IMG/VR virus record: IMGVR_UViG_3300020442_000005 | Location: 62,001 to 126,000 of that record | Length of the DNA: 64,000 bases | DNA from: a virus | Reading direction: 5' to 3' (one strand) | Shown: piece after piece, positions 1 to 64,000 of the stretch | Numbering within the stretch: position 1 is the first letter of the stretch | How the letters are laid out: every line of letters begins with the position of its first letter | Notes under the pieces: generated by a model | The model's database searches: none | What the model was told of the DNA's origin: nothing | What the model saw: the letters and a program-made list of their open reading frames with translations, nothing else | Translations under genes and position numbers: made by a program

Positions 1-453
1 CTAGATATTCCGAATGAAGGATATATAGTTGTTTTAGGCACTTACAAATGCGTTTCTTTCGAAAAGCTGTGTAAAAAGTATGGCGCGGAAAGATGCATAG
101 GGTATGATTTACATAACCCTACTAATCATCCAAGAGTAATTATAAAAAACGGTTTGGAGTTATCATCTGAAGACAATATCCCAATCGCGTTCTGCCATAA
201 TGATTTTGGTGGTTTTCAACATACACCAAAGCTGAAAATCCACGGTCAGAAGTGGGCTGCCCAGAATATTATACCGGGAGGCTATTTTTTAGGCAACAGT
301 AGCCAGAATAGCATAAATTTTGACATTGAAAAGTTAATGTCTGACATTGGTTTTGTTAATACACGATTGGTGGATTTACCACCAGAAAAGTTTAATTTAT
401 CTAATCTACCAGAGTTTAGACATCATTCTTATATGCTGTCAAGGAGAAAATAA
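1..453 (+). CDS. Partial protein, possible SAM-dependent methyltransferase (5' end outside window)
   Basis: The frame is open from the first base of the window, so the true start lies upstream; the TTG at 154 is not a convincing start. The visible 150 residues begin with a hydrophobic strand followed by G-T-Y, a helix, and then a second strand ending G-Y-D, a spacing that resembles motif I and the acidic ribose-binding residue of class I Rossmann methyltransferases. A later strand with CHNDFGGF and a segment ending IIPGGYFLG fit the later strands of that fold. The stop codon directly abuts the ATG of the aminotransferase, with AGGAG inside its last codons, so the two are co-transcribed in the sugar operon. 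A role in methylating a sugar is inference from context; the fold call is tentative. Confidence 0.4.
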   Translation, partial: LDIPNEGYIVVLGTYKCVSFEKLCKKYGAERCIGYDLHNPTNHPRVIIKNGLELSSEDNIPIAFCHNDFGGFQHTPKLKIHGQKWAAQNIIPGGYFLGNSSQNSINFDIEKLMSDIGFVNTRLVDLPPEKFNLSNLPEFRHHSYMLSRRK

Positions 454-1116
454 ATGTGGGCAGAGTTAAATGAAGTGATACCGCTCTTATCAGAACAAGG
501 ATTTGTAATAAATGACCCATGGGACGTAGTAAAAGCTTTTGAGAAAAAAGTTGCAAACTACGCTGGAGCTAAATACGCAATTGCGCTCGATAATTGTACG
601 AATGGTTTATTTCTGTGTTTAAAGTATTTAAAACATGAAGGCAAAACAATCGAAATACCTGCGTGTACTTATATTTCAGTTCCCTTTGCAATTATTCATG
701 CTGGCTGTAAACCAAAGTTTGTAGACAAAGAGTGGTCAGGTAAGTATGAACTAGGAGACACTAACATTATTGATGGCGCCACAAGATTTTCCAAAAACAT
801 GTATGAACCAGGAACTTTTCACTGTTTGTCTTTTCATTTAAAAAAAGTGTTAAAGTTGGGCAAAGGTGGCATGATTTTAACTGATGATAAAGAAGCCTAT
901 GATTGGTTTCAGTCCGCATCAAAAATAGGAAGACATGTTGATCGATTATATAAAGACGACTACTTTGACATTGTTGGTTGGAATATGTTTATGCCACCCG
1001 AGCAGGCAGCAAAGGCGATTTTATTGTTTGAAAATCTAGCCGATGAAAATGCTGATGCTGGTGGCTCTAGTACATATCATGATCTTAGAAAACACAAAAT
1101 TTTTAGAGAATACTAA
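454..1116 (+). CDS. Short DegT/DnrJ/EryC1-type PLP aminotransferase
   Basis: This 220-residue protein matches the large domain of the DegT/DnrJ/EryC1 sugar aminotransferases, which move an amino group from glutamate to a keto-sugar nucleotide. Visible family features are the early cofactor-phosphate region (ALDNCTNGLF), the strand PACTYISVPFAI and the lysine region SFHLKKVLKLGKGG, where K131 is at the position of the PLP-binding lysine. Full-length members are about 370-400 residues; this one stops after the large domain and lacks the usual C-terminal small domain. It overlaps the next start by one base (TAATG). With the GDP-mannose 4,6-dehydratase downstream, it could make a GDP-amino sugar such as perosamine; that is inference. 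The shortening may mean altered activity or a scaffold role. Confidence 0.7.
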   Translation: MWAELNEVIPLLSEQGFVINDPWDVVKAFEKKVANYAGAKYAIALDNCTNGLFLCLKYLKHEGKTIEIPACTYISVPFAIIHAGCKPKFVDKEWSGKYELGDTNIIDGATRFSKNMYEPGTFHCLSFHLKKVLKLGKGGMILTDDKEAYDWFQSASKIGRHVDRLYKDDYFDIVGWNMFMPPEQAAKAILLFENLADENADAGGSSTYHDLRKHKIFREY

Positions 1117-3128
1117 TGCAAAACGTTTACCTCTTTGAAATCAACGACATTCTTGCAAATCAAGCAAAATTGCCATATTCTACTGGCTTGATTTGGTCTT
1201 ATTGTTCAACGATACCTGAAATAGATAATGCTTATACCTTGGGAAATCTTTTCTTTTGGCGTCAAAGCACAGAAGATTATTTGAAACAAATAGAAAATCC
1301 GTCAGTTGTGGGTTTTAGTTGTTTTGTGTGGAATTGGACTAGCAACATCGAGATGGCAAAAGCAATTAAAGATAAATACCCTGATTGCTTAATTGTATTT
1401 GGCGGATGGCAAGTTCCTATGTCTGATCGTATACAAGGGTTTTTTCGAAAGCATCCGTACGTAGATATAGCAGTGCATGGCGAAGGTGAGCTTACATTTG
1501 CTGATATTTTGCTGGAAAACTTAAAAGGATTTCCTGAGTGGGAAAAAATCGAGGGATGTTCTGTTCCATATAGAATGCTACATAACAAAAAATCGATTAA
1601 TAGAATTGTAGATCACGGTTTGGTAACAAAAAAAGAAATATTCGCAAAATCTTACAAACCTCTTGATACGTTCACAACAAAACCAAGAGCAAGAATAAAA
1701 TCAATTGCATCGATGCCGTCTCCTTACTTAGATGGTTTATTTGACAGATTAATTAAGGACTGTAACTATGATTTAGAAGCTACGTTTGAAACGACGAGAG
1801 GGTGTCCGTATGCATGCACATATTGCGAAATAGGAACAAAATATTATCAAAAAATAAAATACCATGGATTAGAAAAAATATATGCTGAGATAGACTGGAT
1901 GTCAGAAAACAAGGTAGTATTTGTTTACAATGCCGACTCTAACTTTGGCATGTTAAAGGATCATCTTCCAATTACAAAATATCTTGTAGACAAAAAAAAG
2001 CTAACAGGATATCCACAAAAGCATCGATGTGACTGGTCTAAAAACCAGGCAGACAAAGTTATTGAACTTGCCAAAATCTTTTATGAAGCGGAAATGGATA
2101 AGGGTATTACAATTGCCTTGCAGTCTATGAACCCTGCTACCTTAAAAGCTATTAAGAGAAAAAATGTCGATGGAGGTAAACTTAAAGAGTTTATTTCGAT
2201 GTATGAAGGCACTAATCTACCTAGCTATATTGAGTTGATTCTGGGACTACCAGAGGAAACTAAAGACTCTTTCGTAAACGGTATCTGCAAGGTGATGGAG
2301 CTTGGTCAACACAATTACATAGGCATATATCCTTTAACAGCACTCCCAAATACACCGTTCGGCGATGACGAATACATCCAAAAATATGGGTTAAAAATAA
2401 TAGACACATACCCGGCGTTTAGCCATGTTGATATCGATGATACTAATGTTTCTGAAAGAGAGCACATGGTAGTATCAAGTAATACAATGACACTAAAAGA
2501 CTACAAAGAAGCAAGTTTATATCGTTGGCTATTTATGTTTGGTCACTACCTTGGAACCACTCAGTTTTTCGCCAGGTTTATTAATAAACATTTTGGCACT
2601 TCATATGAAGATTTTTACAAGGGTCTTATGAACTTTATGCTGACGTGTGGAGAAAATAGTTTTTTGGGTTCACAACTGAACAAAACAAGTTCTGCGTTAG
2701 ACGGTGTATTGGATTGTGTTGCACCATGGGGTCGCGTAGTTAATTCTGTTAGAGAGAATTTTGCTTGGGATTTTGAGGAGGCGACAGTCATAGAGATAAT
2801 GCAGAACAAATCTGATTTTTATACGGAGTTGCAAAATTATATAATAATGAATCATGATGTTGGGATTGATCTTTTAAAAGATTTGGTAAACTTTCAAGAT
2901 TGTGCTATGATGGATCCAAGATACAAGTACCCAATTACCGAAAGTTTTAAATATAATATTTTTGATGTGATTCATAATGAAGCAACGTTGCAAGAGGTAA
3001 ATGAGAAATTAGAATTTTCAAATAAAAATTATGACGGTGATTACTTTGAGTACGGCAAGGAAACTTTGTGGTGGGGCAGAAGAGTTGCTTCCTACAAGTG
3101 TAAGATAACAAAAATTGAAAGTCAATAG
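1116..3128 (+). CDS. Radical SAM protein with N-terminal B12-binding-like domain
   Basis: This 670-residue protein has an N-terminal Rossmann-like region of the cobalamin-binding type (strand VVGFSCFVWN, then LIVFGGWQVP and the HGEGE segment, residues about 65-135), without the classic DxHxxG cobalt-ligating motif. The radical SAM core follows, with its Fe-S motif CxxxCxxC at C230, C234 and C237 (context TRGCPYACTYC). Later core segments include IALQSMN and YIELILGLPEE, typical of class B enzymes. Such enzymes do radical methylations and rearrangements. The C-terminal third is unlike anything I recognise. Its place between a sugar aminotransferase and nucleotide-sugar reductases suggests modification of a sugar or lipid-linked glycan, but no substrate can be read from the sequence. 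Confidence 0.85.
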   Translation: MQNVYLFEINDILANQAKLPYSTGLIWSYCSTIPEIDNAYTLGNLFFWRQSTEDYLKQIENPSVVGFSCFVWNWTSNIEMAKAIKDKYPDCLIVFGGWQVPMSDRIQGFFRKHPYVDIAVHGEGELTFADILLENLKGFPEWEKIEGCSVPYRMLHNKKSINRIVDHGLVTKKEIFAKSYKPLDTFTTKPRARIKSIASMPSPYLDGLFDRLIKDCNYDLEATFETTRGCPYACTYCEIGTKYYQKIKYHGLEKIYAEIDWMSENKVVFVYNADSNFGMLKDHLPITKYLVDKKKLTGYPQKHRCDWSKNQADKVIELAKIFYEAEMDKGITIALQSMNPATLKAIKRKNVDGGKLKEFISMYEGTNLPSYIELILGLPEETKDSFVNGICKVMELGQHNYIGIYPLTALPNTPFGDDEYIQKYGLKIIDTYPAFSHVDIDDTNVSEREHMVVSSNTMTLKDYKEASLYRWLFMFGHYLGTTQFFARFINKHFGTSYEDFYKGLMNFMLTCGENSFLGSQLNKTSSALDGVLDCVAPWGRVVNSVRENFAWDFEEATVIEIMQNKSDFYTELQNYIIMNHDVGIDLLKDLVNFQDCAMMDPRYKYPITESFKYNIFDVIHNEATLQEVNEKLEFSNKNYDGDYFEYGKETLWWGRRVASYKCKITKIESQ

Positions 3129-3139
3129 AGAGAGGTTAT

Positions 3140-4063
3140 GTGCGAATACTAATAACAGGCGGAACTGGCATGGTTGGTTCTTCATTTAAAAACATACAAA
3201 CAGATCACGAATTAATTTTAGTTGGATCATCTGATTATGATCTCAGGTGGGCCAGCGATTGCAGATGTATGATTGCAGACCACAACCCAGAGGCCATTAT
3301 TCATTTGGCAGCTAAAGTTGGCGGAGTTAAAGGAAACACTGATTATGTTGCAGATTTTTTCCGTGACAACGTTCTTATAAACACTAATTTATTGGATGCG
3401 GCTAAAAATCAAGGCATAAAAAAAGTTGTTTCTTTACTTTCCACATGCGTTTATCCCGACACTGTTACTTACCCATTGACAGAAGACCAAATACACAACG
3501 GAGAGCCACATCTTAGTAACTTTGGATATGCATATGCTAAGAGAATGCTGGAAGTGCATTCAAGAGCGATTAGACAGCAATATGGGCTAAACTATGTGAC
3601 CGCTGTACCAAACAATCTATACGGTGAAAATGACAACTTTGATCTAGATAATGGCCACGTGATTCCTGCTATAGTAAGAAAAGTTTTTGAAGCCAACAAT
3701 AACGAAGACATTCCTAAGTTTTGGGGAACTGGTCGACCAAAAAGAGAGTTTACCTATGCTTTCGATATCGCAAAAATACTTTTATGGATGGTAGAAAATT
3801 ATGAATCACCAGAACCCTTAAACATTGGAAACCCGGGAGATATAAGTATCTTTGATTTAGTAGTAAAAATTCAGAGATTGCTTAACACTAGAATAGCTAG
3901 TCAATGGGACGTAGAAATGCCTGAAGGGCAATACAAAAAACCAAGCTCAAATTTAAGATTCAAAAAATTAAATCCGGATTTCGTATATACAAGTTTAGAT
4001 ACAGGATTAAAAAATACGATTGACTGGTTTTTAAAGGAGTATCCAAATGTCAGAGGCGTATAA
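3140..4063 (+). CDS. fcl: GDP-L-fucose synthase-like epimerase/reductase
   Basis: This 307-residue short-chain dehydrogenase of the extended type starts with GTG at 3140 behind an AGAGAGG ribosome-binding site; the ATG at 3138 is in another frame. The N-terminus ITGGTGMVGS is the NADP-binding glycine motif. The STCVYP segment and the YAYAK catalytic pair (Y130, K134) match GDP-4-keto-6-deoxymannose 3,5-epimerase-4-reductase (Fcl/WcaG), as does the N-L-Y-G-E-N-D-N-F stretch typical of that subfamily. It would turn the product of the GDP-mannose dehydratase at 6143 into GDP-L-fucose. Its end overlaps the start of the next gene by 17 bases. Length is close to family norm (about 310-320). Confidence 0.85.
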   Translation: MRILITGGTGMVGSSFKNIQTDHELILVGSSDYDLRWASDCRCMIADHNPEAIIHLAAKVGGVKGNTDYVADFFRDNVLINTNLLDAAKNQGIKKVVSLLSTCVYPDTVTYPLTEDQIHNGEPHLSNFGYAYAKRMLEVHSRAIRQQYGLNYVTAVPNNLYGENDNFDLDNGHVIPAIVRKVFEANNNEDIPKFWGTGRPKREFTYAFDIAKILLWMVENYESPEPLNIGNPGDISIFDLVVKIQRLLNTRIASQWDVEMPEGQYKKPSSNLRFKKLNPDFVYTSLDTGLKNTIDWFLKEYPNVRGV

Positions 4064-5063
4064 CGTATTAGTAACTGGTGCTGCCGGTCTTTTAGGAAGC
4101 CATTTTTGTGATTATTTACTTGCCACTGGCCATAGAGTTATTGCAATCGACAATTTATCGGGCGGATATCGAGAAAACGTTAATAGCAATGTCACACTAT
4201 ATACTAACGATTTATGTAACTCAGAAGCCGTCGACGCTATTTTCGAACGTCATAACATAGATTATGTTTATCATTTTGCTGCGTATGCAGCTGTTGGACT
4301 TAGTCCATTCATTAGAAACTTTAATTATCAAAACAATGTTCTCGCTAGCGCAAATCTAATAAATAGCTCTATCAGACATAATGTCAAAAAATTTATTTTC
4401 GCATCCTCAATGGACGTCTATGGCTCCCAAAAACCTCCTTTTACAGAAGACATGAAGCCGGACCCACAAGACCCCTATGGCATTGCTAAGTACGCTATAG
4501 AGATGGATTTGGCCAACGCTTACAGACAATTTGGCCTAAAATACACGATTATAAGGCCACACAACATCATTGGTCCACGGCAGAATATCTGGGACAGATA
4601 CAGAAACGTAGCTGGTATTTGGATTAGAAAAGCTATGTCCGGGGATCCCCTTACTATATACGGAACTGGGGAACAACGAAGGGCATTCAGTGATATATCT
4701 TATTATATGGCGCCATTTCTACAACTGATGGAAAATAAAATGACAGACCAAGAGATAATTAACATAGGCGCAGACAAGCACGTGTCGATCAATCAGTTAG
4801 CAGATATCGTTATCGATGTTGCTCATTCTAGAATGGGCGTCAGGCCTTCGAAGGTATATCTAGAAAAAAGGGATGAAGTCGATTTGATGTGGTGCAGCCA
4901 TGAAAAGGCTAAAATATTGCTTAATTTTACAGATTTTACTGATTTAAAGCGTCTGATTGAAAAAACTTGGGATTGGGCTGTACAAATGGAACCAAAGAAG
5001 GTAAAATACATGAAATACGAAATAGACAAAGGAATGTATTCTTACTGGAGTAACGATGAATAA
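4047..5063 (+). CDS. NAD-dependent nucleotide-sugar epimerase/dehydratase (GalE-like)
   Basis: This 338-residue extended short-chain dehydrogenase has the N-terminal VTGAAGLLGSH NAD-binding motif, the IDNLSGG segment typical of UDP-sugar 4-epimerases, the YHFAA motif, an SSMDVYG serine region and the catalytic YGIAK (Y144, K148). IRPHNIIGP is the usual substrate-side loop. It most resembles UDP-glucose/UDP-glucuronate/UDP-N-acetylglucosamine 4-epimerases; the exact sugar cannot be told by eye. It sits between the fucose-synthase-like gene (17-base overlap) and a small protein (8-base overlap). A good ribosome-binding site (AAAGGAG) lies at the end of the upstream gene. Together with the dehydrogenase at 5251 it could supply an acidic or epimerised sugar (inference). 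Confidence 0.8.
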   Translation: MSEAYNVLVTGAAGLLGSHFCDYLLATGHRVIAIDNLSGGYRENVNSNVTLYTNDLCNSEAVDAIFERHNIDYVYHFAAYAAVGLSPFIRNFNYQNNVLASANLINSSIRHNVKKFIFASSMDVYGSQKPPFTEDMKPDPQDPYGIAKYAIEMDLANAYRQFGLKYTIIRPHNIIGPRQNIWDRYRNVAGIWIRKAMSGDPLTIYGTGEQRRAFSDISYYMAPFLQLMENKMTDQEIINIGADKHVSINQLADIVIDVAHSRMGVRPSKVYLEKRDEVDLMWCSHEKAKILLNFTDFTDLKRLIEKTWDWAVQMEPKKVKYMKYEIDKGMYSYWSNDE

Positions 5064-5250
5064 TGAAGACTTACGAAAACTAGTTGCAATTCGAACAGAT
5101 TTGATCAAACTTTACCAATGGTTGCCTGGAAAATCAGAGCCTTCTTCCCTAGTAAAGACAAAGGACGTTGCATTGGATTTGGCTCACGTCATCAGCAAGG
5201 TTGATAAATTGTTGGACGGAAAAGTTAATTTTACAGCTGGAAAGGAATAA
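5056..5250 (+). CDS. Small protein of unknown function in the sugar operon
   Basis: A 64-residue soluble, mostly helical protein that I do not recognise. It starts ATGAATAATGA, overlapping the epimerase stop by 8 bases, and its stop codon directly abuts the dehydrogenase ATG, so it is translationally embedded in the operon. No membrane segment, cysteine motif or signal peptide is visible. Its tight placement on both sides makes it a real gene; a partner or regulator of the neighbouring enzymes is possible but only inferred. Confidence 0.65.
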   Translation: MNNEDLRKLVAIRTDLIKLYQWLPGKSEPSSLVKTKDVALDLAHVISKVDKLLDGKVNFTAGKE

Positions 5251-6150
5251 ATGAATATTGGAATTATAGGACAGGGTTTTGTGGGTTCGGCTCTTAGAGA
5301 AGGCTTAAAAGACTACTATGATGTCTTCGGATATGATCTGGATCAATCCAAGAACTTTAACCTAGAAAATGTTTCGCAGAAAAAAAGATTAGAGTATACT
5401 GTCAATAACAGTGATATTATATTTGTTTGTTTGCCAACCCCAATGAGAAAAGATGGTAGCTGTGATACACGAATATTGGCTAATTCGATAGAAAATATAG
5501 CAAAAATTGTTAAAGATAGTGCAAAATTACCACGTCACGCGAAAATCCTTAATAGACAACATCTAAAGAAAACCATTGTAATCAAGTCAACTGTGCCACC
5601 TGGAACGACAAATGCTTTTGCAAATAAATACACCGAAATAAACATATGTTTTAGTCCAGAATTTTTGACTGAAGCCAATTCTTTCAATGATTTTAAAAAC
5701 CAAAACAGAATTTTAATTGGTGGAGACGGAGCAAAAATAGTTAAACAGATGTTTAGAAAACCGTTTCCAAATACGCCGATTGTAGTTACAAAGCCGGAAA
5801 CAGCTGAAATGGTAAAATACTTCACAAATTGTTTTCTTGCGACAAAGGTTACATTTGCAAATCAGATGTATGAAATTTGTCAAGCAGCAGAGATTGACTA
5901 TGATAAAGTTTGTGAGTATGCTCTTTATGATAATAGAATCGGCAAAAGTCACTTAGCAGTACCGGGCCCGGATGGAGACTTTGGTTTTGGCGGACACTGC
6001 TTTCCAAAAGACTTGGCAGCCATGGTTGTTTTTGGTGAAAAATTGCATTCGGAAATCGGCCTTTTAAAAAAGATTGAGGCCTTAAATGATTATTATAGAT
6101 CCGATAAAGACTGGGAAAAAATGAAAGGACGGGCGGTATCAGATGACTAA
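5251..6150 (+). CDS. UDP-glucose/GDP-mannose dehydrogenase family protein, shortened
   Basis: A 299-residue member of the nucleotide-sugar dehydrogenase family. The N-terminal GQGFVG NAD-binding motif, VCLPTPM, the STVPPGT loop, SPEFLTEA, the central dimer helix ([20 protein letters not shown]) and the catalytic GGHCFPKD with nucleophile C250 are all present in order. Complete enzymes are about 390-440 residues because a C-terminal nucleotide-binding domain follows the catalytic cysteine; here the chain ends about 50 residues after it, so that domain is missing. It may still oxidise a sugar nucleotide, use a different substrate, or work with a neighbour. It ends ATGACTAA, overlapping the GDP-mannose dehydratase start by 8 bases. 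Sugar specificity is unknown. Confidence 0.8.
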
Positions 6151-7174
6151 ACAAAAAACAGCGTTAATAACTGGAGTTACAGGTCAAGATGGTTCATATT
6201 TGGCAGATCTACTCTTAGATAAAGGATATCGCGTAATTGGGATAAAAAGACGCACATCTCTAATCAGTACAGACCGAATTGATCATTTGTTTTGTAATAA
6301 AAACTTTATCATGGAATATGGCTCGATGCATGCACCAGATTGGATGTATCGTGTTTTAACAAAGTACAACCCAGATGAAATTTACAATCTAGCAGCTCAG
6401 TCTCATGTGCGAGTTTCGTTTGATAACGCCGCAGAGACAGCTGATATCACGGCCATGGGAACACTTCGTCTTTTAGAGGCAATGCGCCATGTTTGTCCGA
6501 AGGCAAAATTCTATCAAGCGTCTTCTTCAGAAATGTTTGGAGATAACCCGGAAACGCCTCAAAGTGAAACGACGGCATTGATGCCTGCCAGCCCATACGC
6601 ATGCGCAAAGGTGTTTAGCCACAACCTGGTGAGAAACTATAGAGTTGGTTACGGCTTGTATGCGTGTTGTGGCATACTTTTCAATCACGAATCGCCAAGA
6701 AGGGGCGAAACGTTCGTAACTAGAAAAATTACTATCGCTGCCGCAAAAATTAAATTGGGGCTGCAAGAAAAGCTTTTCTTAGGTAATCTGGATGCAAAAC
6801 GTGATTGGGGACACGCTCGGGACTATGTTGAGGCGATGTGGCTTATGTTACAACAAGACAAGCCAGAAGACTTTGTTATCGCGACTGGTAACACATACTC
6901 TGTAAGGGAGTTTTTGCAAATGGTTTTTAAATATGCGAACTTAGACATCGATGAGCATGTTGAAATTGATAAAAGGCTGTTTAGACCTCATGAAGTGCCG
7001 TTGCTGCTTGGGGATGCTACAAAAGCAAAAGAAAAGCTTGGATGGGAACCAAAGTACAATATAAAAGACTTAGTTAAAGATATGTATGATTCCGATTTTC
7101 GCATAATCGAAAAGACAGCTTTGAACGAGTGGAAGAATATCGATCCGATGGCATATAGTAGAGGAGATTTGTAA
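6143..7174 (+). CDS. gmd: GDP-mannose 4,6-dehydratase
   Basis: A full-length, 343-residue GDP-mannose 4,6-dehydratase, which converts GDP-D-mannose to GDP-4-keto-6-deoxy-D-mannose using NADP. The diagnostic N-terminus [16 protein letters not shown], the GIKRRTS loop, [15 protein letters not shown] and the catalytic YACAK (Y152, K156) are all present, as are [16 protein letters not shown] and the [17 protein letters not shown] segment characteristic of this enzyme. Its product feeds the fucose-synthase-like protein at 3140 and possibly the aminotransferase at 454. This is the last gene of the sugar operon; a small AT hairpin and a promoter-like sequence follow it. Confidence 0.95.
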
Positions 7175-7203
7175 TACATTTTTGTATTCTAGGCTATAAT
7201 ATA
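7169..7203 (+). promoter_or_regulatory. Candidate sigma-70-like promoter ahead of the nuclease gene
   Basis: TTGTAA at 7169-7174 and CTATAATATA at 7194-7203 (TATAAT at 7195-7200) lie 20 bases apart, ahead of the start at 7223. The same two elements, TTGTAA and CTATAATATA, recur with an 18-base spacer ahead of the Mre11-Rad50 fusion at 55150. The arrangement differs from the ATAATTAT element found before structural operons, suggesting early or middle expression by host RNA polymerase. The 20-base spacing is long for sigma-70. Confidence 0.4.
7173..7188 (+). terminator. Small AT-rich hairpin after the sugar operon
   Basis: Immediately at the gmd stop codon, AATACA and TGTATT are perfect inverted repeats (6 pairs) around a TTTT loop. 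The stem is AT-only except one pair and no uridine tract follows, so at best it is a weak terminator or an RNA-end stabiliser marking the border between two operons. Confidence 0.25.
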
Positions 7204-7222
7204 AGAAACAAGGAATAATATT

Positions 7223-8092
7223 ATGGCAAACAAATTTCCAACTGGCAAGTCTCACGTTTCTTACTCTGAAGTAAAAGCGTGGGCCGAATGTCCATATCGT
7301 CATTATCTCATGTACGTGGAAGGAATCAACACATATGTTGATAATCCATGGGCTGATTTCGGAACTATAGTTCACGACGCTATTGAAGGCTTTTTAAACA
7401 CAAAGCAGTTTGATCTAGAGTCTGTAAAAGAAAAGATTGCAGCAAAATGGGCTGAAAAGGGTTATGACACAGACGAATATATCGCCCTCATAACTGAGGA
7501 AAGAAAATCTAATGGCTGGAAATATAACCATGAATCATTGCAAGACATGCAATCTTCAGCCATAAATATTCTCAATGATTTTGAGTCTTTCATGGATTCG
7601 GAATTCCCGGGCTGGGAACCTATTTCTGCAGAATTTGAGTTATATGAGCAGATAAAAGACTCAAATGGCATGAATTTTAAAGGTTTTATAGACTGTATTA
7701 TAGCTAAACCCAAAAAACCCGGGTCAGACAAAGTCGAATATTGGATTATCGACTGGAAAACAACCGGTAAGAGTGGTTGGTTTTGGAAAAAGAAACGCGA
7801 ATTTCTGTCGTTGGCACAGGTCGGGCTTTATAAACACTACTGGGCAACAAAGTTTAACATTCCCGTCAAAGACATTAAGGTTGGTTATGTCTTTTTAAAA
7901 AGGGGTGCCGATCCTGGGAAAACCATTGAGCTGTTCAAAGTCTCAGCTGGCCCTGTTTTTATTGAAAAAACAAATAAGCTTGTAAAAAGAATGATTAAAA
8001 ATGTCAATAACGGCATAAAATTAAAAAATTATGACAATTGTAAATTTTGTCCATACAAAGGAACGGAGCACTGTAGTGGAAAAGGTTGGTAA
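7223..8092 (+). CDS. PD-(D/E)XK nuclease, Cas4/AddB-like, with probable Fe-S cluster
   Basis: This 289-residue protein has the ordered motifs of the RecB/Cas4 nuclease family: H51 in GTIVHDAIE (motif I), D157 in GFIDC (motif II), D177-x-K179 in IIDWKTTG (motif III) and the following QVGLYKHYW (QxxxY). One cysteine near the N-terminus (C23, context ECPYRHY) and three at the C-terminus (C273, C276, C284, context CKFCPYKG) reproduce the 1+3 cysteine layout that holds a 4Fe-4S cluster in Cas4 and AddB, although the last spacing (7 residues) is longer than usual. It probably is a DNA exonuclease acting in phage recombination or host DNA breakdown. No other CRISPR gene is present, so a CRISPR role is unlikely. 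AGGAA precedes the ATG; the end overlaps the next start by 17 bases. Confidence 0.8.
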   Translation: MANKFPTGKSHVSYSEVKAWAECPYRHYLMYVEGINTYVDNPWADFGTIVHDAIEGFLNTKQFDLESVKEKIAAKWAEKGYDTDEYIALITEERKSNGWKYNHESLQDMQSSAINILNDFESFMDSEFPGWEPISAEFELYEQIKDSNGMNFKGFIDCIIAKPKKPGSDKVEYWIIDWKTTGKSGWFWKKKREFLSLAQVGLYKHYWATKFNIPVKDIKVGYVFLKRGADPGKTIELFKVSAGPVFIEKTNKLVKRMIKNVNNGIKLKNYDNCKFCPYKGTEHCSGKGW

Positions 8093-9332
8093 AAAGTACA
8101 AAATATTAATGTTAAGTGATCACGCACTATCAACTAGTGGCGTTGGTACACAGTCTAGGCATTTAATTAACGGCTTACTGAATAAAGGATGTTGGTCCAT
8201 ACGTCAGTTTGGCGCTGCAATGAAGCACGACAATTATGATGTTGTTAAAATATCAGACGATTTTGTCATTAAGCCGATCGATGGCTTTGGAAATAAAGAT
8301 TTACTCCGGCTAGCGCTAGCAACAGAAAAACCAGACATTCTTTTTATATTTACAGACCCTAGGTTTTTCTATTGGTTGTTTGAGATGGAAGACGAAATAC
8401 ATCAGATATGCCCAATCGTGTATTGGCACGTTTGGGATAACAAGCCCTATCCAAAGTTTAATGATTCGTTTTATCAGTCAACTGACCTTATCAACTGTCA
8501 TAGTTATCACACTTTTGACCAGGTCAGTGAGATCTATCCGGATAAAACAAATTTCGTGCCACATGCAATTCCCAAAGAGTTGTTTTTTCCAGTTGATGCT
8601 GAACAAAAACTTAAGTGGAAAAGCGATCTTATTGGAGCTGACCGGCTTGATTGGTTTACTGGTTTCTGGGTTAATAGAAATGCGCGTCGAAAAAGACCAG
8701 GTGATTTGCTATGGGCATGGTCAAAGTTTGTTAACAGAATGGAAGAAGAAACTGGTCATCGAAAAGCGGTATTGGTTTTACATACCGATCCAAAAGACAA
8801 TGAAGGACCAAATCTTTTTGAATTAGTGAAGCTTCTTAAAATCGAAGAAAACATATGTTTTTCAACAGAAAGAATCGGATTTGATCAAATGAATGCGTTG
8901 CACAACATATCAGATTTTACAATCAACGTAAGCTACGCAGAGGGATTCGGGCTATCTACTTTAGAGGCGATGATGACTAAGACGCCAATCATCGCGCCAA
9001 AGACCGGCGGTCAGACTAGACAAGTTGTCGATTATCGAGACGACACAGAAAACGGTTTTGCTTTACCGATTGAATTGCAGTCTTTAGTTGGATCTCAAAA
9101 TGTACCGTATATCTACGAAGATTACACAACAACAGACACAATCGCAGAGAAAATGTATCAAATGTGGAAGTTGGGACCAGAAGGCCGTGAAAAACTAGGA
9201 CAAAAAGCCTATGATTATGCCAATCATGAATTCGGCTATCAAAATACTGTTGACAAATGGCATGAAACAATGATTGAAACAATCAACACTTGGCAAGACA
9301 AATACGAAAGATACACATGTGAGGAAATATAA
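8076..9332 (+). CDS. GT4-family glycosyltransferase 1
   Basis: A glycosyltransferase of GT-B fold (GT4 type), about 418 residues from the GTG at 8076, which I prefer over the ATG at 8031 because GGAG sits 7 bases ahead of it and the family N-terminus (ILMLSDHALSTSGVGTQSRHLINGL) begins just after. The C-terminal domain has NVSYAEGFGLSTLEAMMTK, the E-x7-E-type donor-phosphate motif, followed by TPIIAPKTGGQ. It would transfer a sugar from a nucleotide donor to a glycan or protein. It overlaps the nuclease gene by 17 bases and is followed 1 base later by a second glycosyltransferase. Donors could come from the sugar operon just upstream (inference). Confidence 0.85.
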   Translation: MEKVGKKYKILMLSDHALSTSGVGTQSRHLINGLLNKGCWSIRQFGAAMKHDNYDVVKISDDFVIKPIDGFGNKDLLRLALATEKPDILFIFTDPRFFYWLFEMEDEIHQICPIVYWHVWDNKPYPKFNDSFYQSTDLINCHSYHTFDQVSEIYPDKTNFVPHAIPKELFFPVDAEQKLKWKSDLIGADRLDWFTGFWVNRNARRKRPGDLLWAWSKFVNRMEEETGHRKAVLVLHTDPKDNEGPNLFELVKLLKIEENICFSTERIGFDQMNALHNISDFTINVSYAEGFGLSTLEAMMTKTPIIAPKTGGQTRQVVDYRDDTENGFALPIELQSLVGSQNVPYIYEDYTTTDTIAEKMYQMWKLGPEGREKLGQKAYDYANHEFGYQNTVDKWHETMIETINTWQDKYERYTCEEI

Positions 9333-9333
9333 G

Positions 9334-10494
9334 ATGGCAAAAATACATATCAGAGGACCATTACTTACACAATCTGGCTATGGTGTTCATTCCAGACAGA
9401 TATTCAGATGGGCACTCAGTAGAGGCCACGATATTACTGTTGAAGTTACCCCATGGGGTATAACGCCATGGTATATTTCTGGCACCGAATGCAATGGCCT
9501 AATTGGCGAAATTATGGCACGCACAAAACCTATTGAAACCAAGCCAGACGTCTCAATTCAGATTCAATTACCAAACGAATGGACGCCAGGGATTGGTAAA
9601 AAAAATATTGGAGTAACGGCTGGAGTTGAAACAGATATTTGTTCTCAGTCATGGGTCCAGGCGTGCATGAAGATGGATAAAGTTATATTTCCATCTCGGT
9701 TTGCAATGGCTACTTTTATAAATTCTGGTTGTTCTCCAAAAAAACTATGCGTTGTTTCTGAAAGTTTCTATGACTCATGTCTTGAAGATGTTGGTGAAGA
9801 CGCTGTGAAGCTTGATAATATTGTTACCAGTAAGAATTTTCTAATGTTTGGTCAAATCACTGGTGCTGATTCTCAGCTCGACAGAAAAAACACGTTTGAC
9901 ACCATAAAATGGTTTGTTCAAAAATATCACGATAAACCATATGGCTTAATCATAAAAACAAATCATGGTACTAACTGTAAACTTGATAAAAATATTACAA
10001 AAGCAAAGCTATCTAGTCTAATAAAAGAAATCAGACCAGAAGATTCAAAACTTAAAGTATACTTACTTCATGGGTCCATGTCAGAAAACGAGGTCGCAGG
10101 CTTATATAAATCAAGTAAGCTAACAGCACTAATTTCTGCTACCCGTGGGGAGGGATTTGGTTTGCCATTGCTTGAAGCAGCTGCATGCGGTTTACCGGTC
10201 GTCGCAACTAATTGGTCCGGACACAAAGACTTTTTAGATCTTGGAAAATGGTTTAAGGTTAAAAAGTCTCTTGTAAATGTACATCCGCACAAAATCGATG
10301 GCAATATATTTGTGCCGGGCGCAAGATGGGCTCAGCCGGATGCAAAAGACTTTGTAAAGCAAATTGATCTATTGTTAAAAGACGAGAAAAAGGCTAGATC
10401 AAACGCAAGAGAATTACAAGAAAAAATTGCAACAGAATTCTGCTTTTCAAAATTAGCAGAAGACTATGATCAAGAAATCGGGGCAACAATATGA
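9334..10494 (+). CDS. GT4-family glycosyltransferase 2
   Basis: A 386-residue GT-B fold glycosyltransferase. I start it at the ATG at 9334 (GAGGAA 7-8 bases upstream), giving the N-terminus MAKIHIRGPLLTQSGYG, rather than at an in-frame ATG 60 bases earlier inside the preceding gene. The glycine-rich acceptor-side loop (SGYGVHSRQI) is near the start; the donor-binding motif TRGEGFGLPLLEAAACGLPVVAT (residues about 266-290) is the GT4 E-x7-E motif. Substrates are unknown. It overlaps the next gene by 4 bases (ATGA). With the gene upstream it forms a pair probably building or decorating one glycan. Confidence 0.85.
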   Translation: MAKIHIRGPLLTQSGYGVHSRQIFRWALSRGHDITVEVTPWGITPWYISGTECNGLIGEIMARTKPIETKPDVSIQIQLPNEWTPGIGKKNIGVTAGVETDICSQSWVQACMKMDKVIFPSRFAMATFINSGCSPKKLCVVSESFYDSCLEDVGEDAVKLDNIVTSKNFLMFGQITGADSQLDRKNTFDTIKWFVQKYHDKPYGLIIKTNHGTNCKLDKNITKAKLSSLIKEIRPEDSKLKVYLLHGSMSENEVAGLYKSSKLTALISATRGEGFGLPLLEAAACGLPVVATNWSGHKDFLDLGKWFKVKKSLVNVHPHKIDGNIFVPGARWAQPDAKDFVKQIDLLLKDEKKARSNARELQEKIATEFCFSKLAEDYDQEIGATI

Positions 10495-10808
10495 TGGAAT
10501 ATATTCCATGGGTTATCTGCGCTTTATTGACGGTACTTTTGTCTGTTTCTGTTTATTATAATTTAAAGTTTGCCAAAATTATTTTAAAAATGGAGGATGA
10601 AATAGGTACCTGTCTAGACATAATCGATGAAAAATACCGTTCATTGTCACAGGTACTAGAAATTCCAATTTTTTTTGACTCACCACAAGTAAGAAAAGTT
10701 ATTGACGATATCAAGGCTGCACGAGGTTCGTTGCTAAATATAGCTAATAAGTTGACAAGTATAGATCAGGAGGTAATCGCTGATGCCAAAAGTGAAGAAA
10801 GTAATTAA
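10491..10808 (+). CDS. Small single-pass membrane protein, unknown function
   Basis: A 105-residue protein with one clear hydrophobic segment at residues about 5-23 (start MMEYIPWVICALLTVLLS) followed by a charged helical region, so probably N-terminally anchored in the inner membrane with a cytoplasmic helix. It overlaps the glycosyltransferase stop (ATGA) and its last 26 bases overlap the sigma factor gene. I recognise no family. Candidates such as a spanin or an imm-like protein cannot be supported from sequence. Confidence 0.6.
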   Translation: MMEYIPWVICALLTVLLSVSVYYNLKFAKIILKMEDEIGTCLDIIDEKYRSLSQVLEIPIFFDSPQVRKVIDDIKAARGSLLNIANKLTSIDQEVIADAKSEESN

Positions 10809-11523
10809 AAGAAAAATTAAAAGGCCACCTTCTGGTAAAAAACCGTACTTTACAAAAGATACCCAACAAGCAATAAAAGAGTACGTACAAAGCGACGACC
10901 AATCGTTTCGTGAGCAAGTATATACAAAAGATATCCGACCAGCTCTAGAAAAGCTTTCAGAAAACCTGATTTTTGTTTATGGCTTTCATAAGCAGCATCC
11001 AGATATCGATACCTTGAAACACAATTGCGTGATCAACCTATATGAAAATTTACATAAATTTGATCATGATAGAAATAAAAACGCATTCTCGTATTTTAAC
11101 GTTGTTGCAAAAAACTGGTTGATAATACAAAGTAGAAAAAGAAAGAAGCGTACAGACAGATTGGTGTATATAGAGGATGACTCGTTGTCAATAGCTGATC
11201 GATACGCAATTGAAGAGTATAGCATTTGTCCATCCCCGGAAAAATCCATGGTTATTGAAGAAAATATTCATGACATGAAAAGCCTTCTTTTGGAAATTAA
11301 AAACAAAGCAAAAAACGATCAGGAAAAACGATGTATTGATGCAATAATACAAATTTATGATAATGTTGATCAACTTGACTATTTAAATAAAAGGGCACTA
11401 TTTGTTTATATAAGAGAACTTTCTGGATTGACCTCAAAGCAGCTGTCTGTTTGTATGTCGAATCTTAGAAAAATCTATAGAAATCTAGCCGGTCCTGATA
11501 AGAAATACGATATTTTTATGTGA
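10783..11523 (+). CDS. gp55: Late-transcription sigma factor, gp55-like
   Basis: A 246-residue protein resembling the T4 gp55 sigma factor, which directs RNA polymerase to late promoters by recognising only a -10-type element. The region around residues 85-125 (HNCVINLYENLHKFD, AFSYFNVVAKNWLI, then a run of R/K) is the sigma region 2-like core, and a C-terminal helix-turn-helix-like stretch follows. It is longer than T4 gp55 (185 residues), with a very basic N-terminal extension (about 20 residues rich in K/R). The chain ends KKYDIFM, a short hydrophobic/acidic tail like the sliding-clamp-binding tail of gp55. A perfect AGGAGG lies 9 bases before the ATG. Its likely targets are the ATAATTA(T/A) elements listed in this window. 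Confidence 0.85.
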   Translation: MPKVKKVIKRKIKRPPSGKKPYFTKDTQQAIKEYVQSDDQSFREQVYTKDIRPALEKLSENLIFVYGFHKQHPDIDTLKHNCVINLYENLHKFDHDRNKNAFSYFNVVAKNWLIIQSRKRKKRTDRLVYIEDDSLSIADRYAIEEYSICPSPEKSMVIEENIHDMKSLLLEIKNKAKNDQEKRCIDAIIQIYDNVDQLDYLNKRALFVYIRELSGLTSKQLSVCMSNLRKIYRNLAGPDKKYDIFM

Positions 11524-11531
11524 GGTGCATG

Positions 11532-11888
11532 ATGGCAAAAAAAGATCCATTGAGTTATGAAGACGTACAGAAAAAAGTTCAAGACTTTGATGAATTAATA
11601 AACAGTATTGAAAACATTGAATCAAAAAAGAAGCAATTGTGGAAGGAAATATATGAGAATGCGTTTGTAGACCGCATGAACGCGTATATGCTTTTTACAG
11701 ATTGCTTTACAGGCCTTTCTGGATCTACCGCTGACCACGTTCAGGTTGGTGGACAGCTAGCAAAATATATCGAGAGAATGAATAAGGCAAATGATCAGCT
11801 TATTAAACTAGCAGAAATGATATCAAAGGAAGAAGAGCGCGCAAACTCGGTTTCATCCGATGACTTGTTTAACGAAATAGGCGGATAA
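11532..11888 (+). CDS. Small helical protein next to the late sigma factor; gp33-like candidate
   Basis: A 118-residue, mostly helical, charged protein. I start it at the second of two adjacent ATGs (11532) because GAGG lies 6 bases upstream; the earlier ATGs overlap the sigma factor stop. Predicted coiled-coil regions fall at residues about 8-38 and 85-105. It ends SSDDLFNEIGG, an acidic-hydrophobic tail. T4 gp33, the late-transcription co-activator, is similarly small (112 residues), helical, and ends in a clamp-binding tail, so its place directly behind the sigma factor makes a gp33 analogue plausible. This is inference; no clear sequence match is visible. The next gene, a baseplate protein, starts 2 bases later. 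Confidence 0.6.
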   Translation: MAKKDPLSYEDVQKKVQDFDELINSIENIESKKKQLWKEIYENAFVDRMNAYMLFTDCFTGLSGSTADHVQVGGQLAKYIERMNKANDQLIKLAEMISKEEERANSVSSDDLFNEIGG

Positions 11889-11889
11889 C

Positions 11890-13488
11890 ATGGGCATAAG
11901 AGATCCAAATAGTGGCTTTCTTGGCGGTTTGCTTGGGCGCGGCAATGCGCCTTTCTTTGAAATATATGTGCAAGAAGTGCTAACAGATCCAAGTAGATAT
12001 GAGTTTGCCGGCGAAGACGAAGAAAAGCCAGAGAGTAATCTTCTGTTTGGCAACTCCATCCCGCAAGCCGCAATAACAGACGCGCCATATAACTCGATTA
12101 TTGGTCGGGTTGTTAGAGGTCACGACGTCCGAGAAGAAGTTATTGCTTATCCGATGATGCAAGGTCACATGATGCTACCGGTTAAAGCCGGCGAACATGT
12201 TTGGGGAATGATTAACAACGGTCGTTATTATTGGCTTTGTCGCAAAAATTTTGATAGCCAAGTCGATGACGTTAATCTTGCTTGGGGCGGAAGATTTAAA
12301 TCTGCAACAAACGCAAAAAGAACATCTGAGTCTGCCAACGCTGCAGAGGGCGGCGAGGATGCTAGTACACTGCCATCAAACCAGCACCCAAGAATCAACG
12401 CTGTCTTTCCTCCCGTGGCCGAAGACCCGGGTGAGATCGATATGCAAACGTACTGGGCGGAAAGATCAAAAGGGATATACGAGGCAGTTCCAAGATATAA
12501 AAAAAGACCTGGAGATCTGGTCCTTCAAGGTTCCAACAATACGTTGATTTGCCTAGGGACGGGCGGAGGACATACTAAAGAAGCCGAGTTAACTCTTGAA
12601 ACTACATCAATAAGCGAACTTGAGGTGACTGAAGACAGTCTCGGATCCGGAACAATTGATCTAGTTACAGGCCGCGGCCGATATGCTCCGGCAAAGGCTA
12701 CCACTGATGCATCCTCGTTAGGTGATACTCCAGAACGTACGTCAGCTGCCACGATTGTGTCGGAGTTTGGCTATACTGAGGTCGATAAAAACCCAGAAAT
12801 TAACGACATTACAGAAAAAAACCTTATTGAAGGTGATCCAGATTTTGGTTTTGATGCAAGTAGAATATACATAAGCTCAAAAAGTGATATTGATTCAGAT
12901 TTTACGCTGATACCAAATTATCCGCCGATTCCTGCGGTGCAAACCGAGGGTGATGTTGGAGTTGTACCAGAAACTTCGAACGGTAGCGCCATTGCACTTA
13001 AGTCTGACAATATAAGACTAATAGCTAGACAACATATTGCAAGTGATTTTTTCGAAACTACAACAGCTGAGGATGTGCAGGGTTCTATACGTATTGTGAA
13101 GGAAGGAATACGTGATAGCGACGGACATTCTTCCACCAATGATGACGGCGCAAGTTTAATCGCTCTAGAAAGCGATGGTACGGTTATGATTGATGGTGCA
13201 ATGATAGTTATTGGCACTGGCCGAGAAGAAAGTAATGGAGCCGGAGATCAAGTATACATCGGTGCCGGTGCTACAGAACCGCTGGTGTTGGGTAATCAAA
13301 TGAAGCAATTGCTGTCAGACTTTTTTACAGAGTTAAGTTCTTGGCTTTCTACAAAGTTTGATACCCATATTCACCCAACCGGCACTGGTCCATCAGGTCC
13401 TCCAACCGTTACCGGGAATGACGCCGGAACTGGCGCTGCAAAGGATGCTTTGGATAGCACCTTATCAAAAGTAGGGAAGACAAAATAA
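11890..13488 (+). CDS. Baseplate spike (central puncturing) protein with HxH tip
   Basis: A 532-residue structural protein. The N-terminal part (residues about 70-120) has an OB-fold-like segment (IIGRVVRGHDVREEV, MLPVKAGEHVWGMI) of the gp5/gpV spike type, and RPGDLVLQGSNNTLICLG near residue 205 starts a beta-rich section. Near the C-terminus FDTHIHPTG carries H493-x-H495, the motif that binds a metal ion at the needle tip of phage spikes such as P2 gpV, followed by a proline/glycine-rich end. It lies directly ahead of gp25 and gp6 homologues, as expected of a hub/spike protein. No lysozyme domain like that of T4 gp5 is visible. It begins 2 bases after the preceding gene. Confidence 0.75.
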   Translation: MGIRDPNSGFLGGLLGRGNAPFFEIYVQEVLTDPSRYEFAGEDEEKPESNLLFGNSIPQAAITDAPYNSIIGRVVRGHDVREEVIAYPMMQGHMMLPVKAGEHVWGMINNGRYYWLCRKNFDSQVDDVNLAWGGRFKSATNAKRTSESANAAEGGEDASTLPSNQHPRINAVFPPVAEDPGEIDMQTYWAERSKGIYEAVPRYKKRPGDLVLQGSNNTLICLGTGGGHTKEAELTLETTSISELEVTEDSLGSGTIDLVTGRGRYAPAKATTDASSLGDTPERTSAATIVSEFGYTEVDKNPEINDITEKNLIEGDPDFGFDASRIYISSKSDIDSDFTLIPNYPPIPAVQTEGDVGVVPETSNGSAIALKSDNIRLIARQHIASDFFETTTAEDVQGSIRIVKEGIRDSDGHSSTNDDGASLIALESDGTVMIDGAMIVIGTGREESNGAGDQVYIGAGATEPLVLGNQMKQLLSDFFTELSSWLSTKFDTHIHPTGTGPSGPPTVTGNDAGTGAAKDALDSTLSKVGKTK

Positions 13489-14052
13489 ATGGCACTAAGT
13501 TTATCTGAGCTAGAAAGCGATCTGTTAGATGGTTTTAACGCAGGTCTTGATGGCGCTTCGGTTAGAGAGGCCGCGCAGTATTTTGCTTTTGCAATCATTG
13601 CATATGCGTCTTCTGCCGAAGTTGTTATCGCTCCCGGGCCCATCCTTATCCCTGGAGCTCCACCAGTACCATCCTCAGCTAACGGACAGAAAGTAAGCGT
13701 GCAAACGTATGAGACGGGAAAAAACCTGCTTTGGGACGCGATAGAGGCAAACTTCGAAGCGCAGGATAAGACGATGGCCATTGCCGCGGCTGGTATTATT
13801 GCATATGTCTCCGGAGCCTTTACATTGTTTTCTGGCGGCGGAAATACAGTCGCAGGCGCTGCCGTGATGCCACCACCTCTAATACAAGCTCTATCCGGAG
13901 CAATTCCGCCAGGTTTGGCCGGTGGGACAACAGAGGAACAAGCCGCATTGTTTGCAAAAATTATACATGCTGCTTTTAAATCGACTGTTTTTACCGGTGT
14001 CTGTACAGCGGCTGATGGTGGTGTAGGACCAGTTGTTGGCACTTTAATTTAG
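13489..14052 (+). CDS. Hydrophobic Ala/Gly/Pro-rich baseplate-associated protein
   Basis: A 187-residue protein starting right at the spike gene stop. It is unusually rich in Ala, Gly, Pro and Val and poor in charge, with hydrophobic stretches at residues about 29-60 and 85-105 and a glycine/proline-rich C-terminus. I do not recognise it with certainty. Position between spike and gp25 suggests a spike partner or chaperone-like baseplate component; a membrane-active (pore or holin-like) role is possible from composition but the segments look more like packed structural helices. It ends 59 bases before the next start, in a gap holding a promoter-like element. Confidence 0.6.
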   Translation: MALSLSELESDLLDGFNAGLDGASVREAAQYFAFAIIAYASSAEVVIAPGPILIPGAPPVPSSANGQKVSVQTYETGKNLLWDAIEANFEAQDKTMAIAAAGIIAYVSGAFTLFSGGGNTVAGAAVMPPPLIQALSGAIPPGLAGGTTEEQAALFAKIIHAAFKSTVFTGVCTAADGGVGPVVGTLI

Positions 14053-14086
14053 AGAACATAAAATTACACTAAAATATAAAAGGTTG

Positions 14087-14096
14087 CATAATTATT
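14087..14096 (+). promoter_or_regulatory. Candidate late promoter element ahead of gp25
   Basis: CATAATTATT, ending 16 bases before the gp25 start at 14112, matches the ATAATTA(T/A) element found in six other gaps of this window. A second AT-rich site, TATAAA at 14075-14080, is also present. GCGAGGAG between the element and the ATG is the ribosome-binding site. Confidence 0.5.
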
Positions 14097-14111
14097 GCGA
14101 GGAGACATAAT

Positions 14112-14648
14112 ATGACCGCAAAAAATTATTCAACTAATAAATCAAGCACGACAAGCTTTAAGTCAGCCGGGCAATTAATTGCCGATTACAACGATAGAGT
14201 TGAAAATAAGATTGTTGTCGAGCGAAAACCTATAGGAATTAAAACTCCTCTCCAGTTAAAAAAGGGCAATCTATTTGATATGACCTATAATCTATCAGAT
14301 CAAATAACTGATAATCTTCGCAATTTAATTATGACAAACAAAGGCGAGAGATTAGGAAACCCGAATTTTGGCACTGACTTAAGAAAAACGCAGTACAACA
14401 CTGCAAACAAAGAGGATGCCGAAATTGAAATGATGGCAAAAATTCAAAACGCTGTTAAAATATTTTTGCCATTTGTTGAATTGGTGGATTTCACAACTAC
14501 TGAACTTCCACCATCGATGGTTACATCTACAGCAGATCTGCATTCTGGATTTGCCGGTGGAGCATTATCGGTAAAAATAACTTATACAGTGCCGCAAATA
14601 TCAAACGTTGAAAAAGGCTTGACAGTATTATTGCCTATGGGAGTTTAA
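14112..14648 (+). CDS. gp25: Baseplate wedge protein, gp25-like
   Basis: A 178-residue member of the GPW/gp25 baseplate family. The diagnostic segment is residues about 63-95: helix ITDNLRNLIMTNKGERLG, then NPNFGTDLRK, which in T4 gp25 forms the core that joins wedge to sheath. A 40-residue basic, serine-rich N-terminal extension precedes it. Members start sheath assembly from the baseplate. GAGGAG lies 7 bases ahead of the ATG. The next gene (gp6-like) begins 2 bases after the stop, the usual gp25-gp6 pairing. Confidence 0.9.
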   Translation: MTAKNYSTNKSSTTSFKSAGQLIADYNDRVENKIVVERKPIGIKTPLQLKKGNLFDMTYNLSDQITDNLRNLIMTNKGERLGNPNFGTDLRKTQYNTANKEDAEIEMMAKIQNAVKIFLPFVELVDFTTTELPPSMVTSTADLHSGFAGGALSVKITYTVPQISNVEKGLTVLLPMGV

Positions 14649-14649
14649 A

Positions 14650-16464
14650 ATGCCAGAAAATAAAGATCGTAAATACTTAGCAAAAGATTTTGTCGGTTTA
14701 AGAAACGAACTGTTAAATCATGCAAAAATATATTTTCCAAATAATATACAGGATTTTTCCGAAGCATCTCTTGGCGGTTTACTTTTAGAAATGGCTGCAT
14801 ATGTCGGTGATAATATGTCATATTATCTAGATCATCAGTTCAATGAGCTAAATTATGAAACAGCAGTCGAGGCTGAAAATATAGAAAATCATCTTAGAAA
14901 TGCTGGCGTTAAAATAATCGGTGCTAGTCCGGCTACAATGGTCGTAAAATTCTACATTGAAGTACCATCAGAATTAATTAACGGAGACTACGGACCACAG
15001 CCAAAAAGTTTGCCAATAATCAAAAAAGGAACTACTGTTGCAACGGAGACAGGGATTAATTTTGAGCTTAGTCATGACATTGATTTTGCCGCCAAAGATG
15101 AATTTGGTGAATATGTTGCAACTATAGTATCTTCAAACAGACGCGGCGGTATCCCAGAATCATTTTTCATGTATTCTCCTGGGCTATGTACCTCTGGGCA
15201 AACAACAACAGAAACGTTTGCAATCCCAAACACAGATAAGCCTTTTCGTACAATTTCACTTCAGAATTCTTCAATTTCATCGATAGATAGAGTTTATGAT
15301 ACTGCCGGCAACGATTATTATGAAGTCGAAAGCTTGAGCCAAGATACTGTATTTAAAGCGGTAAATAACGATAACTTTGCCAACGACGGTGTTTTTTATA
15401 ACATGCAGGTTATATCTGCATCAAGACGTTTCATAACTGAAACTTCTTTACTTACAAGATCTACTAGTATAAAATTTGGATCTGGTTCTCCGTCATCGCT
15501 CGATACCGACATTATTCCAGATCCATCAGAATTAGCGTTACCTCTTTTTGGCCGGCGCAATGTTAAGAAATTTAGCATAGACCCAAACAGTATATTACAG
15601 TCAAAAACGCTTGGTGTTTATCCCAAGAATACAACAATCTTTGTTTCGTATAGATACGGAGGCGGATCGTCACATAACGTTCCAGCAAACAGTGCGAACG
15701 GAGTTTCCTCGCTGTCGATTGAATTTGATCCAAGCATCAGTGGAGCCGCAAGGACTCGGGTAATAAACAGCATCGACGTTGTTAACGACGAAGCCGCTTC
15801 TGGTGGTTCTGATTCTCCTGGAATCGAAGAGCTTAGGGCTTTAATTCCAGCATCGCGTAACATGCAAAACCGGATCGTTACAAAGCAAGATCTGTTGGCA
15901 CGTCTATTTACTTTACCAGCTGAGTTTGGTCGAATATTTAGAGCAAGTATTATTGCTAACCCGAACAACCCACTTGCTAGCATGCTACACGTAATATCAC
16001 GAAATAAAGAAGGAAAACTTACACAGGCTCCAGATGCCCTTAAGCAAAACATTTCTACTTACTTGAATGAGTTTAGACTGATTTCTAACGCAATCGATAT
16101 ACTGGATGCAGAAATAATTAATTTTAAGGTTACTGTTAACGTGGTAGTTACGGCCGGGACAAATCCCACAGATGTTGCTAATTCGATAATAATTAATTTA
16201 AAAGAACATTTCAATATAAACAATTTTCAACTTGGCCAAAATCTTAACGAAGCAAAAGTCATAAGTGTTATTTTAAACACTCCAGGAGTACAAGCTATGG
16301 ACAGCTTGTTATTCGGTAACATATCAGGAAACATAAATGATAGAAATTATTCTGGATACACTTATAGCTTTAGCAACAATAGAATTAATGGTAGTTACGC
16401 CATCCCAGCAAACGCTATTTTCGAGCTACGCTATCCTGAACAAGATATAACGGTGAACGTATAA
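14650..16464 (+). CDS. gp6: Baseplate wedge protein, gp6/J-like
   Basis: A 604-residue baseplate J/gp6 family protein. The N-terminus (KYLAKDFVGLRNELLNHAK, then FSEASLGGLLLEMAAYVGDNMSYYLD) is the conserved wedge helix region of T4 gp6 and P2 gpJ. Middle residues form a beta-rich part and the C-terminal 200 residues (about 395-604, RNRIVTKQDL-type segment and VNVVVTAGTNPTD) match the gp6 dimerisation region. gp6 forms the iris around the hub, holding gp25. T4 gp6 is 660 residues. It overlaps the next gene by 1 base. Confidence 0.9.
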   Translation: MPENKDRKYLAKDFVGLRNELLNHAKIYFPNNIQDFSEASLGGLLLEMAAYVGDNMSYYLDHQFNELNYETAVEAENIENHLRNAGVKIIGASPATMVVKFYIEVPSELINGDYGPQPKSLPIIKKGTTVATETGINFELSHDIDFAAKDEFGEYVATIVSSNRRGGIPESFFMYSPGLCTSGQTTTETFAIPNTDKPFRTISLQNSSISSIDRVYDTAGNDYYEVESLSQDTVFKAVNNDNFANDGVFYNMQVISASRRFITETSLLTRSTSIKFGSGSPSSLDTDIIPDPSELALPLFGRRNVKKFSIDPNSILQSKTLGVYPKNTTIFVSYRYGGGSSHNVPANSANGVSSLSIEFDPSISGAARTRVINSIDVVNDEAASGGSDSPGIEELRALIPASRNMQNRIVTKQDLLARLFTLPAEFGRIFRASIIANPNNPLASMLHVISRNKEGKLTQAPDALKQNISTYLNEFRLISNAIDILDAEIINFKVTVNVVVTAGTNPTDVANSIIINLKEHFNINNFQLGQNLNEAKVISVILNTPGVQAMDSLLFGNISGNINDRNYSGYTYSFSNNRINGSYAIPANAIFELRYPEQDITVNV

Positions 16465-17993
16465 TGCATTTATTATTTACAGCTTCTGCAGACAATTATA
16501 TTACTAACAAAATCATTAGCACGACTTTGTCAGCCTCTGATGCAAACGTTGGTCAAGCTTCAACTCTAGATTTGTTTAAAATATACGATGAAACAACTTT
16601 TACTGGATTTACTGGATCATACAGTGCGCCAACAGAAATTTCAAGACTGCTGATAAAATTTGATCTAAACGAAATATCATCGTCTATCTCTTCCTATGCG
16701 GAGCTAGATGGCTTTAAAGCATATTTAAACCTAAAGGACATAAACGGATCGCAAATTGCACCAAACAAATTTAACGTCGCTGTATACCCTTTGTCAAATT
16801 CTTGGGATGAGGGACGAGGGTCTGATATATATGCATTTAATGATCTAGATCAATCAAATTGGGCCACCGCAAGTTATTCCAATGGTGGATACAACCTTTG
16901 GAACTCTCAGGGCGCCACATCACTGGGTTATCTAAACAGTGAAGACATCGATATAATAGGATCCGGGTCGATTGCTGGAACTGAAAAAGCCTTGTTCTCA
17001 ACTCAATATTTTGCCAACGGTCATGAGGATTTATTTGTCGATGTGACAACTGCTGTATCAGCAACCATGGCTGGTTTCATGAATGATTTCGGGTTTTTGG
17101 TTGCTTTTTCAGGCTCAGAAGAGACTGATTCGAAGACAAGATTTGTAAAAAGGTTTGCATCCCGACATGCTAGAAACGAATATTTAAGACCTTCGATGGT
17201 CATTAGATTTGAAGACAACATAAACGATCAAAGAAACAGTATGTTTTTCAACACCTCGGGATCTTTATTTGTCGAAAATAAGGTTCGTGGTGTCGGTGCT
17301 TACTTTATCTCCGGGTCTAACGAAGAACAACTCAGTGCCCCGGACAGTATGGTTGCAGTAATTCATAGTGCATCTTTCGCGATAACGGCATCGGCCGGAC
17401 CCTATAAGTCTGCTGGAAAAGTAAACCAGGGAGTATATTCAGCTTCGTTTGCAATTGATAGATTTAGCACTGCAAGCCTAGCGAGTAACGCATCTCTCTA
17501 TGAACACGTTGTTGCATCCGGCTCTTTGGTTATGTTCGAAAGATGGATGGACTCTGACGAAAGGGTCACGTATTATACCGGATCGTTCACGATCAAGTCG
17601 CCAGAAAGTTCTTCATCTGAATCACGTCCAAATTATGTCGTAACAATAAAAAATCTTGCAAACGCATACAAGAAAAACGAAGTGCATAGACTAGACTTAC
17701 ATGTACGTGATAGCAACAAGATATATAAACCAGTAAGAAGATCACTTGGATTAATCTCATTGCGTTTTGATGAGGCTTATTATCAAATCAGGGACACAAG
17801 AACAAACGATATAATTGTGCCGTTTACTAAGTCAAACAACGCAACTAGAATATCATCAGACGCCACCGGAATGTATTTCAATTTATCTACAAAAAACTGG
17901 CCCAAGGGTCGAAGCTACACAATTGATGTAATGGTCGTAGAAAATCAAAAAGACCGAATATATGAGACAGGCCAAACTTTCAAGGTAGTGTAA
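16464..17993 (+). CDS. Baseplate-region structural protein with DNRLRE-like domain
   Basis: A 509-residue beta-rich protein. The N-terminal 200 residues resemble DNRLRE-type beta-sandwich domains found on surface proteins: start ASADNYIT, a loop ANVGQASTLDL, then EISRLLIKFDL and later SNSWDEGRG. The C-terminal part (about 290-509) has repeated strand segments but no domain I can name. It overlaps gp6 by one base and is followed by a LamG-bearing protein, so it is probably a wedge or peripheral baseplate component replacing T4 gp7/gp8 (inference). The domain suggests carbohydrate or surface contact. There is no signal peptide. Confidence 0.6.
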   Translation: MHLLFTASADNYITNKIISTTLSASDANVGQASTLDLFKIYDETTFTGFTGSYSAPTEISRLLIKFDLNEISSSISSYAELDGFKAYLNLKDINGSQIAPNKFNVAVYPLSNSWDEGRGSDIYAFNDLDQSNWATASYSNGGYNLWNSQGATSLGYLNSEDIDIIGSGSIAGTEKALFSTQYFANGHEDLFVDVTTAVSATMAGFMNDFGFLVAFSGSEETDSKTRFVKRFASRHARNEYLRPSMVIRFEDNINDQRNSMFFNTSGSLFVENKVRGVGAYFISGSNEEQLSAPDSMVAVIHSASFAITASAGPYKSAGKVNQGVYSASFAIDRFSTASLASNASLYEHVVASGSLVMFERWMDSDERVTYYTGSFTIKSPESSSSESRPNYVVTIKNLANAYKKNEVHRLDLHVRDSNKIYKPVRRSLGLISLRFDEAYYQIRDTRTNDIIVPFTKSNNATRISSDATGMYFNLSTKNWPKGRSYTIDVMVVENQKDRIYETGQTFKVV

Positions 17994-17994
17994 C

Positions 17995-20900
17995 ATGAGT
18001 AATGAATCTTTATTTTCATCAAACAACATTATTTTCAATGTTAAACCTAGTACGATTGTCAACAAATCTTTGACAAAAGACGACCTGCAAGATTATAATG
18101 ATGATACAAATAAAAGCTGGAGCACGCTGCCTCTTTCGAATGGGTTATACAGTACCCAGCAGTTAAATGTTGACTGGACCGATTTCTCTCAGCACACCTT
18201 TTTTCATTCCGCGGAAGTTAAGGTTAATGCTGCATATGAAAGAATAATTAACCAATATCCTTATGATGGCAGTCAAGAAGAAAAACAGGTATTCTTTGAT
18301 AATCTAAATGGCTTTGAGTCATACGTGTATGACATTTTTCCGAAATACAGAGGCTATTTAAATTTCAACAAAAGCATTAAAATAGTTACAAAAGATTCTC
18401 AGGGTTATCTTTACCCAACATTGGCACGAAAAAAATCTTTACAAAGCGTCGTTGGTAGTGGAGTAGAAAAAAGCGGATATACTTTGGAATTTTTTATAGC
18501 GCCACCAGACGATGCTACCAATCATGGTCGACAAACATTGTTTCAGAAAATTTCTGATGACCATACAACAGGTATCAGCGTCTTTATTTCTTCTTCGTTG
18601 TCGACTGATTCAAGCGTTATGCTACATTCAATATTTTCATCCGGCTCTGGAGATGCAACAGCCGAAAGAGAAACGTATGTCTTGCACGTATCGGCTTCGA
18701 TTCCAAAAGGTGAATTTAGTCATATTGGTATCGTGTATGACAAGTCAGATACTAACGGAATGTTCATCACGCGAAACGGCGTTGTCGAAGACACCGAGTC
18801 AAGTACGCTGAATTTTGACAAAATCGATTTCTTAAGAAACGATATTACAATAGGAACCGGCTCTAGTCACGTGGGGTCGATAGTATCGAGTGCTGTCCCG
18901 GCAAACGGATATACTTTCGAATCAGACGAACAATTGACTGGCTCTTTGGATGAAATAAGATTTTGGACTTATGCCAAAACAGCAACTGATATATCTTCAA
19001 GTATCAATACAAACGCAACTAAAACAGATGGATTAGCGTTATATTATAAGTTTAATGAACCCACCGGATCATATGCAAATTCCGCACTAGTACTAGATTC
19101 GTCCGGTAACGGTCTGCATGCGAATATAACAAACTACATAGCAAAATCTCGAATTGTAGAAACTGCTTTGCCAATAAAGTATGAGGCCTCAAAAGATAAC
19201 CCGGTGCTGTTCCCGGATTATCCAACACTAACTAGTGAAAACATTAGACTGTTAAATTCTGCAAGTAACTACGATATAATCAACCCAAATTACATTATTA
19301 AGCTTATTCCATCACACTATTTAGACAATGATTTGATTCAGCCTGTTAACCCGACGTTATTACCGGCATACACTTCGTCTATTGCAGTGCCTGGTGGCGG
19401 TAAAATGCCTTCAAATCAGGTCATTGCACATTTCTTATATTTGTGGGCAACGTTTTTTGACGACGTCAAACTATACATTGATTCGTTTTCGGACATTAAT
19501 GCGCTTAACTATTTAGATAACAATGGTATACCACAGCAAGCATTAGAGATGGTTGCCAAGCAGTATGGATATAGTTTGCCAAACATATTTTCAACAGCTA
19601 GTCCAGATCAGTACAACTCTGGAAGACGTCTAAACGACGATATTAAAAATTCAGAAAGGTCACTTAAGAGTATACTTGCTTCAATATGGCGCAGAGTCAC
19701 GGCTGAGCTACCTCATATTTCTCGGGCGAAAGGTACATTAGCGTCAATCCGGATGATGCTAAATTCTTTTGGTATCGATGCCGATTCAAACTTTAGAATT
19801 AGAGAATATGGTACTCACCCTGGATTTCCAAAAGCGTTAAGCGTACGAAAATCTAAATCAAAAAACACACTGGCAATTAATTTCAACACGTCGTCAATGT
19901 ATATGCACAGTAGCAATCTACAAGCTCATCGCTGGGAACCTGGTGCACCGGCTGCGCATTTTGACTTACCGGTCTTTGATCCGCTCAATGAAAAATGGAC
20001 GACAAATACCAAATTAATTAATTTAACGTCTGGATCTTGGACTTTTGAATCACATTACTCTCTTCCGGAAAACAGCACTTATGCAACACAGTCATTGGCT
20101 CGGCTTGATATGTCAGCTTCAGATGGTACTGTTAGCCCATTTGTGAACTGCCTTGTATATTCCGGAACTCATCATGCTCCTGAAGACTACAAGGTTCGAT
20201 TGGTTGTGGCAGCTAGCGGTTCTGCGGCCGACAGTGATATTGACTTGACGATTCCGAACGTAAACATGTTCGATGGCAACAGATGGTATGTGAACTTTTC
20301 TCGAGAAAATTTTGGAAGCAGATCGAAAATGCATCTACGAGTCTTAAGTGCAAACGGCTCTAGGGTATACTCCAATTATGCCACCTCTAGCTTCTTTGCG
20401 AACAGCACAAACCATCCTTTTGATGGTTATATAGAAACTACAATGCCGACAAGTGCCCCTATAACAGACCGACCAACTGACGACATTCCATTTATAAGCA
20501 TTGGTAAAACTAGTTATAGTTCGAAGCATTTAAATAACTCGACAAATGCAAATCTGGGATATAGCAATACGCATTTTTCTGGATCAGTTTACAATATTCG
20601 TTTCTGGTCGAAGCATTTAGACGCAAAAGAAACATCTGATCATGCGTTGAATCCATTTTCTTTTGGATCAGATAACCCGATAATAAACTCCCAGTTTGTA
20701 CATCCAGAGTACAAAGGCCTAGGTGTTACCGCGTCTTATGACGGTACTAGCTATTTTGCTCCAACTATTTACAATTCTTCTTCAAAAATGATACATGTTA
20801 ATAGTGGATCCTGGCAGAGATTGCGACTGTTAGTTGAAAATTTAGACACTTCTGCAACCGGAAGTGATGCTTCTGGTAAAATGACTATTCATGATACGTC

Positions 20901-21540
20901 CCAAAACGCCTATAACTTTTTCATCCGGGACGCAGCACCTTCTGCCGATTTATTGACTTTCAAGTCAATTGACTATAGCACCTTCGACCCAAATTGGGAT
21001 AGTGCCTCGGTAAGCAATAAAGTTCGCGTAAGATCATTTCTAGATGAAGATCTAGCAGAAGCTTCAGGTGTTACTCATGGATCTCAATCAACATTAGACC
21101 CTGCAGAGCGTGTACCAGACGATAAGAGATTTAGTATTGAAGCCAGTATATCTCAGGCACTTAACAATGATGTTGCAAATAAAATATCCGATATATTCTT
21201 TATAAGCAATGCAATCGGCGCGCCGGAAATGCAGTATTCTCTGCGTTATCCGGATTTAGATAGATTAGCGGATAAATATTTTAATCGGCTTGAGGATAAG
21301 GTTGACTTTAAAAATTATTTTGATTTTTTCAAATGGTTTGACACAAATTTTTCTGGTATGATCGAGCAAATGATACCAACGACTACTGAGTTCTTGGGTG
21401 TTAATTTCGTTATTGAATCTCATATGTTAGAAAGAAATAAAATAGAATACAAACAGGCAGATGTGCACATTGATCTAAGTCGACGACTCGCAGCCAAAAT
21501 TCAGACTATTTCAGCAACAAATGTTCAAAGTCAAAACTGA
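17995..21540 (+). CDS. Large baseplate/tail protein with two LamG-like domains around a wedge-type core
   Basis: A 1181-residue protein of mixed architecture. Residues about 155-385 form a LamG/pentraxin-like sandwich (YTLEFFIAPP, FSHIGIVYD, GSLDEIRFWT, LALYYKFNE). Residues about 483-605 are a helical section (IWRRVTAELPHISRAKGTLASIRMMLNSFGI) of the kind seen in P2 gpI-like tail proteins. Residues about 640-900 hold a second LamG-like sandwich (SGSVYNIRFWSKHL), and the helical C-terminus (about 1080-1181, KYFNRLEDKVDF, FLGVNFVIESHML) looks like a conserved assembly region. The LamG domains fit binding of host surface glycans. The helical parts fit anchoring in the baseplate. It probably is a wedge-fibre connector; T4 gp7 is of similar size, but I see no direct match. 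Confidence 0.6.
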   Translation: MSNESLFSSNNIIFNVKPSTIVNKSLTKDDLQDYNDDTNKSWSTLPLSNGLYSTQQLNVDWTDFSQHTFFHSAEVKVNAAYERIINQYPYDGSQEEKQVFFDNLNGFESYVYDIFPKYRGYLNFNKSIKIVTKDSQGYLYPTLARKKSLQSVVGSGVEKSGYTLEFFIAPPDDATNHGRQTLFQKISDDHTTGISVFISSSLSTDSSVMLHSIFSSGSGDATAERETYVLHVSASIPKGEFSHIGIVYDKSDTNGMFITRNGVVEDTESSTLNFDKIDFLRNDITIGTGSSHVGSIVSSAVPANGYTFESDEQLTGSLDEIRFWTYAKTATDISSSINTNATKTDGLALYYKFNEPTGSYANSALVLDSSGNGLHANITNYIAKSRIVETALPIKYEASKDNPVLFPDYPTLTSENIRLLNSASNYDIINPNYIIKLIPSHYLDNDLIQPVNPTLLPAYTSSIAVPGGGKMPSNQVIAHFLYLWATFFDDVKLYIDSFSDINALNYLDNNGIPQQALEMVAKQYGYSLPNIFSTASPDQYNSGRRLNDDIKNSERSLKSILASIWRRVTAELPHISRAKGTLASIRMMLNSFGIDADSNFRIREYGTHPGFPKALSVRKSKSKNTLAINFNTSSMYMHSSNLQAHRWEPGAPAAHFDLPVFDPLNEKWTTNTKLINLTSGSWTFESHYSLPENSTYATQSLARLDMSASDGTVSPFVNCLVYSGTHHAPEDYKVRLVVAASGSAADSDIDLTIPNVNMFDGNRWYVNFSRENFGSRSKMHLRVLSANGSRVYSNYATSSFFANSTNHPFDGYIETTMPTSAPITDRPTDDIPFISIGKTSYSSKHLNNSTNANLGYSNTHFSGSVYNIRFWSKHLDAKETSDHALNPFSFGSDNPIINSQFVHPEYKGLGVTASYDGTSYFAPTIYNSSSKMIHVNSGSWQRLRLLVENLDTSATGSDASGKMTIHDTSQNAYNFFIRDAAPSADLLTFKSIDYSTFDPNWDSASVSNKVRVRSFLDEDLAEASGVTHGSQSTLDPAERVPDDKRFSIEASISQALNNDVANKISDIFFISNAIGAPEMQYSLRYPDLDRLADKYFNRLEDKVDFKNYFDFFKWFDTNFSGMIEQMIPTTTEFLGVNFVIESHMLERNKIEYKQADVHIDLSRRLAAKIQTISATNVQSQN

Positions 21541-21550
21541 GGAATAAGAT

Positions 21551-22744
21551 ATGGCAGGTAATACATTTTACACAAGAAACGCTAGCAAAGCCTCAAAAGC
21601 ATCAAACTCTCATCGCTCCCAGGCGGATAGAAATAATTTGCCCGGGCTGTCGTATACTCAGGGACACTCAATAAGAGATATATTTGTGCCTCGAGGACTT
21701 ATGCCAGTCATAGGTCGTAATGGCTACAAAACAATATATAACGAGCGTATTAATGATGGTACGGCTAGCAATAGAACCATTTACAACACTCAAGATCCTC
21801 GTAGCAACAATTATTTTGTCGACTCGGACGCGGTTTATAAATCCTCTTTTTATATTTCTAGAAACGAAATTGTCGATATTACAGTAGAGAATTATGAAGA
21901 TTATATCGTTGGAATTATCTTTCCAAGCGGCGACGTTGATTTATTATCAAGTTTAGATGGCAACGTAATATCAGATCTGGTCACCCATCTAGTCACAAAT
22001 GATAAAAATTTTTATGAAAAAATATCAGTCCCGGAAAGTCTAAGATTTTACACCGGTTTTCGTGGCTACGGTAATTTTTATTTTAAATTTATCTCTGGCG
22101 GCAATGAATCAACCGTTGTTTTTCCGAACGGTGGGATAACACAGGTACCAAACTTTGGTATTCTTACAGAGGTTTATGGCGATAATGGAGACTTTCAAAA
22201 GAGTACTCCTTATACAGATCTAAGAAAATTTAATGCAATAGAGTGGGTACAGGAATCTGGTCCACCTGGAATGTATCCAGATGTTACGCCTAGCCCATCG
22301 TATACTGGTGTTTTATTTAACGGAATCATCGAACCGTTTAAAATAAGAACAGAGATTTATGATCTAGACACGTTTGCAAAAACGGATGAAAAGAAACCAA
22401 ACAGCGTCAGCGGGATATTGATGAATAACATCACACATACTTCAGTTCTTAGCGAAACCCTAAATGCGGGATCATCGCACTATGAAGATATTGGTAATTC
22501 AAATACCGGTACCGCATTATTGGAACCGCAATATATAACTCCAGAAAGCTTCCATCAGGATCCTTTTCTAGAAAAAGACCCGTTCGGCAATAAATATCTA
22601 GATGAAGAGATGCTAGACATATTTTCCGGAGCGTTTTTGGACACAGGCCTAGTTTCTGATGGAATCATATCGCAAGCCACTGGTTTTATTACGGAAAACT
22701 ATGGTAGAAGCAGTTCAATTAATTATAGAGGGCGATTAAGGTAA
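21551..22744 (+). CDS. Structural protein of unknown function, baseplate region
   Basis: A 397-residue protein I cannot assign. It has a basic, Ser/Asn-rich N-terminus with the unusual repeat NASKASKASNSHRSQ, then aromatic-rich beta segments (YFVDSDAVYKSSFYISRNE, YEDYIVGIIFPSGDVD) and a Gly/Pro-rich middle. There are no cysteine motifs and no membrane segment. TGAGGAATAAG separates it from the upstream gene, and it overlaps the next gene by one base, so it belongs to the baseplate operon. A baseplate or fibre-attachment component is the likeliest role. Confidence 0.55.
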   Translation: MAGNTFYTRNASKASKASNSHRSQADRNNLPGLSYTQGHSIRDIFVPRGLMPVIGRNGYKTIYNERINDGTASNRTIYNTQDPRSNNYFVDSDAVYKSSFYISRNEIVDITVENYEDYIVGIIFPSGDVDLLSSLDGNVISDLVTHLVTNDKNFYEKISVPESLRFYTGFRGYGNFYFKFISGGNESTVVFPNGGITQVPNFGILTEVYGDNGDFQKSTPYTDLRKFNAIEWVQESGPPGMYPDVTPSPSYTGVLFNGIIEPFKIRTEIYDLDTFAKTDEKKPNSVSGILMNNITHTSVLSETLNAGSSHYEDIGNSNTGTALLEPQYITPESFHQDPFLEKDPFGNKYLDEEMLDIFSGAFLDTGLVSDGIISQATGFITENYGRSSSINYRGRLR

Positions 22745-25700
22745 TGGGTGTTTATTCAAGAAAATTACAGAAATATAACCTGTTGAAAGACTTTAGGGTA
22801 AGCAATGGCACAACCTGGAAATTGTCTAGAAGCCTGGTATTTTGGTTAAGAGCAAACAGTTCTACAAATCTTTTGGTTGATCAGTCTAACAATTTATCTC
22901 CCATAGCTTCGACAGGAACCGGCCATTTAGATACAACGAAAGGCCCTTTGGCAAGATTTAATTTTAACGGTTTAAACTTCAATACTAAGTACATTACGGT
23001 CTCTAATGGCGAAGCTGAAGATGTGACTAATGAAAAATCAATTGTCTTTTCAGGATGGATATACCTAAATGTATCACCAGGATTAAACAATCAAGGATTT
23101 AGTATACTTCAGACGGATGCCGTAAATGGATTCAATATATTTGTAGATGACCAAGGTCGACTTGGAATTAGGCTCACAAATTACAGTGACTCAACTCATG
23201 ACGGCGGAGGTTCAGCTCTTGCATCTTCAACGATCAAGACTGACATGGGTGTTGTCTTTGAAAGAAAATGGGTACATTTTGCCATAGCGATTGATAAAAG
23301 CGTAGCCACCCAAACTATTTTTGCTGCCAACGCTACAAAACCAAGAATATTTATTAATGGCCACGAAGAGGGTACAACCCATACGGACGTTGGAAGTCCA
23401 TCATTGCTTGATCCAAAAACCGCTGCCGGCAGCTATAGAATTGGTTACGGCCCAGCAAAAGACGAAACAGTTGCAAAAATATATTTGAACGGTGCATTAG
23501 CAGACTTGGCATTGTTTCAGCCAGATGTTGATTTAACGGACGCCCAACTTGCATCACTTTATTACGCCGCACTCAACGGTGCATATCTTTTGGGCAGTGG
23601 ATTTATTTCAACTAGTCCATTCAATGTTTTAAATGATGCAATGCATAGGGACACACATCCAACCGTTGCTAGACATTCAAACGACCGCCGGCAAGGAAAT
23701 CACAATATTCATTTTGATGACTCTAGAGCGATTCATCTTACGAACAGTGCTGCTACTTCTTTCCCAACGATGCTCAGTGAAGAGAATCCACTTTTTAACA
23801 CTGTGTACAACGGAATAGAAAACGGCCAACTAACATCAACGGCAGTCTCAGCTTCATTTGGTATCTTCGACGAATACTATGAAGAAAACAACGCTGTAAC
23901 AATTGAGCCTTTTATTGAATCAAAAATATATTTAAATTCAGGCAGCTCATATTACAGCACTGGAACTTTAGAGTCTGAAATACCTGGATTTAATCAGCCT
24001 TTGCGTAACAAAGAAATAATATCGATAGAGCTGCAAAACGAGGCTGATATCATTCTTGGGTCTTATGGAGATTCTGAGATCATCGTAGATAACGGTCAGG
24101 TTAATCAACCTTCCTACATGGCGTACTGGGATAATGGCAATAGTTTATTTCGAAGTCTTCCTGGGAACACCATAACCGTTGTAAATGCTGCCGAGTTTAA
24201 TACTTCTGCACTAAGAGCATCTGGAACTATGAGAAATCATACCGGTTCTTGCATAGGTTTTGCCTCGCCTTTGCAGATTTTATCTGGTACCGGTCAAATA
24301 CCATACAGTTCAGACGATTATTCTGGTATTACAATAACAAAGTTCCCAGAAAATTATTATAAAACATTCGGAAACCCAATTGATTATTATGGTTTTCCGG
24401 ATGATAGAAGATATGAATCACGTGATGGTGAATCGATTAACATGTCGAACTACATCAGTAAGCCTTTCCTGTTAGAGAAAATAGCGTTTGAGTTTAGTGA
24501 GCTAAAAATTAACCCATGTTCCAATCACCAGGCTGGCACTCATGGTACCACCTTCACCATGGGTATCAATATGCCAGTAGGTGGCAGTCCACAGCGTCAT
24601 GCGATATTAGAGGCCACACGTGGAATTGAACTTTTGACATGCTTTTTAATGAGAGAATTTCCGTCGAAGGTTTCGACTTCAACTGAAAGCCAATGGCATG
24701 TGCCCCTCCATTCTATTCGGCCGATATCGACATCTTCTTTTTTCTCCGGAGACACTAATCGCGATTTAGTAACATACTCGCAAGCTCTGTTTTACAACAC
24801 AAGTAACGACAACACGATAAAGAGTTTCTTTGCAAGAAACCTTTCATCGCTGTATCAGGTGACTTCGTCAGCTCCAGGTTTAACTGATTTTAACAATCAA
24901 TCTGGATATGATGATATTGCAAACCTGATACAGGAACTTATGCCCTTTGAGTATAAAGAAAACCTTGGCCAGGAAGCATCAAGTGATGGTTCCTTTGCCC
25001 ATGTTGGAGATGCAGGAGCGGTTACTAGAAACGATTTGGTGATAGAGTCCGTCCCAAAAATTATTAGGCCTACTACATTTGGCGGCCAAATAACTGGCAA
25101 TGCAGCTCATGTAGAAACTACCTCAGCCGGTACGTTGACTTTGTCATACTCTGGCCAGGCTACAAATAAATCCGAAATCGCCACAAACAGAAATTATAGT
25201 ACAGGGTTGGCAGGGCTATCGAACCCAGAGAATGCATTTCTGATTGTTGGTGCCGGTAATGTTGGTGAGCATATCTCAGTAGAAATAAGTGAAAGTGAAG
25301 AGAACACTTCTCCGCAAATATTACTGCCTTCCGATAAACTTATATTTGGCCTGCAGACATTGCCAAGAATTTCTGAAAGGTTTGCAGGAACCAGTGGGGT
25401 TAATATTTTGGCCGGTTCAAGAGTAAAAATAACTTTATTTGGTTCGTATATACGCAATGAAAAAAGATCTTCGAATGGATATGGCCAAAATTTAGGGACG
25501 CACACGGTCCATGAGTCAATTGGCTCTGATGCTGTTAGTGATCAATTTATCACCGCATATATTGGAGAATATTCAGGGTCATTTTCTGATGACGTGATCT
25601 CCGGATCGATAGACCCGACAACCGTCTATGAAGGCCATGATCACGTGACTGGAGAAATAATAAAATTGGCAAGACGTGTTGGCGGCCGTGCAACGCAAGG

Positions 25701-26643
25701 TACGCAGGGAGAAACCGGAGCTCTAAGAATAAATAATCGTCTGGTCGACAATAACGAACGCCAATATGATTCTATAATGCCAGATTTCGCTTTTATAACG
25801 AATATCGATGACGCGCACTTCGGACAGCTGGCCTCAGAAAAACTTGCAACGCTAGGGCTTCTGAAGTTTGGAAATATCTCAGCTGGCGCAAACGCACACT
25901 GGTTTTATTCCTATCCCTTTGAGGGTAGATACGCCGGTGCAGCAAGAACTCACACAATAACTAAGCCGGATGGCTCAACGCAGGCTTCATATAGAATGGA
26001 ATTTGCGGATACTGCAGCCGGAACAAACTTTATTAGTTTTTCAAATACCGGAACTATTCTTACTGGATCTACAGGATTCTCACCAAGAAACACAGTGGAA
26101 TCGTTAGCAGTAAACAACCAAGGAACATTAAATCAGTTTATTGAAGCTGGGGACGTTATACGCGTTCTTTTTGCTGCTGGTGATTTATCACGAGGTAGAT
26201 TTTTTGCAATCGGAGCAGACTCAGACGGTGATCGTGTTGGTGTTAACAGCGCTAACTCAGGTGCTACAATTAATTTTGGTGGATATAAATACGGAGTATC
26301 CAATTCTAGACCAGCGTTTAGCTCAGCAGTCTATAGTAGAAGCGCATACGGACAACTTCGTGATATGCTGGAACCGAGAAAATTTACAGCATATTTTAAG
26401 GATGGAGTAGTGAGCTTTCCAGTTGAGCAGAGATTTTTCACACGAAACAATCAACCTTTAAACGAGTCGCAGAGAATAAACACGACATGTTCAAATTTAT
26501 CGACGAATGCAACATCATCATTGCCATTTTTCGATCGAGAAAATAATGAATCAGCAAGAAACAGAGACGCTGGTTCAACAGTGACTCAAGTAAATATATC
26601 ACCTAATTTTGCACCAGCGCAAGGGCCATTTACAGGTTTATGA
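22744..26643 (+). CDS. Very large structural protein with N-terminal LamG-like domain
   Basis: A 1299-residue protein. Residues about 35-285 form a LamG/concanavalin-like sandwich (LVFWLRAN, KSIVFSGWIYLNV, GFNIFVDDQGRLGI, KWVHFAIAID, RIFINGHEEG, GSYRIGYGP, YLNGALADLALF), with the strand order typical of the fold. The rest is beta-rich and Ser/Gly/Asn-rich with no domain I recognise; the C-terminus (RNNQPLNESQRINTTCS) is low in charge. Such chains are typical of receptor-binding or peripheral tail proteins. It overlaps its upstream neighbour by one base. The stop codon TGA is immediately followed by a promoter-like ATAATTATAA. Confidence 0.6.
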   Translation: MGVYSRKLQKYNLLKDFRVSNGTTWKLSRSLVFWLRANSSTNLLVDQSNNLSPIASTGTGHLDTTKGPLARFNFNGLNFNTKYITVSNGEAEDVTNEKSIVFSGWIYLNVSPGLNNQGFSILQTDAVNGFNIFVDDQGRLGIRLTNYSDSTHDGGGSALASSTIKTDMGVVFERKWVHFAIAIDKSVATQTIFAANATKPRIFINGHEEGTTHTDVGSPSLLDPKTAAGSYRIGYGPAKDETVAKIYLNGALADLALFQPDVDLTDAQLASLYYAALNGAYLLGSGFISTSPFNVLNDAMHRDTHPTVARHSNDRRQGNHNIHFDDSRAIHLTNSAATSFPTMLSEENPLFNTVYNGIENGQLTSTAVSASFGIFDEYYEENNAVTIEPFIESKIYLNSGSSYYSTGTLESEIPGFNQPLRNKEIISIELQNEADIILGSYGDSEIIVDNGQVNQPSYMAYWDNGNSLFRSLPGNTITVVNAAEFNTSALRASGTMRNHTGSCIGFASPLQILSGTGQIPYSSDDYSGITITKFPENYYKTFGNPIDYYGFPDDRRYESRDGESINMSNYISKPFLLEKIAFEFSELKINPCSNHQAGTHGTTFTMGINMPVGGSPQRHAILEATRGIELLTCFLMREFPSKVSTSTESQWHVPLHSIRPISTSSFFSGDTNRDLVTYSQALFYNTSNDNTIKSFFARNLSSLYQVTSSAPGLTDFNNQSGYDDIANLIQELMPFEYKENLGQEASSDGSFAHVGDAGAVTRNDLVIESVPKIIRPTTFGGQITGNAAHVETTSAGTLTLSYSGQATNKSEIATNRNYSTGLAGLSNPENAFLIVGAGNVGEHISVEISESEENTSPQILLPSDKLIFGLQTLPRISERFAGTSGVNILAGSRVKITLFGSYIRNEKRSSNGYGQNLGTHTVHESIGSDAVSDQFITAYIGEYSGSFSDDVISGSIDPTTVYEGHDHVTGEIIKLARRVGGRATQGTQGETGALRINNRLVDNNERQYDSIMPDFAFITNIDDAHFGQLASEKLATLGLLKFGNISAGANAHWFYSYPFEGRYAGAARTHTITKPDGSTQASYRMEFADTAAGTNFISFSNTGTILTGSTGFSPRNTVESLAVNNQGTLNQFIEAGDVIRVLFAAGDLSRGRFFAIGADSDGDRVGVNSANSGATINFGGYKYGVSNSRPAFSSAVYSRSAYGQLRDMLEPRKFTAYFKDGVVSFPVEQRFFTRNNQPLNESQRINTTCSNLSTNATSSLPFFDRENNESARNRDAGSTVTQVNISPNFAPAQGPFTGL

Positions 26644-26652
26644 TAATTATAA
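26642..26652 (+). promoter_or_regulatory. Candidate late promoter element ahead of the tail-fibre gene
   Basis: GATAATTATAA overlaps the last bases of the preceding stop codon and lies 19 bases before the ATG at 26672. It matches the ATAATTA(T/A) element shared by gaps before other structural operons. Confidence 0.5.
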
Positions 26653-26671
26653 GCGTTAACCGGTAGAGTTT

Positions 26672-29600
26672 ATGTCAAGCAATCGAAACAATAGCAAAAA
26701 TAATAACATTGTAGCGCGTAGTAAGCAAGGGACACCAGGCTCTAATATGGTGTGGACAAATGAGGCAGTTTCAGAAGCTGACTTCATGGTATTTCGCGAT
26801 GCTTTAACAAACAAGATAGTAAATGTTGTAGCGCCAAATGGATTGCAGGTTGGTTTATTTGATGAAAATTTCCCCGGTAACCTTACTGCTACCGGACATA
26901 TTACCGGATCGGGACAGATATATGCTCATCATGACGTAACGGCTCGTCTGGGTTTTACCGGCTCTCTTCAAAAACTTTACAACGGTAACGATTTTCTGCA
27001 AGAAGGATCAAACGTTACAATAACAAACAACGCAGATGGTTCAATATCCATAGCTGCTAACGCTTCTTCTACGACGGCAAATGCTTTAACGGCTGGTTCC
27101 GGATTGACGATGGGCGGAAGTACCTTTGACGGTAGCGCAGCGCGAACAATCAAGATCGATATCAATAGTGAATCTTCTGTAGCAGCAGCCACCGGTGATT
27201 TTGTTTTAATACACGATCTTACGGATGGCACGTTAAAAAAGACAACGGTGGGATCAATACAAGGCTCCGGAGCGACGATTGACATTGCTGGTCTTTCAAA
27301 CTCACTCAACGAGACGACGTTAGCCCAGGGCGATTTATTTGCAGTTGCTGATATCGATGCTGCAAACGAAACCAAAAAAATAACCGTGCAAGATTTTAGT
27401 CAATTCCTAGCAGGTGAAACTAACGGTGGTCTAGATGAAACCAGCGGCAAGCTTAAGCTAGACTTGAATGATCTATCAAGCGTAACGCCTGATGTGTCTG
27501 CCGATAGCCTCGCGTTTGTCGATGCTGGTGATAGTAGCACAAAGAAAAGTACGATCGCAACCCTTGTTACCGGCATAGCTGGAACTGTCACAAGCACAGG
27601 TCTAGGATCTTCCGCTGGAACACTTAAGGTTGATATAACAAATCAAACTTCTGTTGGTTCTCTTGCGTCTGGCGATGAGGTACTAATATATGATATTGAT
27701 GCTGCGGCTTTGAAAAAAGCAACAGTTTCAGATTTTTCGGTTGGCGCCGCACCTGTCGACGCCGAGTACGTTGTTTTATCTTCAAATGGCACATTGTCAA
27801 ACGAAGCTGTCTTAACAGCTGGTGATGGCTTAGATCTCACTAGTGCAACTCTCTCACTTGATTTAAAGTCTTCGTCAGGCCTTAAAATAGATTCAACAGA
27901 GTTGGCCATAGAACCGGCTGATTTTGCTGGAACTGGTCTAGAAGACGACGGATCAGATAACCTACGGATATCTACTTCAGCAGCCGGTACCGGTCTAAGT
28001 GGTGGTGGAGGTTCGGCTCTGTCTGTTGATTACGGTTCGAGTGCTGGTACAGCCGTCCAAGGAAACACGACCTTTGCATTTTCTGCTGGACATGGACTTT
28101 CTGGCGGAATAGGATCAACAGCTATAGGAAGCGGAATTTCAGGTAATTTTGACGTTGAGCCGGAAGAGTTTGCAGGATTAGGACTAAACACGTCAGGCAA
28201 CAAAAACAATGTCTATCTACAAGCTGGCGCCAGTATTCTTATCACGACGGGATCAGATGATTCAATTGTGATTTCTGCCACCTCTAGTGGTGGTGGAGCC
28301 GTTGGTACGATAACTCAAGTTACTGCTGGAACTGGACTATCAGGCGGTGGTTCCTCCGGTAACGTTACTCTTGCAATCGACGATTCCGTTGTCGCGACTC
28401 TGACAGGGTCTCAATTCTCAGGGCATATCGGAGTTACTGGATCTATAAGCAACACGACTTTTGTAACATCTTCTCTACTTAGCGCTTTTGCACTATCCGG
28501 ATCTTTAACTAAGCTAGAAAACGGAAATGATTACCTGTTGCCGGGACCTGGGATTACTTTGACAACCGGGAGCGATGGTTCCATAACCATAAACACTAGT
28601 GAGTCAGGTGGTACTATCGGTGACGCAGAGGACGGAACTTATGAAGATGGAATATTTACAGATTTTGTACCCAGCACACCGACCGGTACTGCCATCGATC
28701 GATTCAATGAATTGTTCAAGTTATTAGCTCCGGCTCCCGCCCCGGATCTAGACAATGTTGACGTTGATACAACAGACGGTATTACGGCTTTACTTTCCTT
28801 CGGAGCGAGCAACAACCAATTTTTTGAATCGCCAAGCTATGCATCAAGCAGTGTTGAGGCTGGATTTGCTTCGGTTGACGTGAATGGATCTTATGGACCA
28901 TCAACTTCTGGTGCAAACATAAGAAAGGGCATCTACACCGGAACAACAATTGTAAGCGGCACGCTTAATGAAGACGTAGCAGTTAATCAACACAATTCTG
29001 GCGTAGTTAACCATGTCGCAAATGCGTTTGGTGATGCAAACACAGGTACATTGCAATTATATGTAAACGGTGAGATTGTTCAAAGCGTAGACCTTACTCA
29101 GGCTTCGAGCGGCACTGGCGTCCCGGGTTCTGGTACTGGTACACAGTTGAATAGTAACAGTTCGGGATTTGTTACATTGTCTCAGACCGGTTCAGCGGTA
29201 CAGTCGACTGGCGTGAATTTCGAAACATTTCAGCATCGCACTGGCCAGTTTCAAGTTGGTGTGGCCGATCAAAGAAACGGTTGGAATTATGCAAGGGTTG
29301 TACATGATAAGGGATCCACAAGTGTAACAACCAATTATGTTGAGTGGATTAACGACTCAAACAATGATGCGCTAGCAGCTGCCGGAAATTCAATTGAGTT
29401 TACAGGATCTGGTTCCATTCATTTATCTGGAGTTGAATACTTCCAAAGTGGAACAATAACGTATAAATCGAGGGTAACTAACGCTTATAAATACGTTCAT
29501 GACAACAATGCAATACAGTTTCCAACTGCAGATGCATCCGCATCTGAGTCAGGATTAAGTTTTAGTCTAGCAAACCAATCAAAGCCAACCATTGATACAG

Positions 29601-32212
29601 CCGGCGGAGAAACTCACGCTAAAGTATTACATTTAACATCATCAGCCACGATTAATGCTAATTACTTTCTAAGTGGAACTATTACGGCCGGTACAACTGT
29701 AACACACCCTCATAAGTCAGACCTAACAAACGCTGGTCAAAGCACTACAGACCGATTGCTCGTCTATAACTTGGCCAATAGTTCAACGGCTCTGGTTGAG
29801 ACTTTCCGTAGAGAAGATTTTCGAATCGTTTCCGCATCATATGATACTCAGGCATCGATTGTGGACGCTCCAAACATATGGAACTCAGAAACATATATGA
29901 CGTCCTCAAACGCCGGGCATTCAAACGGGCTTCAATTCTTTAATGAAAAGCTGCTATCACCAAAAAATACTATAAACGGTGGTAACTTTTCAATCTTTGC
30001 TAGTGGCCCATCCGAAAACCCAAATTATTCTGCGGTTTCGGGCACGCGAACGTTTTTGCGGTGGTTTAAGAATGAGACTGGATCAACCCAATATGATTTT
30101 TCTCTTGCTATTACCGGAACTGGAACTATAGTCACGGAAGGAACAGCGCTTACAGGAGATAGAATATCTGTACTTATACGGCGCCCACCGGCAACCGGAT
30201 ATATGGATTTAGCATCTGCCTTTGTTCTAGATTCTGTTGGTGACACAGCTGGAGCCCATACTGCAAACAGTGTTATAAGCTTCGATAACAGTCTAGACGC
30301 AACAAACTATGTCAACTTTGGAAATGTCGGTGTTGCCGACGATGCTTATGTCGTTGTAAAAATTATTGCGGATGCAAATTGGACTGGCAATATTTCAAAC
30401 ATCACGGTTGCATACGGTGCTGGTACCGGTACGCTTACACCGGTTCCCGATCTGGATGACATCGATGTAGATCCAGACGGCACAGATGCCAACTTATCTT
30501 TCGGGGCAGCCAAAACAATCTCTGGTTATGCAAACCCGACCTCTGCAGCCGGATTTACAGCGGCGGACTTAAATGACCTTTACCAAACTGCAGAAAACAG
30601 CAACAACTTACGAGCTTCAGTCTTTAATGGTACTGTAACAATAGAAGGCGATCTAAATGCAGATGTCAGCTCTCCAGGAAACGATTTCTTTGCTAGGACA
30701 TTTTCTGATGCAAATAGCGGCTCTTTAAAACTAGAAGTTAACGGCGCCGTTATTCATACGGTTGAAATAACTGGATCTCAAACACTGATCGGGTCTGCGG
30801 CACCGCCTTCGGGTGACGGATCATCTGTAAATTCAGATGGTTCCGGGTTTACAAGTATTAGTCGATGGGAACCCGGGCTGTTTGACAATGGTGTTCCACG
30901 TTATAGTGAAATTCAACGTAGTGCAAAATATAAAATCGTAGCAGCTTCTCAGAGACCCGGGTGGAACTATGCAAGAGTCATACACACCGTCGGTGGCTCT
31001 GACAGAACGACCAATTACGTAGAATGGATTAACGATGCCGATGCAAATGCATTAAGCGGCAGTGATTCAATATCTGTTTTTGGCGACAATTCATTTTCAT
31101 ATCTGAGCGGTGTCAAATACTTTAATTCTCCATCGGGAAGTTTAAGAAGTGAAATTCATCACATTTATAAAAACGTTTATTCTGATAGCGACAGCGCTAT
31201 TAGCTTTACGTCATTAACAAATGCTACCGCAGCCCAAATCATTCAGTCCGGCTCTGGCCTAAGTTCCACTAAAACAACAAATGCGGCAACTGACAGCTTG
31301 CAAACTTTGGCGACTAGCACAGATTCTCAGAACCAAATATTACATGTTACCGGTACCTTAAACTTTTCGCAATCAAAGTCTCTTCCGGGAACATATACAA
31401 CTGCATATTCTTGCGGCGGAAGAATGGTTTTCGATCACCCACTAAAAACCAATCTTACGACATCTGCTCAGACTAAAACAAATCTATTAGTATGGACACC
31501 ATCTGACACATCAAACGCAAACACCAACGAATACTTTACTGGAGAAACCTATCGCCTGATTTCCGGATCCTATACTGCTCAGTCCGACATCACCGGTGGT
31601 TCGAGAACCTGGAACTCTCAACGCTCAATGAATGACCAAGGATCATATCCAGAGCATGCCACTGGACTTTTGATATACGATACATATTTAATCCCTCCCA
31701 AAGACGGTGGATCATCTGGAGACTTTAGGAACCACACCGAAGGTGGAGGAATTGAATCTCCACTCGGCAACGTTAATTATTCATCTGGCGTGTTAACAAA
31801 TTCAACAAGAGATTATTATAGGTCTTTTTTAAACAACACTAGTAATGATCGACCATCAGTTCAGATTACTCTTGTCGGTGATGCAACTATAGTAGGGTTA
31901 ACTGGGGCAAACGCGGCCGCTTTAGGCGCAAACAAAAACATATATGTAGAAGTTGCAATCCCAGGAAAAACAGGGTTTCTAGATTTAGGTCGACCCTCTG
32001 CCGGATCTGGTAATTATAACACCGGTGACGGATGTCTTTCTGGAGACCTAGATGCTACTGTCGACGGGTCTGGGGCTACAAACGTGTGTACATTTAATGG
32101 AAAAACAGTTGATGGCACGGCATCTGCTGCAGCTGAATACTTAGTAATTCGAATACTTGCCAGCAAGAACTGGACCGGTAAGCTCGAAAGTATAGCTATA
32201 AGTTGGAGTTAA
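26672..32212 (+). CDS. Long tail-fibre protein with tandemly duplicated module
   Basis: An 1846-residue fibre-like protein. Residues about 1-690 are a shaft rich in Gly, Ser and Thr with repeats such as GTGLSGGG, AGHGLSGG and AGSGLTMGG, and two copies of a motif reading GSLxKLxNGNDxL followed by a Thr/Gly strand (near residues 95-125 and 608-640). Residues about 690-1250 and 1258-1846 are two related copies of a 560-590-residue module, each beginning PDLDxxDVD and each ending in a NWTGxIxxI-type strand. Shared points include NGW/PGWNYARV followed by TTNYVEWIND. Composition, shaft repeats and duplication fit a trimeric receptor-binding fibre. No enzymatic or intramolecular chaperone motif is evident. 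Confidence 0.75.
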   Translation: MSSNRNNSKNNNIVARSKQGTPGSNMVWTNEAVSEADFMVFRDALTNKIVNVVAPNGLQVGLFDENFPGNLTATGHITGSGQIYAHHDVTARLGFTGSLQKLYNGNDFLQEGSNVTITNNADGSISIAANASSTTANALTAGSGLTMGGSTFDGSAARTIKIDINSESSVAAATGDFVLIHDLTDGTLKKTTVGSIQGSGATIDIAGLSNSLNETTLAQGDLFAVADIDAANETKKITVQDFSQFLAGETNGGLDETSGKLKLDLNDLSSVTPDVSADSLAFVDAGDSSTKKSTIATLVTGIAGTVTSTGLGSSAGTLKVDITNQTSVGSLASGDEVLIYDIDAAALKKATVSDFSVGAAPVDAEYVVLSSNGTLSNEAVLTAGDGLDLTSATLSLDLKSSSGLKIDSTELAIEPADFAGTGLEDDGSDNLRISTSAAGTGLSGGGGSALSVDYGSSAGTAVQGNTTFAFSAGHGLSGGIGSTAIGSGISGNFDVEPEEFAGLGLNTSGNKNNVYLQAGASILITTGSDDSIVISATSSGGGAVGTITQVTAGTGLSGGGSSGNVTLAIDDSVVATLTGSQFSGHIGVTGSISNTTFVTSSLLSAFALSGSLTKLENGNDYLLPGPGITLTTGSDGSITINTSESGGTIGDAEDGTYEDGIFTDFVPSTPTGTAIDRFNELFKLLAPAPAPDLDNVDVDTTDGITALLSFGASNNQFFESPSYASSSVEAGFASVDVNGSYGPSTSGANIRKGIYTGTTIVSGTLNEDVAVNQHNSGVVNHVANAFGDANTGTLQLYVNGEIVQSVDLTQASSGTGVPGSGTGTQLNSNSSGFVTLSQTGSAVQSTGVNFETFQHRTGQFQVGVADQRNGWNYARVVHDKGSTSVTTNYVEWINDSNNDALAAAGNSIEFTGSGSIHLSGVEYFQSGTITYKSRVTNAYKYVHDNNAIQFPTADASASESGLSFSLANQSKPTIDTAGGETHAKVLHLTSSATINANYFLSGTITAGTTVTHPHKSDLTNAGQSTTDRLLVYNLANSSTALVETFRREDFRIVSASYDTQASIVDAPNIWNSETYMTSSNAGHSNGLQFFNEKLLSPKNTINGGNFSIFASGPSENPNYSAVSGTRTFLRWFKNETGSTQYDFSLAITGTGTIVTEGTALTGDRISVLIRRPPATGYMDLASAFVLDSVGDTAGAHTANSVISFDNSLDATNYVNFGNVGVADDAYVVVKIIADANWTGNISNITVAYGAGTGTLTPVPDLDDIDVDPDGTDANLSFGAAKTISGYANPTSAAGFTAADLNDLYQTAENSNNLRASVFNGTVTIEGDLNADVSSPGNDFFARTFSDANSGSLKLEVNGAVIHTVEITGSQTLIGSAAPPSGDGSSVNSDGSGFTSISRWEPGLFDNGVPRYSEIQRSAKYKIVAASQRPGWNYARVIHTVGGSDRTTNYVEWINDADANALSGSDSISVFGDNSFSYLSGVKYFNSPSGSLRSEIHHIYKNVYSDSDSAISFTSLTNATAAQIIQSGSGLSSTKTTNAATDSLQTLATSTDSQNQILHVTGTLNFSQSKSLPGTYTTAYSCGGRMVFDHPLKTNLTTSAQTKTNLLVWTPSDTSNANTNEYFTGETYRLISGSYTAQSDITGGSRTWNSQRSMNDQGSYPEHATGLLIYDTYLIPPKDGGSSGDFRNHTEGGGIESPLGNVNYSSGVLTNSTRDYYRSFLNNTSNDRPSVQITLVGDATIVGLTGANAAALGANKNIYVEVAIPGKTGFLDLGRPSAGSGNYNTGDGCLSGDLDATVDGSGATNVCTFNGKTVDGTASAAAEYLVIRILASKNWTGKLESIAISWS
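28741..30420 (+). repeat. Tail-fibre module, copy 1
   Basis: About 560 codons that correspond, feature for feature, to the following module at 30445-32209. Matching points include PDLDNVDVD, LQLYVNGEIVQSVDLT, QRNGWNYARVVHD, TNYVEWINDSN, FRIVSASYD and NWTGNISNI. Protein similarity is clear but the DNA has diverged, so the duplication is old. Confidence 0.75.
30445..32209 (+). repeat. Tail-fibre module, copy 2
   Basis: Second copy of the module, ending at the protein C-terminus. Counterparts of copy 1 are PDLDDIDVD, LKLEVNGAVIHTVEIT, QRPGWNYARVIHT, TNYVEWINDAD, YRLISGSYT and NWTGKLESI. The fibre may use two stacked heads or knobs. Confidence 0.75.
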
Positions 32213-32213
32213 A

Positions 32214-33941
32214 ATGGCTGGAAAATCGAATACATCAGCAACGTTTTTTGCTCAAAAAAAGCTTCTTGGGAAAGCCCACACCTCAAATCTGAAAGTTGAC
32301 GGTGAAGAAGTTATTGGCTCTAATATACAGGCGGCGACTAGCCTTATATTTGGGCAATCAATTCCTACATCGCCGTCGTTAACATTAAACACAGTTCAAT
32401 CTTCGACAGTCGAGTACATACAATTTGATTTGGTTGCACTTGATGGAACCCGGTATATAGCTAGCTCTACAGGTGGAGGCGCCGGATCCGACTCTGGTGA
32501 AGATTCTCAATCATCGGGTACGCACGCATATCAGTTTAGGCTACCTTCTAATTATGAATCATTAACAGACAATTCAGCGGCTGGAAATGGGGTTTTTGAC
32601 AACAGCAAAATAGTACATGAAACATTGGGCGCGTTACAGTTAATACCCCCATTCTTTTCAAGAGATGCGCCTAATCCATATATTGTAAAAATTTACAAAG
32701 ATAACGGATCTGGAGGTGTTGGAGACGAAATCCCTCTTTTAGATAATATCGATTGGAATGTTGATTTTTATAACGGTATTCTGTTCTTGCAAGACTTTGA
32801 TGGATCCAAAATACCAGCTTTTGCTAAATGTTTTGCTTATGTTGGGCAAATGGCGAGCCAAGTTATTTCTGGTGGCGGTGGAGGCGGCACACCAGGAGGC
32901 TCGAATACTCAAGTGCAATTCAACGATGGTGGCTCCTTTGGTGGTGACTCTGGTTTAGTATATAATAAGACGACAAACACACTTACGACCGATAATCTAT
33001 CTGGATCTTTAACTAGGCTGAGCGATGGTTCATCTTACCTAGTAGCTGGCGATAATGTAACAATCACATCGGCTTCAAATGGACAGGTCACAATAGCATC
33101 AGCTATAGGACTCACAGAGCTTTCAGAAGACACGTCGCCTGAGCTTGGTGGTCAACTGGTAACAGGAGACCATAAGATCGCTTTTGGTACAGGGAACAAC
33201 ACAAGCGAAATCGATTTTACATATAATGGAGGCGGTAACTTCACAGCCATCGCTAGCGTAAAGTCTATTGACATGTTTTTAGATCTTAATGGTGGTGACT
33301 CAGGCCAGAAATTTAGAATATTTAATAATTTACAGCCCACTAGTGCATATGCTGCAGGAACAAACACGGATACTAATGCAATATTTATGGTTCGTGAGGA
33401 AGGTAACGTCTTTACAAAAGGATACGTAACAGCTTCAATGGGTTTTAGCGGATCATTGACTACGTTGACTGACGGTACTCCATATATAAACGCTGGCAAT
33501 GGAATCACTGTCTCAACCGGGTCAAATGGATCTATCACAATTGACTCGCTCGCGGGAGCAGCAGATCTATCGGGAATGCAGTTTGTAACATTCGGTGCGG
33601 AATCTTCTTTGTCAAATGAACGTGTTTTGACACAAGGCGATGGAATAATAATAAGTACGGCAAATCCGGGTCAAATTGTCGTATCCTCGACTGGATTACT
33701 ATCGCGAACAAAAAAGTTTTATGAAGTAACTCAATCTCACGGTGCGACACATCCGTTTTCAACCCCGGGAATAAACTTTTCAACAGTTGATTATGATTTC
33801 AATAAGATAGATGTTTTTTACAATGGACAGGCGTTGCGATCGGGATCTTCGTACGACTATGTTGTAAATAATTCATCTGAAATTACGTTTGATTTTGATC
33901 TAGATGAGGACGATCAGATTCTAGTAATTACTTTTCAGTGA
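32214..33941 (+). CDS. Tail-fibre-like protein with C-terminal NGQ domain
   Basis: A 575-residue structural protein, starting 2 bases after the long fibre gene. A poly-Gly hinge (SGGGGGGTPGG, residues about 218-228) precedes the segment NTQVQFNDGGSFGGD, a common phage fibre sequence. Two copies of the GSLTxLxDG motif (near residues 260-297 and 410-445) are shared with the long fibre upstream. The C-terminal ~75 residues (VFYNGQALRSGSSYDY, then DEDDQILVITF) resemble the C-terminus of the protein at 34476. It is probably a shorter fibre or an adaptor that works with its neighbour. Confidence 0.65.
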   Translation: MAGKSNTSATFFAQKKLLGKAHTSNLKVDGEEVIGSNIQAATSLIFGQSIPTSPSLTLNTVQSSTVEYIQFDLVALDGTRYIASSTGGGAGSDSGEDSQSSGTHAYQFRLPSNYESLTDNSAAGNGVFDNSKIVHETLGALQLIPPFFSRDAPNPYIVKIYKDNGSGGVGDEIPLLDNIDWNVDFYNGILFLQDFDGSKIPAFAKCFAYVGQMASQVISGGGGGGTPGGSNTQVQFNDGGSFGGDSGLVYNKTTNTLTTDNLSGSLTRLSDGSSYLVAGDNVTITSASNGQVTIASAIGLTELSEDTSPELGGQLVTGDHKIAFGTGNNTSEIDFTYNGGGNFTAIASVKSIDMFLDLNGGDSGQKFRIFNNLQPTSAYAAGTNTDTNAIFMVREEGNVFTKGYVTASMGFSGSLTTLTDGTPYINAGNGITVSTGSNGSITIDSLAGAADLSGMQFVTFGAESSLSNERVLTQGDGIIISTANPGQIVVSSTGLLSRTKKFYEVTQSHGATHPFSTPGINFSTVDYDFNKIDVFYNGQALRSGSSYDYVVNNSSEITFDFDLDEDDQILVITFQ

Positions 33942-34077
33942 CGATCGTTTTAGCAAATTAAAACTATTAAAAATATTGATATATTACGGTAGTTCAGTAT
34001 GAATAAGAACTATTTTAATTATTGAAAATTTATCGCTTTTAATAATGTAGACTTGGTGGGTTAAATATTTTTGATGG

Positions 34078-34089
34078 CATAATTATAAT
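34078..34089 (+). promoter_or_regulatory. Candidate late promoter element ahead of the DUF5659-like gene
   Basis: CATAATTATAAT lies 25-36 bases before the ATG at 34114. It shares the ATAATTAT core with elements at 14087, 26642 and 47322. The 33942-34113 gap (172 bases) is otherwise very AT-rich; I see no gene or clear hairpin in it. Confidence 0.5.
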
Positions 34090-34113
34090 CGTGGATACCA
34101 AATGGAGTTAAGA

Positions 34114-34332
34114 ATGAAGTATCAAACATCCGATTTATCAATCGCTGCATTTTTGATGATGAAAGGCCTAAAGCTTGTTTCTGCAGACCGAGAATCATCT
34201 GGGCGGTTCATGTTCGTGTTTGATGATCCAAATAACGAAGGCGTAAAATACGCTATAGAATTTGCAGGGTCAGACTGTGCAGTTTATGATAACCACGTGC
34301 GGAATCTTAAAAAAATATTGTACAGAAATTAA
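34114..34332 (+). CDS. Small DUF5659-like protein
   Basis: A 72-residue protein. I start it at the ATG at 34114 because TGGAG lies 6 bases upstream; the ATG at 34102 overlaps that ribosome-binding site. The pattern DLSIAAFLMMKGLKLVSADRE, a hydrophobic strand ending in FVFDDP, and a C-terminal NLKKILYRN match the DUF5659 family of small phage proteins whose function is unknown. It stands alone between the fibre operon and the gene at 34476, with its own promoter-like element. Confidence 0.65.
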   Translation: MKYQTSDLSIAAFLMMKGLKLVSADRESSGRFMFVFDDPNNEGVKYAIEFAGSDCAVYDNHVRNLKKILYRN

Positions 34333-34475
34333 ACAGTTATTTTAGATTTAAATCTTGTTAGAGTCATACTTATAGTAAAGAAATTTAGGTAAGTAGCGTT
34401 CGTTAAGTTCAGATATATTCTCTTATTGTTGTAGAAGAGTAAAAAACAAACAATTGTATAAATGGAGAAATACAA
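34333..34475 (+). promoter_or_regulatory. Leader region of the highly expressed structural gene
   Basis: A 143-base gene-free stretch with a 12-base perfect palindrome AGATTTAAATCT (34344-34355) and AT-rich tracts. It lacks the ATAATTAT element of other gaps. TATAAATG at 34457-34464 looks like a T4 late promoter but lies too close to the ATG (34476): initiation there would remove the GGAG ribosome-binding site at 34464-34467. How the gene is driven is therefore unclear; read-through from 34078 is possible. Confidence 0.35.
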
Positions 34476-36272
34476 ATGGCTATTAAATCACAAATAAGAT
34501 TAGCTCAGCTTACCGGGTCTCTTGATGACGGTGGTGCAGCTAACGATCCATCATCGGTAAATAAATCACTCGTCGCAACCAGTTTGCAAGACGTGATGGA
34601 CGCTATCGGTGCTGGTATTCAAAAAATTCACGGTGCTAGCTCATTCAACTTGGCTAACGCTGGTGAATTCTCACACACAATCAAACCTGCTTCTGACGAC
34701 GGAGCTGCACTTGGTACTGCAAGTAACAACTGGTCTGATCTTTTCATTGCTGATGAAGGGGTTATTAACTTAGGTGACGATCAAGACGTAAAATTGACTC
34801 ACGTTCCTGATGCTGGTGTTATCTTGAATTCAACCAACTATCTTGGCTTCAATGATGCTGGTACTGCTATTAGCTCACCTGCTGACGGTAAGTTATTACT
34901 TAGCTCTGACGGTGCTTCAGACGATGCTATCGAGATCAAAACCACAAATGCCGCTGGTGAAATTGTAATCGAATCGGCGCATACTGCAGGTAGAGCAATC
35001 TTCCTTGATGGTAATGCTGATGCTGGTTCTATTGTTGACATCGACGCTGGTATCTTGCAAATCGATGCAGCTGGTGTTGGTCACATTCAAACTGGTGGTA
35101 CATTGAGCTTGGCTACAGGCACTTCTGGTGTTGCTGTCAACATCGGTCACGCAACCTCTGAAGTTACTATCGGTGATAACCTTGTTGTTACTGGTGACTT
35201 GACAGTAAATGGTGACACGACAACTGTTAATACAGCAAACTTGGCTGTTGAAGATCCTCTCATTGTTTTAGGTTCAGGAAATACTGGTACTACAGTTGAT
35301 CTTGGTCTTGTGATGGTTCGTAATGGAAATAACATTGCAGCCTTCTTCGACGAATCTGATGCAGATACTTTCAAGTTCCAACAGACTCTTGCTGATGGTA
35401 CTGGAACTACTGTTGCATCACCTGATAACAGAACTGCATTGCCAGTACGTGTTGATGTTTTGGAAATCTCCGGATCTCTTGCATCTAACGGTGGTAAACT
35501 GAGAGTTGCTGATCCAGGTGACGGTACTTCGAGATTCATCGCAGAATCAAACAGAGACATCTTGTTAAACGCTGAAGGTACTGGTAAGATTCTTTTCACC
35601 GATTTATCTGCTCAAACCTCAAACGGTTTTGGTTTGGTAATCAACGTTGCAACCGACGACAAAGCAGAACTTAAGCTTGGATCTGAAGCTTCTAACTTCA
35701 TGGTTTTAGATACTGGAAACGACAGAGTTGACGTTGAAAGTGGATTCAGACTGAAGAACCCGGATGCTTCAACTGGTGCTAAGATGCAGATGTTCGAAGG
35801 TACGAACAATGGTTCAAACTTCTCTACATTCAGAGCGCCATCTAACCTTGCTAACGACAGTGTTGTTTTCGAACTTCCAAACTCAAATGGTACTGCTGAC
35901 TATGTTTTGAGTACAAATGGTTCTGGTGTTACATCTTGGGTTGCTCAAGGTGGTCAGGCTAATGCATTCAAAGCTCAGCTTACTCTTAATGATGCGACTC
36001 TTGCTGCAAACAGTGGTTTGGCTACAGCAACAGGCATCAGTGAGCAGAACCTCAGCGCGATTCAAACCGCCAATGCTTCAAAGGCTGTTGACGTATACGT
36101 TAATGGTCAGTTGCTTGTATCTGGTTCTGGACCTTTCAGTACTAACACAAGTGCGGCATCTTTCACCTCTGGTGACTATATTGCCTCAACATTGGACATG
36201 AGTGCATTCGACATTAAGTTCGCTTTCGGACTTGAAAAGGATGACGTTGTTTCAATCATCGGTCGTGCATAA
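34476..36272 (+). CDS. Probable major (highly expressed) structural protein, fibre-like
   Basis: A 598-residue Gly/Ala/Asp/Thr-rich protein with no Cys. The segment VVTGDLTVNGDTTTVNTANL followed by VEDPLIVLGSGNTG is a common element of phage fibre-type virion proteins. The C-terminus (VDVYVNGQLLVSGS, then GLEKDDVVSIIGRA) resembles that of the protein at 32214. Codon choice differs visibly from neighbours: GGT for Gly, TTC for Phe, GCT for Ala and AAC for Asn dominate, the pattern of strongly expressed genes. It has a GGAG site 8 bases ahead of the ATG and a strong terminator right after the stop, so it forms its own unit. I think it is an abundant virion fibre or surface-decoration protein. 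Confidence 0.65.
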   Translation: MAIKSQIRLAQLTGSLDDGGAANDPSSVNKSLVATSLQDVMDAIGAGIQKIHGASSFNLANAGEFSHTIKPASDDGAALGTASNNWSDLFIADEGVINLGDDQDVKLTHVPDAGVILNSTNYLGFNDAGTAISSPADGKLLLSSDGASDDAIEIKTTNAAGEIVIESAHTAGRAIFLDGNADAGSIVDIDAGILQIDAAGVGHIQTGGTLSLATGTSGVAVNIGHATSEVTIGDNLVVTGDLTVNGDTTTVNTANLAVEDPLIVLGSGNTGTTVDLGLVMVRNGNNIAAFFDESDADTFKFQQTLADGTGTTVASPDNRTALPVRVDVLEISGSLASNGGKLRVADPGDGTSRFIAESNRDILLNAEGTGKILFTDLSAQTSNGFGLVINVATDDKAELKLGSEASNFMVLDTGNDRVDVESGFRLKNPDASTGAKMQMFEGTNNGSNFSTFRAPSNLANDSVVFELPNSNGTADYVLSTNGSGVTSWVAQGGQANAFKAQLTLNDATLAANSGLATATGISEQNLSAIQTANASKAVDVYVNGQLLVSGSGPFSTNTSAASFTSGDYIASTLDMSAFDIKFAFGLEKDDVVSIIGRA

Positions 36273-36295
36273 ATCTATTTATTAGATTTATATAT

Positions 36296-36328
36296 GCGGG
36301 CATGTGTATACATGCCCGCTTTTTATTT
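36296..36328 (+). terminator. Strong intrinsic terminator
   Basis: A perfect 10-pair GC-rich stem (GCGGGCATGT at 36296-36305 and ACATGCCCGC at 36310-36319) closes a 4-base GTAT loop and is followed by TTTTTATTT. It lies 24 bases after the stop of the gene at 34476. It is the clearest intrinsic terminator in the window. Confidence 0.95.
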
Positions 36329-36363
36329 GTATTATGTATCAATCATTTTCAAAGGAGCAAAAA

Positions 36364-36708
36364 ATGAGTTTACCACTAAATGAATTAAAAGCTTTCGAAA
36401 GCGAGATTAAAAATAATTTTAATGAACTTACTGATGCAAGAAAGCTTTTACAAGATATATCTGACAAAGTTATCCAGGAAGCACAGACAGCCATCAACGC
36501 GGCAAACGATACAGCATCGTATGATGAAAAGATCGATAGTCTAGTTAAAGGTATTCAAGGAATCGTAAAAACAGTTCAGGACACCAAGAGGAGTGTTGAT
36601 AGCGCGTCAGAAAAACACAAATCAGATCTACAGCTTTTATCTAGATTGAAAACAAGATTCTCTGACACCGAGGAAATGGAAAAAAAAACGAGCACAACTC
36701 AAAAATAA
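36364..36708 (+). CDS. Small coiled-coil protein
   Basis: A 114-residue charged helical protein. I start it at 36364, with AAAGGAG 6 bases upstream, rather than at an ATG 60 bases earlier that lies next to the terminator U-tract. Heptad-like spacing (LNELKAFESEIKNNFNEL, then VKGIQGIVKTVQDTKRSV) suggests coiled coil over most of its length. I recognise no family. It follows the terminator, so its expression needs a separate start or read-through. A small scaffold or chaperone for the large virion proteins downstream is possible. Confidence 0.6.
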   Translation: MSLPLNELKAFESEIKNNFNELTDARKLLQDISDKVIQEAQTAINAANDTASYDEKIDSLVKGIQGIVKTVQDTKRSVDSASEKHKSDLQLLSRLKTRFSDTEEMEKKTSTTQK

Positions 36709-36809
36709 ACCATTGTCTAAATTAAGATCTCGAGAAAAACTTGGTCAAAGACCTATAAATGTTGCAAAATACCGAAGAAAAATTCAGTCATAGCATTTTT
36801 AACGTTGCG

Positions 36810-36819
36810 TATAATTAAT
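36810..36819 (+). promoter_or_regulatory. Candidate late promoter element ahead of gene at 36841
   Basis: TATAATTAAT lies 21 bases before the ATG at 36841 and is identical over 10 bases to the element at 47377-47386, which precedes the partial paralogue at 47405. AAAGGAG follows it. The gap 36709-36840 also contains TATAAAT at 36754-36760 and a short GGTC/GACC inverted repeat at 36742-36752. Confidence 0.55.
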
Positions 36820-36840
36820 AAAAGGAGAAGTTAAAAAGTT

Positions 36841-37761
36841 ATGGCTGGTATTTTAAACGACAAACAAAGAATAATGGATGTTCTTCTAACTACAAATGGC
36901 CGCCGGCAAATTGCTGATGGTACATTTGAAATTGAGTTTGCATCTTTTTCAGATCATGGCGTATTTTATAGAGCGGGTGATGGTAACGTTGCAGATGATG
37001 CCGGTTCAAGAATTATGTTTGAATCATATTCTTCTCCATCGGATACGGTAATACCAGAAATAAACTCGGCTGGAGCTATATCAATGGATATATTCTCCGG
37101 GAACAATCTTGTCGACGGTAAAATACATACAACAGACACTAGTTCCGGTACACCTGTTCCAAGATTTATTTCTGGATCGGCTAATGTGTTTAGCGCATCT
37201 GCAGATGTTTTGCAAAACGCTATTAATAGTTTTGATAATTTACAGATTATAGGAACAAAAAATAATTGGTCGAATCAAGATTTCTTTAAAACTGATAAAA
37301 GTCAAATTGAATTTGATCGTCCAGCTACAACCAACACGAGCTCAAAGTTTGTCGACGCAATGAGTCCTGTCTTTACTAATGACTCCTTTGCGTCTCTTCC
37401 TGCTTTCAAGTATTTAGCGCCAGTTTACGATGATCCATTTAGTACAAATGAATTGCCTTTGGCGGCTTATAGACGTATGAACAATTATCCTAGATTGACT
37501 TTTGAACAAGTAAAGTCTCAATATGAATATGCTCAAAAAGAGACAATAGAACTTTCATCAGACGATCCTTACTTAAATATTGTTTCACAAGTGTTTGAAA
37601 TGAACGTGGACAGCATAGGAAAATTGGCAATAGTGGATTACGGAACATATGTTGACGAAACCGGCGACGAATTAGGGTGTGTTTATCACTTGGGAAAGGT
37701 ATTTAGGGATTCGAACAATATTCCAAAGTTCGTAAAGGTTTTAACAATTATTTTTGAGTAA
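36841..37761 (+). CDS. Virion-type structural protein, paralogous N-terminus to gene at 47405
   Basis: A 306-residue protein with no assigned function. Its first 45 residues (IMDVLLTTNGRRQIADGTFEIEFASFSD) align with the start of the protein at 47405 (IIDAVLTDKGRELLA, then GTFKIVHYGFGDD), indicating a shared N-terminal domain, probably an assembly or docking unit. The rest is beta-rich with a C-terminal DYGTYVDETGDELGC segment. Similar N-termini occur, from memory, in structural proteins of distant T4-like marine phages. It opens the 15-kb block of large unassigned virion proteins; the next gene starts 4 bases after its stop. Confidence 0.6.
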   Translation: MAGILNDKQRIMDVLLTTNGRRQIADGTFEIEFASFSDHGVFYRAGDGNVADDAGSRIMFESYSSPSDTVIPEINSAGAISMDIFSGNNLVDGKIHTTDTSSGTPVPRFISGSANVFSASADVLQNAINSFDNLQIIGTKNNWSNQDFFKTDKSQIEFDRPATTNTSSKFVDAMSPVFTNDSFASLPAFKYLAPVYDDPFSTNELPLAAYRRMNNYPRLTFEQVKSQYEYAQKETIELSSDDPYLNIVSQVFEMNVDSIGKLAIVDYGTYVDETGDELGCVYHLGKVFRDSNNIPKFVKVLTIIFE

Positions 37762-37764
37762 AAT

Positions 37765-40215
37765 ATGAAGCTTTTTAAACAAAAAATAAGCAATGCAAAT
37801 GCGACTGCATTTGAAAACGTTCAGGCAGATATTAAACAAAAAAACGTTTCATCGGTGCTCACAAGAGGAGAACAGCAGTTTGAAGTTGAAATTGAAGCAA
37901 ACATGGCTGAGCTTATTAATAATCAAATAAATGGCATTGAAATAGTAACTAAACCAAAAGAATCAATTATCCAAAACCCTGAAACTATAAAAGATTTCAA
38001 TAAATCACTTAAAGGCTATAAGAGAAGCATGTCGTCGTCACCTCAGTCGGTATTCACGGTCGACCCGAAAGAATTATTGCCTCATGGTGACTTGGGCGAT
38101 CTGGGAAGTAGTATGATATCACCCGCCGGCGAAAATCAAGTAGTGAAAGACAATGTTCTAGAATCTCAAATGACTTTTCTAGAAAGACCTATTTCTGCAC
38201 TCAGGCCAGCTGGAAACGTAAACGTCAATGACATCGTCGATAACTTAATTAACTTTGATCGAGGCACAGAACCTTTAGCAAACACAAAATCGCTCGCTTC
38301 TCCAATAATGAGTCCGTTCAAAAATCTAAACTTAAATAAGCCTACAATTAAATCCGAAACAGAAAGTTTTGTGCCAAAAGTCACAAAGAAAAAAATAACT
38401 GTGACCGCACCCATGGGTTTTGTACCGGAGGTACGCTTAAAAAACCCTTCAGGCCGCTCTTTAGGAAACGTGAAGAAAAATGCAAAATTAGTTAAAACAA
38501 ATGCAGGACGTTCTTCATATGTAAAAAACTATAATTATTTTTCAACACTTGCAAAAGAACGAAAAATATTTACTATTTCATTTAGTCACAAAGATAACAT
38601 AGATTATTTGCATATAAACTCGACACATAACGGTATGATAGATAGCTATAGAGTGCTAGCACGTAGCTTATCACGTACACCCGAAATCGACTCGAACTAT
38701 GATCTTGGAGTGTTTAGTAAAGGTCAATCAAAGGCAATAAATCTTACTAATGCGCCGTTTGATTTTTCAAAAAAAATCATGTTTCATATTATTCCAATTA
38801 TAGACGGAATTGAAATATGCCATTCTCAAACAGCCGTGAATGAGGGTTTTTTCGATGAATATAACACTACAGCGTGCGGCATGCAGTTTAACTCAGAGGC
38901 AGTAAGATTCTATATAGCAAACATCCCATGCGACGCTACACAGATATTTGCCGTACGAACTAACACGCTCTCCGGGCAAACCCAAAGATTATCAAATTTA
39001 AATATTGACATGTCAGGCGGCGTAAGAAAAACTAGTGAAAACAAAACCAATGATATAGTATTAACGTATGATGATTCAAGAATTTCGGATATTAACACAG
39101 TGTATGCTTACGATTTCTTTGCAGTCAACCGCTATGGAATTGAAAAACACTTGTTTCAAAAAACAGTGCGTACATATGAGAAAGATTTAAATGGCCACGT
39201 TTTTAAATTAGCTGAAATGTCTCAGAATCGAAATGGAACGCCAAAATTTAAAGTTTCCTTGACGTATCCAAATCCTTTTATACCAAAGGACATTAATTAT
39301 TCTCTCAGTAATCCATCTGATGATTTTTACGAAGCATGCAGAAACAATAAGCGAGTTTGTACATTAAAAATCACTAGACATTCTTCAATGGGCGTTTCGG
39401 AAAATTTTGGAATTTACGTTTTGAACCCGGGTGAGTTAAATACTCTTGAAGCAAATATTGACAAGTATGGTAATTTTGAAGCAGAATTTGAAATAGATAC
39501 AGCATTTTTGCAAAACGCTGGCGTGGCATCTTCAACAAGCAGCACACAGAATTACTATTACGAGTTTCGAATGGGTAGTTATTTACTGGCCAACGAACTA
39601 TCATTTTTAGAAGAGCCATTAAAACTTGAAGTACCAAATGAATTTACCGATGGAAAAACCGGTTACAGCTTTCATCCATACGTTTACAACTCACCATCTA
39701 GAAAAGATTATGGCCTGTTGGGAAATATTACATCTTCTCGTAATTTCTTATATGAAGAGTCTTTAAACTCGAAAACAAAAGTCTTTGTACAAAATGCAGA
39801 ACCAAAATATAAAGGCAATAAAAGTGGTAAATTTAGAGCCAGTCTGGAAAGAGTGGGCACGAATGATCACTGTATAGTGTTACAGATGAGAATCGATGAA
39901 AATCTTATAAGGCTAGCTGATCATTTTGAGCTTTTAGTTGGAGACTCAACAACTGGTGAGTTTCGATCGCTAGGAAAAAACAAGTTAGTTAATTCTCAAT
40001 TTTACTACATCGATGCATCAAGTGCCGATCTTGCATGTAATAAACTAAAATACAAATTAATTGCTAGATCGATGGGATTTGAAAATATTACTTCTTTTGA
40101 GACAGACCTTATAGATATTTCGTCGACCAATGTTTTGAAAAGACGCGATGAGAGGGCAACACTTGGCGCGATTGGCCTTAATAGACAAGATAAGTTTAGA
40201 GGTATTATAAGATGA
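37765..40215 (+). CDS. Large structural protein of unknown function (816 residues)
   Basis: An 816-residue protein. The N-terminal ~250 residues look flexible (Ser/Asn/Lys-rich, containing a basic run around residues 205-255), and residues about 265-810 contain repeated beta-sandwich-like sections (FTISFSHKDNIDYLHIN, IPIIDGIEICHSQ, YAYDFFAVNRYGIE, CIVLQMRIDENLI), reminiscent of fibronectin III-type repeats though not clearly matching. No catalytic motif is evident. It overlaps the next gene by 4 bases (ATGA). Probably part of a multi-protein virion assembly with its neighbours. Confidence 0.5.
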   Translation: MKLFKQKISNANATAFENVQADIKQKNVSSVLTRGEQQFEVEIEANMAELINNQINGIEIVTKPKESIIQNPETIKDFNKSLKGYKRSMSSSPQSVFTVDPKELLPHGDLGDLGSSMISPAGENQVVKDNVLESQMTFLERPISALRPAGNVNVNDIVDNLINFDRGTEPLANTKSLASPIMSPFKNLNLNKPTIKSETESFVPKVTKKKITVTAPMGFVPEVRLKNPSGRSLGNVKKNAKLVKTNAGRSSYVKNYNYFSTLAKERKIFTISFSHKDNIDYLHINSTHNGMIDSYRVLARSLSRTPEIDSNYDLGVFSKGQSKAINLTNAPFDFSKKIMFHIIPIIDGIEICHSQTAVNEGFFDEYNTTACGMQFNSEAVRFYIANIPCDATQIFAVRTNTLSGQTQRLSNLNIDMSGGVRKTSENKTNDIVLTYDDSRISDINTVYAYDFFAVNRYGIEKHLFQKTVRTYEKDLNGHVFKLAEMSQNRNGTPKFKVSLTYPNPFIPKDINYSLSNPSDDFYEACRNNKRVCTLKITRHSSMGVSENFGIYVLNPGELNTLEANIDKYGNFEAEFEIDTAFLQNAGVASSTSSTQNYYYEFRMGSYLLANELSFLEEPLKLEVPNEFTDGKTGYSFHPYVYNSPSRKDYGLLGNITSSRNFLYEESLNSKTKVFVQNAEPKYKGNKSGKFRASLERVGTNDHCIVLQMRIDENLIRLADHFELLVGDSTTGEFRSLGKNKLVNSQFYYIDASSADLACNKLKYKLIARSMGFENITSFETDLIDISSTNVLKRRDERATLGAIGLNRQDKFRGIIR

Positions 40216-43200
40216 ATGTGTTCGGAAACAACAACGCCGGCCCAAACGGTCAATTTGGCAATCAGGCATCTGGTGGTCCTCCAAGACCGTCTACTTTAGC
40301 CCCAACAAATCCAGCTATATCACTAGGTGTGGCTGTTAACAGCGCAAACGCCGAATCCACTCCGACTTCAGATGTAGGCGATAATGATCCCACCGGGTGG
40401 CTTGGCTGGATAAACGCCCTTGACCATGCAGAAAACAACCTAGGTTTAAGCGATGTAAACGCACGAACTGGCAACGCATGGGCGCAACAGTTTCCAGATA
40501 ACCCAAAAGGATTTCAGGACAAATATTATTTCTTTGCTGTTAGTAACCCAAGCTTCACTGTGGCATATATTTCAGATTCGGCGAATGCTGCAACTCCGCA
40601 ATTTTCGTTGAATAACACGAGCATAATGCAAATTGTGTATCGAGCAGACTCTTCGATTACGAATATTCAGACCGGTGAATCAAGTACAGATACCGGGAGC
40701 AACAGCAACAACGATGCCACCGAAGCATCCGAAGGGAATACAACCACTCCTGAGACGTTGAGTTCGGAGTCAAGAGAGCCAAATGGCTCTGTACGCGACA
40801 GAACCTCTAGAGAAATCTATCGTGAAGACTTCAACGAGATCGATCCAACTAGATTAGTCTCGATTACTTCAGAGGGATTAAATAACTTTGTTTCTTCTGA
40901 TAATGTTAGATTTGACTTAAATTCGTCAAATGTATTTGCAGACTCACTTGAGGCTAACGATGCATCAAGTTCCCTAATCACTGATTCTTATAGCCCTATC
41001 GAGAAAGAGGGCATATCTGTAAACAGGCCAAAAATATTGGCAGCCTCTGATTATGACTTAATTGGGGACCAGGAAAGTAAATCTGTTCTCGCCTCGAGTT
41101 TAAATTACAGTATTGGGCAGCATCGGGCTTTGACAAATTTTTACAATAATATCTTGTTTCCAGAAATTAATTTACTTACTGATCTTGAAGATGCTTACGA
41201 ATTAAAAAAGAATCGACTATTAAAATCAATCGAATTTATTAAAGAAATAGATCAATATAAAGCTAGCTTTATTAATACTGTCACTGATTTTGATTCATAT
41301 GGGCTTCAAACCTTGGGTTTCACTCCGGGTTTAAACGCAACGGTAGCAATAAGACAGGCCTTTTATGACTTATCGGCATATATTGAGATCGGCGGATATT
41401 TTCTTGCAAATAGCTTAAACGGAGTATACGAGACTCCAACTGGACTTTCCTCAAATGAGGGTTATAGTCCGAGAATTATAGACAACGATTTTGACGGTTC
41501 GTATCGAATGCAAACCTCGACGTCTTGGATCCACTCTGCAACTGGTATATTACATGATAACTTTGGCTTATATCAAAAGCAATTTGCAAATCGCGACAGT
41601 TATGGAGACTACAAGATATACAGTAACATTTCTGGTTTCAACAGTCAGAGGTTTATGAGCGACCCCAACTTCCGGTCAACTAAATTTTATGACGCAATTG
41701 AGCAGGATTGGACGGACCTTTTAGACTATACGGCAGAGCAATTTCGGGACTCTCCCTCTGCCATGGCAGCGCATTTCGCCCAGGGTCTTTACGTCAACAT
41801 GTTTAAATCGTATGTGGTTAACACAAATTCATTGGCCAATGCGCCTGACCTGGGAGAAGAATATTTTAGCGAAGAAACCTTATTGTTGCAAATTTTAGGC
41901 GACGCAATTGATGTAAAAAATGATGTAAAATCTTTGACAGAGCTTGATAATACAAAAAAACTTGCGCAGTTATTGCGATATAACCAGGATGGAAAAACAA
42001 TATATCCGTTCGAAAGGCCAAACGCAAATTTTTCTGGAGACACATCAGATTCTGTTTCTGGAATAGAACAGTGGTTTGACGCAAATATTGGAAATATTAT
42101 AGAAGGTCGTGAAACTGATTTTCGAGGGTTGGATAACTTTTCAAAGCTTTTTAATGACATAATTAATAAAACTGAGAACAAGTTAAACTCGGTTGTTCTT
42201 CGTGGTCACGGGCAAATTATTTTTAATGAAATTGTAAGGGTCCTTAAAAAAGTGTATGACGGTACACTTGATGACTTAAAACATCATCAACCTGGGTTAA
42301 GTAATATTTCTGCAGCGTGCAAATACGTGTTTAGCGACTACAGCCCGGCAGCACCAAGCTATCGAGTGGAAGACGTACTAGAGAGTGTCAATTTCGAAGT
42401 GATGGAAGCAATAGATGAGGGTCTTGTAATAGTAAATGAGTCACGAGAAGTAGAGAAAGTTAACAACATTATTCTCAAAGATACGGTTCAAAATGGCCTA
42501 CAGACGGTACAGGAGACTATGGCCTATGGTCAATCAGTTCAAGAAGATTTTAATTATTATGTTCAAAGCTATGTTGACGGGCCTGGCGGATACATGGCCG
42601 GTGAACCGCAAAATGGCGAAGAATTTGTCGATACAGACAGCTTCTTTGAAGGTTTGTATACTGGAATGGACGTGGAAGGATTTTCACACGGATTCGGCTA
42701 TGGGGCACAGGACGCGGGAGTAGATTTAGCTTCGCAGTTTAATGCTATCGGAGAGCCTGCTTATACTTCGGCTGGAGGAGGGTCTCACTTAACTAACCCA
42801 GCAAACAGCGGAAACGGCCTAATGGGGCAACAGCTAACAACACCGGTGCAAGTCAATTCAATGAGACCAAACATGTATGGAATGATGAATACTGACGCTG
42901 GTGGTGGTGAGTACGCGTTTGTTGGGCAATTTTACGGAGACGACGGACAGCAACTCCCCTATAATGAAATAGCCGAACAAGGTCTTATCGATGCAGAAAT
43001 GTCGGCTGGAATATTGGCGAGAAAGGAAGAAGTGTTTCGAAAGCTTCTTTTCTTTATTGAGATGTTTGCAAGTGTTGTCGATGAGTCACAAGATATATTT
43101 TGGAATCTTGCATATAACTCGGTTCAAGCCCAGCTCGAGTTACACCCTTCAGCACCAGGACACGGTACTGACCATCGTCGATATCATCAGTATAATCAGA

Positions 43201-45614
43201 TTATGAGTAAATCGTATCCTTACAATAACTTTGATAGCAGTGTAGGTTTATACAGTCACATGCTCATGATGATAAACAGCTTTTGTGCCGAGGTAGAAAA
43301 AAACATCGCTTATGATATTGCGGTTAGTGCAAACGAATATGGAATTACAAAAAGAACTCCAGGTGAATATTCAGACGCAACCGCGGTCGGCGTACTTGGA
43401 ACTATTTTTAATAATACAAACATAGGACTTATTTATGGCCGATCAACTGATGCTCAATTCTTAGACGACAACGATGCAGAATCCTTGTTTCTTGCCGGGC
43501 ACAAATCTTCTAAAGGAGACGATCCGGAAGGCCAAGCTTTAACGCATGTTTATATGCGCGCGCTAATAATGGAGATTACAGGTCAGGCATGCAAGGCTTT
43601 CAAAAACAATATTCGCATTGGAACTAAAAGGCTAGTTGGGTTATCTCCGCAACCAAACGACTCTGCAACAACGAATGATACATATGTAACTGTTAACACA
43701 AGCATTGACAGAATTATGCTTGAGGCAGAGGTTGCAAAACTTTTCCTGCCTATAGTTGACAATGTAGATCCAAAAAAAGGTCCGGTGCGGTGGCAAATAA
43801 ATTACGGTGACTGGAGCTCAGCTGGTATCGAGCTTGAGAATCAAACGTTTGTTGAAAGATTTGTTATTTCACGTGGGGTTGAAAAAACTCTTGCAGGTGA
43901 ATTCAGCATGGACGTCGAAGTAGAAGGTGTCGTAGTGCCAGCCGGTGACGTTAACGCCTTTTTAGAATCTACCGAACAAACGGGAGGATACACGTTTAAC
44001 ACCTTCGAAGCCAGACAAAATTTTATTGCGGAAACACAAGCCCAGGTACAAAGCCTAGAAGCCTCAGTAAGAGCATATTTTGGATTTTTGCTTGACAAGG
44101 ATGAAATTGTTCCCTATAATTTTATCGATAACACTGAGTTACCTATTAGCTCTTTTGCTTCCTCTCCTCAACGTGGCGCTTTGTCGACAACAATAAAGGC
44201 ATGTATATTTCACCGGGAAGATACACGAAGGCTAATGGAATACCTAAAGTCAGTATCTAGACACTATAGTCAAGCTCAAGCAAACATGGAAGGATTAGTC
44301 AAAGATCCAAACGGCGCTGAACTTTTTGATGCCGCCACATTACCGGGTATAGAAGCTAACGAAATTATAAAATACTCATCTTTAAGACAAACGTTTTTAA
44401 GATCGTTTTTAGCATCTGAAGAATCAGGCATACGATCTAATGCATATGCTCCGTCCTCAAATTTTGGGCCAGTATCCAGAAACATGGCGTCCGACGATAC
44501 ATCACTCGTCTTAAATATTAGTAGTTTAATAAATAACATGCTTCTCGATGCATCGCTTATATCTACAACAGACGAAGATTTGCAAGTGTTTTTAGGGACC
44601 GGTGCAAATAATACCAACTATGGTTCTGAAAATGCAAATTTGACAAATCGAACGCGAGATGCACATAGTTTAAAATTTGGTAGAATAATCGCAGTAGGTA
44701 TACCGGCAGGATATATTGATGCAAATAAATCGACGACGTCGCTTGATATACTAAATAGACTAGTGTGGCTCGAGCAAGAGTTCGAACCTTTAAACGGCAA
44801 ATCTTTAAATTCGCTTTGGCGTTGTTATTGGCCAGCATTATTTATTAATCGAGCCGAACTTATACAAAGGCTTTCCAAAGAAACAAATTGGCAAAGCTTA
44901 AAAGATAGTTTAGTATATGGTACAATCGACAAGGATACTGGTCTGTATGTTGTAAAAGATTATCAAACAATTTCTGAATATATTAACGAAAATATTTTAA
45001 ACTCACCAAAAATGAATATACCTACAGACGAAAATGATAATGTAATAACTAGTATGCCAACAGCTGATCATATAATTTTCAACCACGTGTTGGATGCTTT
45101 ACTTAAACTCTATTTAGATTTTTATGCTGGATTAAATTTTGCTGAATCTTCTTTTTCTGTAAATCTACAATCAAATATTTTGTACGTTGATCAAAAATGT
45201 ATTGACAACATCGATTTACTACTTAGAGAGTGTGGAATAGAATCTCAAGAAAATATATTAGATGAGAATAAAATACGTTCATTTAAGGATTTTTACTATA
45301 GGCAAACAATTGATTCGGACAGTGAAGTCGCATATGACAAATATGCGAAGTTTGTGTCAATTACTCAGTCCAGATTGTTCTCGGCCGATCAAATGACGAC
45401 GATGGCTTTAGTACCAAACATATTTGATAGAACCTTTTGTTTTTGGAGCCATATGTCTCAGGTATCAGAAAACATTGCAACCGAGACAAATAACATTGAA
45501 TTGTCCTTCTACGATATATCTGATGACGGTACCGTTGATGAGACTGGTAATTCTCAAAACTCAATGCATAATGACTTTAATTCTCAGGTTACTTTCAGGA
45601 GTTATTCATCATGA
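40212..45614 (+). CDS. Giant structural protein of unknown function (1800 residues)
   Basis: An 1800-residue chain, the second longest here. It starts with a Gly/Asn/Pro-rich, disordered-looking 100 residues, then a Ser/Thr/Glu-rich stretch (residues about 155-200), and then is largely helical with aromatic positions to the end; the middle has a Gly/Met-rich insert (residues about 850-920). It lacks the regular repeats of a tape-measure protein and has no transmembrane region. Nothing in it matches a family I know. Large size, one long continuous frame and position between structural genes argue for a virion protein, possibly a core of a tail or neck substructure or an ejected internal protein. 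It overlaps the next gene by 4 bases. Confidence 0.45.
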   Translation: MNVFGNNNAGPNGQFGNQASGGPPRPSTLAPTNPAISLGVAVNSANAESTPTSDVGDNDPTGWLGWINALDHAENNLGLSDVNARTGNAWAQQFPDNPKGFQDKYYFFAVSNPSFTVAYISDSANAATPQFSLNNTSIMQIVYRADSSITNIQTGESSTDTGSNSNNDATEASEGNTTTPETLSSESREPNGSVRDRTSREIYREDFNEIDPTRLVSITSEGLNNFVSSDNVRFDLNSSNVFADSLEANDASSSLITDSYSPIEKEGISVNRPKILAASDYDLIGDQESKSVLASSLNYSIGQHRALTNFYNNILFPEINLLTDLEDAYELKKNRLLKSIEFIKEIDQYKASFINTVTDFDSYGLQTLGFTPGLNATVAIRQAFYDLSAYIEIGGYFLANSLNGVYETPTGLSSNEGYSPRIIDNDFDGSYRMQTSTSWIHSATGILHDNFGLYQKQFANRDSYGDYKIYSNISGFNSQRFMSDPNFRSTKFYDAIEQDWTDLLDYTAEQFRDSPSAMAAHFAQGLYVNMFKSYVVNTNSLANAPDLGEEYFSEETLLLQILGDAIDVKNDVKSLTELDNTKKLAQLLRYNQDGKTIYPFERPNANFSGDTSDSVSGIEQWFDANIGNIIEGRETDFRGLDNFSKLFNDIINKTENKLNSVVLRGHGQIIFNEIVRVLKKVYDGTLDDLKHHQPGLSNISAACKYVFSDYSPAAPSYRVEDVLESVNFEVMEAIDEGLVIVNESREVEKVNNIILKDTVQNGLQTVQETMAYGQSVQEDFNYYVQSYVDGPGGYMAGEPQNGEEFVDTDSFFEGLYTGMDVEGFSHGFGYGAQDAGVDLASQFNAIGEPAYTSAGGGSHLTNPANSGNGLMGQQLTTPVQVNSMRPNMYGMMNTDAGGGEYAFVGQFYGDDGQQLPYNEIAEQGLIDAEMSAGILARKEEVFRKLLFFIEMFASVVDESQDIFWNLAYNSVQAQLELHPSAPGHGTDHRRYHQYNQIMSKSYPYNNFDSSVGLYSHMLMMINSFCAEVEKNIAYDIAVSANEYGITKRTPGEYSDATAVGVLGTIFNNTNIGLIYGRSTDAQFLDDNDAESLFLAGHKSSKGDDPEGQALTHVYMRALIMEITGQACKAFKNNIRIGTKRLVGLSPQPNDSATTNDTYVTVNTSIDRIMLEAEVAKLFLPIVDNVDPKKGPVRWQINYGDWSSAGIELENQTFVERFVISRGVEKTLAGEFSMDVEVEGVVVPAGDVNAFLESTEQTGGYTFNTFEARQNFIAETQAQVQSLEASVRAYFGFLLDKDEIVPYNFIDNTELPISSFASSPQRGALSTTIKACIFHREDTRRLMEYLKSVSRHYSQAQANMEGLVKDPNGAELFDAATLPGIEANEIIKYSSLRQTFLRSFLASEESGIRSNAYAPSSNFGPVSRNMASDDTSLVLNISSLINNMLLDASLISTTDEDLQVFLGTGANNTNYGSENANLTNRTRDAHSLKFGRIIAVGIPAGYIDANKSTTSLDILNRLVWLEQEFEPLNGKSLNSLWRCYWPALFINRAELIQRLSKETNWQSLKDSLVYGTIDKDTGLYVVKDYQTISEYINENILNSPKMNIPTDENDNVITSMPTADHIIFNHVLDALLKLYLDFYAGLNFAESSFSVNLQSNILYVDQKCIDNIDLLLRECGIESQENILDENKIRSFKDFYYRQTIDSDSEVAYDKYAKFVSITQSRLFSADQMTTMALVPNIFDRTFCFWSHMSQVSENIATETNNIELSFYDISDDGTVDETGNSQNSMHNDFNSQVTFRSYSS

Positions 45615-47326
45615 GCAGCTTACCATCCAAACCGGTAATGATATTTTCTACGCAACAGCCGAGCTTTTTGTCGGCTAAATTTGTGTATAATTATTACGAA
45701 AGAGACGAGTTTATAAACGAAGTCGACATAAGGGATCCCGATAAATTAGAGTTCCCTCCGCGTTTAATTGAACTTAATTTTTCTAAAGTAGAAAGTATTG
45801 TAGCATCAAATAACTTTGGCCAAAAATTTAACTCACATATCAACGAAATTATCACTCAAAAAGACAAGATCACAAGCGAACTTCTTTTGCAGTCTGCCGG
45901 GTTTGTAAAATATACTAGCGATACAGAAAGAGATTATTCTTTTTACCATACCTCTGATCTTGGATCCTCAGAAAACAAAAGCAAAATATCTGCATTTTTT
46001 GAAAATGCTTCAACAGCAGACGGTCAGCAGTTTGCAGACACGCCTGAAAACATGGGAATCTATTTAAATCTGACAACAAACAGGCCGACTTCAAAGTCCG
46101 CAGATATTTTTTCCCAACGCGCGAATGAAACGCTGATAGCATCTGACATATGCTTTGATTTGGTTGAAGCTTCGGCAGCAAATCCATTTTCCATACATAG
46201 TAAAAAAAATCATAACGACTTAAGGAATTTAAGAAATTTGCAGGTACGTACTCGGAGAAGAACTAATCCTGCATTAGTAAGCGTTGACGAATATGTGATG
46301 AGCGTTGATGGTTTAGATTTTGAGAACAGCGCCGATCTTTTTGCTGAGTTTGATAACACTGCCGGCATGGGAATCATTGGCTACATACTTTTTAAGAGTG
46401 AGATTGATGAGCTTGGAAACGTTATAGCGGAACTTGGATCATTCATAATTAAAGATCTGCAATCATCTTCAATCACTGATCCAAAGATTAAATATGGGGC
46501 GAGATATAAATACAATCTCCACCCGTTGTATATTGTAAAGCCAGATCCCAACGAAAGATTTTCTTTTGCAATGATTGGCGCTAGAGGAAAGTCTGTTAAA
46601 ATACGATGCGTAGAAAACGTGCCACCTCCACCTATAGAAGCAATTAAATTCTCTTATATGGGTGATGGAAACGTTAATCTAAGATGGACTAGTCCTATAC
46701 AATATGGAAACATCCCAACCCGGCCTATAGGCGATATCAAAGGATACCAGATATTTGTACGCGAAGATTATAATGCGCCTTTTAAGTTAAAAAAATATCT
46801 GACATTTAATGATATGATTGGATTAGAAAACTTTCCATTGCAAGAAAATATTCCAGAAAAATACATATCTAGATCTACAAACCACGTGACAGACTACACA
46901 ATTAACATAGAAAGAGACAGAAACTACATTGTGGCAATGTGTGCTATTGATGCGCACGGAAATTCATCAAACCTTTCGCCGCAGTATATTGTAAGACTTG
47001 ATTCAACCACTAATACAATAACGGTTGATTTTGCATCATATAAAGGCGCACCGAAACAGTATCCAAACATGTTAATGTCTGACAAAATATTTATTGATTG
47101 TATAAAGGTTTCCGGAAAAAATAAGATGACTGTAGTTTTTGACCCGGAACTCACACATGTAAATTTATCAGAAAACAACAACGATAAAGTCGACGTTGTT
47201 GCCCAGCAGCTTGAAGCCCTGCCGGCATACCGAATACAGCTTATTAACGTCACAAAACAATCAGATAAGATCGTAGATATCTTCCTAAAGAGGCAGCAGC
47301 AGAATCTTATTAATTTTGGCTCATAA
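45611..47326 (+). CDS. Structural protein with fibronectin III-like domain
   Basis: A 571-residue protein. Residues about 340-460 resemble a fibronectin type III domain: PPPPIEAIKFSYMGDGNVNLRWTSP is the usual A-B-C strand start, GYQIFVRED the C' strand, and NYIVAMCAIDAHGNSSNLSP the F-G strands. Regions before and after are unassigned. The N-terminal 60 residues (STQQPSFLSAKFVYNYYERDEF) may dock to the upstream 1800-residue protein. FnIII domains are common on phage tail and baseplate surfaces, often weakly binding carbohydrates. It overlaps its upstream neighbour by 4 bases. Confidence 0.6.
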   Translation: MSSLPSKPVMIFSTQQPSFLSAKFVYNYYERDEFINEVDIRDPDKLEFPPRLIELNFSKVESIVASNNFGQKFNSHINEIITQKDKITSELLLQSAGFVKYTSDTERDYSFYHTSDLGSSENKSKISAFFENASTADGQQFADTPENMGIYLNLTTNRPTSKSADIFSQRANETLIASDICFDLVEASAANPFSIHSKKNHNDLRNLRNLQVRTRRRTNPALVSVDEYVMSVDGLDFENSADLFAEFDNTAGMGIIGYILFKSEIDELGNVIAELGSFIIKDLQSSSITDPKIKYGARYKYNLHPLYIVKPDPNERFSFAMIGARGKSVKIRCVENVPPPPIEAIKFSYMGDGNVNLRWTSPIQYGNIPTRPIGDIKGYQIFVREDYNAPFKLKKYLTFNDMIGLENFPLQENIPEKYISRSTNHVTDYTINIERDRNYIVAMCAIDAHGNSSNLSPQYIVRLDSTTNTITVDFASYKGAPKQYPNMLMSDKIFIDCIKVSGKNKMTVVFDPELTHVNLSENNNDKVDVVAQQLEALPAYRIQLINVTKQSDKIVDIFLKRQQQNLINFGS

Positions 47327-47333
47327 TTATAAA
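47322..47333 (+). promoter_or_regulatory. Candidate late promoter element 1 ahead of gene at 47405
   Basis: CATAATTATAAA overlaps the end of the upstream stop codon and shares the ATAATTAT core with other gaps. It is 72 bases before the ATG at 47405, with a second element (47377) between. Confidence 0.4.
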
Positions 47334-47376
47334 GGATATGAATTCAAATTAATTTTAACGTAAACTCAAGAAAAGA

Positions 47377-47386
47377 TATAATTAAT
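47377..47386 (+). promoter_or_regulatory. Candidate late promoter element 2 ahead of gene at 47405
   Basis: TATAATTAAT lies 18 bases before the ATG at 47405; AAGGAG is the ribosome-binding site. The 10 bases are identical to those before the paralogous gene at 36841. Confidence 0.55.
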
Positions 47387-47404
47387 CTTGTTAAGGAGAA
47401 AAAA

Positions 47405-48100
47405 ATGGGATTTTTAGATCACAGCACAAACAATGTTATCATTGACGCAGTACTGACCGATAAAGGTCGAGAACTGCTAGCAAGAAACAATGGCACATTT
47501 AAAATTGTACACTATGGATTTGGCGACGATGAAGTTGATTATACAATTGTTAAAAAGTTTGGTCGAACAATCGGAAAAGAAAAAATAGAAAAGAACACCC
47601 CGGTTTTTGAAGGTCAGACTATCGGCGCCCTTGCACTTAAACATCCGCTGGTGACATTGTCAAATCCAACTCTTACGGTTTTTCCATCTTTAGCTGTAGC
47701 AGCTGGCTCGAGCCAAACGTTACAAAACATCGAAGGTCAAAATACATCGGTTGTTACAATTAATCAATCGATTCCCTCGAACACATCTCAAGGCGTTTCA
47801 GCTCTGCTTAGAGAGACGCAGTACAGAGTAACTCTTGATTCCAGGTTTATCACACTTGCTGGAACAAGAGCAGCGCCAAGAACAGTTCCTTTTAGTCCAA
47901 ATCTTGTATATGATATGTCAGCATCATCAGCTGGTGTCGGCGAGTCGTTATCAACACTCAGGCTTACTTTTAGAGTTGTTTCTACTGGTAGCAGCCTAAC
48001 GGCCTTTCAAGATTCGAACAACAAAGTAACAACTGTTGTTAAAGTTGATGGTCTTATTACTGGGGTCTCTACAACATTTGAAATCCAAGTTCAGTATTAA
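47405..48100 (+). CDS. Virion-type structural protein, paralogous N-terminus to gene at 36841
   Basis: A 231-residue protein. The N-terminus (IIDAVLTDKGRELLA followed by GTFKIVHYGFGDDEVDY) is the domain shared with the protein at 36841 and known to me from structural proteins of marine T4-like phages with no assigned function. After residue 70 it diverges into a beta-rich domain with a Ser/Thr-rich C-terminus. It may be a smaller, more abundant copy of a neck, tail or surface subunit. A GGAG site and its own promoter-like elements precede it, and the next gene starts 12 bases after the stop. Confidence 0.6.
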   Translation: MGFLDHSTNNVIIDAVLTDKGRELLARNNGTFKIVHYGFGDDEVDYTIVKKFGRTIGKEKIEKNTPVFEGQTIGALALKHPLVTLSNPTLTVFPSLAVAAGSSQTLQNIEGQNTSVVTINQSIPSNTSQGVSALLRETQYRVTLDSRFITLAGTRAAPRTVPFSPNLVYDMSASSAGVGESLSTLRLTFRVVSTGSSLTAFQDSNNKVTTVVKVDGLITGVSTTFEIQVQY

Positions 48101-48112
48101 TAAGGAGTACCA

Positions 48113-49510
48113 ATGGCTCAGTTCAAATCATTCACGCCGGCTGACTTTTCTCAACCTGCATCATCACTAAATCAGCTTATCGACGTGATTCAAGAAGACA
48201 TATCTGGATCTGCAACTCGACGTAAATACCAAGTATATGTAACTGGTGGTATAGGACCTGGTGTAACTAGTTCACTGTATCAAACCACGTACGATCAGGA
48301 CTTTTCGTTGCAGACGTCAAACGAACTGTTCGATATGTCTGTTGGGTTGTTTCATAATTCCGCAGTTACAAACATTGTGTCTGAGGCTCCGGGTTATCGG
48401 GTTGACACAAATGGCAAGCTTTTGTTTGCATCTCAGTCAATGATGATGAGAGAAAAAGTCGATACGTACAGACAGTTTGCTTCTTACTTATTGGGTAATG
48501 CTGATCATGCATTTTATTTAGGTTCGAACACGTTCCCAAGAAACAACGGCACTGTGTCTACCGCAACTGACAGAATCGATGCGGCGCTTTTCATTAATGT
48601 TAAACGTCTGTTTGCTCGTGATAAACTAAGAAAAGAAACGTTTGCAATGCGCTACTACACCAGTGCTTCAATGATCGGTTCTTTTCAAGAAACAGCAGAA
48701 TTTGATCCATCAGTAGGTGAACAAGCCAATATTTTCGACACAAATTTAGTAGCATCAGGCTCTAGAAACATCGGTGGTGGTGGAATCGCAGAAACTTCCG
48801 CGTTTGGTGTTGAGATTTTTTCTGATATTGGTGCAAATGCAGATAATCGAACTACGGTTGCGGGATCTGTGGCAAGAATTAAAATGGCCTCAGACACAAC
48901 TCGCGATGTTGGACTACTTTTTTACGACACTGGTATTGCTGTCTTAGATATGGCAAAGGCAAACTGGGGATCTCAACCGGTCTATGGTTTGATTGATGCG
49001 ATGAACAACACATCATACAGCCATACTTCGGATAAGTTGCAAGGCAACAATTCAACGGCGATGACGTCATTAGGAACAATTCAGCGAGGTACCGTTGTTA
49101 TTGGTGATACATCAGGTGGCGGTAATTCTAACGCCAAGTTTATACCTGATTTTCTTGTGTCTGGAAGTATTGACAACATTATAGATCACGTTGCTACTAC
49201 GAGATTTTCTTCTGGTACCCTTACTGCCATGGCGTTTCAAAACTCTACGCAGATTCAGTCGACTATCTATTTCTGTCGTGCCGCACCTGGCGAGTTTAAC
49301 TACAGCTCAAATCCGACCTATATAGATTCCTCTAACCAATTGAACGTCATCGAAAATACTGCTGATGCAACAGAGCGATCGTTTACATTTATTACAACCG
49401 TTGGGTTGTATGGTCCAAACATGGATTTATTGGCCGTAGGAAAGCTTTCAAGACCGGTTGAAAAGAATGATGAAAAGGATCTTACGATACGAGTTCGCCT
49501 AGACTTTTAA
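48113..49510 (+). CDS. Structural protein with C-terminal domain shared with gene at 49525
   Basis: A 465-residue protein with N-terminus FTPADFSQPASSLNQLIDVIQED and an unassigned beta-rich body. Its last ~75 residues (EFNYSSNPTYID, TFITTVGLYGPNMDLLAVGKLSRP, RVRLDF) correspond to the last 75 of the next protein, which ends FVYISTVYLHDNNLNVVGKAKLAQP, RVKLDY. I considered a tail sheath because no other gene here fills that role, but I see no sheath motif, so I leave it unassigned. TAAGGAG is the ribosome-binding site. Confidence 0.55.
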   Translation: MAQFKSFTPADFSQPASSLNQLIDVIQEDISGSATRRKYQVYVTGGIGPGVTSSLYQTTYDQDFSLQTSNELFDMSVGLFHNSAVTNIVSEAPGYRVDTNGKLLFASQSMMMREKVDTYRQFASYLLGNADHAFYLGSNTFPRNNGTVSTATDRIDAALFINVKRLFARDKLRKETFAMRYYTSASMIGSFQETAEFDPSVGEQANIFDTNLVASGSRNIGGGGIAETSAFGVEIFSDIGANADNRTTVAGSVARIKMASDTTRDVGLLFYDTGIAVLDMAKANWGSQPVYGLIDAMNNTSYSHTSDKLQGNNSTAMTSLGTIQRGTVVIGDTSGGGNSNAKFIPDFLVSGSIDNIIDHVATTRFSSGTLTAMAFQNSTQIQSTIYFCRAAPGEFNYSSNPTYIDSSNQLNVIENTADATERSFTFITTVGLYGPNMDLLAVGKLSRPVEKNDEKDLTIRVRLDF

Positions 49511-49524
49511 TAGGAGGACTACAG

Positions 49525-52179
49525 ATGTCATTTGTAAAGCTAAACCAAAATAACTTTGCGATGACGTCTGTTGTTCTAAATGCCGATCGTACATTTGTTT
49601 CATCGTCACTTGGGATAACAGGCGCATTAAAAGTTATTGTGGATCGGTCTGAAACCCAGAAAGATAGTGTTGACGATCGGGTAGGCCTGACGGGTGATAA
49701 TACGCCACAGCCTTTTGGGGAAAATACCTACGAAGGCAGGCGTATTATGATTATGGAAGCTGCGGCATTAGGATCTGGTAACGCAGAATTTGAAATAGCA
49801 ACGTTGCTTGATGGTACCGGTGCGGTTGCTGGTCATGAGCCACCAGAATACGAGAAGTATGGAATAGAGGCTTCTACGACAACGTCTGAAACTGGGTATA
49901 GTGATATATCAATGCATCCCAGGAACAGCACAGAACTTCTTGTGAGGGCCCTAAAACCTACAAATTCAATCTTCTCTTCTGGATCGATGGCTTTGTCTTT
50001 ATCTGAACGGATTTTAGAACCTTATTACAAGGTACAGAACAGTGCTATAGGTTCAAAATTTGTTAATTTTAATTGCATGAGCTTTTTCGAACCCAGTGGT
50101 TTAAAACCGGCTTTGATATATCGCGCACAGACTGAATTAAATAATAACAACGTTCTGGAATACATTTATCAATCCCGAAGCGGAGATTTTTCAATTGAAT
50201 TTTACATAAAACTAAGAGATACTCTCAAAACCGGGACTGTCATACATTATCCAGGTCATTTTAGTGTTTCGGTTTTAACTGGATCTGAGAAAAACGCAAG
50301 CGGATTTGCAACAAATTACTCTCTTGGTTTAGCTATCGGTAGCGCTGTAACCCTGAGTTCGGCTGATACTCCGTATAATTTAACTTTTGGAACAACTTCC
50401 CAAACTCAGAAATCGCAATCAACTATAGTAAAAGATTATTGGCACCACTGTGCAATAACCTATAAACGATCTACTGGTGATACTTCGATATATATCGACG
50501 GAAAACTTAGCTCACGATCCAAGCATGCTCGTGGGATTGCAACTACCGATACGTATAATGGACTGATAATTGGATCTTATTATAACGGATCAACTTCAGA
50601 CTTGCCCAAGCTTACTAGTGATCAGATTCAAGGACACGGCTCCTTACAACAACGCGCTGAGGATGTAGCTTCTAGTAATTTTGACTGCCATTTAAATGCC
50701 GATATCCATGAAGTTCGAATCTGGAACAAAGTCATTAACGAGAAACAAATTGCGCAATACATGAATACAACCTATACAGGCTCATATGCTGACCATCGCA
50801 ATAGAGGTTTGATGCTTTATGTACCGGGATTGTTTGATGTTGACTACAGATACTTACATACTCATGTTGTTAATCCACGTGACAGCAAATTTGCGGCTGA
50901 AAATAAAAATCAACCATCCGGATTTACATTTTCTTATGGAAACAATTCGACACCAGATTTTGGTACAGTTGCATACACAGGATCGCTAGCGGCAAATATA
51001 AGTGATTTAAGTGAATTATTTGATGGAGCCACGCCAGGCGTTACTAAGAAGCTGATCGCTGCCCCGTATAACACGAACCACGCAAACATAGGAAATTTTG
51101 CTAACGTAAATATACAAGGTTTTTTAAAAGATTTTGCAAATATTAACTTTCCTCACTGTCATCATTTATCTGAGTCTCTCGGAGATTTTTATTCAGATGC
51201 TGAAGTGTTGAATGTGTACGAGTCTTTTTATAATACAAATGCAGATTTGACAAGTTCGTTTAACCAAACTTTGGGACATCAAGCCCGAAACTGTTTTATT
51301 TTGCCGTGTGACAATGGCAATTTTAGACCTGATTACAATACACTGTTTCATTCGACTGGCAGCAATTTCCTTTCTAATGATGGGTTTTATATAAACACAA
51401 AGAACATTGGAGACCTTGATGATCTGCTAGATTCCAGATTGTTTTTTATTGATGATGTTTTCGCGCAGCGAGGAACTTTTAATTCTCCAGAATCTTTCGA
51501 GAATACGCAAGGCGGTGATTCTAGATATAATTCTGGAATTGATTTATTTGTTATAGACGATGATCAACTTAACCAAGATATTATGAATTTTGATCAACCA
51601 ACGTCTGCCGGTGCAATGTCAGAATTTTTTGACACATCGGATTTTCCAGGACAGCTTACGACTGTTGTTACCATTCCTCAGCTCTATTATGGAAGAAGAA
51701 TAAAGCCTGGCAGTCTAAAGTTATCAAGTCATCTTTACAATGGTAACCAGGCTCAAATCGAATTACGTGATAATGGTTACGGAGTTTTATATAGGCACCA
51801 AGCATCTGGTTCAATAGCCAATTGGAATAAAGTGGGCGACGTCTTTTATGGCGAAGGTTTAATTTACATAAGGCATCCTTCCTTATACGGATTCTCGGAT
51901 AGTGATATGACATTAGAGTTTCAATCTGAAAGTCAAGTCAATGTTTTTGAAGCAAGCATCCCATGTGTATCAGCACAATTTAACAGTTCATCAAATCCAA
52001 ATTATAATAAGTTACGACCTTCATTGAATGATAATGAATCCGCCGAAGACTTTGTATACATATCGACGGTATATTTACACGACAACAACCTTAATGTTGT
52101 TGGTAAAGCAAAGCTGGCTCAGCCAGTTATTAAAAGGCCGGACAACAAATACTTATTTCGCGTAAAACTGGATTATTAA
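49525..52179 (+). CDS. Large structural protein with LamG-like domain and shared C-terminus
   Basis: An 884-residue protein. A short N-terminal domain (residues 1-35, NFAMTSVVLNADRTFVSSSLG) leads to a central LamG/pentraxin-like sandwich at residues about 190-435 (DFSIEFYIKL, YWHHCAITYKRSTGDTSIYI, DGKLSSRSK, HEVRIWNKVINEKQIAQYM). The C-terminal 75 residues are the domain shared with the protein at 48113. LamG domains bind sugars or glycosaminoglycan-like polymers, so this is a candidate host-surface or debris-binding protein on the virion. It overlaps the resolvase gene by 1 base, so the structural block is directly joined to the replication genes. Confidence 0.6.
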   Translation: MSFVKLNQNNFAMTSVVLNADRTFVSSSLGITGALKVIVDRSETQKDSVDDRVGLTGDNTPQPFGENTYEGRRIMIMEAAALGSGNAEFEIATLLDGTGAVAGHEPPEYEKYGIEASTTTSETGYSDISMHPRNSTELLVRALKPTNSIFSSGSMALSLSERILEPYYKVQNSAIGSKFVNFNCMSFFEPSGLKPALIYRAQTELNNNNVLEYIYQSRSGDFSIEFYIKLRDTLKTGTVIHYPGHFSVSVLTGSEKNASGFATNYSLGLAIGSAVTLSSADTPYNLTFGTTSQTQKSQSTIVKDYWHHCAITYKRSTGDTSIYIDGKLSSRSKHARGIATTDTYNGLIIGSYYNGSTSDLPKLTSDQIQGHGSLQQRAEDVASSNFDCHLNADIHEVRIWNKVINEKQIAQYMNTTYTGSYADHRNRGLMLYVPGLFDVDYRYLHTHVVNPRDSKFAAENKNQPSGFTFSYGNNSTPDFGTVAYTGSLAANISDLSELFDGATPGVTKKLIAAPYNTNHANIGNFANVNIQGFLKDFANINFPHCHHLSESLGDFYSDAEVLNVYESFYNTNADLTSSFNQTLGHQARNCFILPCDNGNFRPDYNTLFHSTGSNFLSNDGFYINTKNIGDLDDLLDSRLFFIDDVFAQRGTFNSPESFENTQGGDSRYNSGIDLFVIDDDQLNQDIMNFDQPTSAGAMSEFFDTSDFPGQLTTVVTIPQLYYGRRIKPGSLKLSSHLYNGNQAQIELRDNGYGVLYRHQASGSIANWNKVGDVFYGEGLIYIRHPSLYGFSDSDMTLEFQSESQVNVFEASIPCVSAQFNSSSNPNYNKLRPSLNDNESAEDFVYISTVYLHDNNLNVVGKAKLAQPVIKRPDNKYLFRVKLDY

Positions 52180-52727
52180 TGATACTTGGACTTGATGTTT
52201 CTACTGCAACGATCGGATATACGGTGCTCGACAACGACGGCTTTGTTTTAGAAATGGACTTTATATCTCTTAAGAAAATAAAAGGCATAACAAACAAAGG
52301 TTTTCATTTTCGAAAAGTATTGAGAGAGATTTGCAAAAGGCACAGTATCAAGGAAGTCTTTATAGAGGAGTACTTTCAAAGATTTGCTCGAGGCATGTCC
52401 TCTGCGCGTACTATCACGCTTTTATCATCGTTTAACGGGATAGTTCAGTACATATGTCATGATGAGTTAGGAATAGCGCCAGAACCAATTGCTGTGAACA
52501 CGTGTAGAAGTTTAGTAGGCATAAAAACACTCTCGAAAAAGAAGGCTGGAAAGGACGTTAAAGAACAGGTTTTTGATTGGGTGTCGAATCACCTACAATA
52601 TAAGTGGCCAACTAAGATTTTACAATCAGGCCCTAGAAAAGGCCAGCTTATAATATTGGAAGAAGCCAGAGATATGGCAGATGCATGGGTTGTAGCAAAG
52701 GCGGGATTTGTAAAAGCGTCAACATAG
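52179..52727 (+). CDS. RuvC-like Holliday-junction resolvase
   Basis: A 182-residue RNase H-fold nuclease of the RuvC family. It has the acidic active-site residues in order: D6 in LGLDVST, E63/E64 in FIEEYF, and D165/D168 in EEARDMADAWVVA. A dimerisation/junction-binding loop of Lys residues (KTLSKKKAGKDVK, about 117-128) is also typical. It would cut branched DNA before packaging, the role done in T4 by gp49, which belongs to another fold. It overlaps the LamG gene by 1 base and is followed by the primase after 15 bases. Confidence 0.85.
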   Translation: MILGLDVSTATIGYTVLDNDGFVLEMDFISLKKIKGITNKGFHFRKVLREICKRHSIKEVFIEEYFQRFARGMSSARTITLLSSFNGIVQYICHDELGIAPEPIAVNTCRSLVGIKTLSKKKAGKDVKEQVFDWVSNHLQYKWPTKILQSGPRKGQLIILEEARDMADAWVVAKAGFVKAST

Positions 52728-52742
52728 GGATATAATAATGTC

Positions 52743-53678
52743 ATGAATGACAAAATAAAATATCTACACGGCGTCTTTGGTAAATCAAAGCTGCAAAACA
52801 ACGGAATAGAACTTATGGTTCCTTGCCCCTATTGCAAGGAAACCAAGAAAATGAAGATGAATATTCGTCTTGATTCTGACTTGTGGCATTGCTGGGTATG
52901 CAATAGTAAGGGTCGATCCCTGGGTCGATTAATTAAACAAAAGAACCCTGCGAAGGTCGCCGAATACTTTGAAAGGTTTGCTAAAAACTTCACCTACAAC
53001 AATTATACCCAATTACAGACTACAATTGAGCCAGTCACAATACCAATTGGCTTTAAATTACTTATGACAAACTTAAACAATCCAGATGCTTTACCGATAT
53101 ATCAATATGCTAAATCACGTGGCATCACTGATTCTATGCTTTGGTCCTTTCGCGTCGGCTTTACTGAGGATTGGTCATACAGACGTCGTTTGATTATACC
53201 TTCCTTTACAGAAGAAGGTGAGCTAAACTACTGGACTAGTCGCTCTATCGACCCTGATAACCCTTATCGATACTTAAATGCAAAGGCAGACAAGAAGCAG
53301 GTCATATTTAACGAGATAGAGATAGATTGGAACAAGCCGGTGTATCTAGTCGAAGGTCCTCTGGATTTGATAAAGTGTATGAATATAAACTCAACGTGTT
53401 TACTTGGTTCTTCTCTGTCCGAACAGTCATTATTGTTTTATAAGCTGGTAATGTTTGCCGACAAAATAATACTATGTCTCGATGCAGACGCTCAGAAAAA
53501 GCAAGACGCAATTGCCGAAGCCTTAATGGCATATGATAAGCGTGTTTATTACGTTAAGCCTCCATCAGACGGACGGGATTGGGGTGATCTGGCGCCGGAA
53601 GAAGTTGAAAGTCATATGTCACAGATAATAGAGTACACAAAAGCTACCCGGTTGAATAATTTAATAGGAAGTTTATAG
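52743..53678 (+). CDS. DNA primase with zinc finger and TOPRIM domain
   Basis: A 311-residue primase. The N-terminal zinc-binding domain has C28-x2-C31 and C50-x2-C53 (CPYCKE, HCWVCN). The TOPRIM core has E204 in YLVEGPLD and D247/D249 in LCLDADAQ, the metal-binding triad. It lacks any helicase domain, so it acts like T4 gp61 with a separate helicase, which is not in this window. The ribosome-binding site is weak: AGGGA 12 bases upstream of the ATG. It follows the resolvase by 15 bases, consistent with one replication/recombination operon. Confidence 0.9.
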   Translation: MNDKIKYLHGVFGKSKLQNNGIELMVPCPYCKETKKMKMNIRLDSDLWHCWVCNSKGRSLGRLIKQKNPAKVAEYFERFAKNFTYNNYTQLQTTIEPVTIPIGFKLLMTNLNNPDALPIYQYAKSRGITDSMLWSFRVGFTEDWSYRRRLIIPSFTEEGELNYWTSRSIDPDNPYRYLNAKADKKQVIFNEIEIDWNKPVYLVEGPLDLIKCMNINSTCLLGSSLSEQSLLFYKLVMFADKIILCLDADAQKKQDAIAEALMAYDKRVYYVKPPSDGRDWGDLAPEEVESHMSQIIEYTKATRLNNLIGSL

Positions 53679-53684
53679 ACCGGC

Positions 53685-53694
53685 TAATAATTAT
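53685..53694 (+). promoter_or_regulatory. Candidate late promoter element ahead of the small-gene cluster
   Basis: TAATAATTAT lies 22 bases before the ATG at 53717 and shares the ATAATTAT core with the structural promoters. This would place the following small genes, including those with capsid-targeting-like starts, under late control, which fits packaging into the head. Confidence 0.5.
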
Positions 53695-53716
53695 GAGTGT
53701 AACTAGGAGTCAATGA

Positions 53717-53938
53717 ATGCATGCAGAAATACTAGCGCTAGCCTCTAGAATTAAAGGTGTTACCCTTGACGAGTTAAAAGATAATTTCGGCTTTAAAGCA
53801 TTCGATGTTATCGATGAGCTGGCTGAGGAAAACGAAGTCTTTTTAGACGATCGTACCGGCATTGTTTATGCAGCCGGAACAAACCCGTCACCTTGCCTAA
53901 ATGAAATAATCATATCATACATGGAAGATAATAAATGA
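53717..53938 (+). CDS. Small winged-helix-like protein, unknown function
   Basis: A 73-residue protein. The helical pattern (EILALASRIKGVTLDELKDNFGF, then VIDELAEENEVFLDD and a short strand YAAGTN) resembles a small winged helix-turn-helix DNA-binding domain with a wing at GTGIVY-like residues, but this is fold-level reasoning only. AGGAG lies 7 bases before the start. It overlaps the next gene by 4 bases (ATGA). Confidence 0.55.
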   Translation: MHAEILALASRIKGVTLDELKDNFGFKAFDVIDELAEENEVFLDDRTGIVYAAGTNPSPCLNEIIISYMEDNK

Positions 53939-54378
53939 GACTTACAGAATCACGGCTTAGAAAAACAATCCGAAAAATTATTCAAGAGGCATTCTATAAT
54001 AAATATGGTCAGCCTATAGGCAGCCGGTACCGCGGCGGTCCACTACATCAAAATCTTGGTGCACCATACAGACCGAAAGAAAAATATAATCAAATGATGC
54101 GATTGCTTAGAGGTTATCAGCGTAAATGCAACCATGCTAGCTTGGGAAATGAGATGAACATGAACGGAGTTTGGATAAAGTTAGCTATGGGTCTTTTATC
54201 AGATATAAGATGCTATGATGGCACACAGGGTCCTGTACAGTGCAAATTAAAGTTTCAAGGTAAACAATTAATATTCGACGAAGTAGAGGATCTCAAATCA
54301 TTCTTGAACGAACCAGAACTTTTGCAAATGCAAAAAGAAGAGACAGAAGAATTGAATGCCAAGTATGGAGAGTACTAA
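53935..54378 (+). CDS. Candidate internal head protein with capsid-targeting-like N-terminus (1)
   Basis: A 147-residue basic protein of unknown function. The first 19 residues (start MRLTESRLRKTIRKI) end at I16-Q17-E18-A19, which fits the T4 gp21 protease rule of cleavage after (I/L)-x-E before a small residue. The two following genes start the same way. After the putative cut the chain is Arg/Lys/Tyr-rich in its first half and acidic at its C-terminus. By analogy with the T4 internal proteins it may be packaged in the prohead, trimmed and ejected with DNA. That is inference. The two genes behind it start within 2 bases of the preceding stop. Confidence 0.6.
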   Translation: MRLTESRLRKTIRKIIQEAFYNKYGQPIGSRYRGGPLHQNLGAPYRPKEKYNQMMRLLRGYQRKCNHASLGNEMNMNGVWIKLAMGLLSDIRCYDGTQGPVQCKLKFQGKQLIFDEVEDLKSFLNEPELLQMQKEETEELNAKYGEY

Positions 54379-54379
54379 G

Positions 54380-54763
54380 ATGAAAATTACAAGAAGACAA
54401 TTAAGAGGATTGATTGTAGAGGCGGTATATGCATCTTCACCTCAGGCCGCGTACGATAGACTTAAGTCTTTAGAGCAAGGCAACGGCAGATATGATATTA
54501 GTATATACCAAAGGTTCGGTCTAGAAAGATACGCCGATATCATTCGTGCAGATCTTGAACGAAGGCCTCAAAGCCATATTCCTGCAAATCAGATCGAAGA
54601 GGTAGCTGAAGAGTATGAAAAGCTTTCAAAACAATTTAAAAGAGTTAACATAACAACTCAAACAGATAGACGTTACGGCCGAAAAAGATATGCTATGGAA
54701 CATATACCATCGGGCGAACAATTTAGTTTAGGCACAGACCGAAAAGGAAGCTTAGGGAGCTAG
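54380..54763 (+). CDS. Candidate internal head protein with capsid-targeting-like N-terminus (2)
   Basis: A 127-residue basic, helical protein. I start it at 54380, where TGGAG lies 9 bases upstream, because this gives an N-terminus matching the genes on either side; an ATG at 54356 lies inside the previous gene. Start MKITRRQLRGLIVEA ends with I12-V13-E14-A15, a prohead-protease-type site. The rest (QAAYDRLKSLEQGN, QIEEVAEEYEKLSKQFKRV) is helical and resembles no family I know. Confidence 0.6.
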   Translation: MKITRRQLRGLIVEAVYASSPQAAYDRLKSLEQGNGRYDISIYQRFGLERYADIIRADLERRPQSHIPANQIEEVAEEYEKLSKQFKRVNITTQTDRRYGRKRYAMEHIPSGEQFSLGTDRKGSLGS

Positions 54764-54764
54764 C

Positions 54765-55043
54765 ATGAAAATTACAAGAACACAGCTTAGAAGAATTATT
54801 AAAGAAGCCGGCTACGAGGGTAGGTATTTTCATCAGCACGGTACGGGTACCTTTTATTCACCAGATGAACAGTTCCGAGAGGACGTACATTTTATCTTAG
54901 ATAACTCTCCATCGTATAACTCGTACTGGGAAAAAGTGTACAAACTAATCGAAGCATTAGATGAAGACGAAAGATACATGGCTGAAAAGATTGCAGACGA
55001 TATGTGGGAAAGACACACAAACAGAAATTATAGATACTACTGA
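54765..55043 (+). CDS. Candidate internal head protein with capsid-targeting-like N-terminus (3)
   Basis: A 92-residue protein with start MKITRTQLRRIIKEA; I12-K13-E14-A15 again fits the prohead protease site. The predicted mature part is rich in Tyr, His, Asp and Glu. Because most of its first 14 residues match the preceding protein while the remainder does not, this looks like an exchanged leader joined to unrelated bodies, as in T4-type internal proteins. Two small hairpins follow its stop. Confidence 0.6.
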   Translation: MKITRTQLRRIIKEAGYEGRYFHQHGTGTFYSPDEQFREDVHFILDNSPSYNSYWEKVYKLIEALDEDERYMAEKIADDMWERHTNRNYRYY

Positions 55044-55091
55044 TACAGTAAAAGTATCATGAGAATCTGTCAGGCTAAGCCTGGCTTTTAT
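55041..55091 (+). terminator. Tandem hairpins, weak terminator
   Basis: TGATAC/GTATCA (55041-55046 and 55054-55059, 7-base loop) contains the stop codon of the preceding gene. A second stem formed by GTCAGGC (55069-55075) and GCCTGGC (55079-55085) with a TAA loop is followed by TTTTATAT. Seven pairs with one wobble and a short U-tract suggest a weak-to-moderate terminator ahead of the promoter for the next gene. Confidence 0.5.
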
Positions 55092-55094
55092 ATA

Positions 55095-55127
55095 TTGTAA
55101 ATTACTTCATAATAGACTATAATATAT
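55095..55127 (+). promoter_or_regulatory. Candidate sigma-70-like promoter ahead of the Mre11-Rad50 fusion
   Basis: TTGTAA at 55095-55100 and TATAAT at 55119-55124 (within CTATAATATA, 55118-55127) are separated by 18 bases, close to the sigma-70 ideal of 17. The same pair of elements occurs ahead of the nuclease at 7223. Confidence 0.5.
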
Positions 55128-55149
55128 AAAATACTGTTTGGAGTTTATA

Positions 55150-58100
55150 ATGAGAATAGCACATATTGCCGACGTCCACTGGCGCGGTTATCAACGTCAT
55201 GTTGAGTACCGTACATCTTTTTCTGATATGTTTAGACAATTGCGGGAACTAAAGGTCGACGCCATATGCGTTGCTGGTGACATCGTTCATTCAAAAACAC
55301 AGGGTATATCACCTGAGTTAATCGATAATTTAAATTGGTGGTTTACAGAACTTTCACGTATTGCTCCAACTCATGTTATTCTTGGAAATCACGATGGTTT
55401 GATTTTAAACAAGGATCGCCAGGATGCGATTAGTCCAATACTTAATGCGTTGAATCTTCAAAACGTTTATCTATACAAAAAATCCGGCGTATATAACGAC
55501 CCAAACGATGATAGATTTAACTGGTGTGCTTTTAGTCCGTTTGATGAAGAAGGATACGCAGAGGTCAAGCCACAAAGAGGAAAAATAAATATTGCTATGT
55601 ATCACGGCGCTGTGTGGGGTTCTCATACTGATATGGACTTTATGCTAGACGGTGACTGCAAGATGGATTTCTTCCGCGGTTTTGACTATGTTATGCTGGG
55701 AGATATACATAAGCGTCAGCAGCTAGATAAAGATGGCCGTATATGGTATCCTGGATCTCCCATACAACAGAACTATGGTGAATCTGGAGACAAAGGCTTT
55801 CTATTATGGGACATAGAATCGGACTCTGAGTTTGATGTAGAATTTTTTCCTATTAGACATGACAATCCATTTGTCACTGTTGATTGGCAAGGTAACATTC
55901 AGTCGACCATATCTAAATGTATGAAAGAATGGCCGGCCGGAGCACGATTTAGAATTAGGTCGACCGTTGAACTAGATCCTAAAACTCAAAGAAAGCTGGC
56001 AACAGTCCTTCGTCGTGAACATGGCGCTGATGAAGTAGTATATCAGTTAAAGCTAAAGCAGTCCTCTATATCAAAAGAGACGTCTGAAAAGATAAAGATT
56101 CAAGATCTTTCAGATCCGCTAACCCATAAAAAACTATTGAGAGAGTGGTCAGACGATGACGGACTTACAGATCCAGAATTTTGGAGTGAGGTTGATCGTA
56201 TTGTAGATGAAACCGTGCCAAAATTAAAAGTATCAGCTGACCATAAAGGTAATCTATGGTCTATTAAAGAAATGAACTTTGATAACACTTTTGGATACGG
56301 AAAAGACAACGTTATTAATTTTTCTAAGTTATCTGGAATTGTTGGTTTATTTGGACGTAATCGCTGTGGTAAATCTTCTATTCCTGGTACTATCATGTAC
56401 GCTTTATACAATTCTAACGATAGAGGAATCGCATCAATTCAGCACGTCATTAACACTAGGCGATCAAACTGTTCAGCCGACGTCACTTTTTCTGTTAACG
56501 GCAGACTATACAGGCTGGAAAGACATAGCGTTAGATATCCTGCTAGAGGCGGTAAGAACGAAGGCGCAATGTCTTATCTGTCTCTCTATGAGGTTGATGA
56601 TGAAGGCAGAATTATCAAAGACCTTTCAGGCGAACAAAGAAGAGATACTGAAAAATCTCTGAGAAATTTGATTGGTACTCCAGAAGACTTTATGATGACG
56701 TCATTTGCCGCACAGGGCAACATGAACTCTTTTATTAAGCAAGGGCCTACAGAAAGAAAAAAGACGATCTCGAACTTTATGGGCTTGGATGTATATGATC
56801 AATTTCAAAGTATCGTAAAAGAAGAATCAGCTGGCGTTAAAAACATGCTTAAAAGGTTATCTGAAAAAGATTGGGTTGCTTTGATTAGATCAAATAGAAC
56901 AGATATAACCAACTTTAAAGAGCAAAGAACTCATTTGGCTGAAAAGATCAACGATCTAAATGATCGCTATCGGGAGTTTTCTGAAAAAGCGCAAGAGGAG
57001 TCTGGTGGCGACTTTGTCGACCCTTCTCAGTTAGCTAGAAAAAGAAGATTACTTGAAAACAAAAAATCAGGTTTGTCTGATATAAGATATCATATTAGCA
57101 CCCTACAAGAAAGACTATCAACCGAGCAGGAAAACCTCGTTGTTCTAGAAACATTTAGAGACAATTTTCCATTAGAATCATACAATAGAAGGCTAGAGTT
57201 GCTCGAGGGTTTGAGAAGAAACCTGCAGAAAATGCAAATGAATCTTAAGCAAGAAAGAACTGTTATGGCAAATCAAAAAAAATCAGTATCACTTCTTAAA
57301 GAGGTACCATGTGGTGATTCGTTTCCTACATGTAAGTTCATTGCCGAAAGTCACAAAAACAAAGCTTTATTAAAAGAACAGAAAGAGTTAGTAAGTAATT
57401 TAAAATCCGAATTAGACGAAGCCAAAATTAAACTTGAACAGATTGAAGAAGAAGGTTTACGACAAAAAATAGAAGAATATAACGACAATCTCAAAAAAAT
57501 TCAAAATACTAAAATGTCAATTGTGGTTTCTAAATCGAAACTAGAAAAAGAGAACAGAGATTTAGCAGATGCATTGCAGGATATCCAAAGACTGTCTGAT
57601 GAGATTACAGACATGGAGTTAAGATCCGATGAAGAAAAATCTGTCGTGTTAGCTAATTTAAAATCTAAGTTAAAAGCGATTGATTCTGAAGTAAAAGAGT
57701 ATAAGCTAGATATGTTTTCACTAGCTCAAAAAATAGGAGAGTGTCAGGCAAATATTAAACAACTAGAAAAGGAATCGGTAGAGTTCGATAGATTACAAGT
57801 TGAATGGAAAGTATACGATTATTTGCTCAAAGCCACGTCTTGGCGAGGTATACCTGCGTATATCATGAAAAAACAATTACCGATTATTAATAGTGAAATG
57901 TCAAAGATACTTCAAGATACTTCTGGTTTCACAGTGGAGCTAGATATTACAGATAAGAAAACTGATATCTTTATTAACTACGGTGATAGTCGGCGACCTA
58001 TAGAGTGCGCAAGTGGCATGGAGAAGATGGTTTCTTCTATGGCTTTACGAGTTGCTTTAGGAAACGTATCAAATCTAAACAAGTCTGATATGTTTATTGT

Positions 58101-58284
58101 AGATGAGGGTTTTGGCGCACTAGACCATCAGAATGTAGAAGCTGTAACTTCATTAATGAAAAGACTTAAGGCTTATTACAGACTAATCATGGTTATTTCG
58201 CATGTTGACGTTGTAAAAGATTCAGTTGATAATATTATCGATATAACAAAAGTTGGCATGGAATCAAAAGTGGAATATGTCTGA
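55150..58284 (+). CDS. Fused Mre11-Rad50 (SbcD-SbcC) recombination nuclease, gp47-gp46 in one chain
   Basis: This 1044-residue protein joins the two subunits of the SbcCD/Mre11-Rad50 complex in one chain. Residues about 1-300 are the metallophosphoesterase: D8-x-H10, GD44, GNHD (N80-D82), H152 in MYHG and GDIH187. Residues about 380-1044 are the Rad50-type ATPase: Walker A GRNRCGKS (G402-S409), long coiled coils (about 600-720 and 730-880), a Cys pair C721/C728 between them at the hook position, signature SGMEK (S955) and Walker B IVDEGFGALD (D985). T4 uses two genes (47 and 46). I start it at ATG 55150 (TTGGAG 6 bases upstream) and not at the TTG overlapping that site. It would resect DNA ends for recombination-dependent replication. 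Confidence 0.9.
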   Translation: MRIAHIADVHWRGYQRHVEYRTSFSDMFRQLRELKVDAICVAGDIVHSKTQGISPELIDNLNWWFTELSRIAPTHVILGNHDGLILNKDRQDAISPILNALNLQNVYLYKKSGVYNDPNDDRFNWCAFSPFDEEGYAEVKPQRGKINIAMYHGAVWGSHTDMDFMLDGDCKMDFFRGFDYVMLGDIHKRQQLDKDGRIWYPGSPIQQNYGESGDKGFLLWDIESDSEFDVEFFPIRHDNPFVTVDWQGNIQSTISKCMKEWPAGARFRIRSTVELDPKTQRKLATVLRREHGADEVVYQLKLKQSSISKETSEKIKIQDLSDPLTHKKLLREWSDDDGLTDPEFWSEVDRIVDETVPKLKVSADHKGNLWSIKEMNFDNTFGYGKDNVINFSKLSGIVGLFGRNRCGKSSIPGTIMYALYNSNDRGIASIQHVINTRRSNCSADVTFSVNGRLYRLERHSVRYPARGGKNEGAMSYLSLYEVDDEGRIIKDLSGEQRRDTEKSLRNLIGTPEDFMMTSFAAQGNMNSFIKQGPTERKKTISNFMGLDVYDQFQSIVKEESAGVKNMLKRLSEKDWVALIRSNRTDITNFKEQRTHLAEKINDLNDRYREFSEKAQEESGGDFVDPSQLARKRRLLENKKSGLSDIRYHISTLQERLSTEQENLVVLETFRDNFPLESYNRRLELLEGLRRNLQKMQMNLKQERTVMANQKKSVSLLKEVPCGDSFPTCKFIAESHKNKALLKEQKELVSNLKSELDEAKIKLEQIEEEGLRQKIEEYNDNLKKIQNTKMSIVVSKSKLEKENRDLADALQDIQRLSDEITDMELRSDEEKSVVLANLKSKLKAIDSEVKEYKLDMFSLAQKIGECQANIKQLEKESVEFDRLQVEWKVYDYLLKATSWRGIPAYIMKKQLPIINSEMSKILQDTSGFTVELDITDKKTDIFINYGDSRRPIECASGMEKMVSSMALRVALGNVSNLNKSDMFIVDEGFGALDHQNVEAVTSLMKRLKAYYRLIMVISHVDVVKDSVDNIIDITKVGMESKVEYV

Positions 58285-58555
58285 TAGCATCATATATGAA
58301 GAAAAAAATGGGTTAATAATAATAAAGCCGGCTAATTATATTTGTGATGAAAAGGATTGCAAGATTTGTGGATTTGCCTTGAGAGACATGCAAGACGTGC
58401 AGGAGCATGATCGGCATGGATGTTGTACAGATTGTTCTTTATATTTCAGACAACCAAATATAAAAAAATGGGAGAATGGTTGGCGTCCCAGCAGAAATGA
58501 AATCGATAGCATAATTAACAATAGAGATATAGGAGACTCAAATGTTAAACAGTAA
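58277..58555 (+). CDS. Small zinc-finger protein
   Basis: A 92-residue protein with cysteine/histidine pairs: C28-x2-C31 (DCKICG) and C50-x2-C53 (CCTDC), with H44 and H47 between, as in a zinc finger or ribbon. It starts at 58277, overlapping the fusion gene's stop by 8 bases. C23 and C49 are extra cysteines. Nothing else about function is visible. A role in replication or packaging is possible from its place between recombination and terminase genes. It overlaps the next gene by 14 bases. Confidence 0.55.
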   Translation: MSDSIIYEEKNGLIIIKPANYICDEKDCKICGFALRDMQDVQEHDRHGCCTDCSLYFRQPNIKKWENGWRPSRNEIDSIINNRDIGDSNVKQ

Positions 58556-58937
58556 ACAACTCAGTGTATTAGAAAACATTTTCGAAGCAACGTTCGGAAA
58601 AGGCTCAATGAACGATAAGGGACACGCACTTCGTCATAAGACTATGGTTGATCCAAGTGATGGTGAACTTATTTTAGAGTTGCGTCTTGAAAGAGGAATT
58701 AATTTTTCGCCTAACGACGGACTAACAAAACAAAAATTAGATTTAGATAAAGATGCTTTCAAAGCAATTGGCAATAAAATCGCTGACGCAAAGAAAGAGT
58801 TTAGAGAGCTAGCTGAATCTAGTTTAAAAGTAAAGCAGTTGGGCAAAGAAAAATCTGATATTGTGCCATATCAATTCAATAGAGCTTTGGTAAGAGCAAG
58901 ATATGTTGCGACCGTGGCATATAAGATTGGTGTCTAA
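58542..58937 (+). CDS. Conserved small protein upstream of terminase, unknown function
   Basis: A 131-residue charged protein. The N-terminus (LNSKQLSVLENIFEATFGKG) contains I13-F14-E15-A16, matching the prohead protease site seen in the genes at 53935-55043, although the basic residues are absent. It stands directly ahead of the large terminase (1-base overlap, TAATG), the usual place of a small terminase subunit. However, no DNA-binding helix-turn-helix is evident and T4 gp16 resemblance is not visible. It ends in a basic helix (RALVRARYVATVAYKIGV). Confidence 0.55.
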   Translation: MLNSKQLSVLENIFEATFGKGSMNDKGHALRHKTMVDPSDGELILELRLERGINFSPNDGLTKQKLDLDKDAFKAIGNKIADAKKEFRELAESSLKVKQLGKEKSDIVPYQFNRALVRARYVATVAYKIGV

Positions 58938-60514
58938 TGCCAGCTACGCAGAAACAACGGCAAATCAAAGAAATAATTAGGTGCGGAAAGAATCCAACAT
59001 ATTTTTTTAACAAGTATGTTAAGATTCAGCACCCTATAAAGGGAGCAATTCCATTCAAGACTTTTGATTTCCAAGACACATGCGTTGAGGCTTTTGAAGA
59101 ACATCGATTCAACATTGTTCTTAAAAGCCGACAGCTCGGTTTGTCAACTATTTCTGCTGCATATGCTGCATGGCTAGCAATATTTCACAAGGACAAGAAT
59201 ATCCTTGTTATCGCGACTAAATTATCTGTTGCACAAAACTTTATACGCAAAGTAAAGTTTGTAATTAATTCAATGCCAAAATGGTTATTGATACCACAGA
59301 TTGTGAATAACAATAAACAGGCTCTAGAATTTTCAAATGGTTCGACCATTAAAGCTGTGCCAACATCAGAAGATGCAGGTAGATCTGAGGCGCTTACATT
59401 ATTGATAGTTGACGAGGCTGCTTTTGTAAGAAACTTTGATACTTTGTGGACCGGTCTGTATCCAACCCTATCGACTGGTGGTCGGGCCATAGTGTTATCA
59501 ACCCCCAATGGTGTCGGCGGACAGTATTACGATTTGTGGAAACAGGCTGAAGACGGAGAAAACGTTTTTAATCCAATCAAACTGACATGGGACGTTCACC
59601 CAGATAGGGATGACGCTTGGTTCGCAGAAGAAACTAAGAACATGTCAAAAAAACAGATTGCACAAGAATTGATGTGTGATTTTCAGGCATCAGGCGATAC
59701 TTTTTTGCAAGTCGAGGATATCGATTACATTAGAGGTTGGATTCGACCTCCCATCGAAAAGTGGGGCCCGGACATGGGAGTATGGGTATGGGACTATCCT
59801 CTTTCTACAAAAAAATATATTATTAGCGCTGACGTAGCAAGAGGCGACGGCAACGACTATTCAACTTTTCATGTGTTCGATACAGAAGCATCATCGGTAG
59901 TAGCTGAATATAGGGGTAAGTTGCCACCTGATAAGTTTGCTCAAGTACTTGCGGAAGCTGGTCGACGATACAATGATGCACTACTTTGCCCGGAAAACAA
60001 TTCATACGGTTATGCCGTAGTTATGAAACTAGTCGAAATGGATTATAGAAATCTCTACTTCCAAAACGAAAAGGATAGATACTCCCATATGTACGGTACA
60101 CAGGACGTTGGAAAGATAGGGTTTCAAACTAATGTTAAGACCAGATCACAGATTCTAACAAAGCTGGAAGAGGTACTCCGAACAAAGCAATTGTCTGTAA
60201 AATCTGCGCGGCTGTATGACGAATTAAAAACGTTCGTTTGGAAAAATGGAAAAGTTCAGGCTCAAAAGGGACAGAACGATGATTTGATTATGGCATTGGC
60301 AATTGGTGTTTGGTTGTATGATACGACACCGCAACTTTCAAAGACTGGCACAGACATAAATAAAGCTATGTTGGCAGCGTTTGGTACATCAAACACATCA
60401 ATGTCAAACACAGTAATGAACACATCACCAAACAGTACTGTGGATTCTAGAGGCAACAGGATAATTACTAACAACAATAATGAGTATACTAATTTTGATT
60501 GGCTTATAAAATAG
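58937..60514 (+). CDS. gp17: Terminase large subunit, gp17-like
   Basis: A 525-residue packaging motor. The ATPase has a Walker A-like SRQLGLST at S64-T71, with Leu69 in place of the usual Lys, and Walker B LLIVDEAAF with D159/E160. The C-terminal RNase H-like nuclease has D299 in ADVARGDG, E346-like CPENNSYG, and D448/D449 in QNDDLIMAL. T4 gp17 is 610 residues; the N-terminal extension is shorter here. It begins with a 1-base overlap and ends 30 bases before the portal gene. T4 genes 18 and 19 (sheath and tube), which lie between 17 and 20 in T4, are not here. The Ser/Asn/Thr-rich C-terminal tail of about 60 residues is probably flexible. Confidence 0.95.
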   Translation: MPATQKQRQIKEIIRCGKNPTYFFNKYVKIQHPIKGAIPFKTFDFQDTCVEAFEEHRFNIVLKSRQLGLSTISAAYAAWLAIFHKDKNILVIATKLSVAQNFIRKVKFVINSMPKWLLIPQIVNNNKQALEFSNGSTIKAVPTSEDAGRSEALTLLIVDEAAFVRNFDTLWTGLYPTLSTGGRAIVLSTPNGVGGQYYDLWKQAEDGENVFNPIKLTWDVHPDRDDAWFAEETKNMSKKQIAQELMCDFQASGDTFLQVEDIDYIRGWIRPPIEKWGPDMGVWVWDYPLSTKKYIISADVARGDGNDYSTFHVFDTEASSVVAEYRGKLPPDKFAQVLAEAGRRYNDALLCPENNSYGYAVVMKLVEMDYRNLYFQNEKDRYSHMYGTQDVGKIGFQTNVKTRSQILTKLEEVLRTKQLSVKSARLYDELKTFVWKNGKVQAQKGQNDDLIMALAIGVWLYDTTPQLSKTGTDINKAMLAAFGTSNTSMSNTVMNTSPNSTVDSRGNRIITNNNNEYTNFDWLIK

Positions 60515-60544
60515 TCATATATTTATATGATAAAGAGGAATTAA

Positions 60545-62572
60545 ATGGCTGAAAACAACAATGAAAATCTGTTTAGACGGCTAACTAAACTATTCAGATC
60601 CGGACCTACTGTAAAAAGAAGAGTTCGCTCATATGATCCAAATTCTCAGACTGCCTCAACCGCGGTTGATTTATTTAAAAAGGCTCATTCAGATGTATAT
60701 AATTCAACATTAAGTGCTTATGGTACTTTTGATAGAATGGCAAGATATTCTGATTTTTCAGAAATGGAAGCTACACCAGAGATTGCCAGTGCGCTTGATA
60801 TATACGCAGAAGAAACAGTTTCAGAAGACGCTGAAGGTAAATGCCTACACATCAGATCTGATAATAGAAAGGTGAGGGAATTACTAAGTACACTGTTTTA
60901 TGATACCCTAAACATTGATTTCAATCTTGTCATGTGGGTTAGAAATCTTTGTAAGTATGGTGATTTCTTTTTATTCAACGACGTACATCCAGAGTATGGA
61001 GTGATAAACGCTTATCCGATTCCTATTACAGAGATGGAGCGCGAGGAAAATTACGATCCATCAGATCCTGCCGCGGTAAGATTTCGTTGGGTTACACAGG
61101 GCAATCAAGTTTTAGAAAACTGGCAGATTTCTCACTTTCGTTTATTGGGTAACGACGCTTTTCTTCCATATGGTTCTTCGGTATTAGAGTCTGCGCGTCG
61201 TATTTGGCGCCAGCTTATTCTTATTGAAGATGCAATGCTAGTGTATCGCGTTATTCGATCCCCGGAAAGACGTGTGTTTTACATTGATGTAGGTAACGTT
61301 CCACCAGAGGATGTACCCAATTATGTTGAGCAAGCCAAAACGGCATTAAAGAGAAGCCCGGTTATTGATAAAAGCAATGGCCAGATGGACCTTAGATATA
61401 ATCCAATGTCTGTCGACGAAGATTATTTTATTCCAGTTAGAGGTGGAGATTCTGGAACAAAAATAGATTCTTTAGCGGGAGGTTCGAACACATCTGCTAT
61501 CGAAGACGTTGAATATATACAGAAAAAACTATTTGCCGCTCTAAAAATACCAAAAGCTTATTTGGGATATGATGAAGATGTCGGAGCCAAAGCAACGCTA
61601 GCACAAGAAGATATCAGGTTTTCTAGAACAATCCAAAGAATTCAAAAGACAATTATTGCAGAACTTAATAAAATTGCAATGATCCATCTTTACTCTCATG
61701 GATTTGAGGGTGAAGACTTACTAGATTTTAGTTTATCTCTATCAAATCCAAGTTCCCTAGCTCAACAACAAAAACTTTCTTTAATAGAGCAAAAATTTTC
61801 AATTGCTGGTTCTGCACCTGAGGGAATGGTCTCAAGAACATGGATACGGCAAAATGTTTTTGGATTCACACGTGACGAAATAGATCGAATAGAAGAACAA
61901 AAGTTGGCTGAAAAAATACTGGACATGCAGATTGAGGCCGCCAAACCGCCTGGAGGCGAAGAGGAAGCTGAAGGTGGTGGAGACGAAGGCGGCGGTGATG
62001 AAGGTGGAGGTCTGTTTGCCGCAGACTATCCGTCAAACCAGAATTTGCTTGACGGCATGCCGGTAGAATATAGTGATACCATGGCTGAGTATGACGAAGT
62101 GTCTGAGGAAGACCTAGATGAAATAGATCTTGAAAACATATCAGCAGAATATATCAAGCCATCACAGGTATCAAGTCGACAGAAAAACGTATTTGGAGAC
62201 GATCTAATAAAGAAAAAAGATCGATCTGTGAAGAATGGATCACTTGAGACGCATATGCCGGATTTCTTAAAAATGACATCAACCGGTCGGGCAGGTAGAA
62301 AACAGGATACTTTAAATAATCCATATGATACTGATTTCCTAAAAAATCCTTTTGGTAATCCGTTTACAGAGGGCAAAAAAAGTCTTGCAGATATAATTTT
62401 AGGTGAACAAGAAGAACCTGATAATAATTATAATGGTTACAGACCAAGTTTAGATTATGCTATGCAAAGAACGTTGGAGTCAATGAATAAAAAGTTTGGA
62501 AAGTTAAAGATACTAAAGGAAGATAAAGAATTAGAACTAGGCTTCGAATTGGAGGAAGACGATAATGACTAG
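60545..62572 (+). CDS. gp20: Portal protein, gp20-like
   Basis: A 675-residue portal of the T4 gp20 type, forming the DNA entry channel at the head vertex. Typical segments include FSEMEATPEIASALDIYAEE near residues 55-90, WQISHFRLLG, and the stretch SPERRVFYIDVGNVPPEDV and YIQKKLFAALKIPKAYLG, which are hallmarks of gp20. T4 gp20 is 524 residues; the extra ~150 residues are a C-terminal extension that opens with a very acidic Gly/Glu run at residues about 477-498 and may be flexible. AGAGGAA precedes the ATG. It overlaps the next gene by 8 bases. Confidence 0.95.
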   Translation: MAENNNENLFRRLTKLFRSGPTVKRRVRSYDPNSQTASTAVDLFKKAHSDVYNSTLSAYGTFDRMARYSDFSEMEATPEIASALDIYAEETVSEDAEGKCLHIRSDNRKVRELLSTLFYDTLNIDFNLVMWVRNLCKYGDFFLFNDVHPEYGVINAYPIPITEMEREENYDPSDPAAVRFRWVTQGNQVLENWQISHFRLLGNDAFLPYGSSVLESARRIWRQLILIEDAMLVYRVIRSPERRVFYIDVGNVPPEDVPNYVEQAKTALKRSPVIDKSNGQMDLRYNPMSVDEDYFIPVRGGDSGTKIDSLAGGSNTSAIEDVEYIQKKLFAALKIPKAYLGYDEDVGAKATLAQEDIRFSRTIQRIQKTIIAELNKIAMIHLYSHGFEGEDLLDFSLSLSNPSSLAQQQKLSLIEQKFSIAGSAPEGMVSRTWIRQNVFGFTRDEIDRIEEQKLAEKILDMQIEAAKPPGGEEEAEGGGDEGGGDEGGGLFAADYPSNQNLLDGMPVEYSDTMAEYDEVSEEDLDEIDLENISAEYIKPSQVSSRQKNVFGDDLIKKKDRSVKNGSLETHMPDFLKMTSTGRAGRKQDTLNNPYDTDFLKNPFGNPFTEGKKSLADIILGEQEEPDNNYNGYRPSLDYAMQRTLESMNKKFGKLKILKEDKELELGFELEEDDND

Positions 62573-63407
62573 AAAATCCCACAACAAAAAAAGAAATGTC
62601 GGGATTATTTACGAGCAATTGATTTTGACTGTCTCGAAAGGAATTGTAAAAAATAATCCAAAGCTTGTTGAAAGCGCGAAAAGTATTATTAAAAAACATT
62701 TTGTACCTGGCACCGAGCTATACAAAGAGCACAAACTCTTTCAAGCGCTTGTCAAACCACATATTGATAATGATTCGTTGGCAACATCAATTTTAGGCGA
62801 GGCAAAAAAAGCAGCAAGAGCCCACGATTCGAATCGATTAGAACGTGAAAAATCACGACTCATAAGAGACATAAATCTAACTTTTGGAAAAGGCTTCTAT
62901 GGTACACGTATCAAGGAATACAAGGAGTTTGCTACAGTACAGACGTTAATGAACGATTGGCGCCAAAATAGCACTAATATTCAGCGTATTGTTGAATATG
63001 AGCAAAAGGTACACAACATACTTACATCTGAAAAAACAGTAAAAACATTGTCTGAGCATAAATCACCTGATGCTGATAATCTTGTCGTAAAAATAATGAC
63101 AGAAAAATTTAATCAGAAATACGGTTCTAAACTTACTGATCAGCAAAGCATGCTTATAAAAAATTATGTAATGTCAGATAAGAAAATTAATTTTGAATCG
63201 ACACTCAATTCTATACGAGAAAACTGTATTAGAGAGTTAAATCGTTATTCAATCAACTGTGAATCATCAATAGTAAAAAGCAAAATAGATCCTGTCATTT
63301 TAGAACTAAAACAACTGGATACAGCAAATCTAAATGACGAAAACTTTAGCAAATTTATGACTTTGTGTCATTTGCAAAAAGAGCTTAAGGAGAGAACAAA
63401 TGGATAA
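62565..63407 (+). CDS. Probable prohead core or assembly protein between portal and protease
   Basis: A 280-residue, highly charged helical protein, strongly basic at its N-terminus. In T4 this position holds genes 67 and 68, encoding prohead core proteins, so a scaffold-type role is likely. I see no sequence similarity to them. It overlaps the portal gene by 8 bases and the protease gene by 8 bases, indicating translational coupling and related function. Confidence 0.6.
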   Translation: MTRKSHNKKRNVGIIYEQLILTVSKGIVKNNPKLVESAKSIIKKHFVPGTELYKEHKLFQALVKPHIDNDSLATSILGEAKKAARAHDSNRLEREKSRLIRDINLTFGKGFYGTRIKEYKEFATVQTLMNDWRQNSTNIQRIVEYEQKVHNILTSEKTVKTLSEHKSPDADNLVVKIMTEKFNQKYGSKLTDQQSMLIKNYVMSDKKINFESTLNSIRENCIRELNRYSINCESSIVKSKIDPVILELKQLDTANLNDENFSKFMTLCHLQKELKERTNG

Positions 63408-64000
63408 TGCCCTTAGATTATTACAGGAATGGAATGCTTTTTCATACGATAGAGAACAGATACTTGAGGAAAGAGCAACCAATGGCGGCCGGTATGTCAT
63501 GAGAGGCGTGCTGCAAAAATCCAACACGTTAAACCAAAACGGAAGAATATATCCGAAAGAAATATTAGAACGCGAAGTCCGAAATTATCAAAAGTTTATT
63601 GCAGAACGTAGAGCACTTGGTGAATTAGATCATCCAGAATCTTCAGTAGTTGAACTTAAAAACGCATCACACCTTGTAACTGAGGCTTACATGGAAGGGG
63701 ATATATGCTATGGAGTGGTTGAAATCCTTGATACACCGAGTGGAAAAATACTTAAATCACTTGTTGACGCAGGCGTTACTCTTGGTATTAGTTCTCGTGG
63801 TGTTGGGTCTACTCGACGTGAAGGTGACCACCAAGTGGTTCAAGATGATTTTCAGCTTATTTGTTGGGATTTTGTTAGTGAGCCATCTACTCCTGGGGCA
63901 TTCATGATGAAAGAAGGCCGTGAAATAAAAGAATCGGATTTAAAAAAATATTTTAATAAATCTGACAGAGTGGATAGAATACTTAACGATATTTTAGATT
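63400..64000 (+). CDS. gp21: Prohead protease, gp21-like (3' end outside window)
   Basis: A T4 gp21-type prohead maturation protease, open to the window end (200 residues visible). It shows GRIYP near residue 50, H78 in LDHPES, and S131/S132 in LGISSRGVGS, the His and Ser positions of the family's catalytic site. The family cleaves after (I/L)-x-E in head proteins, so its substrates may include the leaders seen at 53935-55043. The ATG at 63400 overlaps the previous stop by 8 bases, with AAGGAG upstream. The rest of the head genes presumably follow beyond the window. Confidence 0.95.
   Translation, partial: MDNALRLLQEWNAFSYDREQILEERATNGGRYVMRGVLQKSNTLNQNGRIYPKEILEREVRNYQKFIAERRALGELDHPESSVVELKNASHLVTEAYMEGDICYGVVEILDTPSGKILKSLVDAGVTLGISSRGVGSTRREGDHQVVQDDFQLICWDFVSEPSTPGAFMMKEGREIKESDLKKYFNKSDRVDRILNDILD

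Follow-up and report, generated by a model that had tools for sequence, protein, structure and literature searches.

The window analysed here, 64,000 bases corresponding to bases 62001-126000 of a 273,025-base IMG/VR virus record, carries three tandem small genes whose products begin with a similar short peptide and then diverge completely (Table 1). The first-pass annotation had described this arrangement, with the shared segment ending at Glu18, Glu14 and Glu14, each followed by Ala, and the ORF translations confirm both the arrangement and the three end points. The pattern is far larger than was noted, comprising about 47 genes in the record; some 44 of them were overlooked because they are located outside the window. 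The three bodies have no mutual similarity and no relatives in any collection searched, including Pfam and PHROG, and the 73-aa ORF that opens the cluster likewise had no match in Pfam or PHROG. A blastn search of the cluster against cultured phages gave no match; neither did tblastn with a 28-residue leader query, which is not evidence of absence, since a low-complexity filter may explain the result. For the second leader gene, an alternative ATG lies at 54356, and the start at 54380 is preferred on account of the GGAG upstream and the leader match. Coiled-coil PDB matches obtained for this gene were weak, look compositional, and were set aside.

Table 1. Features of the leader-gene cluster and the head-gene block (window coordinates)
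Feature	Position	Strand	Basis and remarks
Candidate late-promoter element GCTAATAATTATGAG, containing ATAATTAT	53683..53697	+	Motif; ~30 bases upstream of the cluster's first gene
Small ORF, 73 aa, without leader	53717..53938	+	ORF call; opens the cluster
Leader gene 1, 147 aa	53935..54378	+	ORF and leader profile; orphan body, no relatives found
Leader peptide 1, MRLTESRLRKTIRKIIQE	53935..53988	+	Proposed cut after Glu18, then Ala
Leader gene 2, 127 aa from the ATG at 54380	54380..54763	+	ORF and leader profile; no body relatives found
Leader peptide 2, MKITRRQLRGLIVE, class 1	54380..54421	+	Proposed cut after Glu14, then Ala
Leader gene 3, 92 aa	54765..55043	+	ORF and leader profile; body model helical, low-confidence
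Leader peptide 3, MKITRTQLRRIIKE, class 1	54765..54806	+	Proposed cut after Glu14, then Ala
Portal protein (gp20-like)	60545..62572	+	phrog_213, E 4.5e-72
Conserved head-block protein between portal and protease	62565..63407	+	Similar-looking ORFs at the equivalent position in other leader phages
Prohead core protease, gp21-like, peptidase family S77	63400..64000, running 11 bases past the window	+	Profile searches

A candidate late promoter had been proposed near position 53685, and the motif found there supports it as a candidate. The element contains ATAATTA, of which 34 of the 72 occurrences fall in the 11.5% of the genome outside plus-strand genes, a strong intergenic enrichment. ATAATTA lies ~20-35 bases upstream of 6 of the 15 window genes examined (those at 14112, 26672, 34102, 36841, 47405 and 53717), and it also precedes the scaffold and neck genes by ~30 bases. 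The T4 late promoter TATAAATA was rejected as a mark of the leader genes; ATAATTA marks them instead, and we regard it as a candidate late-promoter element unlike that of T4.

Across the record, the leader occurs in two classes, on a total of about 47 of roughly 337 predicted genes of at least 60 aa. Class 1, MKITKRQLRRIIKE followed by A or S, is found on about 29 genes. It was scored with a position-specific profile built solely from other phages, the threshold being the best score among 30,200 shuffled ORFs; the class-1 genes, all three window genes included, outscore every one of these. The reversed DNA leader pattern had zero matches. Class-1 genes are located at 9.4-11.0, 132.4-134.4, 170.1-171.8, 174.3, 178.0-179.0, 211.4-212.8 and 237.4-240.0 kb of the record, and at a few additional single places. 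Class 2, MKNLRQYIRKILLE followed by A or S (consensus MKxLRQYIRxILLE), is found on about 18 genes: 17 by pattern, compared with 0.02 expected per shuffled genome, and a near-miss at record position 261077. Most belong to one tandem run of small genes at 252.4-263.7 kb (252390-263662 of the record), and others lie at 199.5-200.4 kb. Leader peptide 1 of the window looks intermediate between the two classes. In this phage, the leaders are 14-27 residues long and mostly basic, and they form a short N-terminal segment common to proteins with unrelated bodies. Copies internal to proteins are at background level with few exceptions, and the tag is therefore N-terminal. In the leader protein encoded at 177983-178279 of the record, another leader-like stretch, RLTVSQLRRLIREA, begins ~38 residues into the sequence, and the leader may be doubled here.

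The end of the leader was analysed in 251 non-redundant proteins from other records, in which most of residues 1-14 were imposed by the search pattern. Beyond about residue 22, conservation drops to background. A second (I/L/V/M)-x-E site, which the search did not impose, is present at Glu22 in 92 of the 251 proteins, 16.6-fold over the rate in bodies, and such sites are enriched 7.4-fold at Glu21. In leaders that stop at Glu14, the next residue, likewise free of the search pattern, is A, S or T in 50 of 61 proteins. The long form also occurs in this genome, for example as MKISKRQLRRIIKEEYSRLARHGLIKE followed by A. The segment ends in (L/I)-x-E followed by a small residue. Counting against a cleavage reading, a second site is not obvious in 29 of the 251 proteins, all of them with E14-E15.

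When bodies were compared with the first 14 residues masked, related bodies were found behind short, long, class-1 and class-2 leaders, with the joint at or near the Glu. In one pair, IISE precedes ALELDIEEGDVILTGRFKNKR in a class-1 protein and ILLE precedes SISLDVDVGDVILTGRFKNKR in a class-2 protein; in another, SNFFDNMRAK follows either IIREELEE or IIQEELASVLNE. One body is found in a short-leader form, IIREAAMSFDQADDHYVGG, and a long-leader form, IIREEKARILEETKSFDRSDAHYVGG, the long form being the gene directly after the capsid gene of this phage. The body GDVILTGRFKNKRTIVKK follows class-1 leaders in the regions L131, L040 and L098; in L135 and L435 it stands behind class-2 leaders, at equal distance from the Glu. 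A further body domain is present in nine proteins of this genome, eight of class 2 and one of class 1, and also in two class-2 proteins of L135. Since common bodies stand behind both leaders, the two classes are exchangeable. A GNAT-like fold considered for the body common to both classes was dropped; the model was poor (pLDDT 56), and fold searches returned nothing significant.

The end point of the leader can be compared with that of the major capsid protein. The gp21-like protease previously read at 63400 was confirmed by matches to phrog_207 (E 1.7e-49) and PF03420 (E 8.2e-27; 94 bits against a cut-off of 27), and its location in a portal-protease-scaffold-capsid block agrees with membership in family S77. 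The ORFs of other leader phages that resemble the one between portal and protease have HNKKRN near their start. The major capsid protein of this phage belongs to the Gp23 family (PF07068, E 7.9e-76). In T4, a propeptide of 65 residues is removed from gp23, and gp21 cleaves on the C-terminal side of L/I-x-E (PMC9026906). We surveyed 20 regions around the protease genes of leader-bearing records and found capsid proteins in 18 of them (17 IMG/VR records and one metagenome-assembled genome [MAG] contig); two of these have tandem capsid genes, giving 20 proteins. In all 20, the propeptide ends in (V/I/L)-L-(R/K)-E followed by A, S, T or Q; the 484-kb phage LR756508 has the same pattern, and the propeptide of this phage ends in AAQVLRE, then ANTLGG. 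Judged from sequence, the leader end and the capsid propeptide end are the same kind of site, and, by analogy with T4, the capsid proteins of leader phages are probably cut there. The earlier proposal of a shared leader that ends at a gp21-type site in front of swapped bodies is supported by the profile, the drop in conservation and the likeness to the capsid site. The tandem capsid genes, in two giant phages (L403 and L411), form pairs of nearly equal length.

Other leader-bearing genes lie close to the head genes. Five class-1 genes (132445-134386 of the record) are directly downstream of the capsid gene, and six leader variants lie around the capsid gene of LR756508. In most of the leader phages examined, the small protein encoded between protease and scaffold itself starts in a leader-like manner, for example with MAKVTKKVLKEIVKQCLVEILVE followed by G or MAKVSRSTLKTLVKECLFEILLE followed by A, which suggests that the leader may copy an element of core assembly. 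Within the head-gene block, at 128337-128555 of the record, a small basic protein resembles ribosomal protein S21 (PF01165, E 0.006, below the cut-off); in a group of bS21 phages already in the literature, bS21 is encoded in the terminase-capsid-protease region (PMC9723584).

Some 300 further leader proteins were found, nearly all from uncultured phages. A degenerate DNA leader pattern matched at least 118 stretches in IMG/VR, but in 257 Gb of bacterial and archaeal genomes it matched just 9, which belong to four MAG assemblies. Two species-representative MAG contigs, NHDW01000006.1 (Methylococcaceae TMED69; L135, L139 and L140) and PBIO01000025.1 (Halobacteriovorax SP2999; L136 and L138), look like giant-phage DNA and have 14-21 leader matches. 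Of the four assemblies with the DNA pattern, the two tested both encode S77, one on the leader contig and the other on a different contig; the remaining two are short contigs. Class 2 is rare, occurring on four IMG/VR contigs, two of which also have class 1. The leader is absent from T4, S-PM2, the Flavobacterium phage immuto, Microcystis phage Mel-JY01, Pelagibacter phage Mosig and Rhodothermus phage RM378.

The first-pass annotation had held that its reading would fail if homologues were common in phages lacking a gp21-type protease, and this is not the case: all 13 leader-bearing records of 100 kb or longer encode S77, each with a score of at least 84 bits. For comparison, nine random records in this size range were drawn with arbitrary 14- to 16-mers; S77 was above the Pfam cut-off in five and above 80 bits in two (Fisher p = 0.017 at the Pfam cut-off and 0.0002 at 80 bits, a threshold set post hoc), and the leader pattern was found in none of 32 random control records. 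S77 is present in many phages without the leader. The co-occurrence partly reflects shared ancestry, since all leader phages compared have related capsid genes.

Most bodies are orphans, and scans against Pfam, PHROG and PADLOC gave scattered single matches at most. Among 135 leader proteins, single members match the YkuD L,D-transpeptidase (E 2.6e-20), AAA_33 (kinase-like), FliG_C, HNH and others; one has a 2H phosphoesterase-like domain just below the cut-off, and one class-2 protein matches PAP2. These matches point to enzymes more than to structural parts. PADLOC, a library of defence proteins, had no match in the same 135, which leaves room for counter-defence. The protein at record position 254715 has a YYHGT motif and was considered as a possible ADP-ribosyltransferase, an assignment dropped for want of profile or PDB support. 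The body domain common to eight class-2 proteins of this genome is a repeated one.

The closest known parallel is the capsid targeting sequence (CTS) of the T4 internal proteins IPI-IPIII and Alt, which is cut by gp21. It too is a short N-terminal propeptide on unrelated bodies that ends in (L/I)-x-E and a small residue, and a gp21-type S77 protease and a gp23-type capsid protein are encoded in both cases. The first 10 residues of the CTS are enough to package a protein, proteins fused to it reach the host, and Asp at the cut position abolishes processing while leaving targeting intact (PMC9026906). Beyond the site, however, the mostly basic leader of this phage is unlike MKTYQEFIAE. A T4-type CTS pattern has 3 matches in T4 and none in seven leader phages tested, and a relaxed leader pattern has no match in T4. 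Since homology could not be detected, the leader is not placed in the sequence family of the T4 CTS. Of the CTS-like leader proposed earlier, the functional likeness remains probable, by site and by S77, but sequence homology does not hold, and the leader is best read as a functional analogue. What is remarkable in comparison with the T4 internal proteins is the scale, about 47 leader genes against the three CTS-pattern matches, and the presence of two interchangeable leader classes, in an uncultured far-T4 lineage distinct from that of T4. In T4, CTS-tagged bodies serve counter-defence: IPI acts against gmrSD, and IPIII is needed on ECOR17 (PMC9391042). The bodies described here are unrelated to these, and no such function is recognisable in them. 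The phiKZ-like giant phages SPN3US, phiKZ and 201phi2-1, which eject head proteins, also process many head proteins after Glu with a gp21-related protease (PMC10052503, PMC9026906); in the available portions of these reports, most SPN3US propeptides are long (111-254 residues) and are cleaved after A-x-E, and there is no mention of a short leader shared by dozens of small proteins. A literature search covering few subscription journals found no paper describing a leader system of this kind.

At the level of sequence, our analysis establishes a common N-terminal leader, unrelated bodies, a capsid-like end point, swapping, association with the S77 block and near-confinement to phage DNA. We consider it likely that these reflect a capsid-targeting leader trimmed by S77, with the body kept in the head and most likely ejected. 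The N-terminal 14-27 residues would act as the T4 CTS does, bringing the protein into the prohead core during head assembly, probably by binding a scaffold or core protein. The S77 protease would cut after (I/L/V/M)-x-E, and the released body would stay in the head with the DNA and most likely enter the next host, where it may have a role in early takeover. Since about 47 genes have tags that end at the expected protease site, the phage probably packs and delivers dozens of proteins, and since two interchangeable classes are spread over these genes, the leader would be a general tag for loading many small cargo proteins. On balance, and with less confidence than in the mechanism itself, we favour a general virion loading signal, with a logic like that of a bacterial secretion signal, in which the two interchangeable classes mark some 20-50 cargo proteins per genome; each particle would then deliver a large arsenal of effectors, rapidly exchanged, ahead of any phage gene expression.

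It is conceivable that the leader is a head-assembly tag only, carried by scaffold or core proteins that are cut, leave the head and are not delivered. T4 core proteins are indeed cut by gp21 and mostly leave the head (PMC9026906), and the conserved core-like proteins of the head block with leader-like N termini, together with the leader cluster after the capsid gene, would fit such a role. We nevertheless consider it unlikely, since about 47 mostly unrelated and unconserved bodies would hardly be structural, nor would the enzyme domains found among them (L,D-transpeptidase, kinase-like AAA_33, 2H phosphoesterase-like, HNH, PAP2). It is less probable still that the peptide has nothing to do with the capsid and instead directs docking or localisation within the infected cell, to a phage compartment, membrane, DNA or RNA polymerase, the Glu site being part of a helix. 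Such a role would not predict that A, S or T follows the terminal Glu, that long leaders end at a different (I/L)-x-E, or that the end matches the capsid processing site, even though the peptide is short, mostly basic and probably helical. The short class-1 form has a raised hydrophobic moment (p = 0.03), but amphipathicity is unremarkable in the other forms, and membrane targeting by an amphipathic helix was rejected because this test was unconvincing.

The tandem clusters could also be taken to indicate a gene family that duplicated recently and diverges fast, or a mobile 5' cassette, with the leader as a slowly evolving remnant that targets nothing or as an element acting at the DNA or RNA level, and third codon positions in the leader are fairly similar too (0.60, compared with 0.72 and 0.77 at first and second positions). 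The leader codons vary synonymously, however, while the bodies retain no residual similarity (0.27-0.29 identity), and upstream DNA has just the ribosome-binding site in common. Third positions vary more and the upstream regions share only this site; therefore, it is the peptide that is conserved, not a DNA element. The leader is also retained across distant phages, and two unlike classes precede the same bodies, all of which makes such an origin very improbable.

If the preferred reading of a trimmed capsid-targeting leader is correct, 14-27 residues mark the proteins that a giant phage carries into its host, which are otherwise indistinguishable among hundreds of orphans, and hundreds of nameless phage proteins become a defined list of candidate delivered effectors. 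The T4 internal-protein strategy could then be expanded about tenfold, and a new packaging tag would be at hand for protein delivery with phage heads. Two unlike leaders before the same body also constitute a natural experiment on recognition by the prohead core. Elsewhere in the window, 55138-58284 is a single 1048-aa ORF, which, read from its sequence, looks like a gp47-like nuclease fused to a gp46-like SMC ATPase; translation more likely begins at the ATG at 55150 than at the TTG.
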